From: Sphingobacterium rhinopitheci
Lineage (GTDB): Bacteria; Bacteroidota; Bacteroidia; Sphingobacteriales; Sphingobacteriaceae
Direction: 5' to 3'
DNA: 64,000 nt
Assembly (NCBI RefSeq): GCF_022627575.1
Contig: NZ_JADEYQ010000006.1
Coordinates: 62,001 to 126,000 of the forward strand
Program-made: the position numbers and the translations under genes
In this document: in pieces, positions 1 through 64,000 of the stretch
How positions within the stretch are numbered: position 1 is the first letter of the stretch
How the letters are laid out: every line of letters starts with the position of its first letter
The notes under the pieces: model-generated
Seen by the model: the letters and a program-made list of their open reading frames with translations, nothing else
Database searches by the model: none
Told to the model about the DNA's origin: nothing

Positions 1-291
1 TAACATCTCTCTGAAGTCCGTATAAAACTTAGCTTTAGGAAACTTCTCTACAGATCCTTTTGCGCGTGCTTTATCTACATCGCACAAATAAGCTATATTT
101 GCTTTTCCACTTTGAGAAATATTATTCACATCAGAACCACCCATTCCTCCAACCCCGATTGAAGCAACTTGTAGCATATCACTAGGCGCTCTAAAACCAG
201 TACCTCCTAAGACATGCCTTGGAACAATAGTTATACCGGCTGCCGCTACGGAAGCCTTTTTTATAAAATCTCTTCTAGATTCAGTATTCAT
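1..291 (-). CDS. Gfo/Idh/MocA family oxidoreductase, N-terminal part (runs off window edge)
   Basis: Reading the minus strand from the ATG at 289-291 gives 97 uninterrupted codons to the window edge, so the rest of the gene lies outside. The protein starts with a Tat-type signal (SRRDFIKKAS followed by a hydrophobic AAAGITIV stretch). The NAD(P)-binding Rossmann start of a Gfo/Idh/MocA dehydrogenase follows (VASIGVGGMGGSDV, then YLCDVD). The family oxidises or reduces sugar or polyol hydroxyls; the Tat signal implies export after cofactor loading. It follows the GMC oxidoreductase gene by 20 nt and is the last visible gene of the minus-strand sugar operon. Substrate unknown. Confidence 0.85.
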   Translation of the reverse strand, partial: MNTESRRDFIKKASVAAAGITIVPRHVLGGTGFRAPSDMLQVASIGVGGMGGSDVNNISQSGKANIAYLCDVDKARAKGSVEKFPKAKFYTDFREML

Positions 292-311
292 AATTGGTAG
301 ATTATAATAGT

Positions 312-2000
312 TTATAGATTCCCTTTCTTAAGTTCAGATACGGCAAAATCAACAGCTCTAGCAGTTAATGCCATATAAGTTAAAGATGGATTTACACATC
401 CTGCAGATGTCATTGCAGCACCATCTGTAACAAATACATTAGTAGCATCCCAAACTTGGTTATTCCCATTCAAAACTGAAGTTTTAGGATCTCTTCCCAT
501 ACGAGCCGTACCCATTTCATGAATTCCTTGACCTAAGCCGTAAACGTTATCATAGGTATAGGTATCTTTAACACCAATACGTTCCAACATTTCCTTCATT
601 TCATTTTGCATATCGCCACGCATTTTCAACTCATTATCTCTGATCTCTGCGTTAAAAGATAGCACAGGCAATCCCCATTTATCTTTTTTATCCTTATCAA
701 GTTTAATAGCATTCTCATGATATGGTAACATTTCACCAAAAGCGGTAAATCCTACTGACCAAGTACCAGGCTCCGTGATAGCGTCTTTCCAAGCACCACC
801 AACAGACATCTCTGCTACTTCACCAGACCACCTGCCTCTACTTGCAGCTCCTTGATACCCAAATCCACGTACATAATCTCTAGGCTTGGTATCCCCTTCC
901 ACATTTACAAATCTTGGAACATACAAACCTGTAGGTCTACGACCATAAGTATACTTATCTTCATAACCTTCTATTGTACCACCAGCACCACAACGGAAAT
1001 GGTGATCCATCAAGTTATGACCTAATTCACCACTACTACTTCCTAATCCACCTTCCCAGACATCAGTAGCTGAATTCATCAACACCCATGTAGAGTTTAA
1101 TGCCGAAGCACATACAAATATTACTTTAGCGTAGTATTCATAGGTTTGATTTGTTTCCGCATCAAGAATTTCTACGCCTTTAGCTTTTTTCGTATCCTTA
1201 TCATAGATCAATCGTGTAACAATAGAAAAAGGTCTTAAAGTTAAATTTCCCGTTTTCACAGCTACCGGTAAAGTTGCAGATTGTGTACTAAAATAAGCCC
1301 CAAAGTTACAACCTAACCAACATTGATTTTGATACTGACAATTAACTCTTCCTTCATGGGGAACAGTGATATTCGCCGTTCTGCCCATAATAAAATGACG
1401 TTTGCCACCATATTGTCCTTTTAAGCGCTCAGCTAAATCTTTTTCTACAATATTCATTGGCATAGCCGGCATATAATCACCGTCAGGTAAAGATGGTATA
1501 CCATCTCTATTACCCGAAATACCCGCAAACTTCTCTGCATAGCTATACCAAGGTGCTATATCTTTATAACGAATAGGCCAATCTACACCATGACCATCCT
1601 TAAGATTTGCTTCAAAGTCTAAATCTCCTAGGCGGTAAGATTGACGTCCCCACATCAAAGATCTTCCTCCTACATGGTATCCGCGATACCAATCAAAGCG
1701 TTTTTCTTCAACATAAGGATGTTCTAAATCATCCACCCAATAATCAAGATTTTTCTCATTTAATGGATAATCTCTTTTTAAGACCGGATGATTTTTAATC
1801 ATTTCTTGTGTCCTTCCCCCAGCATGCGGAAATTCCCATGGATTCTTGTTAGCGGCGACATAGTCCTTAACATGCTCAATATTACGTCCCCGTTCAAGCA
1901 TAATTGTCTTCATCCCCTTCTCTGTAAGCTCTTTTGCTGCCCATCCCCCGCTAATTCCAGACCCAATGACAATAGCATCATAAGTATTACTCTCTATCAT
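312..2000 (-). CDS. GMC family FAD-dependent oxidoreductase (sugar/glycoside dehydrogenase type)
   Basis: 562 residues, full length for the Bacteroidota GMC family. The FAD-binding beta-alpha-beta motif VIGSGISGG is at about residues 11-19, followed by LERG. GRSLMWGRQ matches the GMC substrate-side motif. Near the C-terminus the expected active-site pair is visible: His in GIHEMGTARMG (about 493) and Asn in CVNPSLT (about 536). GMC enzymes oxidise hydroxyls of sugars or alcohols and pass electrons to an acceptor; relatives act as glucoside 3-dehydrogenases. No signal peptide of its own is seen, and no gluconate_2-dh3-type partner subunit lies next to it in the window, although one could exist beyond the edge. 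Gene order with two Gfo/Idh enzymes, a TIM-barrel isomerase and a transporter supports sugar oxidation. Exact substrate is inference. Confidence 0.85.
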   Translation of the reverse strand: MIESNTYDAIVIGSGISGGWAAKELTEKGMKTIMLERGRNIEHVKDYVAANKNPWEFPHAGGRTQEMIKNHPVLKRDYPLNEKNLDYWVDDLEHPYVEEKRFDWYRGYHVGGRSLMWGRQSYRLGDLDFEANLKDGHGVDWPIRYKDIAPWYSYAEKFAGISGNRDGIPSLPDGDYMPAMPMNIVEKDLAERLKGQYGGKRHFIMGRTANITVPHEGRVNCQYQNQCWLGCNFGAYFSTQSATLPVAVKTGNLTLRPFSIVTRLIYDKDTKKAKGVEILDAETNQTYEYYAKVIFVCASALNSTWVLMNSATDVWEGGLGSSSGELGHNLMDHHFRCGAGGTIEGYEDKYTYGRRPTGLYVPRFVNVEGDTKPRDYVRGFGYQGAASRGRWSGEVAEMSVGGAWKDAITEPGTWSVGFTAFGEMLPYHENAIKLDKDKKDKWGLPVLSFNAEIRDNELKMRGDMQNEMKEMLERIGVKDTYTYDNVYGLGQGIHEMGTARMGRDPKTSVLNGNNQVWDATNVFVTDGAAMTSAGCVNPSLTYMALTARAVDFAVSELKKGNL

Positions 2001-2042
2001 AATCTTTGTTTATATTAGTTTAAAAATAATGTGAACAATTTA

Positions 2043-3278
2043 TTAATTTGTTTTCTCAACTTTTTCATCTTTGAAAAATACTAGGAAGATAAACATCACT
2101 ACAAAAGCAATTCCTGCAGGAACAACCCATGTATGCTGCCAAAAAGCAGCCATATCCGTAGTTTTAAGATCTTTATACATATTTCCGATATAACTAGCTA
2201 CCCAAAATCCAATTAACTGACCTATTCCGTATGTCGCCAAAGTTATAAGTCCTTGAGCAGCACTTTTATATTTCACGCCGGCTTTACTATCTGTATAAAT
2301 CTGTCCAGACACAAAGAAGAAATCATAACAGATACCATGTAAAGCAATACCTAATATCAACATAAAGGTTAAATCACCCGCATTACCAAATGCAAATAAT
2401 AAGTAACGTAATCCCCAAGCTAACATACCAACAAGGATAGTTTTCTTGAATCCGAATTTAGAAAAGAAAACTGGAAGAAGTAACAAAAATAAAACCTCTG
2501 AAACTTGTCCAATAGTCATTTTTCCGGTAGGATTTTCCAAGCCTATTTCTGTTAAGAATAAATTAGCATTTTGATAATAGAAAGCTAATGGAATACAAAT
2601 CAATACCGATGAAAGGAAAAATATGAAAAAGTTACGATCTTTTAATAATTTGATAGCATCTAAACCTATGATTGATGCAAATGAAGGTTTTTCACCTTCA
2701 TTATCTTTAATTGGAGGTGTTTTTGGTAATGTTAAAGAGAATACGGCTAATACTGCTGATGCAACTGCTGCCATCAAAAATGTATTTTTCAATGCACCAT
2801 CTAATGCATAAGTATCCCATTTAAAAACATAACTAATAGATAATCCAGCTACAATCCATCCAATCGTTCCCCAAATACGAATAGTGGAGAATTCCTTTTC
2901 TGGATTTGTCATTTGTCTAAAAGATATTGAACTCGCTAAAGCCAATGTCGGCATATACAAAATCATATAGCTCAATACATAAGGATAAAATGTATCTATA
3001 TTGACAGATTGATACATTTGATATAATAATATAGCACCTAAAAGATGTAGAATTGCTAAGACACGCTCTGCATTAAAAAATCTATCCGCAATCATACCGA
3101 CAATAAAAGGCGCGATAATGGCACCTAAAGATTGTGTAGAGAATACATTTGCTATTTCGAAGTCATCAGCTTTTAAATTTTGAGTAAGAAACGTTCCTAA
3201 GGTTACAAACCAAGCTCCCCAGATAAAAAACTCGAGAAACATCATAAAGGAAAGTTTCGTTTTTATAATTGTCGTCAT
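2043..3278 (-). CDS. MFS transporter, nucleoside/sugar:H+ symporter (NupG-like) type
   Basis: 411 residues with about 12 hydrophobic segments and few charged loops. The N-terminus (KTKLSFMMFLEFFIWGAWFVTLGTFL) is typical of the Bacteroidota 'nucleoside permease' branch of the major facilitator superfamily. In these bacteria such genes often sit next to Gfo/Idh/MocA oxidoreductase and sugar-isomerase genes, so the real substrate here may be a sugar or polyol and not a nucleoside. It lies 42 nt upstream of the GMC oxidoreductase gene and 30 nt downstream of the TIM-barrel gene, in one transcription unit. Inner-membrane uptake is the likely role. Confidence 0.8.
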   Translation of the reverse strand: MTTIIKTKLSFMMFLEFFIWGAWFVTLGTFLTQNLKADDFEIANVFSTQSLGAIIAPFIVGMIADRFFNAERVLAILHLLGAILLYQMYQSVNIDTFYPYVLSYMILYMPTLALASSISFRQMTNPEKEFSTIRIWGTIGWIVAGLSISYVFKWDTYALDGALKNTFLMAAVASAVLAVFSLTLPKTPPIKDNEGEKPSFASIIGLDAIKLLKDRNFFIFFLSSVLICIPLAFYYQNANLFLTEIGLENPTGKMTIGQVSEVLFLLLLPVFFSKFGFKKTILVGMLAWGLRYLLFAFGNAGDLTFMLILGIALHGICYDFFFVSGQIYTDSKAGVKYKSAAQGLITLATYGIGQLIGFWVASYIGNMYKDLKTTDMAAFWQHTWVVPAGIAFVVMFIFLVFFKDEKVEKTN

Positions 3279-3308
3279 AATATAATTTATTGATTAGAAT
3301 TTTGTGAA

Positions 3309-4226
3309 TTAAAAATTATCTACATGTCTATAAGCATTTACTAAAATAGCTTCGCCTTCTTTGCCAGAGGCAGACATGCCATGCTCCATACCAACGATTC
3401 CATTATATCCTTTATTGTGTAACCACTTAAATATATTTTTGTAGTTAATTTCGCCAGTTGTTGGCTCCTTACGCCCTGGATTATCGCCTACTTGAATATA
3501 GGCAATTTCACTCCAGCATTGATTCATTAAATTGATTAAATTGCCTTCATTCTTTTGTTGATGATATGCATCATAAAGTATCTTACAAGAAGGACTATCT
3601 ACAGCTTTGCATATTTCGTATGCTTGATCCGTAAAACGGAGATACAAATCTGGTGTATCACTTAAAGGTTCCAACACCATTGTAATACCATGCGGCTCCA
3701 AGAGTTCAGCTCCTCTTTTCAAGCCCTCAATTACATTTGCATTTTGAACACCAATAGGCAGTCGTCTTTCATAATCCCCAGGAACAACAGTAACCCACTT
3801 AGCATTGACACGTTTAGCTATTTCAATAGAATCTTTACATCCCTTAAGAAAAATATCAACGTGTTCTTTTTTGCCTGCAGCCAATGTATTAGCACCATTA
3901 CCACCTTTGGGAACGACAAATACTCCCATTCGCATGCCCAACTTCGCTAATAATTCTCCTATTTTTTTTTGCTCTTCTACGGAACGTCCAGGCATGCCAT
4001 TATCTTCAATACTGCGAAAACCTAAGTCATGCATATATTTAATTTCATCCAAAAAATTATTACCTGAGCTCGCACTAAACATGCCTTGATGTGGCGCATA
4101 GTCTAATTTAAAAGGCTGTTTATTTATAACGATACCTTCAGAATTCTTAGCACTTAATTCTGTTGAAGCTAACAATGTACTTCCCACAATAAGCCCAGAA
4201 TTTTTTAGAAAATCGGATCTTTTCAT
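3309..4226 (-). CDS. TIM-barrel sugar isomerase/epimerase-like protein (hydroxypyruvate isomerase type), exported
   Basis: 305 residues. The N-terminus (KRSDFLKNSGLIVGSTLLAST) is a degenerate Tat-like signal in which the second Arg of the pair is replaced by Ser. The rest is an AP-endonuclease-2/xylose-isomerase-type TIM barrel. Likely metal and acid/base residues are seen in LEPLSD (about 185-190), DAYHQQ (about 220), the QVGDNPGR loop and GMEHG near the C-terminus. The closest named family is hydroxypyruvate isomerase (Hyi), but this superfamily changes substrate easily. It sits 24 nt downstream of apbE and 30 nt upstream of the MFS gene, which fits interconversion of a ketosugar made by the neighbouring dehydrogenases. 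Confidence 0.8.
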   Translation of the reverse strand: MKRSDFLKNSGLIVGSTLLASTELSAKNSEGIVINKQPFKLDYAPHQGMFSASSGNNFLDEIKYMHDLGFRSIEDNGMPGRSVEEQKKIGELLAKLGMRMGVFVVPKGGNGANTLAAGKKEHVDIFLKGCKDSIEIAKRVNAKWVTVVPGDYERRLPIGVQNANVIEGLKRGAELLEPHGITMVLEPLSDTPDLYLRFTDQAYEICKAVDSPSCKILYDAYHQQKNEGNLINLMNQCWSEIAYIQVGDNPGRKEPTTGEINYKNIFKWLHNKGYNGIVGMEHGMSASGKEGEAILVNAYRHVDNF

Positions 4227-4250
4227 TGTTTCTTAAATGGTTAAAATTGA

Positions 4251-5231
4251 TTATTTATAAATATAATTATTAAATCCAGAGCTTTGCAACTCTTTTAGTT
4301 TATTATTTTCAACATACACAATATAAACCTCAACATCTGTCTTGTCTTCAACGAATTGCACAGCTTTCTTTGGTGACAAAAACATTAAATAATTATCTAA
4401 TGCATCCGCAACAAAGGCAGAATTAGCTATTACCGTAACGCTTAAAGTAGTACTTTCAATTGGACTGCCTGTCTTAGGATCTATATGATGTGAAACATAA
4501 TTACCTTCAACTAATCTTCTTTTTTCATAACTCCCAGAGGTTGTTATGGCTTTGTCTTTCAATTTGATCTTATAGTTTAATGCAGTTGGGCTTTGAATTT
4601 CCACTATAAAATCCCCCCCCGGCTTAGTTCCTTTTGTTATTATCTCACCTCCTAATTCTATTATATAATTATTTATATCCTTAGAATTTAGATAATCACC
4701 TAATATATCGACGGTATATCCTTGTGCTATTCCGTTCACATCTATAGAAACACCTTTTTTCTTTTTGATTAAATAATCCTTTTTTACAGATAGGTATTTC
4801 ATTCCCACAACAGATTTAGTCTTCTTTATAGCTTCCTCTGTAGGATTATTTATATACTCTTTTGTACCAAAGCCCCAAAGGTTCACTAAAGGCATCACCG
4901 TTATATCAAAATATCCATCAGTCAATCCATAGGTCTTAAAGCTAGCGTCAATGACCGCTTTCATATGCTGATCCATTTTGACTTTACGTGTTTTCGGATG
5001 ATTAAAAGATGAGATCTTGGAGTTTTGCTTATAAATAGACATTGAATTATCTATTTCCATTAATATGCTATCAATAGATTGCTTTGATATCTGCTCTGCA
5101 GCATAATATTTAATAGAATAAGTCGTACCCTGTGCTTGCCCATTAATATAATGTGCTGATAACGTATTGGGGTGTTGAGCCTTAGCGAAACACCCCAATG
5201 GAATCAGTAAAAATAATAGTATATATTTCAA
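4251..5231 (-). CDS. apbE: ApbE-type FAD:protein FMN transferase
   Basis: 326 residues with an N-terminal signal peptide (hydrophobic LLFLLIPLGCF, probable cleavage after AKA). ApbE motifs are visible: DNSMSIYKQNSKISSFN near residues 47-63, VDVNGIAQGYTVD near 167, ELGGEI near 195 and HHIDPKTGSP near 250. The family attaches FMN from FAD covalently to Ser/Thr of target proteins outside the cytoplasm, with Mg2+. It starts 1 nt after the stop of the upstream Gfo/Idh gene, so translation is probably coupled. Finding ApbE inside a sugar-oxidation operon with a flavoenzyme is unusual, and no obvious FMN-binding substrate domain is seen nearby. The coding strand holds a run of eight G (4613-4620), a possible slippage site. 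Confidence 0.85.
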   Translation of the reverse strand: MKYILLFLLIPLGCFAKAQHPNTLSAHYINGQAQGTTYSIKYYAAEQISKQSIDSILMEIDNSMSIYKQNSKISSFNHPKTRKVKMDQHMKAVIDASFKTYGLTDGYFDITVMPLVNLWGFGTKEYINNPTEEAIKKTKSVVGMKYLSVKKDYLIKKKKGVSIDVNGIAQGYTVDILGDYLNSKDINNYIIELGGEIITKGTKPGGDFIVEIQSPTALNYKIKLKDKAITTSGSYEKRRLVEGNYVSHHIDPKTGSPIESTTLSVTVIANSAFVADALDNYLMFLSPKKAVQFVEDKTDVEVYIVYVENNKLKELQSSGFNNYIYK

Positions 5232-5232
5232 A

Positions 5233-6546
5233 TTATATATAATGTTGCGTATTTAATCCTGGTTTAGCATATGCATATTCACCATTAGCATTAGGTAATA
5301 TCTTAGGCAAAGCATCCCAAGCGTATGTATCAGGCATCAAACTAATTGGTGACTCGATGGCTTGATCCCATTTAATTACCTTACCTGTATAACAAGCAAT
5401 GCGCCCAATAATACCTGTCAAAGTACTATAAGCGCCATATTCTGCATTATCAAATTTGTAATCACCTTTTGCGATAGCGTCAAACAACTCGACATGCTCT
5501 TGACGATAAGGATTAGGATCACCATTGGCCTTATGGTTAAAAATTTCATTTCCTTTAGCATCATATAACACAGCACGGTTACCTGCTGATAAGTAAATTC
5601 TACCTTTTGTGCCTTGAAATGTTTCATCTACACGATTATGCGATCCCTCAAAATGGCAGCATTGGCTAAAGATGACAGATCCATCATCATAAGTCATCTC
5701 AATTGAGAAATTATCAAAAATTTCCCCATATTCTTTTCCTGTACGATGTGCTCTAGACCCTACTCCCTGAATGGAAACAGGATACTTACCTTTAATCCAA
5801 TTGGCTACATCCAACTGATGTACGTGCTGTTCTACGATATGATCACCACACAGCCAATTGAAATAATACCAATTGCGCATTTGATAATCCATCTCCGATT
5901 GTCCAGGTTTACGAGGTCTAACCCATACCCCACCGCTATTCCAATATACCTGTCCAGCTACAATATCACCAATCATACCATCCTGAATTCGCTTTATACC
6001 TTCTCTGTAATTGGTTTGATAACGTCTTTGAAGACCAACGACAACATTCAACTTCTTACGTTTCGCTTCTTCTGCTGCCACTAATACTTTACGAATACCG
6101 GGGATATCTACTGCAACAGGTTTTTCCATAAAAACATGCTTACCCGCTTTAACGGCTTCTTCAAAGTGAATAGGTCTAAATCCGGGAGGAGTTGTCAACA
6201 AAACAACATCGGCATCTTTGATAGCATCTTTATAAGCATCAAAGCCAACGTATCTTCTACTTGCTGGCACATCGATCTTATCACCATATTTCTTGGTTAA
6301 ATTTTCATATGCCTTATCAACAGAATCTTGAAAGACATCAGCTAAAGCTACAATTTTAATGTTTTGACCTGATTCCATTGCATCAAATGCTGCACCTGTA
6401 CCACGACCTCCACATCCAATTAAAGCTACTTTAATGACATCCGATCCTGCCGCAAAAACAGCTGAAACAGGAGTTGTGGCTGCTACGGCAGCTCCTGCTA
6501 TTATTGTAGATGATTTAATAAAATCCCTTCTTTTCAATTCATTCAT
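5233..6546 (-). CDS. Gfo/Idh/MocA family oxidoreductase with Tat signal
   Basis: 437 residues. A clear twin-arginine signal (LKRRDFIKSSTIIAGAAVAA) is followed by a nucleotide-binding motif (VALIGCGGRGTGAA) and the family's EKP catalytic motif (FMEKPVAVD), then the alpha/beta substrate domain. The His-containing helix CGDHIVEQHVHQLDVANW resembles the substrate pocket of periplasmic sugar oxidoreductases of this family. Expected reaction: NAD(P)-dependent oxidation or reduction of a sugar or glycoside carbon. It is the second gene of the operon, 27 nt after the SUMF1-fold gene and 1 nt before apbE. Substrate not determinable from sequence alone. Confidence 0.88.
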   Translation of the reverse strand: MNELKRRDFIKSSTIIAGAAVAATTPVSAVFAAGSDVIKVALIGCGGRGTGAAFDAMESGQNIKIVALADVFQDSVDKAYENLTKKYGDKIDVPASRRYVGFDAYKDAIKDADVVLLTTPPGFRPIHFEEAVKAGKHVFMEKPVAVDIPGIRKVLVAAEEAKRKKLNVVVGLQRRYQTNYREGIKRIQDGMIGDIVAGQVYWNSGGVWVRPRKPGQSEMDYQMRNWYYFNWLCGDHIVEQHVHQLDVANWIKGKYPVSIQGVGSRAHRTGKEYGEIFDNFSIEMTYDDGSVIFSQCCHFEGSHNRVDETFQGTKGRIYLSAGNRAVLYDAKGNEIFNHKANGDPNPYRQEHVELFDAIAKGDYKFDNAEYGAYSTLTGIIGRIACYTGKVIKWDQAIESPISLMPDTYAWDALPKILPNANGEYAYAKPGLNTQHYI

Positions 6547-6573
6547 AATAGTATAATTTAGGCGGTTATATTT

Positions 6574-7545
6574 TTAGTTATAATCTTCAATTGGAGCCTT
6601 ATCATAATAGGCTAATATTTCTTCCGTAGACGGTTGCACTAACGGTCTTACCAAACGAAAACCGATAAAAGGCGCTTCAGGGAACCACCAATTAGATTTT
6701 GGCATTTGGGGATCAATCTGTTTCCAAACAGGGTCAGATGCATCACGTGAAGCCGATCTTAGTGCATTAGGCTCACTATTAAAACCTCCTCCACGTACTA
6801 CATTCGCATATAAATCAGTAGGCTCAGCAATTGGATTTGTAGCAACTTTACCTTCAAATTGTTTATAAAAATCAGGTGAATATTGATCATAAGTCCATTC
6901 CGCTACATTACCATAGATATCATATATGCCAAATGCATTTGGTTTCTTAAGGCCCACTTGTTGTGTCTGTCCATCGCTATTAGCGCTATACCAGGCATAA
7001 TCAGTCAGTTTATCACTATCATCACCAAAGAAATATTCTGTATTTGATCCAGCACGTGCTGCATACTCCCACTCGGCTTCTGTTGGCAAACGGTAGAAAA
7101 CACCTGTTCTAGTATATAACCACTTACAAAATTGAATAGCATTATATTGGGTCATTGCTAAGGCAGGTTTTTTATCTTTCCCCATTCCAAAAGTCATATC
7201 TAAATAGGGTTTTGTAGGCCTTGTGATGGCATCTACTTCAGGCGGAACAGTACCAGATATTTGTTTGGACTGTTCAAAATCTTTATACAAAAATGACTCA
7301 AACAAATCCCATGTAACCTCGTAAGCTCCCATCCAAAAAGGGTCAATTTTAACTTTATGAACGGGTTTTTCATCTATTTCCTTTGATTTACTACTCCCCA
7401 TTAAAAATTCTCCCCCGTGAATGGCTTGCATCGGGAATGATAAAGTTGTTCCTTTTATTTCCTGCACATAATTTTTATGATCCTTCACTTGCGCATCGGC
7501 AACACCTATTCTTAAAAAAGCTATGGCAATAATTAGTCTTTTCAT
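6574..7545 (-). CDS. SUMF1/EgtB/PvdO-fold protein lacking FGE catalytic cysteines
   Basis: 323 residues with an N-terminal signal peptide (IAIAFLRIGVADAQ). The formylglycine-generating-enzyme-type C-lectin fold is plain: GGEFLMGSS, PVHKVKIDPFWMGAYEVTW, RLPTEAEWEYAARAG (about 155-169), GNVAEWTYDQY (about 213), RGGGF and the ending GFRLVRPL. The segment after RGGGF, which holds the two catalytic Cys of true FGE enzymes, has Ser/Asn/Arg instead; the only Cys visible in the core is in FCKWL. So sulfatase activation is unlikely and a structural or carbohydrate-related role is more plausible. It is the first gene of the operon; promoter candidate at 7586-7615. Confidence 0.82.
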   Translation of the reverse strand: MKRLIIAIAFLRIGVADAQVKDHKNYVQEIKGTTLSFPMQAIHGGEFLMGSSKSKEIDEKPVHKVKIDPFWMGAYEVTWDLFESFLYKDFEQSKQISGTVPPEVDAITRPTKPYLDMTFGMGKDKKPALAMTQYNAIQFCKWLYTRTGVFYRLPTEAEWEYAARAGSNTEYFFGDDSDKLTDYAWYSANSDGQTQQVGLKKPNAFGIYDIYGNVAEWTYDQYSPDFYKQFEGKVATNPIAEPTDLYANVVRGGGFNSEPNALRSASRDASDPVWKQIDPQMPKSNWWFPEAPFIGFRLVRPLVQPSTEEILAYYDKAPIEDYN

Positions 7546-7585
7546 CTAGTAATTTAAATCTTCTTTTGGTGGTAAATATAACTAC

Positions 7586-7615
7586 TAAAGATAGTTTTAA
7601 ATTGTAACTAAACAA
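7586..7615 (-). promoter_or_regulatory. Candidate promoter of the sugar-oxidation operon
   Basis: On the minus strand, TTG at 7615-7613 (-33-like) is followed after 19 nt by TATCTTTA at 7593-7586, seven of eight matches to the Bacteroidota -7 box TAnnTTTG. It lies about 40 nt upstream of the ATG at 7545. Spacing fits the known 19-21 nt; the missing final G lowers confidence. Confidence 0.4.
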
Positions 7616-7637
7616 TAATTGAATGATAAAAATTATG

Positions 7638-8552
7638 TTACAAAAGTGTAATAATGACACAGTACCATAAAAAAGAGATCGCCAATCCGACTACAATACT
7701 TAAACCTATTATTGTATTTGACAATTTTACGTTTAGTCCAAATTTTTCTATTATCATACTCGAAGCTACAAGACAAGGCATCGCCATTTCAAATACTGAT
7801 ACTTGATAAAAAATCCCTTTTAACCCTAACAAAAGTGCTAAAAGAACGGCTATTAAAGGAGCCAATATCAACTTGTAAAAAAGCGATAGACCTATTGTAT
7901 TTATTTCTTTTTTCAGATTCCTGAACTGCAGTTGCATTCCAATAGAAAAAAGTGCTAGTGGGCTAACCGTAGCCGCTAAAGCTTGAAAAAAAGAAGATAT
8001 ATCATCGTTAACAAAAAAGCGACCAAATAATAAAGCAAATAAACAAGCTAAAAACGGGGGAAATGTAAATAACCTTTTTAGAATAAAAGACATTTTTTCC
8101 TTTTGAGAAGGAAATATAGACTTAGAGCCTGCCGCCAATAATACCCCAAGTGTAGATAAGGTAAAAAATGTTACTTGATCAGAAACAATACCTACTTTTA
8201 ATTGCTCTTCACCAAAATAAGATATGATCAGTGGAAATCCGACAAAAGAAGTATTACTTAAGCCTGATACAATCGCTAAAGTAGTAACTGTCCTCTTCGA
8301 ATAATCTAACCACCTATTTAGAATATTAAAAAATAAATAGGATAAACCGAATACCAAAAATGGTAAAAAAGCTGTAAAAAGATACGCTAATGACCAGTCA
8401 ATTCTAGGTATATACAATAATGCGATGGATGGAAGACCTATATAAATCACCCATGTATTAACTATTTTATAATCATTTTTCCCTGCAAGATTAAAGAATC
8501 TAAATAAATAACCTATAATAAGGCAGAAAACAATAATTAAAAAGTTGGACAT
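7638..8552 (-). CDS. AEC family (auxin efflux carrier-type) membrane transporter
   Basis: 304 residues with about ten hydrophobic segments in two halves, as in the AEC/Mem_trans family of bacterial transporters for malate, malonate and similar organic acids. Characteristic parts are the N-terminal INTWVIYIGLPSIALLY half and the SGLSNTSFVGFPLI segment, with the Asn/Pro-containing break typical of this fold. It is transcribed from its own unit, with 92 nt to the operon downstream and 119 nt to the divergent PagL-like gene. Substrate unknown. Confidence 0.8.
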   Translation of the reverse strand: MSNFLIIVFCLIIGYLFRFFNLAGKNDYKIVNTWVIYIGLPSIALLYIPRIDWSLAYLFTAFLPFLVFGLSYLFFNILNRWLDYSKRTVTTLAIVSGLSNTSFVGFPLIISYFGEEQLKVGIVSDQVTFFTLSTLGVLLAAGSKSIFPSQKEKMSFILKRLFTFPPFLACLFALLFGRFFVNDDISSFFQALAATVSPLALFSIGMQLQFRNLKKEINTIGLSLFYKLILAPLIAVLLALLLGLKGIFYQVSVFEMAMPCLVASSMIIEKFGLNVKLSNTIIGLSIVVGLAISFLWYCVIITLL

Positions 8553-8671
8553 TTTGAGCTAAAGTTGATTTATAAGAAAATTTATACTAAAACAAGAAAA
8601 ACAATTACAAGTATTTTTTTGTTAATATATAAATAATCGCAAATTTAAACTTACCTTTTTATATTCCAACT

Positions 8672-9796
8672 GTGGTACAAAAAATATTTTCAATTGTAAT
8701 CATCTTAACATTATTATACAATTTTTCTTACGCACAAACAGATAGTATACCAAAAAAAAATTCGCTTATTATTGAGGGCAATTTTGAGTATGGTGGAATC
8801 CTAGCAGCAGGCGAACTAAGAGACAAAACCTTCAATGGTGCCTATTATAGTGGCTTCAACATTAGAGTAGGTTGGAGAATTACAGCTTCATCAGATGTAC
8901 ATTTCAAACTATACAATAACCCTACCTATGGAATAGGTTTATACTCTAGTACTTTTCATACTGATATTGTAGGACGACCTAATGCGATTTATGGTTTTGT
9001 ACAAACACCTTTTGGAAATATAAACAATAAAAAATGGGCTTTCGATTACCGAATTGGCCTTGGATTATCGGGAAACTTTAAACCTTTTAATCAAGCAAAT
9101 AATCCTTTAAATTTAGCATTAGGCACTAAAAATAATGTTTTTATAGATTTTGGCTTACGTAGTCAATATAAAATTAATAATCATTTTAGAGCTGGATTAG
9201 GAATTTCATACCATCATTTTTCGAATGGAGCATTACGACTACCTAATAAGGGCATTAATATCGTTCCTGTATCCGTATCGCTAACTTATCAACCCGATGG
9301 AAAAAAAATAACTAAAGACACAAGTTATACTGAACCCGTATCAAAGAATATGCTTTACCACATCAATGTGGGCGCTGGGTTAAAACAAATCGCTCGTGAA
9401 TCTGACAAACGTTACTTTAAATCAACATTAAGTTTTTATGCTAGTAAGCATATCACTTACAAATGGCGTGTTGGTGGTGGGGTTGATTTATTCTATTCAG
9501 CTTCAGGTAATAACGAAGAAATCGCAGAAGATGAAACAGGGAAACTTGGCGCTAAAATTTCTGGTGGACCTTCCTTATATATTGTGCATGTCTTAAACAA
9601 TAGGCTAGTATTGAATGGTAATGTCGGTTATTATATACACAATCAAGAATTCAATGGGGAGAGTCAAAAAATATTCTTAAGAGCTGGTTTTAGATATTAC
9701 GTGTATAAAAATATCAACGCTGGTGTTTCCATAAAAGCACATCAGGGCAATGCTGATTTTATAGAATGGACATTGGGATACACCTTCAAAAGATAA
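8672..9796 (+). CDS. PagL-like acyloxyacyl hydrolase (lipid A deacylase family), outer membrane
   Basis: 374 residues, GTG start chosen because it opens a good signal peptide (KIFSIVIILTLLYNFSYAQ). The PagL-type motif is YHHFSNG, with His182 and Ser184 at the positions of the catalytic His and Ser, followed by LPNKG. The family removes acyl chains from lipid A at the outer membrane. In characterised PagL the triad Glu lies 14 residues after the His; here that position is Asn196. The protein is about twice the length of classical PagL, with a second barrel-like half ending in TLGYTFKR. So lipid A deacylation is possible but not assured. Confidence 0.72.
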   Translation: MVQKIFSIVIILTLLYNFSYAQTDSIPKKNSLIIEGNFEYGGILAAGELRDKTFNGAYYSGFNIRVGWRITASSDVHFKLYNNPTYGIGLYSSTFHTDIVGRPNAIYGFVQTPFGNINNKKWAFDYRIGLGLSGNFKPFNQANNPLNLALGTKNNVFIDFGLRSQYKINNHFRAGLGISYHHFSNGALRLPNKGINIVPVSVSLTYQPDGKKITKDTSYTEPVSKNMLYHINVGAGLKQIARESDKRYFKSTLSFYASKHITYKWRVGGGVDLFYSASGNNEEIAEDETGKLGAKISGGPSLYIVHVLNNRLVLNGNVGYYIHNQEFNGESQKIFLRAGFRYYVYKNINAGVSIKAHQGNADFIEWTLGYTFKR

Positions 9797-9806
9797 GGTA
9801 TATCCC
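9775..9806. terminator. Hairpin terminator overlapping the stop of the PagL-like gene
   Basis: GGGATA-c-ACCTT (9775-9786) pairs with AAGGT-a-TATCCC (9795-9806), 11 base pairs with one mismatch and an 8-nt loop. It lies between convergent genes and covers the TAA at 9794-9796, so it could serve either direction. Confidence 0.45.
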
Positions 9807-9825
9807 AAACATCATTCTTGTATCA

Positions 9826-10434
9826 TTAGTTGACAGTTTTGTTTGCTATTTTTTTCAACTGTTTACCTAGATCCTTATCAATAGTAATATATCCTGGATA
9901 GAAAATATTTTTATTTCCTACCTTAATCGAAGGCTTAATTTTTAAAGCAAACAAAGCATTACTATTACGTGTAAAAATATCATTAAAGAATTTGTCAAAC
10001 CCTCGTTCTTTAGCAACGTTAAAGATATTCGCATTGAAAGACAAAGGAACAACCATACTCTGCCCTGTACTAAGTCTAATATTTTCATCTACCGACCCTT
10101 CAAAAAGAGTTTTACCTGATAATTCAATAATGTACTTAAACTCATTGATATTAGCTAACGTTTTGGTGGGGTTGGTAATCTGTAAATTCACTCTAGCCTG
10201 AAGTGGTAAATTTTGACTTAACAGAGCAAATGCTATACCCGGTAGTGAGGATAATGATGAAGCATTGCCGGAACTAATACTATTAATATCACGACCTGCC
10301 AATTTCACTTGATCTACTGACTCCACATTATAATTAAATTGTCCAAGTGCATTCAGCTGCGCTTTATAATTAGTCGCACATCCAGACATAAAAATCATTC
10401 CAAAGGCAACAATTGCCATACCTAATTTTCTCAT
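9826..10434 (-). CDS. LEA type 2-like lipoprotein
   Basis: 202 residues. The signal peptide ends in a lipobox (FMSGC), predicting a lipid-anchored envelope protein. The middle (VNLQITNPTKTLANINEFKYIIELSGKTLFEG, then a polar-to-LSFNANIFNV strand) has the beta-sandwich pattern of LEA14/water-stress type domains: 'NP' turn, then a paired strand and a 'G' before the next strand. The biochemical role is unknown; such domains are usually linked to stress tolerance or envelope complexes. It starts 6 nt after the next lipoprotein gene stops, so the two are probably cotranscribed. Confidence 0.6.
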   Translation of the reverse strand: MRKLGMAIVAFGMIFMSGCATNYKAQLNALGQFNYNVESVDQVKLAGRDINSISSGNASSLSSLPGIAFALLSQNLPLQARVNLQITNPTKTLANINEFKYIIELSGKTLFEGSVDENIRLSTGQSMVVPLSFNANIFNVAKERGFDKFFNDIFTRNSNALFALKIKPSIKVGNKNIFYPGYITIDKDLGKQLKKIANKTVN

Positions 10435-10440
10435 ATTATT

Positions 10441-11187
10441 TTATTTCTTTCCAAAATTATAACTTATTCCCAAAGTAAATACTGAATTTCCTGCTTTTAA
10501 ATATTCATTTTTTATAAAACCAACATTGAAACCTGTAGTATACTGTACTTGTAATCCCTTAATTAACTGCAATCTTGTAAAGAAAATAGGCTCAATAAAA
10601 TAGTTTTCCTCCTTATCTTTTTTCTCCCCATTAATAGAAAAATCTGTCATCCCAATTCTACTAATGCGAATAGCAGTACCATAATTTAGTGTTCTTTTTT
10701 CACCAAATAGATTTATTTTTTTCTTTTTGGTAGAGGAATAATTCACCTGTACGAATACCTTATTAAAATCCATTACTTTGGCTTCTACCGCTTGAAAACC
10801 TACTACTGTCGCTCGTTGGTCAATATCCCTTGAATTTCCAATACCATAACCGCCATATATTTCTAAAATCTGAAGTTTACTTTTCCCCATTTTAGTATAA
10901 TACCCCAAAGCACCTTCGGCTAAATGCTGTTTAAAATGATTATTAGAGTTTAATCCCTTATTTACGGACGATCCATTAGCTATTATAGCCAAATGATCCG
11001 TTATAGCTACACCAGCATTAGCAGAAAAATTACCTTTGGTATTTATATGCGCAGCAACATATCCTTCTCCTTTATCACTAAACATCGGAGTAGCAGGCAC
11101 ATTGGGCATAAAAATAGAAGAACAACTACTCAACAAAAAAACAACAGCTATAAAACTTAAAAAGTTATAAAACACTCTCAACTTCAT
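10441..11187 (-). CDS. Predicted outer-membrane beta-barrel lipoprotein of unknown function
   Basis: 248 residues with lipobox FLLSSC. After a Pro-rich linker (MPNVPATPMF) the sequence alternates polar and hydrophobic residues through about eight strands (for example AAHINTKGNFSANAGVAI and LQVQYTTGFNVGFI) and ends in TLGISYNFGKK, as expected for a small membrane beta-barrel. I do not recognise a named family. It is the first gene of a two-gene unit with the LEA-like lipoprotein; a strong terminator at 11222-11249 separates it from the OmpA gene upstream. Confidence 0.6.
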   Translation of the reverse strand: MKLRVFYNFLSFIAVVFLLSSCSSIFMPNVPATPMFSDKGEGYVAAHINTKGNFSANAGVAITDHLAIIANGSSVNKGLNSNNHFKQHLAEGALGYYTKMGKSKLQILEIYGGYGIGNSRDIDQRATVVGFQAVEAKVMDFNKVFVQVNYSSTKKKKINLFGEKRTLNYGTAIRISRIGMTDFSINGEKKDKEENYFIEPIFFTRLQLIKGLQVQYTTGFNVGFIKNEYLKAGNSVFTLGISYNFGKK

Positions 11188-11221
11188 ATATCAATTCGGA
11201 ACGTATATTCATTTCATTAAA

Positions 11222-11249
11222 AAAGTCCTTGTATAGACACAAGGACTTT
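11222..11249 (-). terminator. Rho-independent terminator downstream of the OmpA-type gene
   Basis: Perfect 11-bp stem AAAGTCCTTGT (11222-11232) / ACAAGGACTTT (11239-11249) with a 6-nt loop. On the minus strand the stem runs into six T, giving a standard terminator 19 nt after the OmpA-type gene stop. Confidence 0.85.
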
Positions 11250-11267
11250 CAAATATGCTAAAAAACA

Positions 11268-12137
11268 CTAATTAATAGAATTATCTTCTGGAGCTTTATC
11301 TATTAAATCCATAAATTGATCTAACTTAGGAGTTATAATAATCTGTGTTCTTCTATTTCTCGCTTTTCCAGATAATGTGGTATTATCAGCAATAGGATTA
11401 AACTCTCCTCTACCGCCTGCAGTAAGTCGATTAGGGTTTACACCGTAATTTTTCACCAAAGCCTGTACAACTGAAGAAGCACGCAAAGCGCTTAAGTCCC
11501 AATTGTCACGGATATTAGGTTTCGAAATAGGATCAGTATCTGTATTACCTTCGATTAATACATCATAATCTTTATAATCCTGAATAATCTTAGCTATTTT
11601 GCTTAATGTTTCATCTGCCTTAGGAGAAATCTCATAGCTTCCTGACTTGTATAACATATTATCAGAAAGAGAGATATAAACAACACCTTTAAGCACTTGT
11701 ACATCTACATCTTTTAATTCTTCACGAGATAATGAGCGCGTTAAATTATTTGTTAACACCATATTCAATGAATCCGATTTATTCTTCGTATTCACTAAAT
11801 GCTGGATGTATTTATTGGAAGCATTGATCTCATCTACCAATTTAGATATATTTACATTCCCTTGTGAATTTTGAGAAATACTCTTATCTAAAGAAGTTTG
11901 TAACTTCATGTAAGCTTCCTTCAGAGCTGTATTATTTTTGCGTTCATAAGCCAATTGATCTTCTAGACTTTTTACTTGAGCGCGGCTTTCCGCCAAATTA
12001 GTTTGTCCTACTTGGTATAAGGCTGCTAAATCTTTATGCTGTGTCTCCAAAGCAAGATATTTCTTATTGCTTACACAACTACTCATCACTATTCCGCCAA
12101 GTAAAATAGTAATTGGCAATATTTTCTTTATTGGCAT
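11268..12137 (-). CDS. OmpA family peptidoglycan-binding lipoprotein
   Basis: 289 residues. Lipobox MSSC puts the lipidated Cys at 21. Residues about 30-130 are Gln/Glu/Lys-rich and likely coiled coil. The C-terminal OmpA domain (about 165-280) has the peptidoglycan-binding signature: VLIEGNTDTDP, then NWDLSALRASSVVQAL, NRLTAGGRGEFNP and RNRRTQIII. The protein likely tethers the outer membrane to the cell wall; the layout (lipoprotein, coil, OmpA) also resembles MotB-like C-terminal halves. It is flanked by terminators on both sides, so it is transcribed alone. A weak -7-like box CATATTTG is on the minus strand at 12180-12173. Confidence 0.88.
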   Translation of the reverse strand: MPIKKILPITILLGGIVMSSCVSNKKYLALETQHKDLAALYQVGQTNLAESRAQVKSLEDQLAYERKNNTALKEAYMKLQTSLDKSISQNSQGNVNISKLVDEINASNKYIQHLVNTKNKSDSLNMVLTNNLTRSLSREELKDVDVQVLKGVVYISLSDNMLYKSGSYEISPKADETLSKIAKIIQDYKDYDVLIEGNTDTDPISKPNIRDNWDLSALRASSVVQALVKNYGVNPNRLTAGGRGEFNPIADNTTLSGKARNRRTQIIITPKLDQFMDLIDKAPEDNSIN

Positions 12138-12222
12138 AATACGTATTTTAGTTTATTACTTAATAAATATAACAAATATGAGGCTAAAATTATAAAAACA
12201 CACGTTAAATAATGCTAAATAA

Positions 12223-12255
12223 AAAAGCTTTCAACCGGGGAGATTGAAAGCTTTT
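12223..12255 (-). terminator. Rho-independent terminator after cstA
   Basis: Perfect 12-bp stem AAAAGCTTTCAA (12223-12234) / TTGAAAGCTTTT (12244-12255), 9-nt loop, with a T run on the minus strand. It lies 112 nt downstream of the cstA stop and upstream of the OmpA gene promoter region. Confidence 0.8.
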
Positions 12256-12367
12256 AACTAACCAATTATTAACCTAAATTATGAATACTAGGTTATAAAC
12301 AAGGTTTATGCCAAAATAAAAACGTAGCGCTATAGTTAACAGTTTTTAACTATAATTTACCATAGCA

Positions 12368-14209
12368 TTAACGTTCTACTATCTCTTTAACCTCTTCACC
12401 ATAACCATCAAGTACTAAAGTCTTCTTTTTCATCAGTTCATTCCATTTTTTAAATGCACCAATAAAAACAATAAGCATAAGTATCATAGCCAAAATAGCT
12501 AATGCTGCCAATAAATATTCCTTATTTGGCAAATACATATTGACAACTTGCTCATATCCCGCCCAAAACGTAATAATAGCCATAAATACGCCAGGAATTG
12601 CAGCACATAATGCTAGTTTGCCCCTATTCATACGAATGAGCATCGTAGTACATACAATAAGACCACATGCTGCCAACAATTGATTACTAATACCAAATAA
12701 TGGCCATATACTGCTTACATTTCCTGTATACACTAAATATCCCCAAGAAAAAGTAAACAATAAACTACTGATAATAACCCCAGGTAACCAATTCTTATTT
12801 TTAAACGGTGGGATAACTTGTCCTAACATCTCTTGCAAGAAAAAACGACCTACACGCGTGCCTGCATCAATAGCTGTCAAGATAAAAACTGCTTCAAACA
12901 TTATAGCAAAATTATACCAATATGCCATTACGTCATCCATATATGGAATACTGTCAAAAATATGCGCCATACCTACAGCTAAAGATACTGCTCCACCTGT
13001 GCGGCCATAAAGATCAACGCCAATTCTATCAATAAAATGTTGTAAATCTACCGTATGCAAATCCGGATGGGCAGCCATAAAACTATCATATGTTGCCTTA
13101 GGCGTATTGATAGCAAAGTAATCCCCAGGCATCAATGTACAGGCCGCAATCAATGCCATAAGAGCGACAAATCCCTCTACTAACATCGCTCCATATCCTA
13201 CGAATAATATTTCCTTTTCATTGGACAACATCTTAGGTGTAGTTCCTGTTGCGATCACCGCATGAAAACCCGATATCGCTCCACAAGCAATAACAATAAA
13301 TATAAAAGGAAGAACTGGACCTCCAATAATAGGCCCTCCACCATAAATAAATTCAGTGATAGCCGGCATTTGTATGGTTGGCGCTACAAATACTATCCCA
13401 ACAGCTAACATTAAAATAGTTCCAATTTTGAGATAAGTAGATAAATAATCACGCGGCACCAACAATAACCATATAGGAAGCACAGATGCAAAAAAACCAT
13501 AAGCTGCAATAGCTATAGATATCGTATTTACATCCCAATGAAAGAGATTACTAATCACCTCTATTTGCATCAGGTTATGCCCGCCTATGATAGCTGCAAT
13601 AAGTAATACACCACCCAAAATACTAGCAAAAGCAATACTATTCTTACGATAGCGCATGATCAGCCCCATCAATATTGCGATTGGCATTGTCGCAATTACC
13701 GTAAATAATGACCATGAAGCTTCGTGCATAGCGCTGATACAGGCTAAAGACAATCCGGCCAAGGTCAATATCAATATAAATAGAACTGCTATCCCTGCAA
13801 TTGTACCTGTGGTAGGCCCAATTTCCTTAGCGGCAATACTTGCTAAAGATTCCCCTTTGTGACGCACAGAGGCAAATAGTACTACCATATCATGAACACC
13901 ACCGCCTAAAACACATCCAATTAATATCCACAATGTCCCTGGAAGGTAACCAAATTGCGCTGCCAATACAGGTCCAACTAAAGGGCCTGCCGCTGCGATT
14001 GCTGCAAAGTGATGTCCAAATAAAACGTTCTTATTGGTGGATACATAATCATGTCCATCGGCAAATTCGACAGCAGGAGTTGTTATATTATTATTCAATC
14101 TCAATACCTTATTGGCTATAAAAAGACCATAAAAGCGATAAGCTATAGCAAAAAGTAATAAGGAGGTAAAGACAAGAGTCAAAGCATTAATGCCATTGAA
14201 AATTTCCAT
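12368..14209 (-). CDS. cstA: Carbon starvation protein CstA, peptide/pyruvate transporter family
   Basis: 613 residues with about 16 hydrophobic segments. The CstA core is clear: the DGHDYVSTNKNVLFGHHFAAI region with the conserved GPLVGPVLAAQFGYLPG that follows, and the GGGVHDMVVLF segment. The conserved motif SGFHAVIATGTTPK lies in the middle. CstA and its paralogue BtsT import peptides or pyruvate during carbon limitation. The gene is monocistronic, with a terminator downstream and about 200 nt of divergent promoter space shared with the M23 peptidase gene upstream. No two-component partner is adjacent. Confidence 0.92.
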   Translation of the reverse strand: MEIFNGINALTLVFTSLLLFAIAYRFYGLFIANKVLRLNNNITTPAVEFADGHDYVSTNKNVLFGHHFAAIAAAGPLVGPVLAAQFGYLPGTLWILIGCVLGGGVHDMVVLFASVRHKGESLASIAAKEIGPTTGTIAGIAVLFILILTLAGLSLACISAMHEASWSLFTVIATMPIAILMGLIMRYRKNSIAFASILGGVLLIAAIIGGHNLMQIEVISNLFHWDVNTISIAIAAYGFFASVLPIWLLLVPRDYLSTYLKIGTILMLAVGIVFVAPTIQMPAITEFIYGGGPIIGGPVLPFIFIVIACGAISGFHAVIATGTTPKMLSNEKEILFVGYGAMLVEGFVALMALIAACTLMPGDYFAINTPKATYDSFMAAHPDLHTVDLQHFIDRIGVDLYGRTGGAVSLAVGMAHIFDSIPYMDDVMAYWYNFAIMFEAVFILTAIDAGTRVGRFFLQEMLGQVIPPFKNKNWLPGVIISSLLFTFSWGYLVYTGNVSSIWPLFGISNQLLAACGLIVCTTMLIRMNRGKLALCAAIPGVFMAIITFWAGYEQVVNMYLPNKEYLLAALAILAMILMLIVFIGAFKKWNELMKKKTLVLDGYGEEVKEIVER

Positions 14210-14411
14210 TATAGATAATTTAGGTTTAGAAAAAATAAGAATACGAAAATAAAACTATACTCTAAATAAAACAACTATCATTAATTAGATTTAAACTCCA
14301 AATCCAATTAGTTACAAAACGTATAAGCAACTTGCATTTTAACTAAAATGAATGCATTATTTCTTTTAAAGATACAAAATTTAATTATATTTATAATTAA
14401 ATAGAAAATCA

Positions 14412-15227
14412 TTGCAAAAGAAAACTACAATACTATTAATAAACAAGAAAGGAAAAGAGAATAAAATAATCCAAATCCCGAGTGGAATAATACTGCATTG
14501 GAGAAAATACCTCTTACTTATTAATTGTCTAATTATTTTACTATTGGCCATCATAGGAATTTATATTTATCAAAAAACTAGTGAACACTATATAGATAAA
14601 TTAGCAAGAGCTAATATAATAAAGAACCAAATTGACCTTGTAAAGGTTAAACAATCTTTAAATTCCATCGATGAAAATATACACAAAATAAATAAATCCC
14701 TAAATGCTAGAGGATTGGAATCCATAACTATCGAAAATGCAGGTGGAATAGGTGATAATATTGAAATAACAGACATAAATAATATCGCTGAATTTTATGC
14801 TAATAAAATAAAGGAAATTAAAAATACTTTGATAGTGACACCACTAGGTAAACCTACTCATGGCAATATTAGTTCTCTATTTGGAAATCGCATGAATCCA
14901 TTTGGAGGGTTAAGGTCTGAAAAACACGTAGGTATAGACTTTAAAGGCAAAATTGGAGATCCGGTAAAATCTACAGCCAAAGGGATAGTAATATTTACTG
15001 GAGTAAAAGGTAGTTATGGAAAATGTATAATAATCAAACATAACAATTATCTTCAGACCTTATATGCTCATTTGTCAAATAGTAAAGTTAAAGTAAACCA
15101 AAAAATTAAAGCCGGTGAGATTATAGGGACAGTAGGCAATTCAGGAAGAAGCACAGGTCCACATCTTCATTATGAAGTGATACATAACGACAAAAAAATA
15201 GATCCTAAATTATTTCTTAAATTATAA
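14412..15227 (+). CDS. M23 family peptidoglycan endopeptidase, membrane-anchored
   Basis: 271 residues from a TTG start; no in-frame ATG precedes the membrane segment, and the N-terminal TTILLINKKGKE is typical of this Bacteroidota subfamily. One transmembrane helix (LLLINCLIILLLAIIGIYIY, about 32-55) is followed by a coiled stalk and a LytM domain. The zinc ligands are in HVGIDFKG (about 175) and HLHYEV (about 251), both intact. It should cut peptide cross-links in the periplasm. Its stop is 3 nt before the bactofilin start; M23-bactofilin pairs act in cell shape in other bacteria. Confidence 0.87.
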   Translation: MQKKTTILLINKKGKENKIIQIPSGIILHWRKYLLLINCLIILLLAIIGIYIYQKTSEHYIDKLARANIIKNQIDLVKVKQSLNSIDENIHKINKSLNARGLESITIENAGGIGDNIEITDINNIAEFYANKIKEIKNTLIVTPLGKPTHGNISSLFGNRMNPFGGLRSEKHVGIDFKGKIGDPVKSTAKGIVIFTGVKGSYGKCIIIKHNNYLQTLYAHLSNSKVKVNQKIKAGEIIGTVGNSGRSTGPHLHYEVIHNDKKIDPKLFLKL

Positions 15228-15230
15228 TTT

Positions 15231-15641
15231 ATGTTTAATAAGCGTAAAAAACAATCATCAGATATTTCGCAGTTAGATAACGCGCCTATTTCAACAGTCA
15301 TAGGAGCTGACATCATTTTTAAAGGAGATATCTCAGGTGGACATACAATTAAGATTGATGGCCAAGTAATGGGCAATATACATATTGAAAATGGTATTAT
15401 CCTAGGCGAAAAGGCCTTAATAACGGGAAATATAAAAAGCAATAATATTATTATATATGGCACTTTAATAGGTAATGTAGAAAGCAAAGAATTAATCCTT
15501 AAAAATGGTGCTACTGTTACGGGTGATATAGATACGCAAGGAATCGAAATAGAAATGGGCGGTAAATATAATGGTCAATTGAATATGAAGGCCATCATTA
15601 CTTCAACAGAAAAGAAGGGAAAAGATACTTTATCGGCATAA
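15231..15641 (+). CDS. Bactofilin (polymer-forming cytoskeletal protein)
   Basis: 136 residues. The DUF583/bactofilin right-handed beta-helix is shown by short repeats with hydrophobic and Gly positions: ISTVIGADIIFKGDISGG, IKIDGQVMGNIHI, GNIKSNNIIIYGTLIGNV and GATVTGDIDTQGIEI. Flanking tails are short and polar (N-terminal KRKKQSS, C-terminal EKKGKD), as in bactofilins that self-assemble into non-polar filaments. It starts 3 nt after the M23 peptidase stop, so both are made together; the filament probably positions the peptidase through its short cytoplasmic tail. Confidence 0.9.
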   Translation: MFNKRKKQSSDISQLDNAPISTVIGADIIFKGDISGGHTIKIDGQVMGNIHIENGIILGEKALITGNIKSNNIIIYGTLIGNVESKELILKNGATVTGDIDTQGIEIEMGGKYNGQLNMKAIITSTEKKGKDTLSA

Positions 15642-15670
15642 AGCATTTCATTAATTACCTATACTAATCC

Positions 15671-15706
15671 TGTAGCAGCTAATGTACTCACCTATTAGCT
15701 ACTACA
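15671..15706. terminator. Hairpin between convergent bactofilin and FemAB genes
   Basis: TGTAG-c-AGCTAAT (15671-15683) pairs with ATTAGCT-a-CTACA (15694-15706): 12 pairs with one mismatch and a 10-nt loop, located between two convergent stops. No strong T run, so efficiency is uncertain. Confidence 0.45.
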
Positions 15707-15719
15707 AGAAATAAATAGG

Positions 15720-16844
15720 TTAACTCAAATGATAACTTTGATTCTTAAATTCTACTGATTTATAATACTGATATTTATCATTCAACAAAGGATAATCCCA
15801 ACAGCCCATACGGTGAAGCATCTCTCCCCCAAAACCGGACTTGAAGCGGTATAATCCATATAAAGGGTGTGATGGGTCGGGGTTGGGCGATATACCAAAA
15901 AAATCATATTCTGTACAACCTTTGAGCTTACACCATTCCATTGCTTTCCACTGTAATGCATAGGTAGCCATATAATTTCTATTTTCTGAAGATGAAGCGC
16001 CATACAAATAAGTACCTCTTTTATTGGCGACAATCAAAAACATAGCTGCAAGCGGTTTATCATCAACTTCGGCGATTAAAAGATATACATCAGCTGGTGA
16101 ATTGGTGTCATTTGCACGGGCAGAAATAACAACACGAAAATAATCTATACTGTGCAAGAAAAAATTATTCCTTTGTGCCGTTTGGCGATATAACTCATAC
16201 CAAACAGCCAAACTTTCCATCCCTAGCATTTTAATATTAACCCCCTTACGCTGAGCCAAATTGATATTATACCTCGTTTTGGGTTTCATATTAGCCAACA
16301 GCTCATCGGAACATTTATTCAAGTCCATAAAAATAGTATTGGAAGGAAGAATATCCGTATTCGCTTTGCGCAGGTTCCAATGATTTGTATTAAAGTTGAC
16401 ACGCATCTCCTGTATTCTTTTTTCGGGCATACCAATCCAATTGCCATGCACATCGTAGCAATGGTCTTCATTTGCCCATTGTGACTCCCATGATAAGTCA
16501 TAACGAATCATGATACAATTGTGGGGCAAAAATGTCCTTAATCCTTCGGAAAGTTGTTCTAGAAAAAAGCCTTGATTTTCGGCAGAAGGTTCAATTTCGG
16601 GGCCATATGGAACATATGCTATACAATGATCCTTGTCTAATTTTTGTATTACAATTAGCAAATCACCTATAATATAAGTATCATCATGATTATCGCTAAA
16701 TAAATTAGCCTTTTTGGACTTGAAATCGTAAGCTTTGGTTTCTACCCCCTGTAATGTTTTTACATTGGACCAAAATGCAGTTTGTTGAATAATAGAAGTT
16801 CGGTAAATCTCTTTGATTTCCTTTTGTTGAATATCACCAATCAT
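15720..16844 (-). CDS. FemAB/FemX-type aminoacyltransferase (peptidoglycan bridge family)
   Basis: 374 residues. The double-GNAT FemAB pattern is visible: NTNHWNLRKAN leading into MKPKTRYNINLAQRKGV, then WYELYRQTAQRNNFFLHSIDYFRV, and the second-half motif NYMATYALQWKAMEWCKLKGCTEYDFFGI with the GLYRFKSGFGGE end. Family members add amino acids from aminoacyl-tRNA to lipid II or build peptide-like bonds elsewhere. Bacteroidota normally have direct cross-links, so the true substrate may differ. No signal peptide; a cytoplasmic location fits. It is convergent with the bactofilin gene. Confidence 0.8.
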   Translation of the reverse strand: MIGDIQQKEIKEIYRTSIIQQTAFWSNVKTLQGVETKAYDFKSKKANLFSDNHDDTYIIGDLLIVIQKLDKDHCIAYVPYGPEIEPSAENQGFFLEQLSEGLRTFLPHNCIMIRYDLSWESQWANEDHCYDVHGNWIGMPEKRIQEMRVNFNTNHWNLRKANTDILPSNTIFMDLNKCSDELLANMKPKTRYNINLAQRKGVNIKMLGMESLAVWYELYRQTAQRNNFFLHSIDYFRVVISARANDTNSPADVYLLIAEVDDKPLAAMFLIVANKRGTYLYGASSSENRNYMATYALQWKAMEWCKLKGCTEYDFFGISPNPDPSHPLYGLYRFKSGFGGEMLHRMGCWDYPLLNDKYQYYKSVEFKNQSYHLS

Positions 16845-16997
16845 GACAGTTTTGATAAAAAATCATTTATATAAATAAAATTAATAATGCATAAAATGTC
16901 CCCAACAATTGGGCACAAAATCTGCAAATTTACTTAAATAAAATGAGCTACAAACTAGCATATGTCATATCCTTGTTAAAAGAAATTCAACACAAAA

Positions 16998-17765
16998 TTA
17001 TAGGCTTTGTTTCTCTATCAAATATTTCCAATAGCGCTTTGGGACATGCTGAATATGCAATTTTGTATTTTTTCGTGCTTCAATATTAGTACTCTTAAAA
17101 TATTGCTTCCACAAGCGCTGATATTTTAACTCTGAATCATCTAGCTCAATCGTCTCTAGAGCTATTGATAAATTTACCTGTGTATGCTCAAAAAGTTGAA
17201 TTTCAAAAACCTTCGTTTTATCGTACATAAACCCATAATTACGGCGTACATCATAAATCATCCAGCGTTGATCAGCATACCTATTTTTAAAAAATGCTAT
17301 TATTAATGGTAAAACATTAAAATCAGGGTCTACCATGGAGAAATATAATCCATCATTACTTTTTTGAAACCGCACAAAAGCTTTCATTCTATGCTGCTCA
17401 CGGCCTACCTTCTTTAAAGTCTGACTCAGCGTCATTACATCATTGTCGCCATAATCATGCAGTAAATTGAAGGAAGTAGAAAATCCTCGAACCATCAGAT
17501 TAAATATCGCTTGATACGCCTGTGCATCTTCGGATAAATAAGCGCTATAAAAAGAACGGATTTCACTTTTTTTCAAGTGCTTGGATAATCCCTTCCATAT
17601 TCGCTCTGCTTTGGTTTGATTCGTGATAATAGTTCTTGTTTGCGAAAACATATCTGCGCTATAGGATTGCTCTTCACAGATACGAACAGATACATCTTTA
17701 AACTCAAATGCCTCAAATACACAGGTTAGCAAACCCTGAAAAGAACCATCAAAAAGGTAATTCAT
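16998..17765 (-). CDS. TIGR03915-type putative DNA repair/metabolism protein
   Basis: 255 residues. The opening MNYLFDGSFQGLLTCVFEAF and the later RFQKSNDGLYFSMVDPDFNVLPLI, FKNRYADQRWMIYDVRRNYG pattern are those of the TIGR03915 family, which always travels with a radical SAM protein and is linked to DNA metabolism by gene context. In many bacteria this domain is fused to a uracil-DNA-glycosylase domain; here it is stand-alone and ends after VPKRYWKYLIEKQSL. It starts 1 nt after the stop of the radical SAM gene, so coupling is near certain. Molecular activity is not known. Confidence 0.82.
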   Translation of the reverse strand: MNYLFDGSFQGLLTCVFEAFEFKDVSVRICEEQSYSADMFSQTRTIITNQTKAERIWKGLSKHLKKSEIRSFYSAYLSEDAQAYQAIFNLMVRGFSTSFNLLHDYGDNDVMTLSQTLKKVGREQHRMKAFVRFQKSNDGLYFSMVDPDFNVLPLIIAFFKNRYADQRWMIYDVRRNYGFMYDKTKVFEIQLFEHTQVNLSIALETIELDDSELKYQRLWKQYFKSTNIEARKNTKLHIQHVPKRYWKYLIEKQSL

Positions 17766-17766
17766 T

Positions 17767-19023
17767 TTAGAATAATTGTAATTGAGCAGAGTTCAATATT
17801 TTTTTATATTTACTATTTCCTCCTTGTAGGATTTGACCTTTGACAACATCCATACTAGGCGTACCTATTTGAAAGGGCGAATCTGCGTATCGCATAAAAT
17901 ATTTTGCACGATTGAAGGCAATTCCCATTTTTCGAATTTGGTACTCATGTAATCGTCCATATTTCCTAGCCTTAACTATCTTCATAGCCGACTGCCTCCC
18001 TACTCCAGGAATACGTATTATAGCATTGTAATCTGCTGTATTAATATCAATAGGAAAAAAATGAGGATTACGTAAAGCCCAGCTCAATTTGGGATCAATA
18101 TCCAAATCTAATTTTTGAAAGTTAGGGTTCAAAATTTCCTCCAAATCAAAGTTATAAAACCGTAATAACCAATCCGTTTGATAGAGCCTATTTTCACGAA
18201 TCAAAGGAGGTTCAGACCCTATTTGTGGCAATAAAGAATTTGAATTGTTAATAGGAATATACCCGCTATAATACACCCGCTTCAAATTATAATTGCTATA
18301 GAAATCTTTAGCAATAGCCATCACTTCAAAATCAGTCTCTGCTGTCGCGCCTATGACCATCTGCGTACTTTGACCTGCGGGCACAAATTTTGGGACATGC
18401 TTAATTAACTTAGACTCGCCCTTGTAAGCAATCATCTGCTTGTTAATATGCATTAGAGGTTTACGGACAGAATCGTGATCCTTTTCAGGCGCCATTAATT
18501 TTAACCCTTCTTCGGTCGGCATTTCGAGATTTATACTCATCCTATCTACATACAAACCTGCTTCATTAATCATCTCTTCGCTTGCACCTGGAATTGTCTT
18601 CAAATGTATATACCCATTATATCTCTCTTCTAATCGCAATTTCTTAACGATGCGTAGAAGACGCTCCATGGTATAATCGGCATTTTTAAAAATTCCTGAG
18701 CTCAAAAACAAACCTTCAATATAATTTCTTCTATAAAAATTCATAGTCAACTCGACCACCTCATCAACCGTAAAAGCAGCGCGTTGAATATCATTAGACT
18801 TGCGGCTAACACAAAATGCACAGTCGTAAATACAATGGTTCGTCAAAAGAATTTTCAGTAGAGATACACATCTACCATCTTCCGTATAGGTATGACAGAT
18901 ACCTGATTGTGAAGCGTTACCAATCCCTCCATCATTCTTCCGCTTACTGCCACTAGAACTACAGCTCACATCATATTTCGCTGCATCAGCAAGTATTTTT
19001 AATTTTTCTTCAATTCTTTCCAT
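17767..19023 (-). CDS. Putative DNA modification/repair radical SAM protein (TIGR03916-type)
   Basis: 418 residues. The radical-SAM iron-sulfur motif Cx3Cx2C is CIYDCAFC at about residues 61-68. A C-terminal helix-hairpin-helix (IRIPGVGRQSAMKIVKARKYG, split around residues 336-355) suggests DNA binding. The N-terminal YDVSCSSSG and GICHTYTEDGRC segments, with extra Cys, are characteristic of this family. The expected role is SAM-dependent radical chemistry on DNA or a damaged nucleotide, together with the TIGR03915 partner encoded immediately downstream. An exact -7 box (TAATTTTG) lies on the minus strand at 19045-19038. Confidence 0.88.
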   Translation of the reverse strand: MERIEEKLKILADAAKYDVSCSSSGSKRKNDGGIGNASQSGICHTYTEDGRCVSLLKILLTNHCIYDCAFCVSRKSNDIQRAAFTVDEVVELTMNFYRRNYIEGLFLSSGIFKNADYTMERLLRIVKKLRLEERYNGYIHLKTIPGASEEMINEAGLYVDRMSINLEMPTEEGLKLMAPEKDHDSVRKPLMHINKQMIAYKGESKLIKHVPKFVPAGQSTQMVIGATAETDFEVMAIAKDFYSNYNLKRVYYSGYIPINNSNSLLPQIGSEPPLIRENRLYQTDWLLRFYNFDLEEILNPNFQKLDLDIDPKLSWALRNPHFFPIDINTADYNAIIRIPGVGRQSAMKIVKARKYGRLHEYQIRKMGIAFNRAKYFMRYADSPFQIGTPSMDVVKGQILQGGNSKYKKILNSAQLQLF

Positions 19024-19037
19024 AGTAAAAAGTAAAA

Positions 19038-19045
19038 CAAAATTA
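19038..19045 (-). promoter_or_regulatory. -7 element of the radical SAM operon
   Basis: The minus strand reads TAATTTTG, an exact match to TAnnTTTG, 14 nt upstream of the ATG at 19023. A TTTG on the minus strand at 19074-19071 is 25 nt further out, longer than usual, so only the -7 box is claimed. Confidence 0.5.
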
Positions 19046-19180
19046 CTAAAATAATTAGTAAATTAAACTACAAATTTTAGCATTAGAAAAAAATAACTTT
19101 TATAGGTGAATATTTTACATTAAAACCATATTTAGATTCATTTGTTATGTAATTTAGTACTTTATTGAAAATTAATAAAT

Positions 19181-19882
19181 ATGTCCGAAGAGATCGTTAG
19201 GTTAGAAGGAGTAAATAAGATTTATCAAACAGGGGATACTACAATTACCGCTTTAGCTAAAACAGATATTTCCTTTCATGCTAATAAATTAACATTAATA
19301 ATGGGACCCTCTGGGTCGGGCAAAACTACCCTACTTTCTATTTTGGGTTGCGTGATATACCCTACTTCAGGCAAAGTATATTATAAAAATCAAGAAGTAA
19401 CTAAATGGAATGAAGATCAATTAGCCGATTTACGCTTAAAAGAAATAGGATTTGTATTCCAACAGTTCAATTTAATTGAGCCTTTGAATGCACTAGAAAA
19501 TGTAATGCAGCCATTGACATTGCAAAACATAGAAACACATACGGCACGCGAAAGATCTATTAAAGCTTTGGAAGCTGTTGGATTGGGCGAGCGCATGAAA
19601 AATCTACCCAAAAAATTAAGTGGTGGTCAAAAACAACGTGTAGCTATAGCGCGCGCATTAGTATCCGAACCCTCGATGATACTGTGTGATGAGCCTACAG
19701 CATCATTAGATTCAAAAAGTGCAAAAGTAATTATGTCCGAGCTTAAGCAATTATCTCAAACTGGTAAAGCGGTAATTATCGTTACGCACGATCTACGCTT
19801 GAGAGAATTTGCAGATCACATTATATACGTCGAAGAAGGACATGTGTCAACATCTATAAAAAATGAAGAAAATTATAAATAA
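19181..19882 (+). CDS. ABC transporter ATP-binding protein (LolD/MacB/DevA type)
   Basis: 233 residues. Walker A GPSGSGKTT (about 44-52), Q-loop FVFQQFNLI, signature LSGGQKQRVAIARAL, Walker B MILCDEPTASLD and the switch His in IVTHD are all intact. The lineage is that of ATPases serving FtsX-type permeases, not importers. Its last 20 nt overlap the start of the adaptor gene. With the following adaptor, permease and TolC genes it forms a complete tripartite export system. Confidence 0.9.
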   Translation: MSEEIVRLEGVNKIYQTGDTTITALAKTDISFHANKLTLIMGPSGSGKTTLLSILGCVIYPTSGKVYYKNQEVTKWNEDQLADLRLKEIGFVFQQFNLIEPLNALENVMQPLTLQNIETHTARERSIKALEAVGLGERMKNLPKKLSGGQKQRVAIARALVSEPSMILCDEPTASLDSKSAKVIMSELKQLSQTGKAVIIVTHDLRLREFADHIIYVEEGHVSTSIKNEENYK

Positions 19883-20819
19883 TATCTTTCTAATTAGTGC
19901 CTGTATTATGGCCATTTCCACTTCTTCTTGTGGTAACAAAAAGGAGAATAAAGTATATACTCCAAGTACAAGTGAGATTATACAACAAGTAGATACTGTA
20001 ATTGCTATAGGTAAAGTTACTGCAGAAAATGGAACAGCTTTGATCGCTTCCAGCACATCAGCTATGGTAAAGGATATCCTTATAAATGAAGGGGATACAG
20101 TACAAGTAGGCACTATACTTATGAAGCTTTCAAATAAATCAGGCAATATAGATGTTGCTATTGCTAATAGTAAGTTGCAAACAATCCAAGATCAAAATAC
20201 CATTACGCAGAAGGATATAGAAAGAGAGCAAATCAATTTAGCATTTCTAGAACAGAAGTATAAAACATCGAAATCACTCTTTGAGCAAGAAGCCGAAACA
20301 AAAGAAAATTATCTGAATGATGAATCAAATTACCTACAACAGCAGCAGCGTGTTGCAGGTTTAAAAAAGCAATTGCAGGTAAATCAAGCACAAGCAAAAG
20401 AACAAAAACTCAATATTGATAAAACAGCTATTACATTAGAAGACTATACTATTATTGCTCCGCAAGAAGGGATTATAACAAATCTGAACGCTAAGATTGG
20501 TCAAAATGTAAATACGAATGAATCATTGGGTGAAATAATAGACACAAAGAAAATTATTATTGAGGCTGAGGTAGATGAACTTTTTGCGGATCAAATAGCC
20601 GTTGGACAAGAGGTAACATTTATCAATATCAATACCAAACAGAATTTGGGAAAAGGCAAAATTATATACAGTTCGCCCACATTGATGAATAAATCCATTT
20701 TATACGAGACTGCTAATGAAGCTGACGATCGTAGAGTATTGCGTATAAAAATCAAACCTATCACAGGAAAGGAATTATTAATTAATGCGAAGGTAGAATG
20801 TCAAATAAAAATCAAGTAA
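19863..20819 (+). CDS. HlyD/DevB-type periplasmic adaptor lipoprotein
   Basis: 318 residues. Signal peptide with lipobox STSSC, so membrane-anchored by lipid. The adaptor plan is seen: lipoyl half (VKDILINEGDTVQVGTIL), a long alpha hairpin rich in Gln/Glu/Lys (about 95-190, with QDQNTITQKDIEREQ and QQQQRVAGLKKQL), the second lipoyl half (YTIIAPQEGIITNL) and a beta-barrel domain. It bridges the ABC permease and the outer-membrane channel. The start codon is inside the end of the ATPase gene, and the next gene starts 1 nt after its stop. Confidence 0.88.
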   Translation: MKKIINNIFLISACIMAISTSSCGNKKENKVYTPSTSEIIQQVDTVIAIGKVTAENGTALIASSTSAMVKDILINEGDTVQVGTILMKLSNKSGNIDVAIANSKLQTIQDQNTITQKDIEREQINLAFLEQKYKTSKSLFEQEAETKENYLNDESNYLQQQQRVAGLKKQLQVNQAQAKEQKLNIDKTAITLEDYTIIAPQEGIITNLNAKIGQNVNTNESLGEIIDTKKIIIEAEVDELFADQIAVGQEVTFININTKQNLGKGKIIYSSPTLMNKSILYETANEADDRRVLRIKIKPITGKELLINAKVECQIKIK

Positions 20820-20820
20820 T

Positions 20821-21954
20821 ATGTTAGGCTTAGCCTGGAAATTCATACGATTCGATAGAGCGAAAAGTGTTGGGGTCATCACAGCAATAGTAATCAGCAT
20901 ATTCCTAATTGGACAACAATTAAGCTTGCTTTTCTTTTTGATGGGATTGATGGGAAATTTGGTCGGAAATGCTCCTATTCAAGAGGATGAGATATGGGTA
21001 ATCGAAAGGCAGACGGACAATGTGAATGCTTTGAATGTAATAGATCAGCGTCTAGTACAGGAAATCGGTAGCTTACCTTTTATAGCTCAAGCGGAACCTG
21101 TCGTAATAGCATCAGGTCAGGCTACCTTTTTGGATGGGAAGACCGCTGCTGTCACATTAGTAGGCTCTGTAGCACCGTCATTTATGATGGGCCCTATTGA
21201 AAGTAAAATTAAGGAAGGCAATATTGAAGATTTAATGCAGCCATATGCCGTGTCAGCGGAATTTTTCAGTGCCAAGACATGGAGTACAACATTAAGCCTA
21301 GGTAAGGCTATCGAAATCAATGGAAAAAGCGCACAAATTAAAGTAATCACAAAAAATGCACAGGCATTTGGTGCTTCCTTAATGTATACAAGTATTGAAA
21401 ATGCACGATTTCTAGGCAATGTATCGCCAACAAAAATAAGTATCGTTATCGCACGTGTAAAAGATAAAGATCAAAAACAGGAAGTCATCCAACAGATCAA
21501 CACCTTGTATCCAAATCTTAAAGCTTGGGATATAGCCAAGTTACAATCCTCTACCGTAAAAGAAATTCTTATTAGTTCGAATATGGGTATGAGCTTTGGT
21601 ACATTAGTATTATTTGCGATGATATCGGGATTCTTTATTATCGGATTAACATTATATTCGTCCGCATTGGACCGTATCAAAGACTACGGAACATTGAAAG
21701 CAATAGGAGCTAAGAAAGGATATGTAAATAAACTAATCATAGCTCAGGCTTTTTTATATGCTATTATCGGCTACGTAATAGCCATATTCTTATTATATGG
21801 CTTCAAATTTGGCGTTGCTAATTCTGGGTTAGCTATTGATATAACTATTCCATTTGCCTTATTTTTATTATTTGTGACATTATTTATTTCTATAGGAGGT
21901 TCATTATTTGCAGTCCGAAAGATATCCAAACTTGAACCAGCATCTGTTTTTTAA
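20821..21954 (+). CDS. FtsX/DevC-type ABC export permease
   Basis: 377 residues with one N-terminal transmembrane helix (VGVITAIVISIFLIGQQLSLLFFLM), a periplasmic domain of about 200 residues, and three C-terminal helices of the FtsX fold. The conserved cytoplasmic link YSSALDRIKDYGTLKAIGAKKG is present. This topology fits permeases of the DevC/MacB group that export lipids, siderophores, peptides or glycolipids without a substrate pocket in the membrane. The gene lies between the adaptor and TolC genes with 1-2 nt gaps. Confidence 0.87.
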   Translation: MLGLAWKFIRFDRAKSVGVITAIVISIFLIGQQLSLLFFLMGLMGNLVGNAPIQEDEIWVIERQTDNVNALNVIDQRLVQEIGSLPFIAQAEPVVIASGQATFLDGKTAAVTLVGSVAPSFMMGPIESKIKEGNIEDLMQPYAVSAEFFSAKTWSTTLSLGKAIEINGKSAQIKVITKNAQAFGASLMYTSIENARFLGNVSPTKISIVIARVKDKDQKQEVIQQINTLYPNLKAWDIAKLQSSTVKEILISSNMGMSFGTLVLFAMISGFFIIGLTLYSSALDRIKDYGTLKAIGAKKGYVNKLIIAQAFLYAIIGYVIAIFLLYGFKFGVANSGLAIDITIPFALFLLFVTLFISIGGSLFAVRKISKLEPASVF

Positions 21955-21956
21955 TT

Positions 21957-23225
21957 ATGAAAAAAATCATTATATATTTATTAGCCACCCTTCCACTATC
22001 TATTAATGCACAAACATTAAGCATTCAAGAATTGTGGGATAAGCTAAACGAAACAAATATAGCGAGACAAAATCAATTGGAAGTTGAAATTTCAAATCAA
22101 GAATTAGCAATAGAACACTTGAACAAATTTCCAATAGTATATGGAGATATTAATTTACAAAGAAATCTGATAACACCTACAACCCCTGTACCAGCGATAG
22201 CATTTGATCCCTCGGCACAAGAAGGAGCTATATTACCCCTCAAATTCGCGACAAATTGGAATGCCAAAGCAGGAATACAAGCCGAATGGAAATTTTTTGA
22301 CCCAAGTAGAAAAACAACATTACAAGAAAAAAATATTCGTCTAGAAAAGGCACAAATAGAACAAAAACGTAGTGCACAAAATATAAAAAGGGATGCCACA
22401 TTAGCCTATACCAGTATCGTATTGGCAAGCTTACAACATCAAGCTGCCGTAGAAGATTCAATACTATATGAACAAATACTACGTACTACGAAAATACGCT
22501 ATGAGGCTGGCAGAGAGACAACAGAACAATTACTAAATGCGCAACAAGAATATGAGCGCAAAAAAATCCAGCTTTATGAAACATGGTCTATCCTATGTGA
22601 ATCTGACTTGGAATTACAAAAATATATTGAGACAAATACTATAGAAAAGTTGACAACAGGGATAGATGATATAAAAGAGGCTATAAAAGAATACGAGAAT
22701 ATAAACTACGATGCGCAAGTAAATACGCTTGACCTTAAACTAAATGAAAATGAGCGTCAATCCTTCAAAAGACAGCTTTTACCTTCTTTAACATTTAATG
22801 CATATTATGGTGCACAGTTTTTCAACAATAAGCTACACCTATCAAACTCAAACAATTGGTTTGGAAATAGCTACGCTAATGTTGCACTTCGCATTCCTAT
22901 TTCAACCTACTTAATACAAAATCCTACCTTAAATAAAATTAACAGTCAACAAATGCTCAACCAGATAAAATTAGATGATGTTAACAAATTAGATGAGATT
23001 CAACGCAATCAACGAAAACAAAAAATATTAGCTGCAGAGCAAAAAGTAAAATCTTATCAACGTATCGTGGATTTATCAAAGGAAAATTTAGAACAGAAAA
23101 AAATAGAATTTGAATCCGGGAGAATATTATTAAGTGATTACAACCTTATACTAAACAAATATAGCAGTAATCAGAAAGAACTTTGGCAAGCACAATACGA
23201 TTTAATTACAATTTTCGTAAATTAG
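21957..23225 (+). CDS. TolC family outer-membrane efflux protein
   Basis: 422 residues with signal peptide (IIIYLLATLPLSINAQ). Two long helical repeats with OEP character are visible: the first around LAYTSIVLASLQHQAAVEDSI, with YEAGRETTEQLLNAQQEYERKK, and the second near the C-terminus with FESGRILLSDYNLILNKYS. Both carry the Gly-x-x-x-x-x-(D/E)-(L/Y) turn of TolC repeats. It starts 2 nt after the permease stop and ends the export operon. No separate terminator was found directly after it; the next gene has its own -7 box at 23261. Confidence 0.88.
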   Translation: MKKIIIYLLATLPLSINAQTLSIQELWDKLNETNIARQNQLEVEISNQELAIEHLNKFPIVYGDINLQRNLITPTTPVPAIAFDPSAQEGAILPLKFATNWNAKAGIQAEWKFFDPSRKTTLQEKNIRLEKAQIEQKRSAQNIKRDATLAYTSIVLASLQHQAAVEDSILYEQILRTTKIRYEAGRETTEQLLNAQQEYERKKIQLYETWSILCESDLELQKYIETNTIEKLTTGIDDIKEAIKEYENINYDAQVNTLDLKLNENERQSFKRQLLPSLTFNAYYGAQFFNNKLHLSNSNNWFGNSYANVALRIPISTYLIQNPTLNKINSQQMLNQIKLDDVNKLDEIQRNQRKQKILAAEQKVKSYQRIVDLSKENLEQKKIEFESGRILLSDYNLILNKYSSNQKELWQAQYDLITIFVN

Positions 23226-23260
23226 ATATAAAATAGTACGTTTAAATTACAAAAAAAATA

Positions 23261-23268
23261 ATATATTT
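23261..23268 (+). promoter_or_regulatory. -7 element upstream of the stand-alone receiver gene
   Basis: TATATTTG is an exact TAnnTTTG match. A TTTA at 23240-23243 could be a poor -33 element at 17-nt spacing. The start codon at 23386 is about 117 nt away, so the transcript would carry a leader of about 110 nt, in contrast to the leaderless genes elsewhere in the window. Confidence 0.45.
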
Positions 23269-23385
23269 GCAGACACAACTAATAACCAACAGTTTATAAA
23301 AAAATTACTAATAGTTTCTAAAATAAAAAAATAACGGTATATTAGTTAAGTACATCACACCATAACTACTAAAGAATAAGTTAAC

Positions 23386-23856
23386 ATGAAAAACATGGAC
23401 GATAAAATCAACATTTTATATGTTGATGATGAAGAAAACAATCTAATTTCGTTCAAAGCTAATTTTAGGATTAAATATAATGTTTTCACTGCTATAAGTG
23501 GCCAATCAGCATTAGAACTATTAGAGAAAACTAACATTTCCGTAATTATTACAGATCAGCGTATGCCAGAGATGACTGGAGTGGCATTCTTAGAGAAAGT
23601 ATGCGAGCTTTATCCCGACACAATACGCATCCTGCTGACAGGGTACGCGGATATAAGTGCCGTGATAGATGCTGTAAACAAAGGAAAAATCTACCAATAT
23701 CTGAGTAAACCATGGAATGAGAATGAGCTAGATCAAACTATTCAGGATGCCTATGAGCTATATTCTAAAAAACAAGAGACCATGGAGCAATTCTCTAAAT
23801 TGGAAGTAAGTAACGAACAATTAGAGTTTTTATTAAGACAGAGTCTTCTTTCTTAA
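23386..23856 (+). CDS. Single-domain response regulator (receiver only)
   Basis: 156 residues. CheY-like receiver: acidic pair in LYVDDEENN, phosphoacceptor Asp in IITDQRMPEM (about 56), Thr in LLTGYAD and Lys in LSKPWNENEL. The receiver is followed only by a short coiled tail (QETMEQFSKLEVSNEQLEF), so it has no output domain. It resembles the receiver at the N-terminus of the convergent hybrid kinase (shared LYVDDE/LYIDDE, SFKANFR, KPW blocks), which suggests duplication. It may be a phosphate sink or shuttle in that relay. Confidence 0.88.
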   Translation: MKNMDDKINILYVDDEENNLISFKANFRIKYNVFTAISGQSALELLEKTNISVIITDQRMPEMTGVAFLEKVCELYPDTIRILLTGYADISAVIDAVNKGKIYQYLSKPWNENELDQTIQDAYELYSKKQETMEQFSKLEVSNEQLEFLLRQSLLS

Positions 23857-23899
23857 TGGGTTAACCTCCACAAGCTATTTTTACAGACTACAAAAAAAA

Positions 23900-23943
23900 C
23901 ATATCAAAAGCCCTATTTATATAAAAATAGGGCTTTTGATATG
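23900..23943. terminator. 19-bp perfect bidirectional terminator hairpin
   Basis: CATATCAAAAGCCCTATTT (23900-23918) is the exact reverse complement of 23925-23943, with a 6-nt loop. It lies between the receiver gene (stop 23856) and the convergent hybrid kinase gene (stop 23962) and can end transcription from both sides. Confidence 0.85.
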
Positions 23944-23961
23944 TTGTGCATAATTTTTATA

Positions 23962-25053
23962 TTACTTACTCGGTATTGTAATAGTAAAAGTAGTACCGAC
24001 ATTAAGAATCGATTCCAACTTAATATCTCCATTAAGTTTTACCAAAGCATTTTTCACATTATATAAACCTAACCCAGAACCTTGCATTTGACTTGTTGCT
24101 CTAAAGAATAATTTAAATACATTCTGCTTATGTTCATCAGGAATTCCTATTCCATTATCTTTAATTACAATTTTACATAAGCCATTTTCTACATTTATAT
24201 CTAAAATAACCTTCTTATTAGGTTCATTTTTTTGTTGATATTTTATTGAATTAGAAATTAAATTATGAAGAATCAATTCAATTACTGCCTTATCGCATTT
24301 AAACTTACTATTTTGATGCACAGATATTTGAAAATCCAACACATTGGTAGAAGTATAAATCTTATAGTAATTTTCAATATTCGTTGCTAAAAGTTTAAGA
24401 TCTATCTCTTCTAATTTCAACTCACCTCTTCTTAGCAGGTAATAATCTTTTAAACTATCAATATAGGCATCTAATTTGAGAACAGAGTTATTCATCAAAT
24501 CCAGTATATCATATATCTCCTCTAAGTTGTCAAACTCTTTGGCTAACGAAATAGCAGATGATATTCCAACCAATGGATCACGTAAATCATGACTTACACT
24601 GTAAGCGAACTTATCTAGTTCTCGATAGGCTTGTTCTAATTCTTGATTTTTCTTTTCTAGCAAAGAAGTAGCTAAATAAAACTTATTAGCTTCAATAATA
24701 GCAGAAAGAATATCTTCATTTTCCCAAGGCTTGCGAATAAATCTATAAATATTTCCCTTATTAATGGAATCAATTAATATTTCCATGTTTGCATACGCCG
24801 TCAATAAGATGCGTATAGGAGCAGGGAAATCAACTTTAATCCTTTCCAAAAAATTAATACCTAATTCATTAGGCATCATATGATCACAAAAGATAATCCT
24901 AATATTAGGATTCAAACGTAATACTTCCTCAGCCTCAACCGTAGATTGTGCTATATGTACAATACATGACAAACGAAAATTAGCCTTAAAACTTAATAAG
25001 TTATTAATTTCGTCATCAATATATAGAACTTCAATTTCTTTATCCATAAACAA
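23962..25053 (-). CDS. Receiver-histidine kinase hybrid (REC then HisKA/HATPase)
   Basis: 363 residues. The N-terminal receiver (acidic LYIDDEINN, Asp in IIFCDHMMP, Thr in LLTAYAN, Lys in RKPWEN) is joined by a coil to a kinase core: H-box YSVSHDLRDPLVGI (His about 153), N-box LILHNLISNSIKYQQ, G1 DNGIGIPDEHKQ and G2 GSGLGL. There is no transmembrane segment, so it is cytoplasmic and likely a relay kinase whose activity is set by phosphorylation of its receiver. Start may be Met1 (25053) or Met3 (25047). It is the last gene of the five-gene signalling operon, 16 nt after the membrane kinase. Confidence 0.88.
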   Translation of the reverse strand: MFMDKEIEVLYIDDEINNLLSFKANFRLSCIVHIAQSTVEAEEVLRLNPNIRIIFCDHMMPNELGINFLERIKVDFPAPIRILLTAYANMEILIDSINKGNIYRFIRKPWENEDILSAIIEANKFYLATSLLEKKNQELEQAYRELDKFAYSVSHDLRDPLVGISSAISLAKEFDNLEEIYDILDLMNNSVLKLDAYIDSLKDYYLLRRGELKLEEIDLKLLATNIENYYKIYTSTNVLDFQISVHQNSKFKCDKAVIELILHNLISNSIKYQQKNEPNKKVILDINVENGLCKIVIKDNGIGIPDEHKQNVFKLFFRATSQMQGSGLGLYNVKNALVKLNGDIKLESILNVGTTFTITIPSK

Positions 25054-25069
25054 TTATGTACCTAATACA

Positions 25070-27223
25070 TTACACGATTTGATTTACTGGTAGCTTAATA
25101 ATAAAAGTTGTTTTTTCACCTTCTACTGAGCTAACTATCAACTCACCATTATGCTTTAATACCGTGTTATATGCTATTGACATCCCTAAGCCCGTACCTT
25201 CACCCACATCTTTAGTAGTAAAGAATGGTTCAAAAATTTTATTAATGACAGCAGAAGGAATACCAATACCATTGTCTTCGATTAATATCTGCACAAACCC
25301 TTCATCAGCTAATAGAGTACTTTCTATCTTAATAATTCCTCCGGGTTTATTATTAAATTTTTTCTCTACAGCATAAATTCCATTCGTCAGAATATTTAAA
25401 AATACCTGATTCAATTTTCCAGGATAACACTCTATTTGTGGCAAATTACCTAATTTTTTATCTAATTGTATATTCTCAGACAATAAACTTCCAAGAATTA
25501 CCAATGTAGACTCAATTCCTAAATTAATATCTGCCTTCATTACAGCATCTTCGTCTACTCTAGAGAATATACGTAAACTCTTCACTATTTCTGCAGTTCG
25601 ACTCGCTCCATCATGCATACCTCTTAACAAGAAATCAATCTCCGACTTCAAGTAATCAATATCGAGCTCTCTCTTATAACTATCAATTCGAGTTTTTCTA
25701 TCTGAAGCTATCGAATTTTCTTCCAAAGCAACATTTTCAACATAAGAAAAGGCATCCCACACCATTTCTAAGTCACGTTTTAATGGTTTTACATTAGACG
25801 TCACAAAATTAATAGGATTATTAATTTCATGGGCTACTCCAGCTGTTAACTGACCTAAAGAAGCCATTTTTTCAGATTCTACGAGTTGAGATTGTGCTTC
25901 TTTCAAATCATGAATAGCATCTTGAAGAGAATGATTTGATAATTGCAACTCATGCGTACGCTCTTCAATTTTCTCTTCTAATATAATATTTTGCTCTCTA
26001 ATCAATCTGTCATTTTCCCGTAAAGCATTGAATTCTCTTTTCTGAGATTCTTCCTTTTCACGTCTATAAATATTCATTTTATTAGCCAACGCAAATGATA
26101 GTAATAAGGCTTCAATAGAAACACCCAATTGAACTATATAAGTTGTAAGTTGACTATATCTAATAACTCCAATATCCTTAAGTACAAAAACGATTACAGT
26201 AGATAAAAATATACCCCAAGCTATCAAAAATAAATTAGCTACTTTACTGCCTTTTCTTCGCACATAAAATGCAATGTATAACACAAAAAGAGAGCCTATT
26301 CCAGCTACAAAATTCACTAATTTGTAGCCCAATGAAACATCTACAAACAATAATAAAATAGCGACTGCATCTGCAATAATAATAATATTAAGATACACTC
26401 CAAATCGTCTTGTATAATCTTTAATACTTAAAAATGACCGCACAAAAAGTACAGATGCTATACCTGACATTGCGCCAGAAAATGGAACAATATAATTTAC
26501 TATAGCGTAATTTTCATACAAAAACCTATGAAATAACCCTAATACAGCAATTTGTGCAATCGTAACCCATAAGATGTAATTGACGTAATAAAAATACTGC
26601 AAATCCTTTAACGACAGGAATAGGAATAAATTATACAACAGCATAGCCAACATGAAGCCAATAAAAATTCCTGTTCGCAAATCAAACTTTAAAAGATTAT
26701 TTGCTAAATCATCTTTTTGATAAATCGACAATGGAATAAGCAATTGCATATTACTATTCGTTTTGAAGTAATAAGTAACATTATCCCCATATTCCATAAA
26801 AAATTTAAACGTTAAAAACTGATGATCAAACACACGGTTATTCTGTGTTTTATAAGATTCAATACTTATACTATCAACTACAGAGCTGTCTTTTACAATA
26901 TATAATGTAGCTGCGTTGAGCAATGGATTTTCAAGATTCAACACAAGATTTCTACAGTCGGAGTGATTAGAAACAGTAAACTTTAACCAGTAAGTAGAAT
27001 TTGTAATACCAAAGTTCAACACTTCACTATTACTTTCTTCGAACGAAACATTCGACTTCAATAATTGACCTATCGTCAACTTACTTGTTGGATCTTCATG
27101 ATAAGAGATACTCTTACCTATATAATTAGATTTTGCTTCTGTAAAATGAATTATATTAACAGCTTGGCCTTTAAAACAAGCTATTAATAAAATAAAACAC
27201 ATTATAAATCTATAATAGAACAT
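25070..27223 (-). CDS. 7TMR-DISM sensor histidine kinase
   Basis: 717 residues. Signal peptide (about 1-22, ending KGQA), then a periplasmic 7TMR-DISMED2 beta-sandwich (about 30-165; ITNSTYWLKFTVSNHSD is typical), seven transmembrane helices (about 180-385), a coiled coil (EEKIEERTHELQLSN and following), HisKA with H-box LGQLTAGVAHEINNPINFV (His about 465) and HATPase_c with DNGIGIPSAV and GTGLGMSIAYN. DISMED2 domains are thought to bind small ligands, often carbohydrates. No receiver is fused to it. It lies 6 nt after the ThiF-like gene, so the sensor and the enzyme are made together. Confidence 0.9.
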   Translation of the reverse strand: MFYYRFIMCFILLIACFKGQAVNIIHFTEAKSNYIGKSISYHEDPTSKLTIGQLLKSNVSFEESNSEVLNFGITNSTYWLKFTVSNHSDCRNLVLNLENPLLNAATLYIVKDSSVVDSISIESYKTQNNRVFDHQFLTFKFFMEYGDNVTYYFKTNSNMQLLIPLSIYQKDDLANNLLKFDLRTGIFIGFMLAMLLYNLFLFLSLKDLQYFYYVNYILWVTIAQIAVLGLFHRFLYENYAIVNYIVPFSGAMSGIASVLFVRSFLSIKDYTRRFGVYLNIIIIADAVAILLLFVDVSLGYKLVNFVAGIGSLFVLYIAFYVRRKGSKVANLFLIAWGIFLSTVIVFVLKDIGVIRYSQLTTYIVQLGVSIEALLLSFALANKMNIYRREKEESQKREFNALRENDRLIREQNIILEEKIEERTHELQLSNHSLQDAIHDLKEAQSQLVESEKMASLGQLTAGVAHEINNPINFVTSNVKPLKRDLEMVWDAFSYVENVALEENSIASDRKTRIDSYKRELDIDYLKSEIDFLLRGMHDGASRTAEIVKSLRIFSRVDEDAVMKADINLGIESTLVILGSLLSENIQLDKKLGNLPQIECYPGKLNQVFLNILTNGIYAVEKKFNNKPGGIIKIESTLLADEGFVQILIEDNGIGIPSAVINKIFEPFFTTKDVGEGTGLGMSIAYNTVLKHNGELIVSSVEGEKTTFIIKLPVNQIV

Positions 27224-27229
27224 AATCTT

Positions 27230-28321
27230 TTAATTAATAAATTCTATTGGATCAGTATTTAATATATCCTCTACATCAAAATACCAACGTCCAGAAATAC
27301 ACTTTTCACCTAATAAAATACGTCTTACTATGTCGGTAGTTATTCCGCCACCCATCGTAACAGATGAAGCTAATTGTGGCCACGAACGTATCGTTTTCCC
27401 CATTTGTGAGAATGCTTCAATCATCTTAGGTGACAATCTGTCTTTATCCACAATTTTCAAAATTAATTGTAATTTAGCTTCAGGTGATAAATCATTTAGA
27501 TTGGCCAATTCAGTTTCGCTAATTAAGCCGTGTAAAATACCACGAGTACCTTCTACATCAAATCTTTCAATATCTACCATACAACGATCATTCGTTTCCA
27601 TTACTACCGGAATCTGATATTCACGTGCTAATAATCGACTGGATAACTTCATATCCAGACTATCACATAACTCAATTAATACGTCTAACTGACCGTCTTT
27701 TAGAAAAAAGTCCTTCATATTTGAAGCATTAAGCCCCTCCATAAATACTTCAACTTCCAAATAAGGATCTATCTCAGCTATTTCTCTAGCAACAACAATA
27801 ACTTTAGATAGACCAAGATTATGTACTGATGTGCGTATTCTATTCAGATTACTTAGCTCAATAGTGTCAAAATCAGCTAAGCGAAGCTTGCCACAGACAC
27901 GCTCCATGGCTATGGTCAATGCTACAGATTGACCTACGGAAAGTCCAATTATACCTACACTCCTATCTTTAAGGATTGCTTGCTCTTCCGGAGATATTTT
28001 ATTATTGTTTCTATTAGTTCTGACTTCAAAAAACTCTTGCTCATCTAATAAATGAACGAGACGATTAGCCCAAGGATAATATACCCATGCACCGTAATAG
28101 GCTAATGATCTTCCGAGGAGTTCATTATGGATAAAATCTTCATATTCACTTTTATCTATTGTAGATTTATCAGGATTACGAACCTTATAAAGATCAACTA
28201 ACTGATCCTCAATGGTGTCATAAATAGCCATATCAGAATTAGATATTTTTAAATCATTTAATGAATTGAAATCAATTAAATTATCTAATCTAAAAATAAT
28301 AGGTTTAAATGAAGTAATCAT
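27230..28321 (-). CDS. Stand-alone E1/ThiF-like adenylyltransferase (Rv1355c-like)
   Basis: 363 residues. The N-terminal 100 residues include a conserved YYGAWVYYPWANRLVHLLD block. The Rossmann/E1 domain follows: VGIIGLSVGQSVALTIAME as the nucleotide loop, LRLADFDTIELSNLNR with the Asp and Arg used in adenylation, and the Lys in LGLSKVIVVARE. No Cys-x-x-Cys zinc site and no E1 catalytic Cys are apparent, so adenylation without thioester transfer is more likely. Rv1355c-type proteins usually carry a C-terminal nitroreductase-like domain; here the protein stops soon after the E1 fold (GRWYFDVEDIL). It sits between the acyltransferase and the sensor kinase. Confidence 0.8.
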   Translation of the reverse strand: MITSFKPIIFRLDNLIDFNSLNDLKISNSDMAIYDTIEDQLVDLYKVRNPDKSTIDKSEYEDFIHNELLGRSLAYYGAWVYYPWANRLVHLLDEQEFFEVRTNRNNNKISPEEQAILKDRSVGIIGLSVGQSVALTIAMERVCGKLRLADFDTIELSNLNRIRTSVHNLGLSKVIVVAREIAEIDPYLEVEVFMEGLNASNMKDFFLKDGQLDVLIELCDSLDMKLSSRLLAREYQIPVVMETNDRCMVDIERFDVEGTRGILHGLISETELANLNDLSPEAKLQLILKIVDKDRLSPKMIEAFSQMGKTIRSWPQLASSVTMGGGITTDIVRRILLGEKCISGRWYFDVEDILNTDPIEFIN

Positions 28322-28362
28322 TGGTAAATGTACTTGGTTTATAATAAACTAATGATATGAGG

Positions 28363-29175
28363 TTAAATGAAAATTTGAGGCTCATCAGCATTTAATATAG
28401 TTTCTTTATGTATATCTTTCAATTTGCTAATAACCTCCTTCAAATTCCATTTATCCATAAATGGTAATTCAATCTGATATTCGATTTCAATTTCTTTCTT
28501 TCTTAAAAGCTCGACACTGTTAATAGTAAGATTATTACGCATCCGATTAATAGCAATGCGCTCTAAATCTTCTGCTAAAGAAAGTTCCTTTACATCAGGC
28601 AATAGCATGGTCGTAGCTATTAAATCCAATTTGGGGTAATAAAATGTACCGTCATTACCAACACTAGATTCTAATTTATAACCAACACTTTCTGCCATCT
28701 TAACAGTATATGGCGCACAAAGCGCAAATAAGGACTGAAGACCTATCTGAGTAGAAATCGCAACAGCAGCTCTCGTCAAAAAAATACTCCCTACTCCATA
28801 TCCAGCAATCTCCCTTGAGTTCCATAGCCCGCATACTTCTCCGGTTCCATATTGAGCATATTGCCAGACTAAATCAAATATTTTATTATCCAATTTTCCG
28901 GTAGCTTCTTCGATAGGTAAAGGTTGAGATCCTCCCGATACATGAACCCTAGCACCTCCATATACGAACTGGCCATCTAATGACTCGACTATTAGAACAA
29001 ATGCTCCTGGATTAAACATCCAATCATTTCTTGAAGAAGTCACCTTTTTAACACCAATCGCTGTTAACACATTAGCATGTCCCTCAATAAACAATTCACA
29101 TGCTTTTGGGTCATCTAGTGCTCTAAAAGCACGAAGGCGTACCACAGGACGTCCACTATTTAAAGTTAAACTCAC
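28363..29175 (-). CDS. GNAT-like acyltransferase of unknown substrate
   Basis: 270 residues. After a short lead (RLRAFRALDDPKACELFIEGH) a GNAT-type core is visible: strands FVLIVESLDGQFVYGGARVHV, then EVCGLWNSREIAGYGVGSIFLTRAAVAI, where the GYGVG turn with the following helix looks like the acyl-CoA/acyl-carrier phosphate loop, then the 'A-x-x-x-x-x-x-E-x-x-G' end (KMAESVGYKLE). The Trp-Met-Phe-Asn and GGARVHV elements recall autoinducer-synthase/N-acyl amino-acid synthase branches of the superfamily, but I cannot assign one. It is the second gene of the signalling operon, 18 nt after the CheY-like gene and 41 nt before the ThiF-like gene. Confidence 0.6.
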   Translation of the reverse strand: MSLTLNSGRPVVRLRAFRALDDPKACELFIEGHANVLTAIGVKKVTSSRNDWMFNPGAFVLIVESLDGQFVYGGARVHVSGGSQPLPIEEATGKLDNKIFDLVWQYAQYGTGEVCGLWNSREIAGYGVGSIFLTRAAVAISTQIGLQSLFALCAPYTVKMAESVGYKLESSVGNDGTFYYPKLDLIATTMLLPDVKELSLAEDLERIAINRMRNNLTINSVELLRKKEIEIEYQIELPFMDKWNLKEVISKLKDIHKETILNADEPQIFI

Positions 29176-29193
29176 GTTACAAGTATATTTTAA

Positions 29194-29598
29194 TTATTTA
29201 AAATAAGCATCTAGTACAGAAAACAATTTATCCTTATCCAAGGGCTTATTGAAATATCCTTTTACGAAAGGATATTCTTTAGATTTATTAATATCAATAT
29301 CATTATCCGAGGAACTAACGATAAAAAAAGGCGACTTAGTTAGTATTTCATGATTATGCAAAACTAAAGCATCCAAAAACTGCCATCCATTCAAAATAGG
29401 CATATTAATATCTACAAATACTACTTTAGGCATCAAATTAGTTTCGGTTGCATTTTCTATAAAATAGTCCAACGCACTCTTTCCATTATCAAAGACAATT
29501 ACTTCTATTCTACCATTATCATATTTCTCTACTAATTTTTGAAAAATAAAGCAAAAAATACTATTATCGTCAATTAATACAATGCGCTGTACCTCCAT
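29194..29598 (-). CDS. CheY-like single-domain response regulator
   Basis: 134 residues and little else than a receiver: acidic pair in IVLIDDNSIF, phosphoacceptor Asp in VVFVDINMPILNGW (about 57), Ser/Ser at IVSSSDND in the Thr position, and Lys in YFNKPLDKDKL. No output domain. It is the first gene of the five-gene operon with the acyltransferase, ThiF-like enzyme and two kinases. It could receive phosphate from either kinase and act by protein binding. Confidence 0.9.
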   Translation of the reverse strand: MEVQRIVLIDDNSIFCFIFQKLVEKYDNGRIEVIVFDNGKSALDYFIENATETNLMPKVVFVDINMPILNGWQFLDALVLHNHEILTKSPFFIVSSSDNDIDINKSKEYPFVKGYFNKPLDKDKLFSVLDAYFK

Positions 29599-29922
29599 TC
29601 TAACCCTAGAATAATTGTTGTTATAAAAAAATAAAAGATTACAAGTATTATAAAAATCAGCTAATAATAATTATTTAGTTTTCTTTGTATATCTCTCAAG
29701 GTAGAAAGAAAAAAGCCTTTCCTCGCTACAAAAATATTAAAAAAAAACATTAAAATATTCTTTATGCATAATATTATACAATAAATTTTAAAAACAACTA
29801 TACGTTAATTACAATTACTTAGACTATAGATAAAATCATTAGTATTAAATAAAATAGTTGTTATTTTCACAATAAAGAATCTTTTGAAAAAGGGCTCTAA
29901 AACATTTTGTTATTTTAGCATT
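29599..29922. other. Divergent intergenic region, 324 nt, with promoter elements only
   Basis: No plausible ORF is seen on either strand. The minus strand has an exact -7 box TATTTTTG at 29736-29729, 130 nt upstream of the CheY-like gene, which would give a long leader. The plus strand has TATTTTAG at 29911-29918 for the muramidase gene. The rest is A/T-rich without repeats or stable hairpins that I could find. Confidence 0.5.
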
Positions 29923-31071
29923 ATGAATTCACAAACTAAGTTTGGAGTAGATGTAATTATAGATAATGCTAATAATTACAAGGGTTTAAAAATCGCTTTA
30001 TTATGCAACCAAGTAAGTGTTACCGCTAACGGAATACATTCTAGATTAGCACTTCAACAATCAGGTTTGTCCTTAGTAAAATTATTTGCACCAGAGCATG
30101 GTTTTGACACAAAAGGTGTAGATGGCGCTTTCATCAATCATCAAATAGACGAGCTAACAGGATTACCTATTGTAAGTCTATATAGCAATAAGTTGATGCC
30201 ATCAGAAGAAGACCTTTTTGATGTAGATATTGTACTTGTGGACCTTCCTGATATCGGCAGTAGATTTTACACCTATTTATGGACAATGAGCTACATCTTA
30301 GAGTCTTGTGAGAAATATGACAAACGCGTTATTATTCTCGACCGCCCCAATCCAATGGCACACAATATCGATCTCGCCGAAGGGCCAATTTTAAACCAAC
30401 AATGCGCTTCATTTATAGGCCGCTTTCCAATACCAGTTACCCATCAGTGTACATTTGGCGAACTAGCACGATATTTTAAGGCTACAATATATCCAAATAC
30501 ACATTTAGAGGTTATAAAGATGGAAAATTGGGATCGATTAAGCAATTGCGGCTACAGCTTCTTTCCTACTTCACCAGCTATTCAACATAGGGAAACAACA
30601 TACACATATGCTGGTGCTTGCCTATTTGAGGGTTTGAACATCAATGAAGGAAGAGGGTCAGAATATCCATTTTCGCAATTTGGAGCCCCTTGGATAGACG
30701 CTGAAATATTATATCAAGAGATAAAAAAGCAAAAAATCGGTAATGCTCAAGTACAAATAGTCAAATACACACCATCGATTAGCTTATATGCAGAACAAGT
30801 CTGCCATGGCTTGCGTATTATACCTAATCAGCCAAGCACCTTTCAATCATTTTCTTATTTCTTAAAGGTAATAAAGATAATAAACAAATTATTCCCTAAT
30901 AAACTTCAAGAAAGAAACTATTATACAAATGTAAATCCAGAAGGCAAAAATCATCTGGATCTACTTATTGGTATACCAAATGCATTTGATCTCTTAAAAG
31001 AAGGAAATATTAACCCCAAATTGGAAGATAAGGATTGGAAAAATATTATTTCACCCTATCTATTATATTAG
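29923..31071 (+). CDS. NamZ-like exo-beta-N-acetylmuramidase (DUF1343)
   Basis: 382 residues from the ATG at 29923; the frame is open 13 codons further to a TTG at 29884, but a -7-like TATTTTAG at 29911-29918 makes the ATG the better start. DUF1343 features: FAPEHGFDTKGVDGA with the Glu-His pair proposed as catalytic (about 57-58), VLVDLPDIGSRFYTYLWTM, ILDRPNP, and NINEGRGSEYPFSQFGAPWI. The family releases MurNAc from the non-reducing end of peptidoglycan fragments. Unlike many Bacteroidota members, no signal peptide is evident (MNSQTKFGVDVII), so a cytoplasmic recycling role is likely. Confidence 0.82.
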   Translation: MNSQTKFGVDVIIDNANNYKGLKIALLCNQVSVTANGIHSRLALQQSGLSLVKLFAPEHGFDTKGVDGAFINHQIDELTGLPIVSLYSNKLMPSEEDLFDVDIVLVDLPDIGSRFYTYLWTMSYILESCEKYDKRVIILDRPNPMAHNIDLAEGPILNQQCASFIGRFPIPVTHQCTFGELARYFKATIYPNTHLEVIKMENWDRLSNCGYSFFPTSPAIQHRETTYTYAGACLFEGLNINEGRGSEYPFSQFGAPWIDAEILYQEIKKQKIGNAQVQIVKYTPSISLYAEQVCHGLRIIPNQPSTFQSFSYFLKVIKIINKLFPNKLQERNYYTNVNPEGKNHLDLLIGIPNAFDLLKEGNINPKLEDKDWKNIISPYLLY

Positions 31072-31073
31072 TA

Positions 31074-31104
31074 TTGTCCAGCTAAAAAAACTTAAGCTGG
31101 ACAA
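31074..31104. terminator. Hairpin between convergent NamZ-like and WbqC genes
   Basis: TTGTCCAGCT (31074-31083) pairs perfectly with AGCTGGACAA (31095-31104); 10 bp, 11-nt loop. It begins 3 nt after the stop of the plus-strand gene and ends 10 nt before the minus-strand stop, so it probably terminates both. Confidence 0.7.
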
Positions 31105-31113
31105 CACCATATT

Positions 31114-31725
31114 TTATAAGTAGTTTTTACTTTGTGGCCCTTGATTAAAAATCAAGTCTATAACACTTAAATTAGGAATAAAACCTGTTCTATCTTCAAA
31201 CAACTGATAATACGGTTTTTGATTCAAATAGACAGTTTCTTTCTTTGGATGAATAGTATTACGATAATCAAAAGCATCGTCATAATCCTTTACATAAAGG
31301 TCTGTAAATTCGATAGGCTTTTTAATCTTTAACACCTTAAATATTAATTCTAATTGTTTGATATTATAATCAAATAAGAAATCATATTTTTGATTATAGA
31401 ACGTATGAAAATCATCTTCATAATACTCAAAATATGCAGAACTACGGTAAGCAGTCTGAATACTTTGCCAATGCAAACGTTGCCAATCGTGATCATCATT
31501 GATACGCACTTCTTTCATCGTTACGCGTTGCTTGCGCCCATGTTCTATCGGAACGAATAAATCCAAAACACCATTAGCGGTACCTATACATGTACGACTA
31601 CGGTATGTTTGCTTTTGAAAATGCTCATAGGGATCAATTTTCACTGGAACATCATGCTTTTGAATAGCATGCAAGTAAGAGATAGGCGGAAGATAAAGAC
31701 TCGATAATATGATAGAATTAGACAT
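31114..31725 (-). CDS. WbqC family protein
   Basis: 203 residues from the ATG at 31725. The frame extends 10 codons upstream to 31755, but an exact -7 box TAATTTTG (minus, 31736-31729) ends 3 nt before the ATG at 31725, and that start gives the standard WbqC opening (NSIILSSLYLPPISYLHAI). Conserved features follow: YEHFQKQTYRSRTCI, LFVPIEHGRK, HDWQRLHWQSIQTAYRSSAYFEYYED. WbqC proteins occur in O-antigen and surface-polysaccharide loci; biochemical role is not settled. It is divergent from an acyltransferase-glycosyltransferase pair. Confidence 0.83.
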   Translation of the reverse strand: MSNSIILSSLYLPPISYLHAIQKHDVPVKIDPYEHFQKQTYRSRTCIGTANGVLDLFVPIEHGRKQRVTMKEVRINDDHDWQRLHWQSIQTAYRSSAYFEYYEDDFHTFYNQKYDFLFDYNIKQLELIFKVLKIKKPIEFTDLYVKDYDDAFDYRNTIHPKKETVYLNQKPYYQLFEDRTGFIPNLSVIDLIFNQGPQSKNYL

Positions 31726-31728
31726 GTT

Positions 31729-31736
31729 CAAAATTA
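31729..31736 (-). promoter_or_regulatory. -7 element giving a leaderless WbqC transcript
   Basis: Minus strand TAATTTTG matches TAnnTTTG exactly and ends 3 nt before the ATG at 31725. A minus-strand TTTG at 31756-31753 is 16 nt further out. Transcription would begin at or next to the start codon. Confidence 0.55.
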
Positions 31737-31807
31737 ACTTTAAAATTATCGGCAAAAATAACTTAAATTAAGGATATTTGTGCACTAAAACTCGACAAAG
31801 CATATAC

Positions 31808-32680
31808 ATGAATAAAAACATACTATCTTCCATGCTATGGTTAATTTCCAAAATGCCCTTTTGGTTATTATATCTTATCTCGGATATGATATTTGTATTG
31901 TTGTATTACATCCTTGGATACCGTAAAAAAATAGTTTACAAAAACCTATATAATTCGTTCCCTGAAAAGAGTGAAGTAGAGATTCGAGCTATAGCAAAGA
32001 AATTTTACAAATACCTTCCTGATGTAATGGTAGAAACTATAAAAATGATTTCTATATCCAAGGAAGAAGTTTTAAAACGAATAGAGCTCGTGAATGCAGA
32101 AGAGCTATACCGCCATTTTGATAAAGAGAAAGGTGTTATCTGTGTTACATCACATTATTGCAATTGGGAATTGGCAATCCATCGATTGTCATTAATGACA
32201 GATTTTCCAAAATTAATAATATATAAGCCACTAAATAATAAAGATTTTGATACTATCTTTAATAATATTAGGACAAAATATGGTGCTACTATGGTGCCCA
32301 TGAAGCAAATATTAAGACATATCGTAAAATTAAAGAATAAGCCACATATCAGTGTATTTGCTGCGGACCAAACTCCAATATATCAGGATTCAGATTATTT
32401 CATGCAATTTATGAATCAAGAAAGCCTTGTATACACTGGTACAGAAAGAATATCAAAGATGACGGGCAACCCCGTTATTTTCTGTGAAATAAGAAGAAAA
32501 GCCGAAAGAGGATTTTATTATTGCAAATTCACCACTTTGGTTGAAGACCCTACGTCATATTCGCAATATGAGATAACACAAATTCACAACAATTACACGG
32601 AAAAAATAATTCGTGAAGAGCCACAATATTGGATGTGGTCACATAATCGTTGGAAAAGACAGAGAAGAGATAAAGTATGA
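31808..32680 (+). CDS. LpxL/HtrB-like lysophospholipid/lipid A acyltransferase
   Basis: 290 residues from the ATG at 31808; the frame is open to a TTG at 31778, but the later start gives the normal N-terminus with its membrane helix (MPFWLLYLISDMIFVLLYYILGY). The acyltransferase motif H-x4-[DE] is SHYCNWE (His at about 117), followed by a second block AADQTP and the family ending WMWSHNRWKR. The family moves an acyl chain to lipid A precursors or related lipids at the inner membrane. The following glycosyltransferase gene overlaps it by 4 nt (ATGA). Confidence 0.87.
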   Translation: MNKNILSSMLWLISKMPFWLLYLISDMIFVLLYYILGYRKKIVYKNLYNSFPEKSEVEIRAIAKKFYKYLPDVMVETIKMISISKEEVLKRIELVNAEELYRHFDKEKGVICVTSHYCNWELAIHRLSLMTDFPKLIIYKPLNNKDFDTIFNNIRTKYGATMVPMKQILRHIVKLKNKPHISVFAADQTPIYQDSDYFMQFMNQESLVYTGTERISKMTGNPVIFCEIRRKAERGFYYCKFTTLVEDPTSYSQYEITQIHNNYTEKIIREEPQYWMWSHNRWKRQRRDKV

Positions 32681-33702
32681 AACAGACACCAAAGGTAGCC
32701 GTAGTAATATTGAATTGGAACAATAAATATTTCTTAGAGAAATTTCTACCATCTATATATAATAGTCACTATAGCAATATAGAATTCATAATAGGCGACA
32801 ATGCTTCTACAGATGACTCTATTGCTTTTGTAGAGGAATATTATCCAAAAATAAGAATCATAAAAAACGACAAAAATTATGGTTTCGCTGGTGGATACAA
32901 CAAAATATTGACGCAGGTAGATGCCGATTATTATGTGCTTCTAAACTCGGACGTCGAAGTAACGCATAATTGGATTGAGCCCATCATCAGTATGATGGAA
33001 AGAGAAAACTATGCTGCAGCACAGCCTAAGATTCGCGCTTACCACAAAAAAGATACTTTTGAGCACGCCGGTGCCGCGGGCGGATATATCGATAAATATG
33101 GGTACCCATTCTGCCGAGGCCGGATCATGCAGTATACCGAAATGGACAATGGGCAATATGACCAAGAACAGGAGATTTTTTGGGCTACAGGAGCAGCATT
33201 ATTTATTCGTGCACAGGTATGGAAAGAATTGAATGGATTTGATGCAGATTTCTTTGCACATATGGAAGAAATAGATTTATGCTGGAGGCTTAAAAAATCA
33301 GGCTATAAAGTTGGTTATTGTCCCGACAGTATTGTCTATCACGTCGGTGGTGGCACTTTGAATGCCAGTAATCCAAAGAAGACATATTTAAACTTCCGCA
33401 ACAACTTAGTGATGCTTCAAAAGAACCTTCCTTTAGGCAAAGCAGTGTGGATTATATTTATACGTTTGTGGTTAGATTTACTAGCATTATGTAGTTTTAT
33501 GGCACAAAGAAAATTCAAAGATGCATGGGCCATAAGCAAGGCACATCAGTATTTTTTCTTGCATTTCTTTAAGAATGCTGCTAAGCGAAAGAAATATTCC
33601 AAAACAGAGAACAAAAAAGGAATTTATAAAAAATCCATCATCTGGGACTTTTACGTGAATAAAATTCAAAAATTCTCAGACTTACCTGTCAATAATTTTT
33701 AA
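32677..33702 (+). CDS. Glycosyltransferase family 2
   Basis: 341 residues. GT-A fold: VAVVILNWNN, IGDNASTDDS, GFAGGYNKIL, LLNSDVEVTHNW (DxD-type metal site equivalent), and the acceptor-side EEIDLCWRLKKSGYKV with YHVGGGTL. It most resembles the rhamnosyltransferase-like GT2 branch. A hydrophobic stretch near residues 250-270 may associate with the membrane. Translational overlap with the upstream LpxL-like gene (ATGA at 32677-32680) suggests that the two enzymes act on the same envelope glycolipid. Confidence 0.87.
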   Translation: MKQTPKVAVVILNWNNKYFLEKFLPSIYNSHYSNIEFIIGDNASTDDSIAFVEEYYPKIRIIKNDKNYGFAGGYNKILTQVDADYYVLLNSDVEVTHNWIEPIISMMERENYAAAQPKIRAYHKKDTFEHAGAAGGYIDKYGYPFCRGRIMQYTEMDNGQYDQEQEIFWATGAALFIRAQVWKELNGFDADFFAHMEEIDLCWRLKKSGYKVGYCPDSIVYHVGGGTLNASNPKKTYLNFRNNLVMLQKNLPLGKAVWIIFIRLWLDLLALCSFMAQRKFKDAWAISKAHQYFFLHFFKNAAKRKKYSKTENKKGIYKKSIIWDFYVNKIQKFSDLPVNNF

Positions 33703-33730
33703 CAGTCATATATCTTCAGAATATCAACAA

Positions 33731-33782
33731 TTTACCTTATTTTTTATAAAATAAAAAGTAAGGTAAAAATTATTTTTACCTT
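33731..33782 (+). promoter_or_regulatory. Competing hairpins upstream of ligA (terminator or attenuator-like)
   Basis: Arm 1 TTTACCTTA (33731-33739) pairs with TAAGGTAAA (33759-33767), extended by a T/A-rich inner stem. The same middle arm can instead pair with a third arm: AAGGTAAAAAT (33760-33770) with ATTTTTACCTT (33772-33782). The two stems exclude each other. It may just be the terminator of the glycosyltransferase operon. Confidence 0.4.
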
Positions 33783-33786
33783 CTAA

Positions 33787-35823
<2,037 letters not shown>

Positions 35824-35845
35824 TTAATAAATATATTACATTACA

Positions 35846-36721
35846 ATGAACGAGCTTCAGGGCGCAGGAGTAGCATTAGTTACCCCTTTTAACACAGACG
35901 GATCAATAGATTTTGAATCATTAGGCAACCTAATCGATTTTCAAATCAATGAAGGAATGAATTATTTAGTGTCTTTGGGCACTACAGGTGAGACGGCAAC
36001 ATTATCCACTGATGAGAAGAAGCAAGTTTGGAAGTTCACTTCTGAAAAAGTAAATGGCAGAATTCCTTTAGTAGCAGGTATTGGTGGCAATAATACCATA
36101 GAGGTCGTAGATCAAGTCAAAAATTTTGATATACCAGGATACTGTGCTATTTTATCCGTTTCACCTTATTATAATAAACCTACACAAGAAGGAATCTACC
36201 AACATTATAAAGCAATAGCCACCGCTTCCGCACTGCCTATTATTTTATATAATGTACCGGGAAGAACAGGCAGTAATATGAGCCCAGCTACAACTATACG
36301 CCTAGCAAAAGAATTTAATAATATTGTTGCTACTAAAGAAGCTTCGGGCAGTTTTGCGCAATTCAATGAAATATTAAGAGATAAGCCAGAAGGGTTTTTA
36401 TTAATCTCGGGTGATGACCCTGTAACACTACCGATGATAGCAATAGGTGCTGCAGGTATTATTTCTGTTGTAGGCAATGCCTATCCTAAAGAAGTATCTA
36501 CACTTACAAAATTAGCATTAGAAGGCAACTATCAAGAAGCTCGAAATTACCACAATAGACTATTAGCAATCACCGACATGTGCTTTGCTGAAGGAAACCC
36601 TTGTGGTGTTAAATACATCTTGCAACAAAAAGGTATAGGTACAGACTATGTAAGATTACCTCTAGTTCCAATCGGCACTAGCCTTCAAGAAAAGATAAAA
36701 GCTGAAATGCAAAATTTTTAA
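35846..36721 (+). CDS. dapA: 4-hydroxy-tetrahydrodipicolinate synthase
   Basis: 291 residues, standard length. The active-site set is intact: Thr-Thr in SLGTTGETATL (about 45-46), Tyr in YNVPGRTG (about 133) and the Schiff-base Lys in VATKEASGS (about 163). The enzyme condenses pyruvate with aspartate semialdehyde in the lysine/diaminopimelate pathway, feeding peptidoglycan synthesis. Cotranscription with ligA is likely (22-nt gap). It is followed by a 21-bp terminator hairpin. Confidence 0.96.
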   Translation: MNELQGAGVALVTPFNTDGSIDFESLGNLIDFQINEGMNYLVSLGTTGETATLSTDEKKQVWKFTSEKVNGRIPLVAGIGGNNTIEVVDQVKNFDIPGYCAILSVSPYYNKPTQEGIYQHYKAIATASALPIILYNVPGRTGSNMSPATTIRLAKEFNNIVATKEASGSFAQFNEILRDKPEGFLLISGDDPVTLPMIAIGAAGIISVVGNAYPKEVSTLTKLALEGNYQEARNYHNRLLAITDMCFAEGNPCGVKYILQQKGIGTDYVRLPLVPIGTSLQEKIKAEMQNF

Positions 36722-36730
36722 AAATAATAC

Positions 36731-36779
36731 ATTACATATAAAAGGTCTTTCCATATTAGAAAGACCTTTTATATGTAAT
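36731..36779 (+). terminator. 21-bp perfect terminator hairpin after dapA
   Basis: Positions 36731-36751 are the exact reverse complement of 36759-36779, with a 7-nt loop (CATATTA). The core AAAAGGTCTTTC/GAAAGACCTTTT is a typical terminator; the outer ATTACATAT arms lengthen it. Confidence 0.85.
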
Positions 36780-37240
36780 AATATTTGCAAGTAGAACAAA
36801 ATGAAAAAAAAATAATCACACCAAACTCAACCTTCATTAAGCCTATTAAAACCATAAACAGCTAATAATTACGACCTATCCTTTATTATACCGTAGCATA
36901 ATAAATAATAGAAGCTACTTAAATAATCTAGGTTCATATTTTTTTATAAACAATCTACTTTAAAAACAAATCGTATTATTTATCTTGTAGACGATTTTAT
37001 AAAAACACTTTGTATTATACGTAAAAAGCTGATTTACGATCATTAATAATACTAGTATTATAGTATCTATATACTGTAAATAGTCATGGTCAAGAATAGC
37101 GTGGTCTTATATCAATAAGCACCGATAATACATATTTTGAATAGTTAATTTAGTATAAAAGAAATAATAAATAGTTTGAGAATATTTTTTAGGTTTAAAA
37201 ATCTCAATAAGCATTTGATCAAATAATAATAACCTTCAAC
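36780..37240. other. 461-nt non-coding stretch before the amino-acid permease
   Basis: Strongly A/T-rich. I find no ORF with a credible start, no tRNA features and no strong hairpin. An exact -7 box is absent near the permease start. It may hold a long 5' leader or remote regulatory sites, but nothing in it is recognisable. Confidence 0.4.
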
Positions 37241-38659
37241 GTGAGCGAAAATAATAACGAAAAAGGATTGAAACGAGGATTAAGCAATAGACATATCCAG
37301 CTTATTGCTTTAGGAGGTGCTATCGGCACAGGCCTCTTTTTGGGTATAGGCAAAGCGGCAATTCTAGCTGGACCATCCGTAATATTAGGTTATGCAATTG
37401 CTGGAATAATTGCATTTTTCATTATGCGACAATTGGGCGAGATGGTTGTCGAAGAACCTGTTTCTGGTAGCTTCTCTTTCTTTGCTAACAAATACTGGGG
37501 TCCTTTTGCGGGTTTTGCCTCAGGCTGGAACTATTGGGTACTTTATGTACTCGTAAGTATGGCCGAACTAACAGCAATAGGTGTATACGTTCAATTTTGG
37601 TGGCCCGAAATCCCATTATGGGCATCTAGTTTATTCTTCTTTATAGTAATTAATGCTATCAATTTAGCGTCTGTAAAAGTATATGGAGAAACGGAATTTT
37701 GGTTTTCAATCATAAAGGTCGTAGCTATTATAGCCATGATCATCTTCGGTTCCTATTTATTAATATCTGGTAGCGCAGGTCCACAAGCCACAGTAGCTAA
37801 TCTGTATAATGATGGGGGCTTTTTTCCCAAAGGCTGGTTTGAATCAAATGGTGAAGGAGGATTTCAAGGGCTTTTAGCGGCCTTGGTTGTTATAATGTTT
37901 TCTTTTGGTGGCTTAGAACTTGTTGGGATTACAGCTGCGGAAGCAGAGAATCCAGAGAAAAACATTCCTAAAGCTACTAATCAAGTATTGATACGTATAC
38001 TTATTTTTTATGTAGGAGCGCTATTCATCTTATTTGCATTAATGCCTTGGCGTACTATCACTGCAGAGACAAGTCCATTTGTGGAGGTTTTTAATAGTTT
38101 AAATACCTTTAACTTTACGATAGGTGAAACAACTTACTCATTCACAAAAATACTTGCAAACGTATTAAATGTAATTGTCCTTACTGCGGCACTATCTGTT
38201 TACAACAGCTGTGTATACAGCAATTCACGAATGCTATATGGTTTAGCAGATCAAGGTAATGCGCCTAAATTTTTGAAAAAAGTAAACAAAAATCACTCTC
38301 CTATAGCCGCAATTTTGGTATCTGCAGCATTAGTAGGAGTTACTATTTTAATTAATAAGATTATCCCAGATAAAGCATTAGATATCTTAATGTCTTTAGT
38401 TGTCTCCTCTTTAATCATCAATTGGATTATGATTTCGTGGACACACATTCACTTTAAAAAGCAGAAGATTAAAGAAGGTATAAAAACTAAATTCCCCACT
38501 CTATTCTACCCTATTAGCAATATCATATCCCTACTATTCTTAGTTGGAGTATTGGTGATGATGTGGTTTACAGGATTAAAAATATCTGTTGAATTAATTC
38601 CAATTTGGCTAATTTTACTTTTTATATCATATAAAATTGTAAAATCAAGAAAGAAATAA
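37241..38659 (+). CDS. Amino-acid permease (APC superfamily, AAT type)
   Basis: 472 residues from a GTG start; no in-frame ATG lies between it and the first conserved block. The opening GLSNRHIQLIALGGAIGTGLFLGIG is the AAT-family signature, followed by a total of 12 hydrophobic segments. PVSGSFSFFANKYWGPFAGFASGWNYW and the GGLELVGITAAEAENPEKNIPKA block place it with AroP/LysP/ProY/CycA-like proton-coupled importers. Which amino acid it takes up cannot be read from sequence. It stands alone between long spacers. Confidence 0.9.
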   Translation: MSENNNEKGLKRGLSNRHIQLIALGGAIGTGLFLGIGKAAILAGPSVILGYAIAGIIAFFIMRQLGEMVVEEPVSGSFSFFANKYWGPFAGFASGWNYWVLYVLVSMAELTAIGVYVQFWWPEIPLWASSLFFFIVINAINLASVKVYGETEFWFSIIKVVAIIAMIIFGSYLLISGSAGPQATVANLYNDGGFFPKGWFESNGEGGFQGLLAALVVIMFSFGGLELVGITAAEAENPEKNIPKATNQVLIRILIFYVGALFILFALMPWRTITAETSPFVEVFNSLNTFNFTIGETTYSFTKILANVLNVIVLTAALSVYNSCVYSNSRMLYGLADQGNAPKFLKKVNKNHSPIAAILVSAALVGVTILINKIIPDKALDILMSLVVSSLIINWIMISWTHIHFKKQKIKEGIKTKFPTLFYPISNIISLLFLVGVLVMMWFTGLKISVELIPIWLILLFISYKIVKSRKK

Positions 38660-38666
38660 ACACTAC

Positions 38667-38698
38667 AGGCCCATGACATCCAAAAGATTAATGGGCTT
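38667..38698 (+). terminator. Probable terminator after the amino-acid permease
   Basis: AGGCCCAT (38667-38674) pairs with ATGGGCTT (38691-38698), 8 bp with one G-U pair and a 16-nt loop. It begins 7 nt after the stop and is followed by a short T-rich stretch. Modest strength. Confidence 0.45.
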
Positions 38699-39047
38699 TG
38701 TTAATTATAGTACTACCTATTCATGATTAGAAATAGCTGAAATATTTACCTGATAAAAGTGAATTTCTTATCATCTATTGTCTTCAAATCCGAGCAATTA
38801 CTGTGATATTTCAAAATCAGCAGTGTATTAAAATAAAATATGCTATAAAATTTATTGCTATTGAATATCTGTATTTAATACATCATTAAAATTTGTTTAC
38901 AGATATTATCTCCATAAAAGAATTAGTTACGAGCATTTTACGAATTTGTGGCTGATTAGATTTCTAAATACCTTAATATGTATACAGCTATTGGTGTACT
39001 GTGCTAATCGTTGTCATATATTTTCTTATTTTTGTTAAAAATTTAAT
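38699..39047. other. 349-nt spacer before the DEAD-box helicase
   Basis: A/T-rich with many stops in all frames. The only element I can support is the exact -7 box TATTTTTG at 39027-39034, 13 nt before the helicase start. No repeat, RNA gene or cold-shock-type leader motif is recognisable. Confidence 0.4.
39027..39034 (+). promoter_or_regulatory. -7 element of the DEAD-box helicase gene
   Basis: TATTTTTG is an exact TAnnTTTG match 13 nt before the ATG. No TTTG at 19-21 nt spacing upstream is seen, so the -33 element is weak or absent. Confidence 0.55.
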
Positions 39048-40190
39048 ATGTCTTTTGAATCCTTAGGTTTATCTCCCGCTTTATTAAAAAATTTGGCAGA
39101 TGAACATTTTACTATACCTACCCCTATTCAATTAGCTGCTATACCAGCTATCATGAATAAAAAGGATGTTCTCGCCATCGCTAAAACTGGCTCCGGAAAA
39201 ACCGCATCCTATGTATTGCCTTTAATCATGAACCTTGGGCATGTAGAACCTGCAAAGAATCGCCATATTAATACATTAATCCTAGTTCCGACACGTGAAT
39301 TGGCGGAACAGATTAAAGGGGTTTTTACATCATTAGCTAAAAATCTAACTCCGCCTATCAAAACATTGGCCGTATACGGTGGTAGTTCTATAAATCCACA
39401 GATGATTGCTATGCAGGGCGTCAATGTTCTCATTGCTACACCGGGTCGATTGATAGAATTAGTAGAATCTAACGCTGTCCATCTGTCAAGTATTCAAATG
39501 CTAGTATTGGATGAAGCAGATAAAATGTTAAGCTTAGGATTTAAGGAAGAAGTGGATAAAATCATTTCGTTATTACCGAGAAAAAGACAAAATATCCTAT
39601 TATCTGCTACCTTAAATAGTGATCTAGAAAATATAAATCAACTAGTATTAAAAGATCCTACCATCATAAAAATAGAAGACGATGAACTAGAAGAAGCTCC
39701 TATCGATTCAATTAATCAATTAGCCTATTTAGTTTCACCAGAAAAAAAAGGTCCATATCTACGTCAATTAATTGAGAAGCAGGATATGCAACAAGTTTTG
39801 ATATTTGCGTCCTCAATATTTCAAGTAGATGCAATTGTGAATAAGCTTTGTAAAAATAATATCAAAGCAAGGGCAATTCATGGAAAAAAAAGCCAAGGAT
39901 CAAGAACCGAATCTTTATCACTTTTCAAAGCTGGAAAATTACGTGTATTGGTTGCTACGGACTTAATGGCTCGCGGGATCGACATTAATAACCTTCCCTT
40001 TGTAATCAATTACGAATTGCCACGCTCACCAAAAGATTATATACACCGCATCGGAAGAACTGGGCGTGCTGATAATATAGGAACAGCCATTTCATTGATT
40101 ACGCCAAGTGAATTACATCATTTTACGGTTATCGAGAAAAAAATAAAAAAATCAATACCACTGATTGATATTGAGCGAGAGGGAAAATAA
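39048..40190 (+). CDS. DEAD-box ATP-dependent RNA helicase (RhlE-like)
   Basis: 380 residues, the minimal helicase core. All motifs are present: Q motif FTIPTPIQLAAIP, motif I AKTGSGKT, Ia PTRELAEQ, Ib TPGR, II DEAD, III SAT, V DLMARGIDI and VI HRIGRTGRA. Only a short basic C-terminal end follows (KKIKKSIPLIDIEREGK), without an RNA-binding extension. It unwinds RNA duplexes, typically in ribosome assembly or mRNA turnover at low temperature. Monocistronic; the next gene is convergent. Confidence 0.93.
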   Translation: MSFESLGLSPALLKNLADEHFTIPTPIQLAAIPAIMNKKDVLAIAKTGSGKTASYVLPLIMNLGHVEPAKNRHINTLILVPTRELAEQIKGVFTSLAKNLTPPIKTLAVYGGSSINPQMIAMQGVNVLIATPGRLIELVESNAVHLSSIQMLVLDEADKMLSLGFKEEVDKIISLLPRKRQNILLSATLNSDLENINQLVLKDPTIIKIEDDELEEAPIDSINQLAYLVSPEKKGPYLRQLIEKQDMQQVLIFASSIFQVDAIVNKLCKNNIKARAIHGKKSQGSRTESLSLFKAGKLRVLVATDLMARGIDINNLPFVINYELPRSPKDYIHRIGRTGRADNIGTAISLITPSELHHFTVIEKKIKKSIPLIDIEREGK

Positions 40191-40235
40191 GCATTTATAA
40201 ATTTTGATTCTTTAGTATATCAATCTTTACATAGA

Positions 40236-40269
40236 TATAAAAGCTTAATCAGGTGATTAAGCTTTTATA
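40236..40269. terminator. 15-bp perfect bidirectional terminator
   Basis: TATAAAAGCTTAATC (40236-40250) pairs with GATTAAGCTTTTATA (40255-40269) around a 4-nt loop (AGGT). It lies between the convergent helicase and metal P-ATPase genes. Confidence 0.8.
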
Positions 40270-40291
40270 ATTATGAAGTAATCAAAGGCGA

Positions 40292-42241
40292 TCAAAACTT
40301 CATTCGTTGAATACGAATAGCATTTAAAATTGCCAATAAAGCTACTCCGACATCTGCAAATACAGCCTCCCACATCGTAGCTATCCCTCCAGCACCTAAT
40401 ATTAATACAATTCCTTTAACGACAAAAGCTAGGGTAATATTTTGCCATACAATTTTTTTAGTATACTTTCCAATATCAATTGCGGTAGCAATTTTTGAAG
40501 GCATATCATCTTGAATCACGACATCAGCCGTTTCTATTGTTACATCAGACCCTAACCCACCCATAGCAATCCCGATATCACTTAAGGCGACCACAGGAGC
40601 ATCATTTACACCATCGCCGACAAATGCCACAGTGCTATTGTTGGCTTTTATAGCTTTAACTTTAACCACTTTTTCCTCTGGCAATAAGTCACCATAAGCT
40701 TCATCTATACCTAATACTTTAGCTACATATTCGACGACATTACGCTTATCTCCACTAAGCATAACCGTCTTTACCCCATATGACTTGAGTCTGGAAATAG
40801 CCACTTGAGCATCATCCTTAATTCGATCGGCAATAGTAATGTATCCAACAAATTCACCACCGTAAGCAACAGCGATCAATGTATAGACAATCGAAGAAGG
40901 ATCAACAGTATAAGGAACATTAAACTTATCCATAAGTTTAAAATTCCCCACCAATAATTCTTTTTGATTTACAAAAGCACGCAATCCATATCCAGCGATC
41001 TCCTCTGTATTATCTAACGCAATCTGGGGATCAACAGGCCCCACAAACTCGTGAATTGCTGTAGCAACAGGATGAGAGCTTAATCCCTCCAGTGCATTGA
41101 CATAAGTAAGAATCTCTTCTTTATCAAAATTAGCATCAAATAAGATTTCTTGCACATTAAATACCCCCTCTGTCATCGTTCCAGTTTTATCCATGACTAC
41201 ATTTTGGATTGTAGCTATTTTATCCAAATAGTTGGACCCTTTGAATAAGATACCATGCCTACTGGCAGCTCCAATACCTCCAAAATATCCCAAAGGAATA
41301 GATATTACTAAGGCACATGGACAAGAAATAACCAGAAATACCAAAGCACGATACAGCCAATCACTAAATTGATAATAGGTAACAAAAAAGAAAGGAACAA
41401 TAACAATTGCAAAAGCTAAAAATACAACTATAGGTGTATAAATACGTGCAAATTTGCGGATAAACAGTTCAGCGGGCGCTTTTTGTGCGGTAGCCTTTTC
41501 GACCATCTCCAATATTTTACTCAGCTTACTATCTTCATATGCCGTAGTTACCTTGACTTGACAAAGTCTATCCAAATTGATCATGCCTGCAAGAATAGGT
41601 TCACCATATTTTTTGGTATCTGGCTTACTTTCGCCTGTCAGTGCTGCCGTATTAAAGGAAGCACGCTCTGATAGCAATACCCCATCTAAAGCTAATTTTT
41701 CGCCAGCTTTAAGTTGAATGATATCACCAATTTTCACATCCGCTGCTCTTATGGTGGTTGCTATACTTCCATCTATAATTGTTGTTTCGTCGGGACGTTG
41801 ATCCAAAAGTAATTTAATATTTAGTTTAGCCCGTTTGACCGCCATTCCTTGAAAAGCCTCTCCAACAGCATAAAAAAGCATTACAGCTACCCCCTCAGGA
41901 TACTCTCCAATAGAAAAAGCACCAATCGTAGCAATGGACATCAGTAAGAATTCCGAAAAAACATCTTTTTTGCGAATACTCACAAGTGCTTCTTTGATCA
42001 CTGGAAAGCCTACCGGCAAATAGGCGATAATATACCAGATCACACGAACAGAACCTTCAAACCATGCTGGTTGAAAATAATGATCAAATGATAAACCTAT
42101 TAATAATACAAATAAGGAAAAAATAGAAGGTAAGAACATCTTTAGCTTTTCATTCTTATCCTCTTTTAAATCTTTTTTTGTATTAGTATTATGCAGAGAA
42201 GTATGCTCATCTCCATCTACTGTACAACATGTATTGCTCAT
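40292..42241 (-). CDS. P1B-type heavy-metal-translocating ATPase (Zn/Cd/Co type)
   Basis: 649 residues. Membrane metal site SCPCALVIS (CPC, about 308-310), phosphorylation motif DKTGTMTEG (Asp about 349), HP motif GLSSHPVATAIHEF, TGES actuator, and GDGVNDAPVVA hinge. The C-terminal helix keeps the family 'AxxxDVGVALLAILNAIRI' pattern seen in Zn/Cd pumps. No HMA domain precedes the first helix; instead the N-terminus is short with a CC pair and several His (SNTCCTVDGDEHTSLH). It exports metal from the cytosol to the periplasm. It lies 13 nt after the RND adaptor gene in the metal efflux operon. Confidence 0.92.
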   Translation of the reverse strand: MSNTCCTVDGDEHTSLHNTNTKKDLKEDKNEKLKMFLPSIFSLFVLLIGLSFDHYFQPAWFEGSVRVIWYIIAYLPVGFPVIKEALVSIRKKDVFSEFLLMSIATIGAFSIGEYPEGVAVMLFYAVGEAFQGMAVKRAKLNIKLLLDQRPDETTIIDGSIATTIRAADVKIGDIIQLKAGEKLALDGVLLSERASFNTAALTGESKPDTKKYGEPILAGMINLDRLCQVKVTTAYEDSKLSKILEMVEKATAQKAPAELFIRKFARIYTPIVVFLAFAIVIVPFFFVTYYQFSDWLYRALVFLVISCPCALVISIPLGYFGGIGAASRHGILFKGSNYLDKIATIQNVVMDKTGTMTEGVFNVQEILFDANFDKEEILTYVNALEGLSSHPVATAIHEFVGPVDPQIALDNTEEIAGYGLRAFVNQKELLVGNFKLMDKFNVPYTVDPSSIVYTLIAVAYGGEFVGYITIADRIKDDAQVAISRLKSYGVKTVMLSGDKRNVVEYVAKVLGIDEAYGDLLPEEKVVKVKAIKANNSTVAFVGDGVNDAPVVALSDIGIAMGGLGSDVTIETADVVIQDDMPSKIATAIDIGKYTKKIVWQNITLAFVVKGIVLILGAGGIATMWEAVFADVGVALLAILNAIRIQRMKF

Positions 42242-42254
42242 AATTATTAGCTAT

Positions 42255-43502
42255 TTAGTGTTCATGTTCCCCTGTATTATTCATTTTTGCATTTACAAAA
42301 AACGAACCCTTAGTTACTATTACTGTATTTTTAGGCAGATCAACGACAGGTGTGATAGCAGTATAACCTAAATCTGAAATACCCTTAACAATTTCTATTT
42401 TCTCAAATCTAATATTTCCATTTTTTGTCTCTTCCTCATCATGCGCATGCTCCTCTCCTTCTACATGTACGTGTGGTTTCTCCTCAATTTCTTTATCCGT
42501 TTTCACAAAAATATAAGACTTACCATCCGCATCTACTATAGCGGTATTAGGAACTGCCATTAGCATATTATCGCCTAGGTTTAATCTCCCTACAATAGTC
42601 ATTCCATCTATCAATCCCTTCTTATCGCCCTGAATACTACAATGAACAGAAATTGTCTTACTATCATTTTCAAAAGAAGAACCTATCTTATATACTTTGG
42701 CATTATATATTTTATTCGGATTATTCGTCAATGTAAAATTGACCAACTGTCCAATCATAATATTAGCAATATCCTTTTCAAAAACCTGTAGATCTAGGTG
42801 AATTGCCGCATTATCTATAATCTCTGCTACATGAGAAGACACATCTACATAAGCCCCAATCTGTGCTGTAATATTACTAACGACCCCACTAATAGGAGAT
42901 ACAATAGTCATACCATTGCGAATATTACTATTACTTATAGTGTTAACATTAATACCCATAAGCTGTAAACGTTTTGTTAATGCTGCTTGTTGTGTACGCA
43001 GATCTTTCAACTGAGTACCTGCACTTTGTAAATTCTTCTTTGCTCCAGCTCCATTATCAAACAATTCTTGTTGGCGCACAAACTCCTGTTCTGCATAAGA
43101 TATCTGATTCTTTACCATCAAATACTGCTCTTGCGTATTGATATATTCAGGATTTGTGATTGAAGCTATCACTTGACCTTTTTTCACATAATCGCCTTCT
43201 TGCACATTCACTGAATTTATAGTCCCGCCAAAGAAAGCAGCTACGATCGCTTTATTGTTATTCGGAACACGCAAAACACCATTTATCTTGGCAGTATTAG
43301 AAATATTCATCATTTCAATAATTCCTACCTCAATACCAACAGATGTTAGTTGTTCCGGTGTCAACTCTGTTATAGTAATTACTTCTTCGTGCTCCTCCTC
43401 TTCATTGTGAGCGTCAGCACTGTTAGATTCTTGTTTGGCATTACAGCTAATTAGCACCAGCGGTAACATCAAATAATATAGTATATATTTAGATAATTTC
43501 AT
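42255..43502 (-). CDS. CzcB/CusB-type RND metal efflux adaptor lipoprotein
   Basis: 415 residues with lipobox LISCNAK. After the signal comes an acidic His patch (DAHNEEEEHEE), then the adaptor modules: lipoyl half INSVNVQEGDYVKKGQVI, alpha hairpin (about 110-165), lipoyl half GMTIVSPISGVVSNI, beta-barrel and membrane-proximal domain. A second His/acidic insert (HVHVEGEEHAHDEEE) lies near residue 355 and the protein ends in TGEHEH. These inserts suggest metal (Zn/Co/Ni/Cu) scavenging in the periplasm. It starts 4 nt after the CzcA-TolC gene stop. Confidence 0.9.
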   Translation of the reverse strand: MKLSKYILYYLMLPLVLISCNAKQESNSADAHNEEEEHEEVITITELTPEQLTSVGIEVGIIEMMNISNTAKINGVLRVPNNNKAIVAAFFGGTINSVNVQEGDYVKKGQVIASITNPEYINTQEQYLMVKNQISYAEQEFVRQQELFDNGAGAKKNLQSAGTQLKDLRTQQAALTKRLQLMGINVNTISNSNIRNGMTIVSPISGVVSNITAQIGAYVDVSSHVAEIIDNAAIHLDLQVFEKDIANIMIGQLVNFTLTNNPNKIYNAKVYKIGSSFENDSKTISVHCSIQGDKKGLIDGMTIVGRLNLGDNMLMAVPNTAIVDADGKSYIFVKTDKEIEEKPHVHVEGEEHAHDEEETKNGNIRFEKIEIVKGISDLGYTAITPVVDLPKNTVIVTKGSFFVNAKMNNTGEHEH

Positions 43503-43506
43503 TGTT

Positions 43507-46500
43507 CTATTGATTTAATATAGAATTAATACTAACTACGGATTCATTTACTTTCTGAATAGATTCCAAATACTTCAATCGAATATTCGTAGTCGTTTGT
43601 AACGCTAACAAGTACTCAACATAAGATATTTCTCCCGTTTTATACCCTAATTGGGATGCCTTAACTATTTTCAAAGCATTAGGTATAGCTTGATTTCTAT
43701 AGTATTTATATTGTTCTACATCCTGATAATACTGACTCATCACAATTTTAAAATCCGTTTGCAATTGATTTTTTATTACTATTAAATTCTGCTCAGCAGC
43801 TTGTTTTTCAAACTCTAGTGATTTAACTCGAGATTTTGTAGCTCCATATGTCAATGGAACAGCCACACCTACATTTACAGAAGAAAAACGATTCCAGGGA
43901 CCATAGTAACTTTCTACGTTATTTTTGACATGGTTACCTATTAAAGATTGATTCGTGACGCCAAGCGTAAAATCTGGTAAACCTTGTGCTTTTTCCAAAT
44001 CCTTATTTGCTACTTGGCGCAAGATTTCATTTTCATAGAATCGCACTAAAGGATGGTTTACTAAAAGAGAGCTATCCATCACTACGTTTAAATCTAAGGG
44101 GTTATATTCCCTGTCCTTTACAATGAGAATATCTTCCTTTGTGAATAGTAAATTGCGCAATCCATCATAAGCATTTTTTAGCAAGACATCATTTTGCTTC
44201 CATAAAAGATTTATTTCTCCCTGCTGTGTTTCTGCCGTATTAATTTCTATTTTTTTGATATCGCCAGCATTATAACGCACTGTCGCAATGCGAATAAAAT
44301 CTTGGTATAAACTATCCAAGCTTTTTAACTGAACAGCATTATGCTCTAAGTATTGAATCTGATAATAATAAGAGCGTACTTGCTTTACAACCTCATTAAT
44401 ACTTAATTCCTTTGCTATCGTCCTTTGCTGTAAGGTATTGCTATGAATTTTGCGCCGAGCAGCAAAAATAGTCGGAAATGGGATACTCTGCGAAATAGCA
44501 TAGGATTGATCAAATTTTGGACTATTATACTGTCCTAATTGTCCTTCTAGATTAAGTTTTGGTAGCTCACTAATAGTTCCACGCAATACCTCAACTGATT
44601 GAATACCCAATGTATTTGATAGTATGGTTCTATTATTCTGTAAGGCTATCTCCACCAATTCATCTATAGCATATTGCTTTGTTTGCGCTGTCGCAATTTG
44701 TGAACTCAATAGCCCAGTAACTAAAATAAATAGGGACATCACTTTTGTATTAACCTTCTTCAGTCCTTTACCGTTAAAGATGATATACAGCATCGGTAAT
44801 ACAAATAAAGTCAAAAATGTAGCTACTATTAGTCCACCTATCACTACTGTAGCCAAAGGCCGTTGAACCTCCGCTCCTGCTCCTGAAGAAATAGCCATTG
44901 GCAAAAATCCCAATGAAGCAACGGTTGCTGTCATCAATACAGCCCGCAACCGAATATTTGTTCCTTCCATGACACGTTTATAAATATTAGTTACACCTTC
45001 TTTTTCTAAATCATTGAATGTACCAATAAGTACAATTCCATTAAGAACGGCAACACCAAATAAAGCTATAAAACCTATCCCAGCACTTATACTAAAAGGC
45101 ATATCCCTTATCAATAGGGCAAAAATACCGCCAATAGCGGACATTGGAATTGCGGTAAATATAAGTAATGCCTGCTTGACCGAATGAAACGTAAAATATA
45201 ATAATGTAAAGATCAACAATAAGGATAATGGTACCGCTATCAACAAGCGTTCCGTTGCTTTCTGAAGATTCTCAAACTGCCCTCCAAAAGAGAAATAATA
45301 ACCTGAAGGCAACTCTACCTTAGTATTTAATTCGTGCTCGATATCTTCGACTACAGATTGTACATCACGACCTGCCACATTAAAACCTATCACTATTCTA
45401 CGTTTCCCTTCTTCTCTTGATATCTGTGAAGGGCCTAATTCATACGAAATTGAAGCCAATTGGGATAATGGTATTTGATGTCCATCTTTGGTTGCTACCT
45501 GTAGGTTGCGTACATCATCAATATCCGAGCGATGCGCACTATCTAGCCTTACCACTAGGTCAAATCTTCTTTCATTTTCAAATACTTGACCAGCAACTTT
45601 TCCTGCAAATGCGGTACTAAGGACATCGTTTACTTCCTGTACACTAATACCGTAAAACCCAAGATTGCGTCTGTCGTATTGTACGTTGATCTGTGGAAGA
45701 CCAGCTACTCTTTCTATTTGAGGAGTTGTAGTACCTTTTACGCCTTGAACAATACGTCCTACTTTTTCAGCATAATTTGCTAGGGTATCCATATTTTCAC
45801 CAAATATCTTGACCGCAATATCTTGACGGATCCCAGTCATCAGCTCATTAAAGCGCATTTGTATAGGTTGATTAGCTTCAAAAAACACCCCTGGTATGAC
45901 CTCCAATCGCTCCATCATCTCGTGTGACAATTCAGCATAAGTACGTCCTGATTCCCATTCTTTGATAGGTTTAAGAACAATCATCATGTCCGTTGCCTCA
46001 GGCGGCATAGGGTCAGTTGGTACCTCTGCAGCGCCAGTTTTACCGACTACCATCTTCACCTCATCAAATTCTTTCAAAATACGTGATGCTTGCATTGACG
46101 TTTCCATACTCTGACTCAAGGATGTTCCTTGGGGCAAAATACAGTGAAAAGCAAAATCCCCTTCTTGCAATTGGGGTATAAACTCACCGCCCATCCGACT
46201 AAACAAAAAGATACTAAATGCGAATACTGCAAAGGTGATAGATACAATAATTCCTTTTATTTTAAGTGCCTTTTCTAACACGGGCTCATATACCTTATGA
46301 ATAGCTTTGATCATTCGGTCTGAGAAAGACTCTTTAAGATGGGGTTTCTTAGACAAAAACAAAGCACTCATCATAGGGATATAAGTTACCGAAAGTATTA
46401 ATGCTCCAAGAATAGCAAAACCAACTGTTTTTGCCATTGGCGTAAACATTTTCCCTTCAACCCCCGTCAGGGTCAAGATCGGAATATATACAATTAGTAT

Positions 46501-47865
46501 AATGATCTCTCCAAAAGCAGCCCTTGATCTTATCTTAGAAGCCGACACAAATACCTCTTGATCCATTTGATCTTGAGTCAATTTCTCCGTTGATTTACGA
46601 AGCCCCAAATGATGCAATGTAGCTTCCACAATAATAATAGCTCCATCGACAATCAATCCAAAATCAATAGCTCCTAAACTCATTAGATTGGCGGATACCC
46701 CAAATACGCGCATCATCCCCAAAGCAAATAACAAAGCCAGTGGAATAGCTGATGCTACAATCAAACCTGCGCGAAGATTACCCAAAAATAGAACTAGTAC
46801 AAAAATAACAATCAAAGCACCTTCGATAAGATTAGTTTGTACGGTACTCATCGCTCTATCTACCAATTCGGTTCGGTCCAGATAAGGTTCTAATACAATA
46901 TCATCAGGCAATGATTTTTGAATAATAGGAATACGCTCTTTGACGCGTTTTACTACATCGTTACTATTTTCACCTTTGAGCATCATTACGATACCACCCA
47001 CAGCATCGACTTCACCGTTGAAAGTCAGTGCACCATAGCGAATGGCAGAACCAAATTGTACTGTAGCTACATCTTTGATAAAAATAGGTACAGAATTGTC
47101 AATCGTCTTAACTGCTATATTGCCTATATCTTCTAAAGAATTAACTAAGCCCAAACCACGAATAAAATAAGCATTGGGTTTCTTATCGATATATGCTCCA
47201 CCTGTATTTTCGTTGTTTGATTCTAAGGCATTGAAAATATCTGTAATACTTATATTATAAGATTTTAAACGTACCGGATCAACCGCGACTTCATACTGTT
47301 TTAACTCGCCTCCAAAGCTATTGATCTCGGCTACACCAGGCGTACCATACAACTGTCTAGCAACAATCCAATCCTGCATGGTACGCAAATCTTTGGAGTT
47401 ATATTTATCTTCACTACCCGCTTTGGGGTGCAGTAAATATTGGTACACTTCACCCAATCCAGTACTTACAGGAGCGAGTTCGGGTGATTGAATACTTTTA
47501 GGCATTGCTTCCTTGGCTTCTGCAATACGTTCAATGATCAGCTGACGTGCAAAATATATATCTACATCATCATCAAATACTACCGTTACTACAGATAAAC
47601 CAAACCTTGAGATACTACGTATCTCTTCTAGATCCGGAAGATTGGCTATACTTTGCTCAATTGGAAAGGTTACAAATTGTTCCACCTCTTGTCCTGCCAA
47701 TGTTGGCGCGGCAGTGATGATCTGTACCTGATTATTGGTAATATCAGGCACCGCATCAATTGGTAATTTAGTTGCGCTCCAAACACCCCAAATAATCCAT
47801 ATCAGTGTTGCGACACCAATAACCAATTTATTCTTAATACTAAATTTTATGATACTATCTAGCAT
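43507..47865 (-). CDS. CzcA/CusA heavy-metal RND pump fused to a TolC-type channel
   Basis: 1452 residues from the preferred ATG at 47865 (frame open to an ATG at 47892; the later start gives the classical RND opening with SIIKFSIKNKL). Residues about 1-1035 are a complete HME-RND pump: LPIDAVPDITNNQVQI, GLSVVTVVFDDDVD, the charged helix LGAIDFGLIVDGAIIIVE (proton relay Asp/Glu) and the C-terminal FIALFGVAVLNGIVL. Then, at about 1045-1062, a signal-peptide-like segment (MSLFILVTGLLSSQIATAQ) leads into a 400-residue TolC/OEP domain with two repeats (YNAGDIKKIEINTAETQQ and YKTGEISYVEYLLALQTT). Pump and outer-membrane channel are thus encoded as one chain, possibly cleaved at ATAQ. Confidence 0.92.
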   Translation of the reverse strand: MLDSIIKFSIKNKLVIGVATLIWIIWGVWSATKLPIDAVPDITNNQVQIITAAPTLAGQEVEQFVTFPIEQSIANLPDLEEIRSISRFGLSVVTVVFDDDVDIYFARQLIIERIAEAKEAMPKSIQSPELAPVSTGLGEVYQYLLHPKAGSEDKYNSKDLRTMQDWIVARQLYGTPGVAEINSFGGELKQYEVAVDPVRLKSYNISITDIFNALESNNENTGGAYIDKKPNAYFIRGLGLVNSLEDIGNIAVKTIDNSVPIFIKDVATVQFGSAIRYGALTFNGEVDAVGGIVMMLKGENSNDVVKRVKERIPIIQKSLPDDIVLEPYLDRTELVDRAMSTVQTNLIEGALIVIFVLVLFLGNLRAGLIVASAIPLALLFALGMMRVFGVSANLMSLGAIDFGLIVDGAIIIVEATLHHLGLRKSTEKLTQDQMDQEVFVSASKIRSRAAFGEIIILIVYIPILTLTGVEGKMFTPMAKTVGFAILGALILSVTYIPMMSALFLSKKPHLKESFSDRMIKAIHKVYEPVLEKALKIKGIIVSITFAVFAFSIFLFSRMGGEFIPQLQEGDFAFHCILPQGTSLSQSMETSMQASRILKEFDEVKMVVGKTGAAEVPTDPMPPEATDMMIVLKPIKEWESGRTYAELSHEMMERLEVIPGVFFEANQPIQMRFNELMTGIRQDIAVKIFGENMDTLANYAEKVGRIVQGVKGTTTPQIERVAGLPQINVQYDRRNLGFYGISVQEVNDVLSTAFAGKVAGQVFENERRFDLVVRLDSAHRSDIDDVRNLQVATKDGHQIPLSQLASISYELGPSQISREEGKRRIVIGFNVAGRDVQSVVEDIEHELNTKVELPSGYYFSFGGQFENLQKATERLLIAVPLSLLLIFTLLYFTFHSVKQALLIFTAIPMSAIGGIFALLIRDMPFSISAGIGFIALFGVAVLNGIVLIGTFNDLEKEGVTNIYKRVMEGTNIRLRAVLMTATVASLGFLPMAISSGAGAEVQRPLATVVIGGLIVATFLTLFVLPMLYIIFNGKGLKKVNTKVMSLFILVTGLLSSQIATAQTKQYAIDELVEIALQNNRTILSNTLGIQSVEVLRGTISELPKLNLEGQLGQYNSPKFDQSYAISQSIPFPTIFAARRKIHSNTLQQRTIAKELSINEVVKQVRSYYYQIQYLEHNAVQLKSLDSLYQDFIRIATVRYNAGDIKKIEINTAETQQGEINLLWKQNDVLLKNAYDGLRNLLFTKEDILIVKDREYNPLDLNVVMDSSLLVNHPLVRFYENEILRQVANKDLEKAQGLPDFTLGVTNQSLIGNHVKNNVESYYGPWNRFSSVNVGVAVPLTYGATKSRVKSLEFEKQAAEQNLIVIKNQLQTDFKIVMSQYYQDVEQYKYYRNQAIPNALKIVKASQLGYKTGEISYVEYLLALQTTTNIRLKYLESIQKVNESVVSINSILNQ

Positions 47866-47974
47866 ATACTTTTTTAAAAAGATTAAATACATATATTAAG
47901 ACTTATAGAATAAGACTCAATACTATTATAGACAGATACATATAAAAATGTTCTGTATTCACTTCCAAAAAATA

Positions 47975-48295
47975 CTAGCTTAATTTTGGCGGTTGCCAAA
48001 TATCTAAAACAGCATATTGAGTATTACCCTCTACCAATGTAAAGTATAATTTTTCAATATGTGCAACAGGAGGTTCTTCAGGTAATTTTGTCTTTTCTAA
48101 TACGGATACCGTATACGTTTTACAACAATTGCATACACAAAAAGGGCTACAATTATCATGCGCATTAGAAGAAGAATCATGATTATGTGCTATATTCTCT
48201 ATTGTTACAGCTGTATATGCAATATCATCACTACATGGAACAGTAAGTAATGACACTAAAAATAAACACAATATGACAGCTATAAATCTAAGCAC
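47975..48295 (-). CDS. DUF6660-like small Cys/His-rich secreted protein
   Basis: 106 residues from a GTG start. A signal peptide (FIAVILCLFLVSLLTVPC) is followed by a His/Asn-rich stretch (NIAHNHDSSSNAHDN) and the Cys cluster CSPFCVCNCCKTY, then a conserved FTLVEGNTQYAVLDIWQPPKLS tail. Such proteins precede metal-RND genes in Bacteroidota, and the Cys/His content suggests periplasmic metal binding or sensing. It is the first gene of the metal efflux operon, 82 nt before the pump gene. An exact -7 box sits 4 nt before the start. Function is inferred only from context. Confidence 0.72.
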   Translation of the reverse strand: MLRFIAVILCLFLVSLLTVPCSDDIAYTAVTIENIAHNHDSSSNAHDNCSPFCVCNCCKTYTVSVLEKTKLPEEPPVAHIEKLYFTLVEGNTQYAVLDIWQPPKLS

Positions 48296-48299
48296 AAGT

Positions 48300-48307
48300 C
48301 AAATATA
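48300..48307 (-). promoter_or_regulatory. -7 element of the metal efflux operon, leaderless position
   Basis: Minus strand TATATTTG, an exact match to TAnnTTTG, ends 4 nt before the GTG start at 48295. A -33 TTTG is not seen at normal spacing, which could mean that an activator is needed. Confidence 0.55.
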
Positions 48308-48413
48308 TAATTAAAAAATTAATAATACTATACATTTCACACATCTCTTGTTATTTTAACTTATTCACTATCAAACATGTAGCAAGACAGCCAAAAAATC
48401 TATCCGACATCAA

Positions 48414-49046
48414 TTAATTCTTCGTTAACGCTACTCTAAGGCCCATCAGAATAAATACAAAACCCGATACGCGATGCATAGACTTTTGAAAAGCACTATT
48501 ATTTTTCAATTTGTCCGCAAATAAGCCGACAAATAATACTAAAGACACATACCATAGTACCCCAAGAGCAACATAAGTAGATCCAAGAATAAAAAATGGG
48601 ATACTAGAGCCAATTGCCTCATGGCTTAAAAATTGTGGGAAGAAAGAAATAAAAAATAAAGCAACTTTTGGATTTAATACATTAGTAATCAACCCACGTC
48701 TAAAAACACTCCAACTGCTGTTGTTCGAAATATCAACCTGCTTAATTTCTATATTTTGATTTTTCGCGCGAAAAGATTTTATTCCTATAAATATCAAATA
48801 AGCAGCACCAAGATATTTTATTATGCTAAAAGCCACAGCAGACTCTGCTAGAATAATAGACAAGCCAAAGGCTGCAAAGAAAGTATGTACTAATACTCCC
48901 GCATTAACCCCCAACGCAGAGAATATACCTATTTTGCGATTTTCCCCAAAGGAAGAATTAAGTACAAAAACGGTATCCATACCTGGAGTAATAATAAAAA
49001 CAATAGTAGCAATCAAGTAGAATTGAAAGTTTATAATTCCGTACAT
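48414..49046 (-). CDS. LysE family amino-acid/metabolite exporter
   Basis: 210 residues with about six transmembrane helices. Family features: FIITPGMDTVFVLNSSFG near the N-terminus, GVNAGVLVHTFFAAFGLS, YLGAAYLIFIGIKSFRA and GLITNVLNPKVALFFISFFPQF. LysE/RhtB proteins export amino acids or homoserine-lactone-like compounds driven by the proton gradient. No LysR-type regulator adjoins it. Gene stands alone, 118 nt downstream of the metal operon's promoter side (same strand, separate unit). Confidence 0.9.
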   Translation of the reverse strand: MYGIINFQFYLIATIVFIITPGMDTVFVLNSSFGENRKIGIFSALGVNAGVLVHTFFAAFGLSIILAESAVAFSIIKYLGAAYLIFIGIKSFRAKNQNIEIKQVDISNNSSWSVFRRGLITNVLNPKVALFFISFFPQFLSHEAIGSSIPFFILGSTYVALGVLWYVSLVLFVGLFADKLKNNSAFQKSMHRVSGFVFILMGLRVALTKN

Positions 49047-49312
49047 ATAGGTTTTTGATTTACAGTATACAACATTATAAAATATCTATCAAATCACAAA
49101 AACTTTTTTACCGAAAAAGAGCTTTTATTAACCAAATGTTATGATTGAATGTACTAAATACTATGAATGAGGCCTATAAACATGAAATACTTTTAAATCA
49201 TACTAACAAACAATATAAAAAAGACATTTGCTAATGCCAATAGAATCCCCCTTCAAAACCAAAATTTGCTAAAGAAACACTATTATCTTATTGATAAGCA
49301 ACAACAATTGGT

Positions 49313-49561
49313 ATGACAGATTTAAAACATTTACAATTTACAGCAGATGTTCAAATTGAAAAAGGTGTAAATAATAGCAAATTCGGTAAGAGGGACTATT
49401 TTAAATTTATAACACAAACTAAAGGCCTTAGCTATGAAAGTGTCTCCAAATATAAGCTACTGGATGCTACTGGATCGATTGATGTCGCAAAATTGGCAAC
49501 AAAATATGCCCCTTTTAGGCATGTAGATTATATTACGATGAGTAATAAAGATAAAGGATGA
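49313..49561 (+). CDS. Hypothetical 82-residue protein
   Basis: I do not recognise a family. The protein has no signal peptide, membrane helix or Cys. It is Lys/Tyr-rich with a short predicted helix-strand mixture (FKFITQTKGLSYESVSKYKLLDATGSIDVAKLA, read in pieces). It has an ATG start, a clean stop, and its own hairpin terminator at 49627-49656, which supports a real gene. Upstream TTTG (49265-49268) with a weak TATCTTAT may be its promoter. Neighbours (LysE exporter, secreted nuclease) give no functional hint. Confidence 0.5.
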   Translation: MTDLKHLQFTADVQIEKGVNNSKFGKRDYFKFITQTKGLSYESVSKYKLLDATGSIDVAKLATKYAPFRHVDYITMSNKDKG

Positions 49562-49626
49562 AAATTATTAAAGTAGTAACAACCTATAAGTGAATAAAAT
49601 ACTAAACAGTTACAGATATGTATACC

Positions 49627-49656
49627 AAAAGGGTGCCATTTATTAGGTACCCTTTT
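49627..49656 (+). terminator. Rho-independent terminator after the 82-residue gene
   Basis: AAAAGGGTGCC (49627-49637) pairs with GGTACCCTTTT (49646-49656), 11 bp with one G-U pair and an 8-nt loop, followed by T-rich sequence. The T-rich tail doubles as the -7 box of the next gene (49658-49665). Confidence 0.75.
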
Positions 49657-49657
49657 C

Positions 49658-49665
49658 TATTTTTG
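49658..49665 (+). promoter_or_regulatory. -7 element of the nuclease gene, leaderless position
   Basis: TATTTTTG exactly matches TAnnTTTG and ends 4 nt before the ATG at 49670. The -33 region falls inside the preceding terminator stem, with no TTTG. Transcription should start at or next to the ATG. Confidence 0.55.
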
Positions 49666-49669
49666 CGGC

Positions 49670-50146
49670 ATGAAAAAATTCTCTTTATTGCTATTGCTAT
49701 TATTTGTTAGCTCGTACATTTATGCCAATAAGATCATACAAGGTCGTATTATAAAAGTCACAGACGGCGATACCGTAACGCTTTTAGCCAAAAACAACAA
49801 GAAAATCAAGGTTCGTTTGTATGGTATTGATTGTCCTGAAAAAAAACAAGAATTCGGTCAAACTGCAACAAACTACCTTTCCTCCACTATTTACAATAAA
49901 AATGTAAAAATAGAGGTTAAAAACAAAGATAGATACCAGCGATCTGTTGGCGTGATATGGTTAGATAACACCAATATTAACCTCAGTTTACTAAAGCAAG
50001 GATTAGCATGGCACTACACGCAATACGACAAAAGCCAGTCATACGCAGATGCGGAGAAAGCAGCGCGAAAAGCTAAAAAAAATATATGGTCTACGAAAAA
50101 CCCTATCGCACCATGGGATTTTAGAAAGAATAAAACAAAAAAATAG
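49670..50146 (+). CDS. Secreted thermonuclease family protein (SNase fold)
   Basis: 158 residues with a signal peptide (LLLLLFVSSYIYA). The staphylococcal-nuclease set is present: VTDGDTVTLL with the calcium-site Asp, VRLYGIDCPE with catalytic Arg, Asp and Glu, and the second Arg in KDRYQRSVGVIWL. INLSLLKQGLAWHY is the usual family helix. It should cleave DNA and RNA outside the cytoplasm, giving nutrients or degrading extracellular DNA. C-terminal end is Lys-rich (FRKNKTKK). Single gene with a leaderless-type promoter. Confidence 0.9.
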   Translation: MKKFSLLLLLLFVSSYIYANKIIQGRIIKVTDGDTVTLLAKNNKKIKVRLYGIDCPEKKQEFGQTATNYLSSTIYNKNVKIEVKNKDRYQRSVGVIWLDNTNINLSLLKQGLAWHYTQYDKSQSYADAEKAARKAKKNIWSTKNPIAPWDFRKNKTKK

Positions 50147-50165
50147 ATTAGAACATACACGTAGA

Positions 50166-50196
50166 TTTGATTTATACCACATGTTTAGTATGTTTG
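50166..50196 (+). promoter_or_regulatory. Strong Bacteroidota-type promoter of the class IV aminotransferase
   Basis: TTTG (50166-50169), 19-nt spacer, then TATGTTTG (50189-50196). Both boxes are exact, the best promoter in the window. Expected start is about 30 nt before the ATG at 50234. Confidence 0.7.
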
Positions 50197-50233
50197 AATA
50201 AATAAAAAATAGACTACCTAATACTACTATAAT

Positions 50234-51061
50234 ATGCAATCGCCATACGTATTCTTTAATGGTAAATTAATTCCCGAAAGCGAAGCGCAATTAGGCATTA
50301 ATGACCTTTCAATCGTCCGTGGATATGGAATTTTCGACTATTTCAAAACGGTAAATAATATTCCATTCTTCGTTGAGGACAACATTGATAGGTTATTTAA
50401 TTCTGCTCGATTAATGGATTTAATAATCCCCTATTCTAAAGAAGAGATTAATACTCAAATCCAACAATTAATAGCAACAAACAATATTCCAGATTCAGGG
50501 ATTAAAATCCTTGTTACTGGAGGATATAGTCCTGATGGATATAGCATTGCAGCGCCCAACTTCATTATTACTCAACAGCCATTCTCTCGAAATTCGACAC
50601 TAGAAACTGCCGGTATAAAATTACATTTATTTGATTATCATAGAGCTTTTAGCTTAGTAAAATCAATAGACTATGTGATGGGGATCCAAGCATTAAAAGT
50701 TGCTAAATCAAAAGGTGCTGATGATGTTGTTTATTTCCAAAACGGATTATTGTCTGAATGTCCTAGAGCTAATATTTTCTTGGTCACTGCGGACAATAAA
50801 TTGTTAACACCAGGCAAAGATGTACTCGAAGGTATCACCCGCAAAAAAATCATTGAAATGGTAGCAGGTAAATATGAAGTAGAATTGCGTGATGTTACAT
50901 TAGAAGATATATTAAACGCGAAAGAAGCGTTTATTACAAGTACAACAAAAAATATTACACCTGTGACAGCCATTATAGAGCACAAAGAGTTTGGTCATGG
51001 TGCTGGTCCTATAACAAAAGAGCTACAAATTCAGCTTGAAGGGCTAATCTACAACTCTTAA
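50234..51061 (+). CDS. Class IV PLP-dependent aminotransferase (branched-chain/D-amino-acid type)
   Basis: 275 residues. Fold-type IV features: VRGYGIFDYFKTVNN, FVEDNIDRLFNSARLM, the Lys-bearing segment LVKSIDYVMGIQALKVAK (PLP Lys probably in this stretch or just after), LLSECPRANIFLV with the conserved Glu and Asn, and GITRKKIIEM. The family includes IlvE, D-amino-acid aminotransferase and aminodeoxychorismate lyase; the short length fits DAAT/PabC as well as IlvE. No pathway genes adjoin it, so I leave the gene symbol open. Confidence 0.82.
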   Translation: MQSPYVFFNGKLIPESEAQLGINDLSIVRGYGIFDYFKTVNNIPFFVEDNIDRLFNSARLMDLIIPYSKEEINTQIQQLIATNNIPDSGIKILVTGGYSPDGYSIAAPNFIITQQPFSRNSTLETAGIKLHLFDYHRAFSLVKSIDYVMGIQALKVAKSKGADDVVYFQNGLLSECPRANIFLVTADNKLLTPGKDVLEGITRKKIIEMVAGKYEVELRDVTLEDILNAKEAFITSTTKNITPVTAIIEHKEFGHGAGPITKELQIQLEGLIYNS

Positions 51062-51133
51062 TAGCATGGTTACTACTAATTTTAGCCCTTCCTTTACCGC
51101 ATAATTTTATTCAAAAAGATTATTGTCACCTTC

Positions 51134-51182
51134 TTATAAGTATACATAATAATACTTCGGGTATTATTATGTATACTTATAA
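51134..51182 (+). repeat. 22-bp perfect palindrome with TTCGG loop
   Basis: Arm 51134-51155 is the exact reverse complement of 51161-51182, around TTCGG. It lies 73 nt after the aminotransferase stop. The loop is related to the stable UUCG tetraloop. It may be a terminator, but it lacks a T run, so an operator or RNA-stability element is also possible. Confidence 0.7.
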
Positions 51183-51218
51183 ATTACTAACCAAAAGTTA
51201 TGCATCTCAATATTTTAT

Positions 51219-51226
51219 TATCTTTG
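51219..51226 (+). promoter_or_regulatory. -7 element upstream of the acyl-CoA ligase gene
   Basis: TATCTTTG matches TAnnTTTG exactly. A good -33 element is not seen. It would give a leader of about 75 nt that ends in the hairpin at 51280-51300. Confidence 0.5.
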
Positions 51227-51279
51227 GAAACTTTATTGTTGAAGTAAATGTTATATAGGTATATCTACACCCACTAAGT

Positions 51280-51300
51280 AATTGTACGACAGGTACAATT
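51280..51300 (+). promoter_or_regulatory. Hairpin/operator directly before the acyl-CoA ligase start
   Basis: AATTGTAC (51280-51287) and GTACAATT (51293-51300) are perfect inverted repeats with a 5-nt spacer, ending 4 nt before the ATG at 51305. As RNA it would cover the ribosome-binding region; as DNA it looks like a dimer operator (for example a TetR-type half-site pair). Confidence 0.5.
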
Positions 51301-51304
51301 TTTT

Positions 51305-53089
51305 ATGAATATGGAACAAGAACAAACATTGAGATTATTTGATCTCGCGAGACGTCAAATAGATTTATTTCCTAATTTATCTATTTTCTCACATAAAATA
51401 GATGGTGAATGGAAAAATATCAGCACAGTTGATTTTTTGAAAAAAGTAGATTCCATCTCCAAAGGATTACTAGAGATTGGTGTTAAACCAAACGAGAAAG
51501 TAGGATTGATTGCGGATAGCAGCATTGCTTGGCATATCATGGACTTCGCTATACAACAAATTGGTGCTGTCGTTGTCGCTATTTATCCCAATATCACAGA
51601 TACTGATTATCAGTATATTTTCAATGAAGCCGAGATAAAATTGTGTGTAGTAAGCAATAAAAGTCTTTATAAGCGTATAAGTACTCTTAAAGATTCTGCA
51701 TATACGCTTAAATATGTCTTTTGTATGGATCCAGCGCCGGAAACAAGGCATTGGAGCGAATTAAAAGATTTAGGTAAGAATACACCTGACGATGTACTAA
51801 ATATACGTCGCGACGCTGTTAAATCTACAGATCTAGCTACATTAATATACACATCAGGTACTACAGGTAAACCGAAAGGTGTAATGCTATCGCACAACAA
51901 CATTATATACAATGTAATGGCAGCACGCGAAATAACACCTTGTAATGCCTACGATCGTAGTTTAACATTTCTCCCTCCCTGTCATGCTTATGAGCGAATG
52001 GTACTTTATACCTACTTGTATATAGGTATCACTATCCATATTGCAGAGTCACTAGACAAAATTGGCACTAATATAGGAGAAGTAAAGCCACATATTATGA
52101 CGGCGGTACCTCGCTTATTGGAAAAAATATATGAAAAAATAGTTCGTACAGGTCAAGATTTGACAGGTATGAAGCGTAAAATATTTGATTGGGCTGTTAG
52201 TGTTGGGGAAGAATTTGATCCTAATCCTGCAAATCGATCTGCAGCATACAATTTAAAATTAGGTGTTGCCCGCAAGCTTGTTTTAGATAAGTTCTATGAA
52301 GCACTAGGCGGTTCCCTGCGAACAGTAGCTTCAGGATCAGCATCCTTGCAAGATAAATTGGCTCGTGTACTAATGGCGGCTCGTATCCCACTTTATGAAG
52401 GATATGGCATGACAGAGGCCTCGCCATTAATTTCTGTAAATCACTATATCAACGGTGTGCGTATTGGTACTGTAGGACTTCCCGTTAAATACGTAGAGGT
52501 AAAAATCGCTGAAGATGGTGAAATATTAGCGAAAGGTCCCAACGTAATGCTAGGGTATTACAAAAATCCAGAAGAAACCAACAAAACCATTATAAATGGT
52601 TGGTTGCACACGGGAGATATCGGTATATTAGAAGAAGGAAAGTTTATAAAAATTATCGACCGCAAAAAAGAAATGTTCAAAATTTCGGGTGGTAAATATG
52701 TAATCCCACAACCAATAGAGAAAAAGATTGTTGAATCTAATTTTATCGATCAAGCGATGGTTATTGGTGATGGTCAAAAATTTGCTTCTGCATATATTGT
52801 TCCTAGCTACTCAAATCTACTAGATTGGAGTAAAATAAATGCCCCTGAGATTATAGAATTACCAAAAGAGCAATTCTTAAAGCAAGATACTATTGTAAAG
52901 AAAATAAATAGTGAAATCCGCTATGCAAATCAGCACTTTGGCAACTGGGAACAAGTAAAGAAACCCATTATCTTGACACGTGAATTTACGATAGATGGTG
53001 GAGAGTTGACACCAACCCTTAAGATGAAACGTAAAGTAATCTTAGAGAAATACCAAAAAGAGTTCAATGCTCTATATGGAAACAATTAA
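51305..53089 (+). CDS. Long-chain fatty acid-CoA ligase (AMP-binding family)
   Basis: 594 residues. Adenylation motifs: P-loop LIYTSGTTGKPKGVMLSH, A4 FLPPCHAYERM, A5 YEGYGMTEASP, A7 LHTGDIG and A8 KIIDRKKEMFKISGGKYVIPQPIE. The C-terminal Lys for adenylation is in LTPTLKMKRKVI. It activates fatty acids with ATP and CoA for degradation or lipid synthesis. ATGs at 51305 and 51311 are both possible starts. It sits alone; the palindromic site just upstream suggests transcriptional or translational control. Confidence 0.93.
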   Translation: MNMEQEQTLRLFDLARRQIDLFPNLSIFSHKIDGEWKNISTVDFLKKVDSISKGLLEIGVKPNEKVGLIADSSIAWHIMDFAIQQIGAVVVAIYPNITDTDYQYIFNEAEIKLCVVSNKSLYKRISTLKDSAYTLKYVFCMDPAPETRHWSELKDLGKNTPDDVLNIRRDAVKSTDLATLIYTSGTTGKPKGVMLSHNNIIYNVMAAREITPCNAYDRSLTFLPPCHAYERMVLYTYLYIGITIHIAESLDKIGTNIGEVKPHIMTAVPRLLEKIYEKIVRTGQDLTGMKRKIFDWAVSVGEEFDPNPANRSAAYNLKLGVARKLVLDKFYEALGGSLRTVASGSASLQDKLARVLMAARIPLYEGYGMTEASPLISVNHYINGVRIGTVGLPVKYVEVKIAEDGEILAKGPNVMLGYYKNPEETNKTIINGWLHTGDIGILEEGKFIKIIDRKKEMFKISGGKYVIPQPIEKKIVESNFIDQAMVIGDGQKFASAYIVPSYSNLLDWSKINAPEIIELPKEQFLKQDTIVKKINSEIRYANQHFGNWEQVKKPIILTREFTIDGGELTPTLKMKRKVILEKYQKEFNALYGNN

Positions 53090-53108
53090 GATTATCAATT
53101 ATATAATG

Positions 53109-53141
53109 CAAAAGGTGAAGTTCAAAAAGCTTCACCTTTTG
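53109..53141. terminator. 12-bp bidirectional terminator
   Basis: CAAAAGGTGAAG (53109-53120) pairs perfectly with CTTCACCTTTTG (53130-53141), 9-nt loop. It lies between the stops of the acyl-CoA ligase gene and the convergent TonB receptor gene. Confidence 0.8.
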
Positions 53142-53150
53142 TATTTATGA

Positions 53151-55016
53151 TTAATACAGGCGCCACTTCACACCGATTGAAACCCATCTCTTAGGTAATA
53201 AAATAGTGCCTGCCTCTGCATAACTAGCATTAAATATATTATTTACGGAGCCGTACACCTTCCATTGTGGGAATGAATAGCCTAGCTTCATATCCGAAAT
53301 AAAATATGGATTATTCAGCTCCCGCTTTATGAAACGGTTTGCCCATCCTATATTGACATTATCATAGCTATAATCCAATCTTAAGATCGCCTGATGTTTG
53401 AGACTTTCCAACACGTAACGAGATGTAATTCCTGGATCATAAATCTTAGTTGTAGGATTTAGATAATTATAAGAAGCATCAATATTTAATTTACTATTAG
53501 TATGGATAGCATATTTGTAACCTGCACTTAGATTAATTCCATCTATCTTATTTTCCCCCAAATTTTGAGCTTGAAAAATCAAATCTGGATTATCACTCAC
53601 CCAATCAATAAAATTGTTAATGCGACGCTTGAAATATCCCCCTTGGACGTAGGTATTATTTGTAAAATATCGTAATGCGAACTCAAATTGCCAAGCATTT
53701 TCTGGAATCAGATTTACATTACCGACATTCTTTGGTTGTGTCAAATACAAATCCGTATAAGTTGGAAGTCGTTGACTTGAGCCTACATTAAAAGAAGCTT
53801 TGAATTGATTCATAAATAAATAAGCTGCATCTATCCCTGGAAATACTTGCCATCCATACTGCGTATTATAATTAACATAAGTACCTACATTTAGATATAA
53901 ATCACGAATAGCCTCCGTTTTATATTCTGCAAATAAGCCATGATTATATCTTTGGTGATCACCAATATTTGTACTGGTTATTTTTTCAGAACGACTTTCC
54001 ACTCCAAAGCCAAAATCGCCGATATTTGTATTCAATAAGGAATTAATCTCTACAGCAAGAGCGTTCGTTTCATGTTCCGAACGTGCCCGTGTTAGGTCAT
54101 TTCTAAAATAACGGTAATCATCCTTATTATTGCGGTAGCTAACCCGTGGCTTAAGGATAAAACGATCACTCAAGTTATGGGAAGAACCTAAAATACCAAT
54201 AAATGTTTTGACTAATTCATAAGATTCACGATCACCAGGTGCTGCATAATAACCATTAGCACCAAATTCATTGTCAATATAGCCGAGCATTAAATCAATT
54301 TCATTGGCTTTATCGACCAAGTATTTTCCTTGATAATACACTTTCTTATCCAAAGTACTGCTGTTATAACGCTGACCATTTGACTTACCATAGCCCAAAC
54401 TTACCAAGTTTCTAAATTTTGGATTACCCATATTCAATACAGCCTGAGCAGTTCCACCGGCATAAACACCTTTTCCATCGCCCTCTTCTTTACGTCCAAA
54501 CGAAGAACCGGATTGCACGTTGATCGATGCGCTATTAACAGCACTTGTCGATGTGATTATATTTATAGCCCCAGTCAAGGCATTAATACCATAAACACGT
54601 GCAGCCGGCCCCTTCAGTACTTCAATTCGCTCCACCGCATCCAGACTAACAGGAATATTCATAGAATGATGACCTGTTTGTATATCCGAAATCTTCACGC
54701 CATTGAGTAAAATCAATGTTTGATCAAACAAACCGCCGTCCATACTTACATCTGCTTGTGTACCAAAAGGGCCACGCTGACGTATATCAACCCCACTGAT
54801 GTATGTTAAAACTTCAGAAATAGACGTTACTGGCAGATTTTGAATCTGTGCACGATCAATAATCTCTATATTTCGACTCTGCTTACTAAACGGTATTTGT
54901 AACCGATTCTCCGTAATCATAATCTCTGACAGTAAAGTGGTATCACGAAGACTAGCCTGTGCTAATAGCATATTAGGTATTACCACCGAAGAAAAAAGAA
55001 GAAATTTTAAATTCAT
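53151..55016 (-). CDS. TonB-dependent outer-membrane receptor (BtuB-like size)
   Basis: 621 residues with signal peptide (LLFSSVVIPNMLLAQA). A TonB-box-like SEIMITENR precedes the plug domain (VLTYISGVDIRQRGPFGTQADVSMDGG, read in two parts, then VERIEVLKGPAARVYGINALTGAINII). The 22-strand barrel fills the remainder and ends YSFPQWKVYGSVNNIFNASYAEAG and VSIGVKWRLY. The small size and lack of a carboxypeptidase-like N-terminal domain place it with BtuB/siderophore receptors and not with SusC. It is divergent (69-nt gap) from a MocR-type regulator, hinting at uptake of a vitamin-like ligand. Confidence 0.9.
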   Translation of the reverse strand: MNLKFLLFSSVVIPNMLLAQASLRDTTLLSEIMITENRLQIPFSKQSRNIEIIDRAQIQNLPVTSISEVLTYISGVDIRQRGPFGTQADVSMDGGLFDQTLILLNGVKISDIQTGHHSMNIPVSLDAVERIEVLKGPAARVYGINALTGAINIITSTSAVNSASINVQSGSSFGRKEEGDGKGVYAGGTAQAVLNMGNPKFRNLVSLGYGKSNGQRYNSSTLDKKVYYQGKYLVDKANEIDLMLGYIDNEFGANGYYAAPGDRESYELVKTFIGILGSSHNLSDRFILKPRVSYRNNKDDYRYFRNDLTRARSEHETNALAVEINSLLNTNIGDFGFGVESRSEKITSTNIGDHQRYNHGLFAEYKTEAIRDLYLNVGTYVNYNTQYGWQVFPGIDAAYLFMNQFKASFNVGSSQRLPTYTDLYLTQPKNVGNVNLIPENAWQFEFALRYFTNNTYVQGGYFKRRINNFIDWVSDNPDLIFQAQNLGENKIDGINLSAGYKYAIHTNSKLNIDASYNYLNPTTKIYDPGITSRYVLESLKHQAILRLDYSYDNVNIGWANRFIKRELNNPYFISDMKLGYSFPQWKVYGSVNNIFNASYAEAGTILLPKRWVSIGVKWRLY

Positions 55017-55067
55017 ATTTTGATACTAAATTGAGAACAAAACTCCTATCTTTCCGGCATATTTAAA

Positions 55068-55101
55068 TAGTCCACTTTATATAAAATGAGTAGTCCGGTT
55101 A
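55068..55101. promoter_or_regulatory. PdxR-like operator with a second partial repeat
   Basis: TAGTCCACTTT (55068-55078) reads AAAGTGGACTA on the minus strand, which agrees with the PdxR-type consensus AAAGTGG-W-CTA that I recall for Corynebacterium. A second copy, TAGTCCGGTTA at 55091-55101 (8 of 11 matches), lies in the same orientation 23 nt later, inside the start of the regulator gene. Direct repeats are the usual MocR binding mode. Confidence 0.5.
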
Positions 55102-56576
55102 ATATAATCTTCTTAAATACTATCCAAATAGAGCGCGATAGCAAAACAGCAATATATCTTCAGTTGACACAACAGTTGATAAATGCGATACAACGAGGAT
55201 TCTTACAGGCTGGCAATAAGTTACCCGGAACCCGAATGGTAGCCCAGCAGTTACAACTCAATAGAAATACAATCGTAGCTGTATATGCAGAATTGGAAGC
55301 CCAAGGATGGATAGAAATAATTCCAAACAAAGGAGCTTTTGTTTTAACACATTTCCATAACCCCATAACTGAACGTCCTTACACTTCGTCGATAGCTATC
55401 GAAAACTATCCTAGGCAAACAGGGTATAGCTTTAGTAAATCAATAATATTAGACTACAAATCAACTATTTATAGTACAGATTATTTCTTCACCGATGGCA
55501 CAGCAGATTTACGTTTAAATAGGTTCAAGCAACTCTCGAATCAATATTCTGCTTCGATGAATAGAAAATCAACACTCCGTAATCTTTCGAAATATACGGA
55601 CTATGGCAACATATTCTTCAAGGAACAATTGAGCAATTTTCTTAATCAGACAAGAGGATTACATATCAGTACTGACAATCTACTGATCAACAGATCTGCT
55701 GAAATGAATATATACCTTCTCACACGTGTACTTATTACTACGGGTGATATTATTGTTGTCGCTGAATTAAGTAATGCGACGATCAATATGACCTTCCTAC
55801 AAGGAGGTGCTAAAATCATAACTATTCCTATTGATGAGCATGGAATACAAGTAGATGTACTACGAGAATATTTAAAGCAGCACAAAATAAGAGCCGTATA
55901 TATCACCCCACATCATCACTACCCGACGACCGTCACATTAAGTGCTATTCGAAGGATTGAGTTATTACAGCTTGCGAATACCTATGGATTTATTATTATT
56001 GAGGATGATTACGATTACGACTTTCATTATGACAAATCAGCTGTACTGCCAATGGCTAGTGCCGATGTAAATGGGATGGTGATTTATACGGGTACATTTG
56101 GTAAATCATTAGCCCCATCCTTTCAGACTAGTTTTATTGTCGCCCCACAAAACCTCGTTCAAGCACTCTACAAGTATCTAGGCATTGTCGACAGACAAGG
56201 GGATATTATTATGGAGCAAGCATTGGGTGAAATGATAGAAGAAGGAAATATGCATCGACATCTAAAGAAATCCATTCAGATATATAGAGATCGTAGAGAT
56301 TACTTTTGTCAACAATTAGCCAACAACTTTCCGGCGGAAATAAATTACAAAATACCTACAGGAGGATTAGCAACTTGGGTAACATTTAGGAAAACAATCT
56401 CTTTAAATAAGATTGCTATAAACACTCATAAACAAAACCTTACTATACCTAGAAACATATTGTATCAAAACAAAAACATAACAGCTCTACGCATTGGATT
56501 TGGTCATATGAACCAGGAAGAAATAAAAATTTCAATGGATATTTTCAAACAAGCTATAGCAGAAATCAATAACTAA
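55086..56576 (+). CDS. MocR/PdxR-type transcription regulator (GntR HTH + aminotransferase fold)
   Basis: 496 residues. The N-terminal winged HTH is clear (AIQRGFLQAGNKLPGTRMVAQQL, NRNTIVAVYAELEAQGWIE, with GAFVL wing). A fold-type I aminotransferase domain follows from about residue 110, with IIIEDDYDYDFHYD and the PLP Lys340 in YTGTFGKSLAPSF. Such regulators sense PLP or an amino-acid-derived aldimine and control vitamin B6, GABA or taurine genes. It is divergent from a TonB receptor gene, and a PdxR-like site sits between and over its start, implying autoregulation and control of the receptor. No pdxST genes are in the window. Confidence 0.9.
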   Translation: MSSPVNIIFLNTIQIERDSKTAIYLQLTQQLINAIQRGFLQAGNKLPGTRMVAQQLQLNRNTIVAVYAELEAQGWIEIIPNKGAFVLTHFHNPITERPYTSSIAIENYPRQTGYSFSKSIILDYKSTIYSTDYFFTDGTADLRLNRFKQLSNQYSASMNRKSTLRNLSKYTDYGNIFFKEQLSNFLNQTRGLHISTDNLLINRSAEMNIYLLTRVLITTGDIIVVAELSNATINMTFLQGGAKIITIPIDEHGIQVDVLREYLKQHKIRAVYITPHHHYPTTVTLSAIRRIELLQLANTYGFIIIEDDYDYDFHYDKSAVLPMASADVNGMVIYTGTFGKSLAPSFQTSFIVAPQNLVQALYKYLGIVDRQGDIIMEQALGEMIEEGNMHRHLKKSIQIYRDRRDYFCQQLANNFPAEINYKIPTGGLATWVTFRKTISLNKIAINTHKQNLTIPRNILYQNKNITALRIGFGHMNQEEIKISMDIFKQAIAEINN

Positions 56577-56605
56577 AAAAGGTAAGTTTAAAACTTACCT
56601 TTTTT
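56575..56605. terminator. Bidirectional terminator at the regulator stop
   Basis: AAAAAAGGTAAGT (56575-56587) pairs with ACTTACCTTTTTT (56593-56605), 13 bp, 5-nt loop. The stem begins inside the TAA stop of the MocR-type gene; the convergent lipoprotein gene stops at 56629. Confidence 0.85.
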
Positions 56606-56628
56606 AATATTTTTAATTCAATTTGCGT

Positions 56629-57243
56629 TTAATTTCCTTCAAAAGCAGCTAACACTTGATCCCTGTAAGAAGGATCTTTCTCAGACAACTCAAAAGCCTT
56701 ACGGTAAGTATCAATTACAGCGAACATTTCTGCAGGCTCTCCTTTTTCATTATTCAAGAACAGCTTAAAACTATATGTACCTGGCTTGCCTACATCTACT
56801 ACCTCTTTGTTTGATGAGAAAACCGTAGGCACGATTACCTCGGATGTCATGCCACCTGCAGCTGGAACATTAAACAAACCAGATAGCGCATTGACAAAAG
56901 CATCAGATTGCTCGCCTATAGAAGACAACTTAATGGCTCCTTTGACAAAACCAGATTCTACAGGACGACCATCTTTATTGATACCTGGTTGAATATTATT
57001 CATCACTTCAATACGCATACCTACAGTATCTTTATCATTTAAAGACTTCGCAATGAATACCGTTGAAGAATCTGTTGTTATTTCTTCTGTGAAGCGCAAA
57101 AATAGCTGTTGCTTCTCTGCATTCTTATTACTTGACAATTGTTCGATAGTAAAACCCTGCGCATTGTCATTAGATGTTTGTGGAGAATTATTACAGCTCA
57201 TGGCTAATAACATAATTACGCCAATTCCTAAAATAGATTTCAT
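56629..57243 (-). CDS. Lipoprotein of unknown function
   Basis: 204 residues. Signal peptide with lipobox LAMSC. The rest looks like one beta-rich soluble domain (VFIAKSLNDKDTVGMRIEVMNN, GFVKGAIKLSS, VVDVGKPGTYSFKLFLNNEKG) with a C-terminal helix (YRKAFELSEKDPSYRDQVL). I do not recognise the family. It lies 48 nt downstream of the FAD/Fe-S dehydrogenase gene on the same strand, so cotranscription is possible. No metal or catalytic motif is obvious. Confidence 0.6.
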   Translation of the reverse strand: MKSILGIGVIMLLAMSCNNSPQTSNDNAQGFTIEQLSSNKNAEKQQLFLRFTEEITTDSSTVFIAKSLNDKDTVGMRIEVMNNIQPGINKDGRPVESGFVKGAIKLSSIGEQSDAFVNALSGLFNVPAAGGMTSEVIVPTVFSSNKEVVDVGKPGTYSFKLFLNNEKGEPAEMFAVIDTYRKAFELSEKDPSYRDQVLAAFEGN

Positions 57244-57291
57244 AGACTTATAATTTACTAATTGTTAACACTCATAAGTTACAACAAAATT

Positions 57292-60213
57292 TTATTTAAT
57301 TAAAGCCCTATATAATATTTCTACAGGATGATAAGAAGAACGACCTACCCCATCTTTGATCTGATGTCTACATGAAGTACCCACAGCAGCTATAATCGTA
57401 GATTCCTCTGCTTTGCGAACAGCAGGCAATAATACCAATTCTGCTACTTTCATAGATACATCGTAGTGCTCTTTCTCATAACCAAATGATCCTGCCATAC
57501 CACAACAACCCGAAGGAATCACCTCTACAGTATAATTAACAGGCAAGGAAAGTAGCTTCTCCGTATACCCTACCAAGTGGAATGCCTTTTGATAACAATG
57601 CCCATGCAATTTGATATGCTGCTTTTCTGCTGTAAATTGCTCTGCATGTATTACGCCTCGCTCTACCTCTTTCATCAAGAACTCATCAATCATCAACGCA
57701 TTCTTTCCTAAGGCTGTAGCTGCAGGACGCAAATCTTTATCTACAAGAGTTACGTATTCATCTCTAAAAGTGATGATCGCTGAAGGTTCAATACCTAATA
57801 AAGGCGTATCTGAGGATATTATATCTTTCAATAAGGAGACATTGGTATTTGCTAGCTTCTGTGCTTCTTTTACAAAACCTTTAGACAAATATGTACGTCC
57901 GCTTTCTTTGTGTGGTGGCACAAGCACTTCATAGCCCAATGCAGTCAACAGCTTATAAGCTGTCTTACCTATCTCGGTATCATTATAATTGGTAAACTCA
58001 TCACAAAACAAGTATACTTTTTTACTTTTCGTCTTCGTATCTTGTTTATTAACCCAAGATCGCAATGTCGTTCCACTTACGGTAGGTAAAGAACGGGCAG
58101 GAGCAAAACCAACAACTTGTTTTATTAAACCGGAGAAAAAAGAATTTTGTGAAAAGAAATTATAAACAGGAGCTACCAAAGAACCTAATTGCTGTGATTT
58201 GGTGAAATTAGCAATTACATGAGATCTAAATGAAGCTCCATTCGTATCGTAGTAATGTTGTAAAAATTCTGCTTTCATCTTAGCGACATCTACACTTGAT
58301 GGACATTCTGTTTTACACCCTTTACAACTCAAACACAAGTCCATTACTTCTTTGATCTCTTCATGATCAAATTTATTCTGCTTGCTGGAGTTTGTCAAAA
58401 ATTGACGTAATATGTTAGCACGTGCACGTGTTGTATCTTTTTCATTGCGTGTCGCCATAAACGAAGGACACATTGTTCCACCTGTAATTTCTGTCTTACG
58501 GCAGTCACCCGATCCCGAACATTTCTCCGCCAAACGAAGAATACTTTCATCTTTGGTAAAATCAAAATATGTTTTCAGCTCTTTCCCATCCACGACATTG
58601 TCATAACGCAGGGACGTATCCATAGGAGGCGTATTAACAATCTTGTTAGCATTAAACACTCCCTTTGGATCAAATATATTCTTGACATCCTGAAGTATAG
58701 CATATACCTTATCACCTAAAACTTTACCTATAAACTCACCTCTCAAACGACCATCACCGTGCTCCCCACTCAATGAACCATTATATTTCAATACAAGATC
58801 TGTTGTTTTTTCAAGTATGGTTCTAAATTGTTTTTTCCCTTCCGAAGTTTTCAAATTCAAAAAAGGCTCGATATGCAATTCCCCAGCGCCTGCGTGCGCA
58901 TAATAAGAAGCATGTACCCCCTCGGCTTTCAGCAATTCTTGTACATCGGCTACATAAGCGGGTAAATCTACTGGTGAAACCGCGCAGTCTTCAATTAGAT
59001 TCACCGGTTGACTATCGCCAGGTAGGTTACGGATCAACCCTAAGCCGGCCTTACGTACATCCCAAACTAGATTAGCTTCCTGTGCGCCAGTTATAAGTGG
59101 ATAAGCATAGCCTAATCCTTGCTTAATTAAGTCTGCTTTAAGAGCTTCTGCCTTTTGCACGATCTCTTCTTTGCTGTCTGCACGAAATTCTACAATCAAG
59201 AGTGCTTGCGGATCACCTTCGATAAAGAAACGGTTATATTGATAAGTAGGATGCCCTACCGTAAAGTCCAAGATATATTTATCAACTAATTCAGAAGCTT
59301 CAGGACGGTGCTGTAGTGCGACCACATTGCCATGCATACATTCGACCATGTCCGAGAAATGCACACACAACAAACCTAATTCTTTTGGAGGCAAAGGAAT
59401 CAGCTTTATTTTAGCTTCTGTCACAATCCCCAAAGTTCCTTCAGAACCAGCCAACAATTTACACATATTAAAAGGCTCGGATTGATCGACCAGATAATCT
59501 AGCGCATAGCCTGTATTTCTTCTTGTTATATCTTTTTTTGGATAGCCTGAATTTATAACCTCAATATTCTCCTTATCTGTAATAACAGCATTCAAAGATC
59601 TATAAAGATCTCCTTCTCTACCTTTTAAAGATAATTTATTAAAGTATTCCTTTGGCCCCAATTCCTCAAAAACAACTTCTGTACCATCATTTAAAATGAC
59701 AGTAGCAGCAATCAAATTTTGACGGGTATCTCCCCACACTATAGAGTGCAATCCTGAAGAATTATTACCGATCATACCTCCCACCATAGCTCTGCTTGCT
59801 GTTGAGGTCTCTGGACCAAACATCAAGCCTAGCGGTTTCAAATAGGCATTGAGATCGTCACGAATAACACCAGGCTGTACTCTTGCCCATTGTTCGTCGA
59901 CGTTCACTTCTAGAATACTGTTAAAATATTTAGAAACATCAACGATAATCCCTGACCCAACAACTTGACCTGCTAATGAAGTACCTGCTGTTCGTGGGAT
60001 TAAGGTTACCCCATTATCATTAGCATAAGCTACTAACGTTAATAAATCATCTTTGGTATACGGAATAGCTACAGCAACAGGTAATTCTTGGTAAACAGAA
60101 GCATCTGTCGAATAAGCTACTCGTACAGTCTGATGCTTTGCGTTTAAAGGATCAAAATATAACTCACCAGTTAACTGATTGTTTAGTTTTTCTAAGGTTG
60201 ACAAGATTGACAT
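57292..60213 (-). CDS. FAD- and [4Fe-4S]-containing D-2-hydroxyacid dehydrogenase (YdiJ/GlcD-GlcF fusion type)
   Basis: 973 residues. The N-terminal FAD_binding_4 domain is shown by LIPRTAGTSLAGQVVG, PGVIRDDLNAYLKPLGLMFGP and GGMIGNNSSG, followed by the GlcD-type C-terminal domain with GELHIEPFL and LSGEHGDGRLRG. Two iron-sulfur motifs follow: CSGSGDC with a later CPSF (about 564-582) and CLSCKGCKTECPS (about 626-638). A CCG domain has HGHCYQKAF (about 871) and PSGCCGMAGSFGYE (about 904). The fold oxidises D-lactate, glycolate or D-2-hydroxyglutarate and reduces quinone or another acceptor. E. coli YdiJ has the same layout. Confidence 0.92.
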   Translation of the reverse strand: MSILSTLEKLNNQLTGELYFDPLNAKHQTVRVAYSTDASVYQELPVAVAIPYTKDDLLTLVAYANDNGVTLIPRTAGTSLAGQVVGSGIIVDVSKYFNSILEVNVDEQWARVQPGVIRDDLNAYLKPLGLMFGPETSTASRAMVGGMIGNNSSGLHSIVWGDTRQNLIAATVILNDGTEVVFEELGPKEYFNKLSLKGREGDLYRSLNAVITDKENIEVINSGYPKKDITRRNTGYALDYLVDQSEPFNMCKLLAGSEGTLGIVTEAKIKLIPLPPKELGLLCVHFSDMVECMHGNVVALQHRPEASELVDKYILDFTVGHPTYQYNRFFIEGDPQALLIVEFRADSKEEIVQKAEALKADLIKQGLGYAYPLITGAQEANLVWDVRKAGLGLIRNLPGDSQPVNLIEDCAVSPVDLPAYVADVQELLKAEGVHASYYAHAGAGELHIEPFLNLKTSEGKKQFRTILEKTTDLVLKYNGSLSGEHGDGRLRGEFIGKVLGDKVYAILQDVKNIFDPKGVFNANKIVNTPPMDTSLRYDNVVDGKELKTYFDFTKDESILRLAEKCSGSGDCRKTEITGGTMCPSFMATRNEKDTTRARANILRQFLTNSSKQNKFDHEEIKEVMDLCLSCKGCKTECPSSVDVAKMKAEFLQHYYDTNGASFRSHVIANFTKSQQLGSLVAPVYNFFSQNSFFSGLIKQVVGFAPARSLPTVSGTTLRSWVNKQDTKTKSKKVYLFCDEFTNYNDTEIGKTAYKLLTALGYEVLVPPHKESGRTYLSKGFVKEAQKLANTNVSLLKDIISSDTPLLGIEPSAIITFRDEYVTLVDKDLRPAATALGKNALMIDEFLMKEVERGVIHAEQFTAEKQHIKLHGHCYQKAFHLVGYTEKLLSLPVNYTVEVIPSGCCGMAGSFGYEKEHYDVSMKVAELVLLPAVRKAEESTIIAAVGTSCRHQIKDGVGRSSYHPVEILYRALIK

Positions 60214-60236
60214 TATTTTTAAATACTATTTAGTAA

Positions 60237-60244
60237 CAAATCTA
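60237..60244 (-). promoter_or_regulatory. -7 element of the hydroxyacid dehydrogenase gene
   Basis: The minus strand reads TAGATTTG, an exact TAnnTTTG match, 23 nt upstream of the ATG at 60213. No -33 TTTG is seen at 19-21 nt spacing. Confidence 0.45.
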
Positions 60245-60425
60245 ATCAAACAATACCATTTTTTGCGTATCTTGGAATAGAAATAGTGCTTTTTTTGCGC
60301 ATGTATTTATTATTATAAAACAAATATTGCACAATAACACAGGTAAAACCTATAGCCCAATCATTAAATCCAAACAAAACAAAAAAACATCAACACTGAA
60401 TATCATACATAATATCCACCTATAA

Positions 60426-60457
60426 TTTGTATTTTATTCTGAAATTACCTATTTTTA
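60426..60457 (+). promoter_or_regulatory. Promoter of the Lrp-type regulator gene
   Basis: TTTG (60426-60429), 20-nt spacer and TATTTTTA (60450-60457, seven of eight). The -7 box ends 7 nt before the ATG at 60465, so the leader is almost absent. Confidence 0.6.
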
Positions 60458-60464
60458 CAGAATT

Positions 60465-60944
60465 ATGTCGAAACTAGAAATATCATTAGATCATATCGAT
60501 TTTCAAATCCTCCGCATTATGCAAAATAATGCAAGAACGAACAATGCTGATATAGCACGAGAATTGGGCATGGCACCATCAGCGATTCTTGAACGCGTTA
60601 AAAAATTAGAACAAAAAGATGTTATTTTACAATACAATGCCAAACTAAACCCCTTAGCATTGGACCAAAATCTACTATCTTTTATATTCATTAAAACTTC
60701 AGATATAATAGGGGAACAAGGTATAGCTTACCTACTTGCAGAAATACCCGAAGTACAAGAAGTACATGACATTGCTGGCGACGACGGCTATTTGATCAAA
60801 GTAAGAACAAATGATGCAGCTGGGTTAGTAGACTTAATGCGTAACACATTAGGAAAGATTGAAGGTATATTATCTACACGAACTACTATTGTCTTAGAAA
60901 CAATCAAAGAAGAACAAAAAATAGTTGTGCCTAACGGAAAATAA
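60465..60944 (+). CDS. Lrp/AsnC family transcription regulator
   Basis: 159 residues. HTH: ILRIMQNNARTNNADIARELGMAPSAILERVKKLE (read as two helices), then the RAM/ACT ligand-binding domain with FIKTSDIIGEQGIAYLLAEIPEVQEVHDIAGDDGYLIKV pattern, where the GDDGYLIKV strand is typical. It should bind an amino acid and act as a dimer or octamer. The EamA exporter starts 1 nt after its stop, so its first target is probably export of an amino-acid-like metabolite. It is divergent from the hydroxyacid dehydrogenase (251-nt spacer). Confidence 0.93.
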   Translation: MSKLEISLDHIDFQILRIMQNNARTNNADIARELGMAPSAILERVKKLEQKDVILQYNAKLNPLALDQNLLSFIFIKTSDIIGEQGIAYLLAEIPEVQEVHDIAGDDGYLIKVRTNDAAGLVDLMRNTLGKIEGILSTRTTIVLETIKEEQKIVVPNGK

Positions 60945-60945
60945 A

Positions 60946-62070
60946 ATGACACAAGAAAACAACCCTAGTATTGCACGTATTATTTTCGCCTACTTAGTTG
61001 TATACATTGTTTGGGGCTCTACGTTCTTTTTTATAGAAATGGCACTAGATTCATTCCCTACATTTGTACTCGGTTCGGTTCGATTTATAATAGCAGGATT
61101 TCTGCTCATGGCCTACTGTGGCCTCAAAGGCTACAAAATATTTAATAGAAAAGATATTAAACAAGCTGTATTCATTGGCTTCCTCCTATTATTTATAGAC
61201 ATGGCCGCCATCATATGGTCTGAGCAATATATCTCCAGCGGTATCGTTTCTATATTATCAGCAGCTACAGCTATATGGTTTATCATACTGGACAAACCCA
61301 AATGGAAAGAGAATTTCTCTAGCTTACCTACTGTTTTAGGACTACTACTAGGTTTTACAGGCGTGGTACTCTTATTTGGCGAACAAATAATGACTCCAGG
61401 AGATGAAGAAGGAAAAACTCAACGTATTATTGCGATGGCTGTATTGACAGTGGGTACTATTGGCTGGACAATAGGCTCTTTGGCTTCTAAATATAATAAA
61501 AGCCCAAAATCATCTACACAAAATAACAAAAAGGTAGAACCCTTAAATGTAATTGTAAAAACAGCATGGCAAATGATCACTGCAGGGTTTGCTTTTTCCA
61601 TTACAGCAGTAGCAACAGGACAATACAGCACTTTTGATTTTAACAGCGTATTACCAAGAGATTGGGCTGCGATGACCTACCTCATACTGATGGGATCAAT
61701 ATTAGCATTCAGTTCTTATATTTGGTTACTGCAGGTACGTCCGGCTACAGAAGTAAGTACATATGCCTATGTAAATCCTATTGTAGCGCTTCTATTGGTA
61801 CACTTTTTTACAGATCATGGCGTAACAGGCCTACAAATCATAGGCTTAGTGATTGTTTTATTCTCTGTTCTACTGATGAATTGGAATCTATACAAGAATA
61901 ATAGAACAATTCGTGCTTTACGCTACCGCAAAAAGCTTAAGAACCTTAAAAACATGGCTCCCCGAAGCAGTATACCTAGAATAATAGAAGTGGCAGACTT
62001 CGAGAGTAAAGCCCAGAAGAAAAGAGAAGACAAAGAAATTAAAAACAATAGTAAAAAAGGTGAGATTTAG
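60946..62070 (+). CDS. EamA/DMT family exporter
   Basis: 374 residues from the ATG at 60946; the frame is open to a TTG at 60925 inside the Lrp gene, but the ATG 1 nt after the Lrp stop is the better start. Ten hydrophobic segments in two EamA repeats, with YIVWGSTFFFIEMAL at the start of the first and YLILMGSILAFSSYIWLLQV in the second. A basic cytoplasmic tail (RYRKKLKNLKN and following) is longer than usual. RhtA/YddG-type proteins export amino acids; control by the neighbouring Lrp is likely. Confidence 0.9.
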   Translation: MTQENNPSIARIIFAYLVVYIVWGSTFFFIEMALDSFPTFVLGSVRFIIAGFLLMAYCGLKGYKIFNRKDIKQAVFIGFLLLFIDMAAIIWSEQYISSGIVSILSAATAIWFIILDKPKWKENFSSLPTVLGLLLGFTGVVLLFGEQIMTPGDEEGKTQRIIAMAVLTVGTIGWTIGSLASKYNKSPKSSTQNNKKVEPLNVIVKTAWQMITAGFAFSITAVATGQYSTFDFNSVLPRDWAAMTYLILMGSILAFSSYIWLLQVRPATEVSTYAYVNPIVALLLVHFFTDHGVTGLQIIGLVIVLFSVLLMNWNLYKNNRTIRALRYRKKLKNLKNMAPRSSIPRIIEVADFESKAQKKREDKEIKNNSKKGEI

Positions 62071-62084
62071 ATCTCACCTTTTTT
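62053..62084 (+). terminator. 14-bp perfect terminator over the EamA gene stop
   Basis: AAAAAAGGTGAGAT (62053-62066) pairs with ATCTCACCTTTTTT (62071-62084) around a 4-nt loop (TTAG) that contains the stop codon 62068-62070. A T run follows. Confidence 0.85.
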
Positions 62085-62290
62085 TTCAAAAGCCAACCTC
62101 CTTAAATACAATTGAACAAAATTTAAAGTTATTCCATAAACTTCCCAAGCCACAGCGTACATCTTTCTCGGCAACACTTAAACAATAGCACTCCTTCTGC
62201 ATTCTTTAATCAACGGTTTATTTCTTTACTTTGTAATAAGAGCTACAACAAACAAAGGCTATTAAAATTCATTATAATTAAAACAACAAT

Positions 62291-63925
62291 ATGAAATCTT
62301 TTATAAACAAACCTGAAGATATAGTAAAAGAAGCGATTGACGGATTATTAATTAACGACAAATTAGCCAAACTTGATCGTTTCCCCGAAATCAAAGTTGT
62401 ATTAAGAAATGATTGGGATAAATCTAAAGTCGCCTTAGTTTCTGGTGGAGGATCTGGACATGAGCCTGCACATGCCGGATTTGTTGGTGACGGTATGCTA
62501 ACAGCTGCTGTATGTGGTGAAATATTCGCATCCCCCTCTGTAGATGCTGTTCTATCTGCTATAATGGCCGTGACTGGCGACGCCGGTTGCCTTCTAATTA
62601 TAAAAAATTATACCGGTGACCGCTTAAACTTTGGCTTAGCAGCCGAACAAGCACGTGCTCTAGGCTACAAAGTAGAGACCGTAACTGTAGCGGATGACAT
62701 TGCTTTGGGCGCTGATGTAAAACAGCGAGGAATAGCAGGAACAGTATTCGTCCACAAAATAGCTGGTTATTATGCTTCTATAGGTAAAAATTTAGAAGAA
62801 GTCGCTACCATAGCACGTCAAGTAGCAGAAAACACAGCTTCGATAGGATTAGCGCATACAGAATGTCAAATGTTTACAGGACAAAAAGAAGCACGACTAA
62901 AAGAAAATGAAGTAGAATTAGGATTAGGAATACATGGCGAGCCAGGTGCTGAAGTAATAGCGCAGCTCCCCATAAATGAACTAATATCTATAGCAGCTTC
63001 TAAAATCGAAAACCATTTTAACGATCCTAATGCTAAATATGCTGTTCTAATAAACAATTTAGGTACTGTAACACCTATCGAGATGAATGTAATAGCCAAC
63101 GCTTTCAGTAAAACTAAATTAGCAAAGCAAACAAGCTATATAGTTGGCCCTGCAGCATTGATGACAGCATTAAATATGAATGGTTTTTCGCTATCAGTGT
63201 TGAAATTGACAGAGCAACTAGAAACAGGATTATTAGCAACAGTAGAACCTGAGTCATGGATCTGCGCAAAAAAACTTAGTCATCCAGCAACAATAACTAC
63301 ACCGCAACTTAGCGCGTTATTACCGTATAAGGTCACTAAGAATGAAGCTGTAGCATACATCATCACTTGTATCGCTAATACTTTTATTACCATAGAACAA
63401 GATATTAACGAATTAGATGCTAAAGTAGGGGATGGAGATGCTGGAGCAACTTTTGCATCGGTTTCAAAATTCATTCTTAAGAATCTAGATAAATTACCAC
63501 TAGCAAACACAAAAGAAACATTAGAAAGTATCGGCCGTATCTTCTCGAGAGAAGCTGGTGGATCTAGCGGCGTATTAATGTCTATCCTTTTCTTGGGAGC
63601 TGCCAACAACTATGAACAACATCCAAAGCTCGGCAAAGCCTTGTTAGCTGGCCTAGAACGCATGAAAACCTATGGTGGCGCAAAAGTAGGCGATCGCACT
63701 ATGATCGACGCTCTAGAGCCCGCATTTAAAGCCCTAGCGGAAGACCAGACTATTATAGAAGCTGCAATTGCATCACGCCAAGGAACAGAGAGCACCAAAC
63801 AAGTAAGCAAAACACTTTACGGCAGATCTTCTTATATCCCTGAGGAGCTACTGTTAGGGATACAGGATCCTGGCGCTGAAGCCATGACACGTGTATTAGA
63901 GAATTTAGTAAAGAAGTTAAAATAA
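62291..63925 (+). CDS. dhaK: Dihydroxyacetone (glycerone) kinase, fused DhaK-DhaL
   Basis: 544 residues, matching single-chain ATP-dependent glycerone kinases. The DhaK domain (about 1-325) has SGGGSGHEPAHAGFVG and GIHGEPGAE, whose His (about 215) would bind the substrate covalently as a hemiaminal. The DhaL domain (about 345-544) has the Mg-ATP Asp cluster in DAKVGDGDAGATFA (about 375-388) and GGSSGVLMSI, then VGDRTMIDALEPA. It phosphorylates dihydroxyacetone, and perhaps other short ketoses, for entry into glycolysis. No dhaM gene adjoins it, consistent with ATP and not PTS as the donor. Monocistronic. Confidence 0.93.
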   Translation: MKSFINKPEDIVKEAIDGLLINDKLAKLDRFPEIKVVLRNDWDKSKVALVSGGGSGHEPAHAGFVGDGMLTAAVCGEIFASPSVDAVLSAIMAVTGDAGCLLIIKNYTGDRLNFGLAAEQARALGYKVETVTVADDIALGADVKQRGIAGTVFVHKIAGYYASIGKNLEEVATIARQVAENTASIGLAHTECQMFTGQKEARLKENEVELGLGIHGEPGAEVIAQLPINELISIAASKIENHFNDPNAKYAVLINNLGTVTPIEMNVIANAFSKTKLAKQTSYIVGPAALMTALNMNGFSLSVLKLTEQLETGLLATVEPESWICAKKLSHPATITTPQLSALLPYKVTKNEAVAYIITCIANTFITIEQDINELDAKVGDGDAGATFASVSKFILKNLDKLPLANTKETLESIGRIFSREAGGSSGVLMSILFLGAANNYEQHPKLGKALLAGLERMKTYGGAKVGDRTMIDALEPAFKALAEDQTIIEAAIASRQGTESTKQVSKTLYGRSSYIPEELLLGIQDPGAEAMTRVLENLVKKLK

Positions 63926-63937
63926 CAACAGCATAAC

Positions 63938-63982
63938 AAGGAGTTGAATATAAAGCTTAGCGCGTTAATATTTCAACTCCTT
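63938..63982 (+). terminator. Terminator after dihydroxyacetone kinase
   Basis: AAGGAGTTGAA (63938-63948) pairs with TTCAACTCCTT (63972-63982), 11 bp, with a further TAT/ATA extension across a one-base bulge and a 17-nt loop region. It starts 13 nt after the stop. Confidence 0.65.
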
Positions 63983-64000
63983 CAATCTATCCAGTAGTAA

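Follow-up and report, generated by a model that had tools for sequence, protein, structure and literature searches.

Judged from its sequence, a gene cluster in the 64,000-nucleotide stretch of Sphingobacterium rhinopitheci DNA analysed here (the window) appears to combine synthesis of a fatty-acyl amino-acid signal with the membrane sensor for that signal. We arrive at this reading because, among near relatives of the locus, the gene for the chemistry and the sensing part of the kinase are exchanged together and the rest is kept. The cluster is probably a self-contained, polymorphic module for signal synthesis and perception, with a swappable cassette that combines the chemistry and the sensor.

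The five minus-strand genes of the cluster lie in the order, and with the gaps of 6–41 nt, given by the initial annotation (18, 41, 6 and 16 nt in the list of open reading frames; Table 1), and Pfam matches bear out its assignment of the receiver, the ThiF-like protein, the 7TMR-DISM kinase and the receiver-kinase protein. That five-gene set is real but incomplete, as a convergent receiver-only gene (RR2) had been missed. Members of the RR2 family turn up close to the synthase in 164 of the 178 distinct loci, and on this basis RR2 belongs to the module as its sixth member.

Table 1. Features of the module, in positions of the window.
Feature	Position	Strand	Description
Receiver-only (CheY-like) response regulator	29194-29598	-	134 aa, opens the operon; Pfam Response_reg, E 6e-12
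FeeM-like acyltransferase, putative N-acyl amino acid synthase (NAS)	28363-29175	-	270 aa, GTG start
ThiF-like putative cyclase, exchangeable tailoring slot	27230-28321	-	363 aa; Pfam ThiF, E 4e-18
7TMR-DISM kinase, whole	25070-27223	-	717 aa
Sensor half of 7TMR-DISM kinase (residues 1-410)	25994-27223	-	DISMED2 extracytoplasmic domain and 7TM
Kinase half of 7TMR-DISM kinase	25070-25993	-	HisKA-like, HATPase_c (Pfam)
Relay protein	23962-25053	-	363 aa; receiver, HisKA and HATPase_c (Pfam); PhcR-like architecture
Convergent receiver-only protein RR2	23386-23856	+	Pfam Response_reg, E 6e-20; outside the coordinates of the initial annotation

The sensor half of the kinase comprises a 7TMR-DISMED2 domain (residues 36–169; E 4e-26, 92.0 bits, cut-off 22) and a 7TMR-DISM_7TM domain (residues 183–381; E 4e-40, 138.6 bits, cut-off 29). 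In the kinase half, HATPase_c scores 76.4 bits (cut-off 26.4) and HisKA 19.6 bits, under the Pfam cut-off of 26.9; the phospho-acceptor His is kept in 165/165 loci. The relay protein likewise retains both its receiver Asp and its kinase His in all 165 loci. The Pfam scan found no output regulator with a DNA-binding domain among the proteins of the module, a point against the signalling reading.

The acyltransferase has no match in Pfam or NCBIfam up to E 1. Its AlphaFold2 model (pLDDT 89.7) nevertheless has the FeeM/AHL-synthase GNAT fold, in agreement with the GNAT-like call of the initial annotation: the top Foldseek match is FeeM (2g0b, E 1.3e-7), with CoA-dependent AHL synthases among the next. 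FeeM also heads the list in the VIA comparison (Z 16.3, 2.8 Å, 180 aligned residues), where AHL synthases and a plain GNAT protein fall within 1 Z of the FeeM score. On the strength of the model we regard the protein as a putative N-acyl amino acid synthase. Relatives of the synthase occur in 162 of 300 genomes of the order Sphingobacteriales. The NAS also gives a weak profile match, against a small set, to a 260-residue protein adjoining an actinobacterial Rv1355c protein (8.9 bits, E 0.0074).

The initial annotation described the ThiF-like protein as a stand-alone E1-like adenylyltransferase. It does consist of a ThiF domain with no desaturase half, but that description understated its relationships, since it matches the Rv1355c/TrzS family (NF005901, E 1e-133) over profile positions 10–340 of 722. 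Its score of 447.2 bits, which covers the N-terminal half alone, is under the curated cut-off of 476; a relative with both halves (L051, ThiF plus desaturase) reaches 833 bits against the same cut-off. Sequence comparison thus identifies the window protein as the N-terminal cyclase half of this family, lacking the flavin desaturase half. The adenylating residues, on which the initial annotation had made its module idea depend, are kept: G123, G126, G130, D150, D152, N158, N160, R161, K173 and D220 are unchanged in 127/127 ThiF sequences. We take the roles of these ten positions in nucleotide binding and adenylation to be those familiar from E1 and MoeB.

A fused flavin-dependent desaturase half (nitroreductase superfamily) is present in 68 of the 178 distinct relative loci and absent from the window protein, and a search run with no known match as control detected no flavin desaturase elsewhere in the same genome. 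This tells against the signalling reading, since an oxazolone that stays saturated should be labile. As in acyl-oxazolone clusters, an N-acyltransferase-type gene adjoins a ThiF-like cyclase gene in the window and in ThiF-type relatives; the adjacent or fused flavin desaturase of such clusters was not detected in this genome.

Across loci the tailoring slot next to the synthase holds ThiF, ThiF plus desaturase or a SAM methyltransferase; an ICMT-like methyltransferase is rare. A methyltransferase occupies the slot in 48 of the 178 distinct loci. The occupants belong to three unrelated enzyme types, all of them from classes able to use a carboxylate as substrate. The fold search with the methyltransferase gave as best matches an uncharacterised methyltransferase (3mgg) and LahSb; carboxyl methylation was not singled out by the fold, as the matches include carboxyl (JHAMT), N- and S-methyltransferases side by side.

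The E1-like family of the one enzyme and the GNAT fold of the other would also suit modification of proteins, with the ThiF-like enzyme adenylating carboxylates of proteins or peptides and the other enzyme acylating a protein. We consider this highly improbable, given the match of the ThiF protein to a family of small-molecule cyclases, the closeness of the acyltransferase fold to FeeM, and a slot common to ThiF proteins and methyltransferases.

For a signal-plus-sensor module we infer the substrates, the product, its export, its recognition and the order of the relay as follows. The NAS would acylate an amino acid with a fatty acyl group, and the neighbouring tailoring enzyme would cap the free carboxylate of the N-acyl amino acid. 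In this genome the TrzS-type ThiF domain would do so by adenylation and cyclisation, yielding an acyl-oxazolone; in relatives capping would fall to ThiF with its fused flavin desaturase, or to a methyltransferase that yields a methyl ester. The capped, neutral product would leave the cell, where the DISMED2/7TM half of the neighbouring kinase would sense it; both the product's role as the kinase's ligand and its identity are predictions. From the kinase, phosphoryl groups would go on to the receiver-kinase and receiver-only proteins. The sensor half would be exchanged as one cassette with the signal type (a 'pherotype'), with the synthase and the relay staying in place.

Conservation was assessed on 210 loci, reduced to 178 distinct loci, mostly from Sphingobacteriaceae, by removing duplicates (same NAS and kinase C-termini). 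They were drawn from 120 of the 162 synthase-positive genomes of the order, plus the best 80 of 529 relatives from a wider contig search. The 7TMR-DISM kinase is present in 177 of the 178 loci (and in 9/9 loci found outside Sphingobacteriaceae). The synthase, one tailoring enzyme and the kinase are contiguous in 175 of the 177 loci that have the kinase; the association is therefore not due to chance, and the adjacency of enzyme and kinase genes that the initial annotation had required of relatives holds. The relay protein is near the synthase in 168 of 178 loci, and the family of the receiver that opens the operon in 103; in some Sphingobacterium loci the receiver gene precedes the synthase, and in other genera it follows the relay kinase in many loci. 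The flanking ORFs differ in length and strand between lineages.

Within Sphingobacterium, the sensor is found at E ≤ 4e-135 in 48/48 synthase-positive genomes, and a single synthase-negative genome has a sensor match at E ≤ 1e-40 (3e-43). As counter-evidence, 86 synthase-negative genomes across the order have a weaker sensor relative, the best of which (1.8e-98) nearly equals the poorest matches among synthase-positive genomes (7.2e-99, if the genome of L086, at 4.2e-74, is set aside). L086 is itself an exception, retaining NAS and ThiF plus desaturase with the kinase absent, and L261 represents one genome with a sensor-relay locus without the synthase.

A stronger indication that enzymes and sensor belong together comes from their inheritance. 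Trees were built for 165 of the 178 loci; the other 13 were left out because they belonged to class IC or an unknown class, or because the gene for the relay or for the kinase was missing or short. The methyltransferase-versus-ThiF label changes once on the tree of the sensor half, 17 times on that of the kinase half, 16 times on that of the relay and 14 times on that of NAS; shuffled labels give about 40 changes. In 80-residue windows along the kinase (115 loci of one gene order), there are 1–2 changes up to residue 440 and 15–19 beyond, placing the boundary of the co-inherited part near residue 430, at the 7TM/kinase junction. No different-class pair (methyltransferase versus ThiF) exceeds 39.5% sensor identity (0/5400).

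Close-pair identities were tabulated on an earlier set of 119 loci, the 12 pairs of which come from few lineages and are non-independent. L041 and L117 are 98% identical in NAS and 99% in both the kinase half and the relay, compared with 30% in the sensor, and their tailoring genes are wholly different; the DNA on either side of the replaced block of ~2.4 kb is mostly 93–100% identical. Some pairs within the ThiF class break the rule, for example L061/L172 (identities of 77% in ThiF, 83% in NAS and 37% in the sensor).

The sensor half is, on these trees, inherited with the tailoring enzyme and the kinase half is not, although linkage could carry adjacent genes together. With the same caveat, the sensor part is co-inherited with the putative signal-making gene and not with the rest of the locus, as in a pherotype. 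The proposal of the initial annotation that the kinase senses a small molecule produced by the two enzymes is supported by this pattern.

It is also conceivable, though unlikely, that linkage is all there is: the relay would sense another cue (such as the envelope or a sugar) and control production of N-acyl amino acid lipids, and the tailoring gene and sensor half would travel together merely as neighbours too diverged for recombination between them. In pairwise partial correlations, which do not separate function from linkage, the gene nearest the sensor correlates best in both gene orders (in the order ThiF-NAS-HK, 0.41 for the nearer NAS versus 0.16 for ThiF). DISMED2 is predicted to bind carbohydrate (PMC6107284), and stress-associated roles of oxazolones were also considered by the authors of PMC12856293. 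Yet NAS abuts the tailoring gene on its other side and its near half switches 14 times, compared with once for the sensor. Linkage also leaves unexplained the boundary at the 7TM/kinase junction and the existence of two deep sensor types with no intermediate, unlike NAS.

Producers of lantibiotics sense their own product for self-regulation and immunity. We give little credence to a comparable competition module here, in which the product would be antimicrobial, the kinase would sense it for self-regulation or immunity, and the polymorphism would reflect an arms race instead of communication. Antimicrobial activity is reported for N-acyl tyrosine derivatives and N-acyl alanine methyl esters (PMC12856293, PMC11580390); against this, and weakly, no immunity or export gene stands out in the variable flanks as judged by ORF length and strand alone.

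A signal-plus-sensor module would share features with several known systems. Signal synthase genes lie beside those of multi-TM sensor kinases in LuxM/LuxN and CqsA/CqsS; the module has the same synthase-kinase pairing and differs in its synthase, its tailoring step, its sensor domain and its relay. The staphylococcal agr groups, like comQXP, are a polymorphic signalling locus with communication groups. The trzAS and tyzABC loci of mycobacteria and oxzAB of P. rubra (presumably Pseudoalteromonas) resemble the window locus in having an amino acid N-acyltransferase beside a ThiF-like cyclase, and many relatives of the locus have the flavin desaturase fused as in TrzS. They differ in that no desaturase was detected in the window genome, and in that the enzyme pair is here tied to a 7TMR-DISM kinase relay and methyltransferases can take the ThiF slot. 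Cyclisation of N-acyl amino acids to oxazolones by the Rv1355c/TrzS family, and the pairing of N-acyltransferase and cyclase, are already published (PMC10404671, PMC12856293), whose authors demonstrated the products of TrzAS and TyzABC using recombinant strains together with assays of enzymes or extracts. The authors of PMC12856293 raise a possible signalling role and c-di-GMP neighbours for acyl-oxazolone clusters.

By analogy, the module is best read as built like Ralstonia phcBSRQ and evolving like the Bacillus comQXP pherotypes. The phcBSRQ locus directs quorum sensing by 3-hydroxy fatty acid methyl esters, and signal type tracks PhcB and PhcS whereas PhcR and PhcQ follow phylotype (PMC8578825), a co-variation of signal-making gene and sensor that the module appears to repeat. 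Compared by architecture, both are operons of a signal-capping enzyme (a methyltransferase in Ralstonia), a membrane kinase, a receiver-kinase protein and a receiver protein; neither the receiver-kinase nor the receiver protein has a DNA-binding domain (PMC8578825). In the window, however, the receiver-only genes are at the operon start and convergent, not at the operon end; there is an additional putative N-acyl amino acid synthase and a DISMED2/7TM sensor; the carboxyl-capping chemistry is exchangeable; and no PhcA was identified. Like comQXP, a signalling locus whose polymorphism sets apart distinct communication groups (PMC4408185), the module varies between close relatives, but its chemistry would be that of small-molecule lipids instead of peptides, and its swap exchanges an enzyme family for another that is unrelated.

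The initial annotation knew of no described system with this gene set. The acyltransferase-ThiF enzyme pair is known chemistry; its pairing with a sensor kinase was not found in print. Among the open-licence papers listed, none was found that describes the N-acyltransferase/ThiF pair with a 7TMR-DISM sensor kinase, or 7TMR-DISM together with ThiF, and the single paper that came up for 7TMR-DISM ligands and signals in Bacteroidota was judged unrelated from its listing.

We lean, by a small measure, towards the view that Sphingobacteriaceae and some other Bacteroidota use an undescribed class of autoinducer, carboxylate-capped N-acyl amino acids (oxazolones with or without desaturation, or methyl esters), read by dedicated 7TMR-DISM kinases, with whole chemotype-plus-sensor cassettes exchanged between close relatives as communication groups. 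The biological purpose of bacterial acyl-oxazolones is a major unresolved question according to the authors of PMC12856293, and only a few 7TMR-DISM receptors have been functionally characterised (PMC6107284). If the reading is true, it would provide a function for the former and a ligand class for the latter. For Bacteroidota the module would be a candidate for native quorum sensing by lipids, and its natural cassette swaps would offer ready-made matched and mismatched pairs for ligand specificity.

Five minus-strand genes span 23962-29598, as the initial annotation had placed them: the ORF coordinates match, the measured gaps are 18, 41, 6 and 16 nt (6-41 nt claimed), and Pfam bears out the domain calls with two receiver proteins (one kinase-fused), a ThiF domain and a DISMED2/7TM kinase. 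One more receiver gene, convergent and outside this interval, is counted in the module, since members of its family lie close to the synthase in 164 of 178 distinct loci. Pfam detected no DNA-binding output domain among the six module proteins. Module G+C is 0.22-0.39 (per 500 bases), similar to the flanks, in a genome of 3.69 Mb. The three genes immediately preceding the convergent receiver gene resemble, by eye, a membrane-fusion protein, an FtsX-type permease and a TolC-like outer-membrane protein, and could serve export of something.

Coordinates of the module genes and of other features discussed
Feature	Locus	Position	Strand
Three genes preceding convergent receiver gene	window	19863-23225	+
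Convergent receiver gene	window	23386-23856	+
Relay kinase (receiver-kinase)	window	23962-25053	-
7TMR-DISM kinase	window	25070-27223	-
ThiF-like protein (tailoring gene)	window	27230-28321	-
Acyltransferase (synthase)	window	28363-29175	-
Receiver-only protein	window	29194-29598	-
Further ThiF-family match	L001	G000:C62:95555-96244	
Split ThiF+desaturase	L084	9358-11666	
ICMT-like membrane methyltransferase	L189	8762-9403	
ICMT-like membrane methyltransferase	L192	7203-7844	
Sensor-relay locus, genome G144	L261	4543-8951	
Rhodococcus plasmid, GGDEF and Rv1355c genes	L264	1867-6115	
Streptomyces plasmid, ThiF and GNAT genes	L265	3923-5721	

Pfam and NCBIfam searches with the acyltransferase gave no match up to E 1. 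The top Foldseek match of its AlphaFold2 model (pLDDT 89.7) is FeeM, an N-acyl amino acid synthase (E 1.3e-7), with the CoA-dependent AHL synthase MesI among the next (E 3.7e-7). VIA-align superimposes the model on FeeM with Z 16.3 and 2.8 Å over 180 residues; BjaI and a Pseudomonas GNAT protein (1xeb) lie within 1 Z of FeeM, and the predicted fold is therefore compatible with an N-acyl amino acid synthase without fixing the substrate.

The synthase occurs in 162 of 300 genomes of the order (16 of 17 genera) and in 13 of 395 genomes of a phylum-wide draw, 4 of these in its own family; all nine loci outside the family have a DISM kinase downstream of the enzyme genes. The 210 loci collapse to 178 distinct ones, and all but one (L086) carry the DISM kinase. 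In 175 of the 177 kinase-bearing loci, the synthase, tailoring and kinase genes form an uninterrupted run on a single strand, which upholds the proposed co-occurrence in relatives. The exceptions are L195, which ends at a contig edge, and L084, where ThiF+desaturase is split into two overlapping ORFs that an extra receiver gene separates from the synthase. Within the genus, the sensor half of the kinase (DISMED2 + 7TM) is present at E <= 4e-135 in all 48 synthase-positive genomes; of the synthase-negative ones, a single genome has a match at E <= 1e-40 (3e-43). Across the order, 161 of 162 synthase-positive genomes have a sensor match of 7.2e-99 or better, the sole weaker one (4.2e-74) being the genome of L086. 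Weaker sensor relatives occur in 86 synthase-negative genomes; the best reaches 1.8e-98, so the order-wide gap is narrow. Locus L261, a second receiver-DISM kinase-relay-receiver set in a Sphingobacterium genome, has no synthase or tailoring gene and counts against the module reading; it is possibly an orphan receptor, or could be an eavesdropper or unrelated sensor.

The tailoring slot holds ThiF+desaturase in 68 of the 178 distinct loci, ThiF alone in 59, a class I SAM methyltransferase (Pfam Methyltransf_25/11) in 48 and an ICMT-like membrane methyltransferase (ICMT family match) in 2, from two genomes of another family; 1 was not classed. ThiF proteins activate carboxylates, and ICMT enzymes are carboxyl methyltransferases acting on a lipidated amino acid; for the class I methyltransferase, the predicted fold leaves the methylation target undecided. 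We infer a shared role for the slot enzymes: they would cap the free carboxylic acid on an N-acyl amino acid and so yield a neutral, AHL-like molecule.

The two halves of the DISM kinase behave differently: the sensor half follows the tailoring chemistry and the kinase half does not. On trees of 165 loci, the methyltransferase/ThiF label changes once for the sensor half, and likewise once for DISMED2 alone and once for 7TM alone, compared with 17 changes for the kinase half, 16 for the relay kinase and 14 for the synthase; shuffled labels give ~40. With three states (ThiF, ThiF+desaturase, methyltransferase), the counts are 5 (sensor), 30 (kinase half), 27 (relay) and 22 (synthase). Scored for desaturase presence, 120 ThiF loci show 3 changes on the ThiF tree and 4 on the sensor tree, against 13 (kinase), 12 (relay) and 10 (synthase). 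Scanning the kinase in 80-residue windows (115 loci ordered synthase-tailoring-kinase) gave 1-2 label changes as far as the window at residues 361-440, and 15-19 in those from 401-480 onward.

None of 5400 different-class pairs exceeds 39.5% sensor identity. In a 119-locus set, 12 different-class pairs (with members shared between pairs) are at least 85% identical in the relay; in these pairs the kinase halves are 78-99% identical and the sensors 26-30%. The cleanest pair, L041 (ThiF) and L117 (methyltransferase), shares 98% identity in the synthase, 99% in both kinase half and relay, and 30% in the sensor. Their DNA is near 48% identical over a ~2.4 kb block, which runs from the synthase end into the kinase gene as far as about codon 425, and mostly 93-100% identical on either side, with a further diverged stretch of ~300 bases immediately upstream of the synthase.

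Against the module reading, physical linkage can carry neighbouring genes together. Consistent with linkage, in loci ordered ThiF-synthase-kinase the partial correlation with the sensor is 0.41 for the synthase versus 0.16 for ThiF. The synthase half adjoining the tailoring gene shows 14 label changes in the same 115 loci as the window scan. Against sensor-ThiF matching, same-class loci L061 and L172 share 77% identity in ThiF and 37% in the sensor; the reverse is seen in a few pairs (L088/L254, ThiF 55%, sensor 68%). The proposal that the two enzymes make a small molecule sensed by the kinase draws support from the comparative evidence, in that the sensor half tracks the tailoring gene.

The window ThiF protein matches positions 10-340 of 722 of the Rv1355c family profile (E 1e-133) and scores under the full-length cut-off (476) because the second half is missing; a relative with the entire ThiF+desaturase protein passes easily (833). 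The putative adenylating residues are regularly kept: ten checked positions, presumably with nucleotide-binding and adenylation roles, are invariant in 127 of 127 ThiF sequences. Rv1355c is described as TrzS, which with TrzA gives N-acyl tryptazolones; its ThiF part carries out the cyclisation and its flavin part the desaturation (from part of PMC12856293). The related TyzABC is reported to yield tyrazolones (part of PMC10404671), and the same gene trio is tied to N-acyl dehydrotyrosines (part of PMC12479983). A search of the window's own genome detected no desaturase, which also weighs against the module reading: a saturated oxazolone is then the product to expect. This reactive compound would either itself be the signal or be opened in a further step. 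A further ThiF-family match lies in the same genome, with one in-frame TAG counted in the matched stretch. On a Streptomyces plasmid, a GNAT gene comes directly after a stand-alone ThiF gene of Rv1355c type; that GNAT gene matches Pfam GNAT models, unlike the synthase, so the pairing, judged from sequence, may have arisen more than once. A Rhodococcus plasmid has a GGDEF gene near its Rv1355c gene, resembling the c-di-GMP neighbours described in M. tuberculosis (part of PMC12856293).

In the proposed mechanism, the synthase would produce an N-acyl amino acid, the tailoring enzyme would cap it and the product would be released from the cell; the DISMED2/7TM half would bind it, shifting kinase activity, and phosphate would pass to the receiver-kinase and receiver-only proteins. 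The kinase His, relay Asp and relay His are kept in 165 of 165 loci. The arrangement resembles Ralstonia Phc, where, in the relevant part of PMC8578825, PhcR (receiver+kinase) and PhcQ (receiver) likewise have no DNA-binding domain, and signal type tracks PhcB and PhcS, whereas PhcR and PhcQ track phylotype; in both systems the sensor goes with the signal chemistry and the relay parts do not. In Bacillus, distinct communication groups are coupled to polymorphic comQXP genes (part of PMC4408185).

The initial view that no described system has this set stands in part. A literature search found in print neither the coupling of the enzyme pair to an exchangeable sensor nor a proposal of these lipids as signals read by that sensor; the enzyme chemistry of the synthase and ThiF pair is already known. 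Within the literature searched, the exchangeable-sensor coupling is the new part, and from sequence comparison we predict that the exchangeable sensor perceives these lipids as signals.
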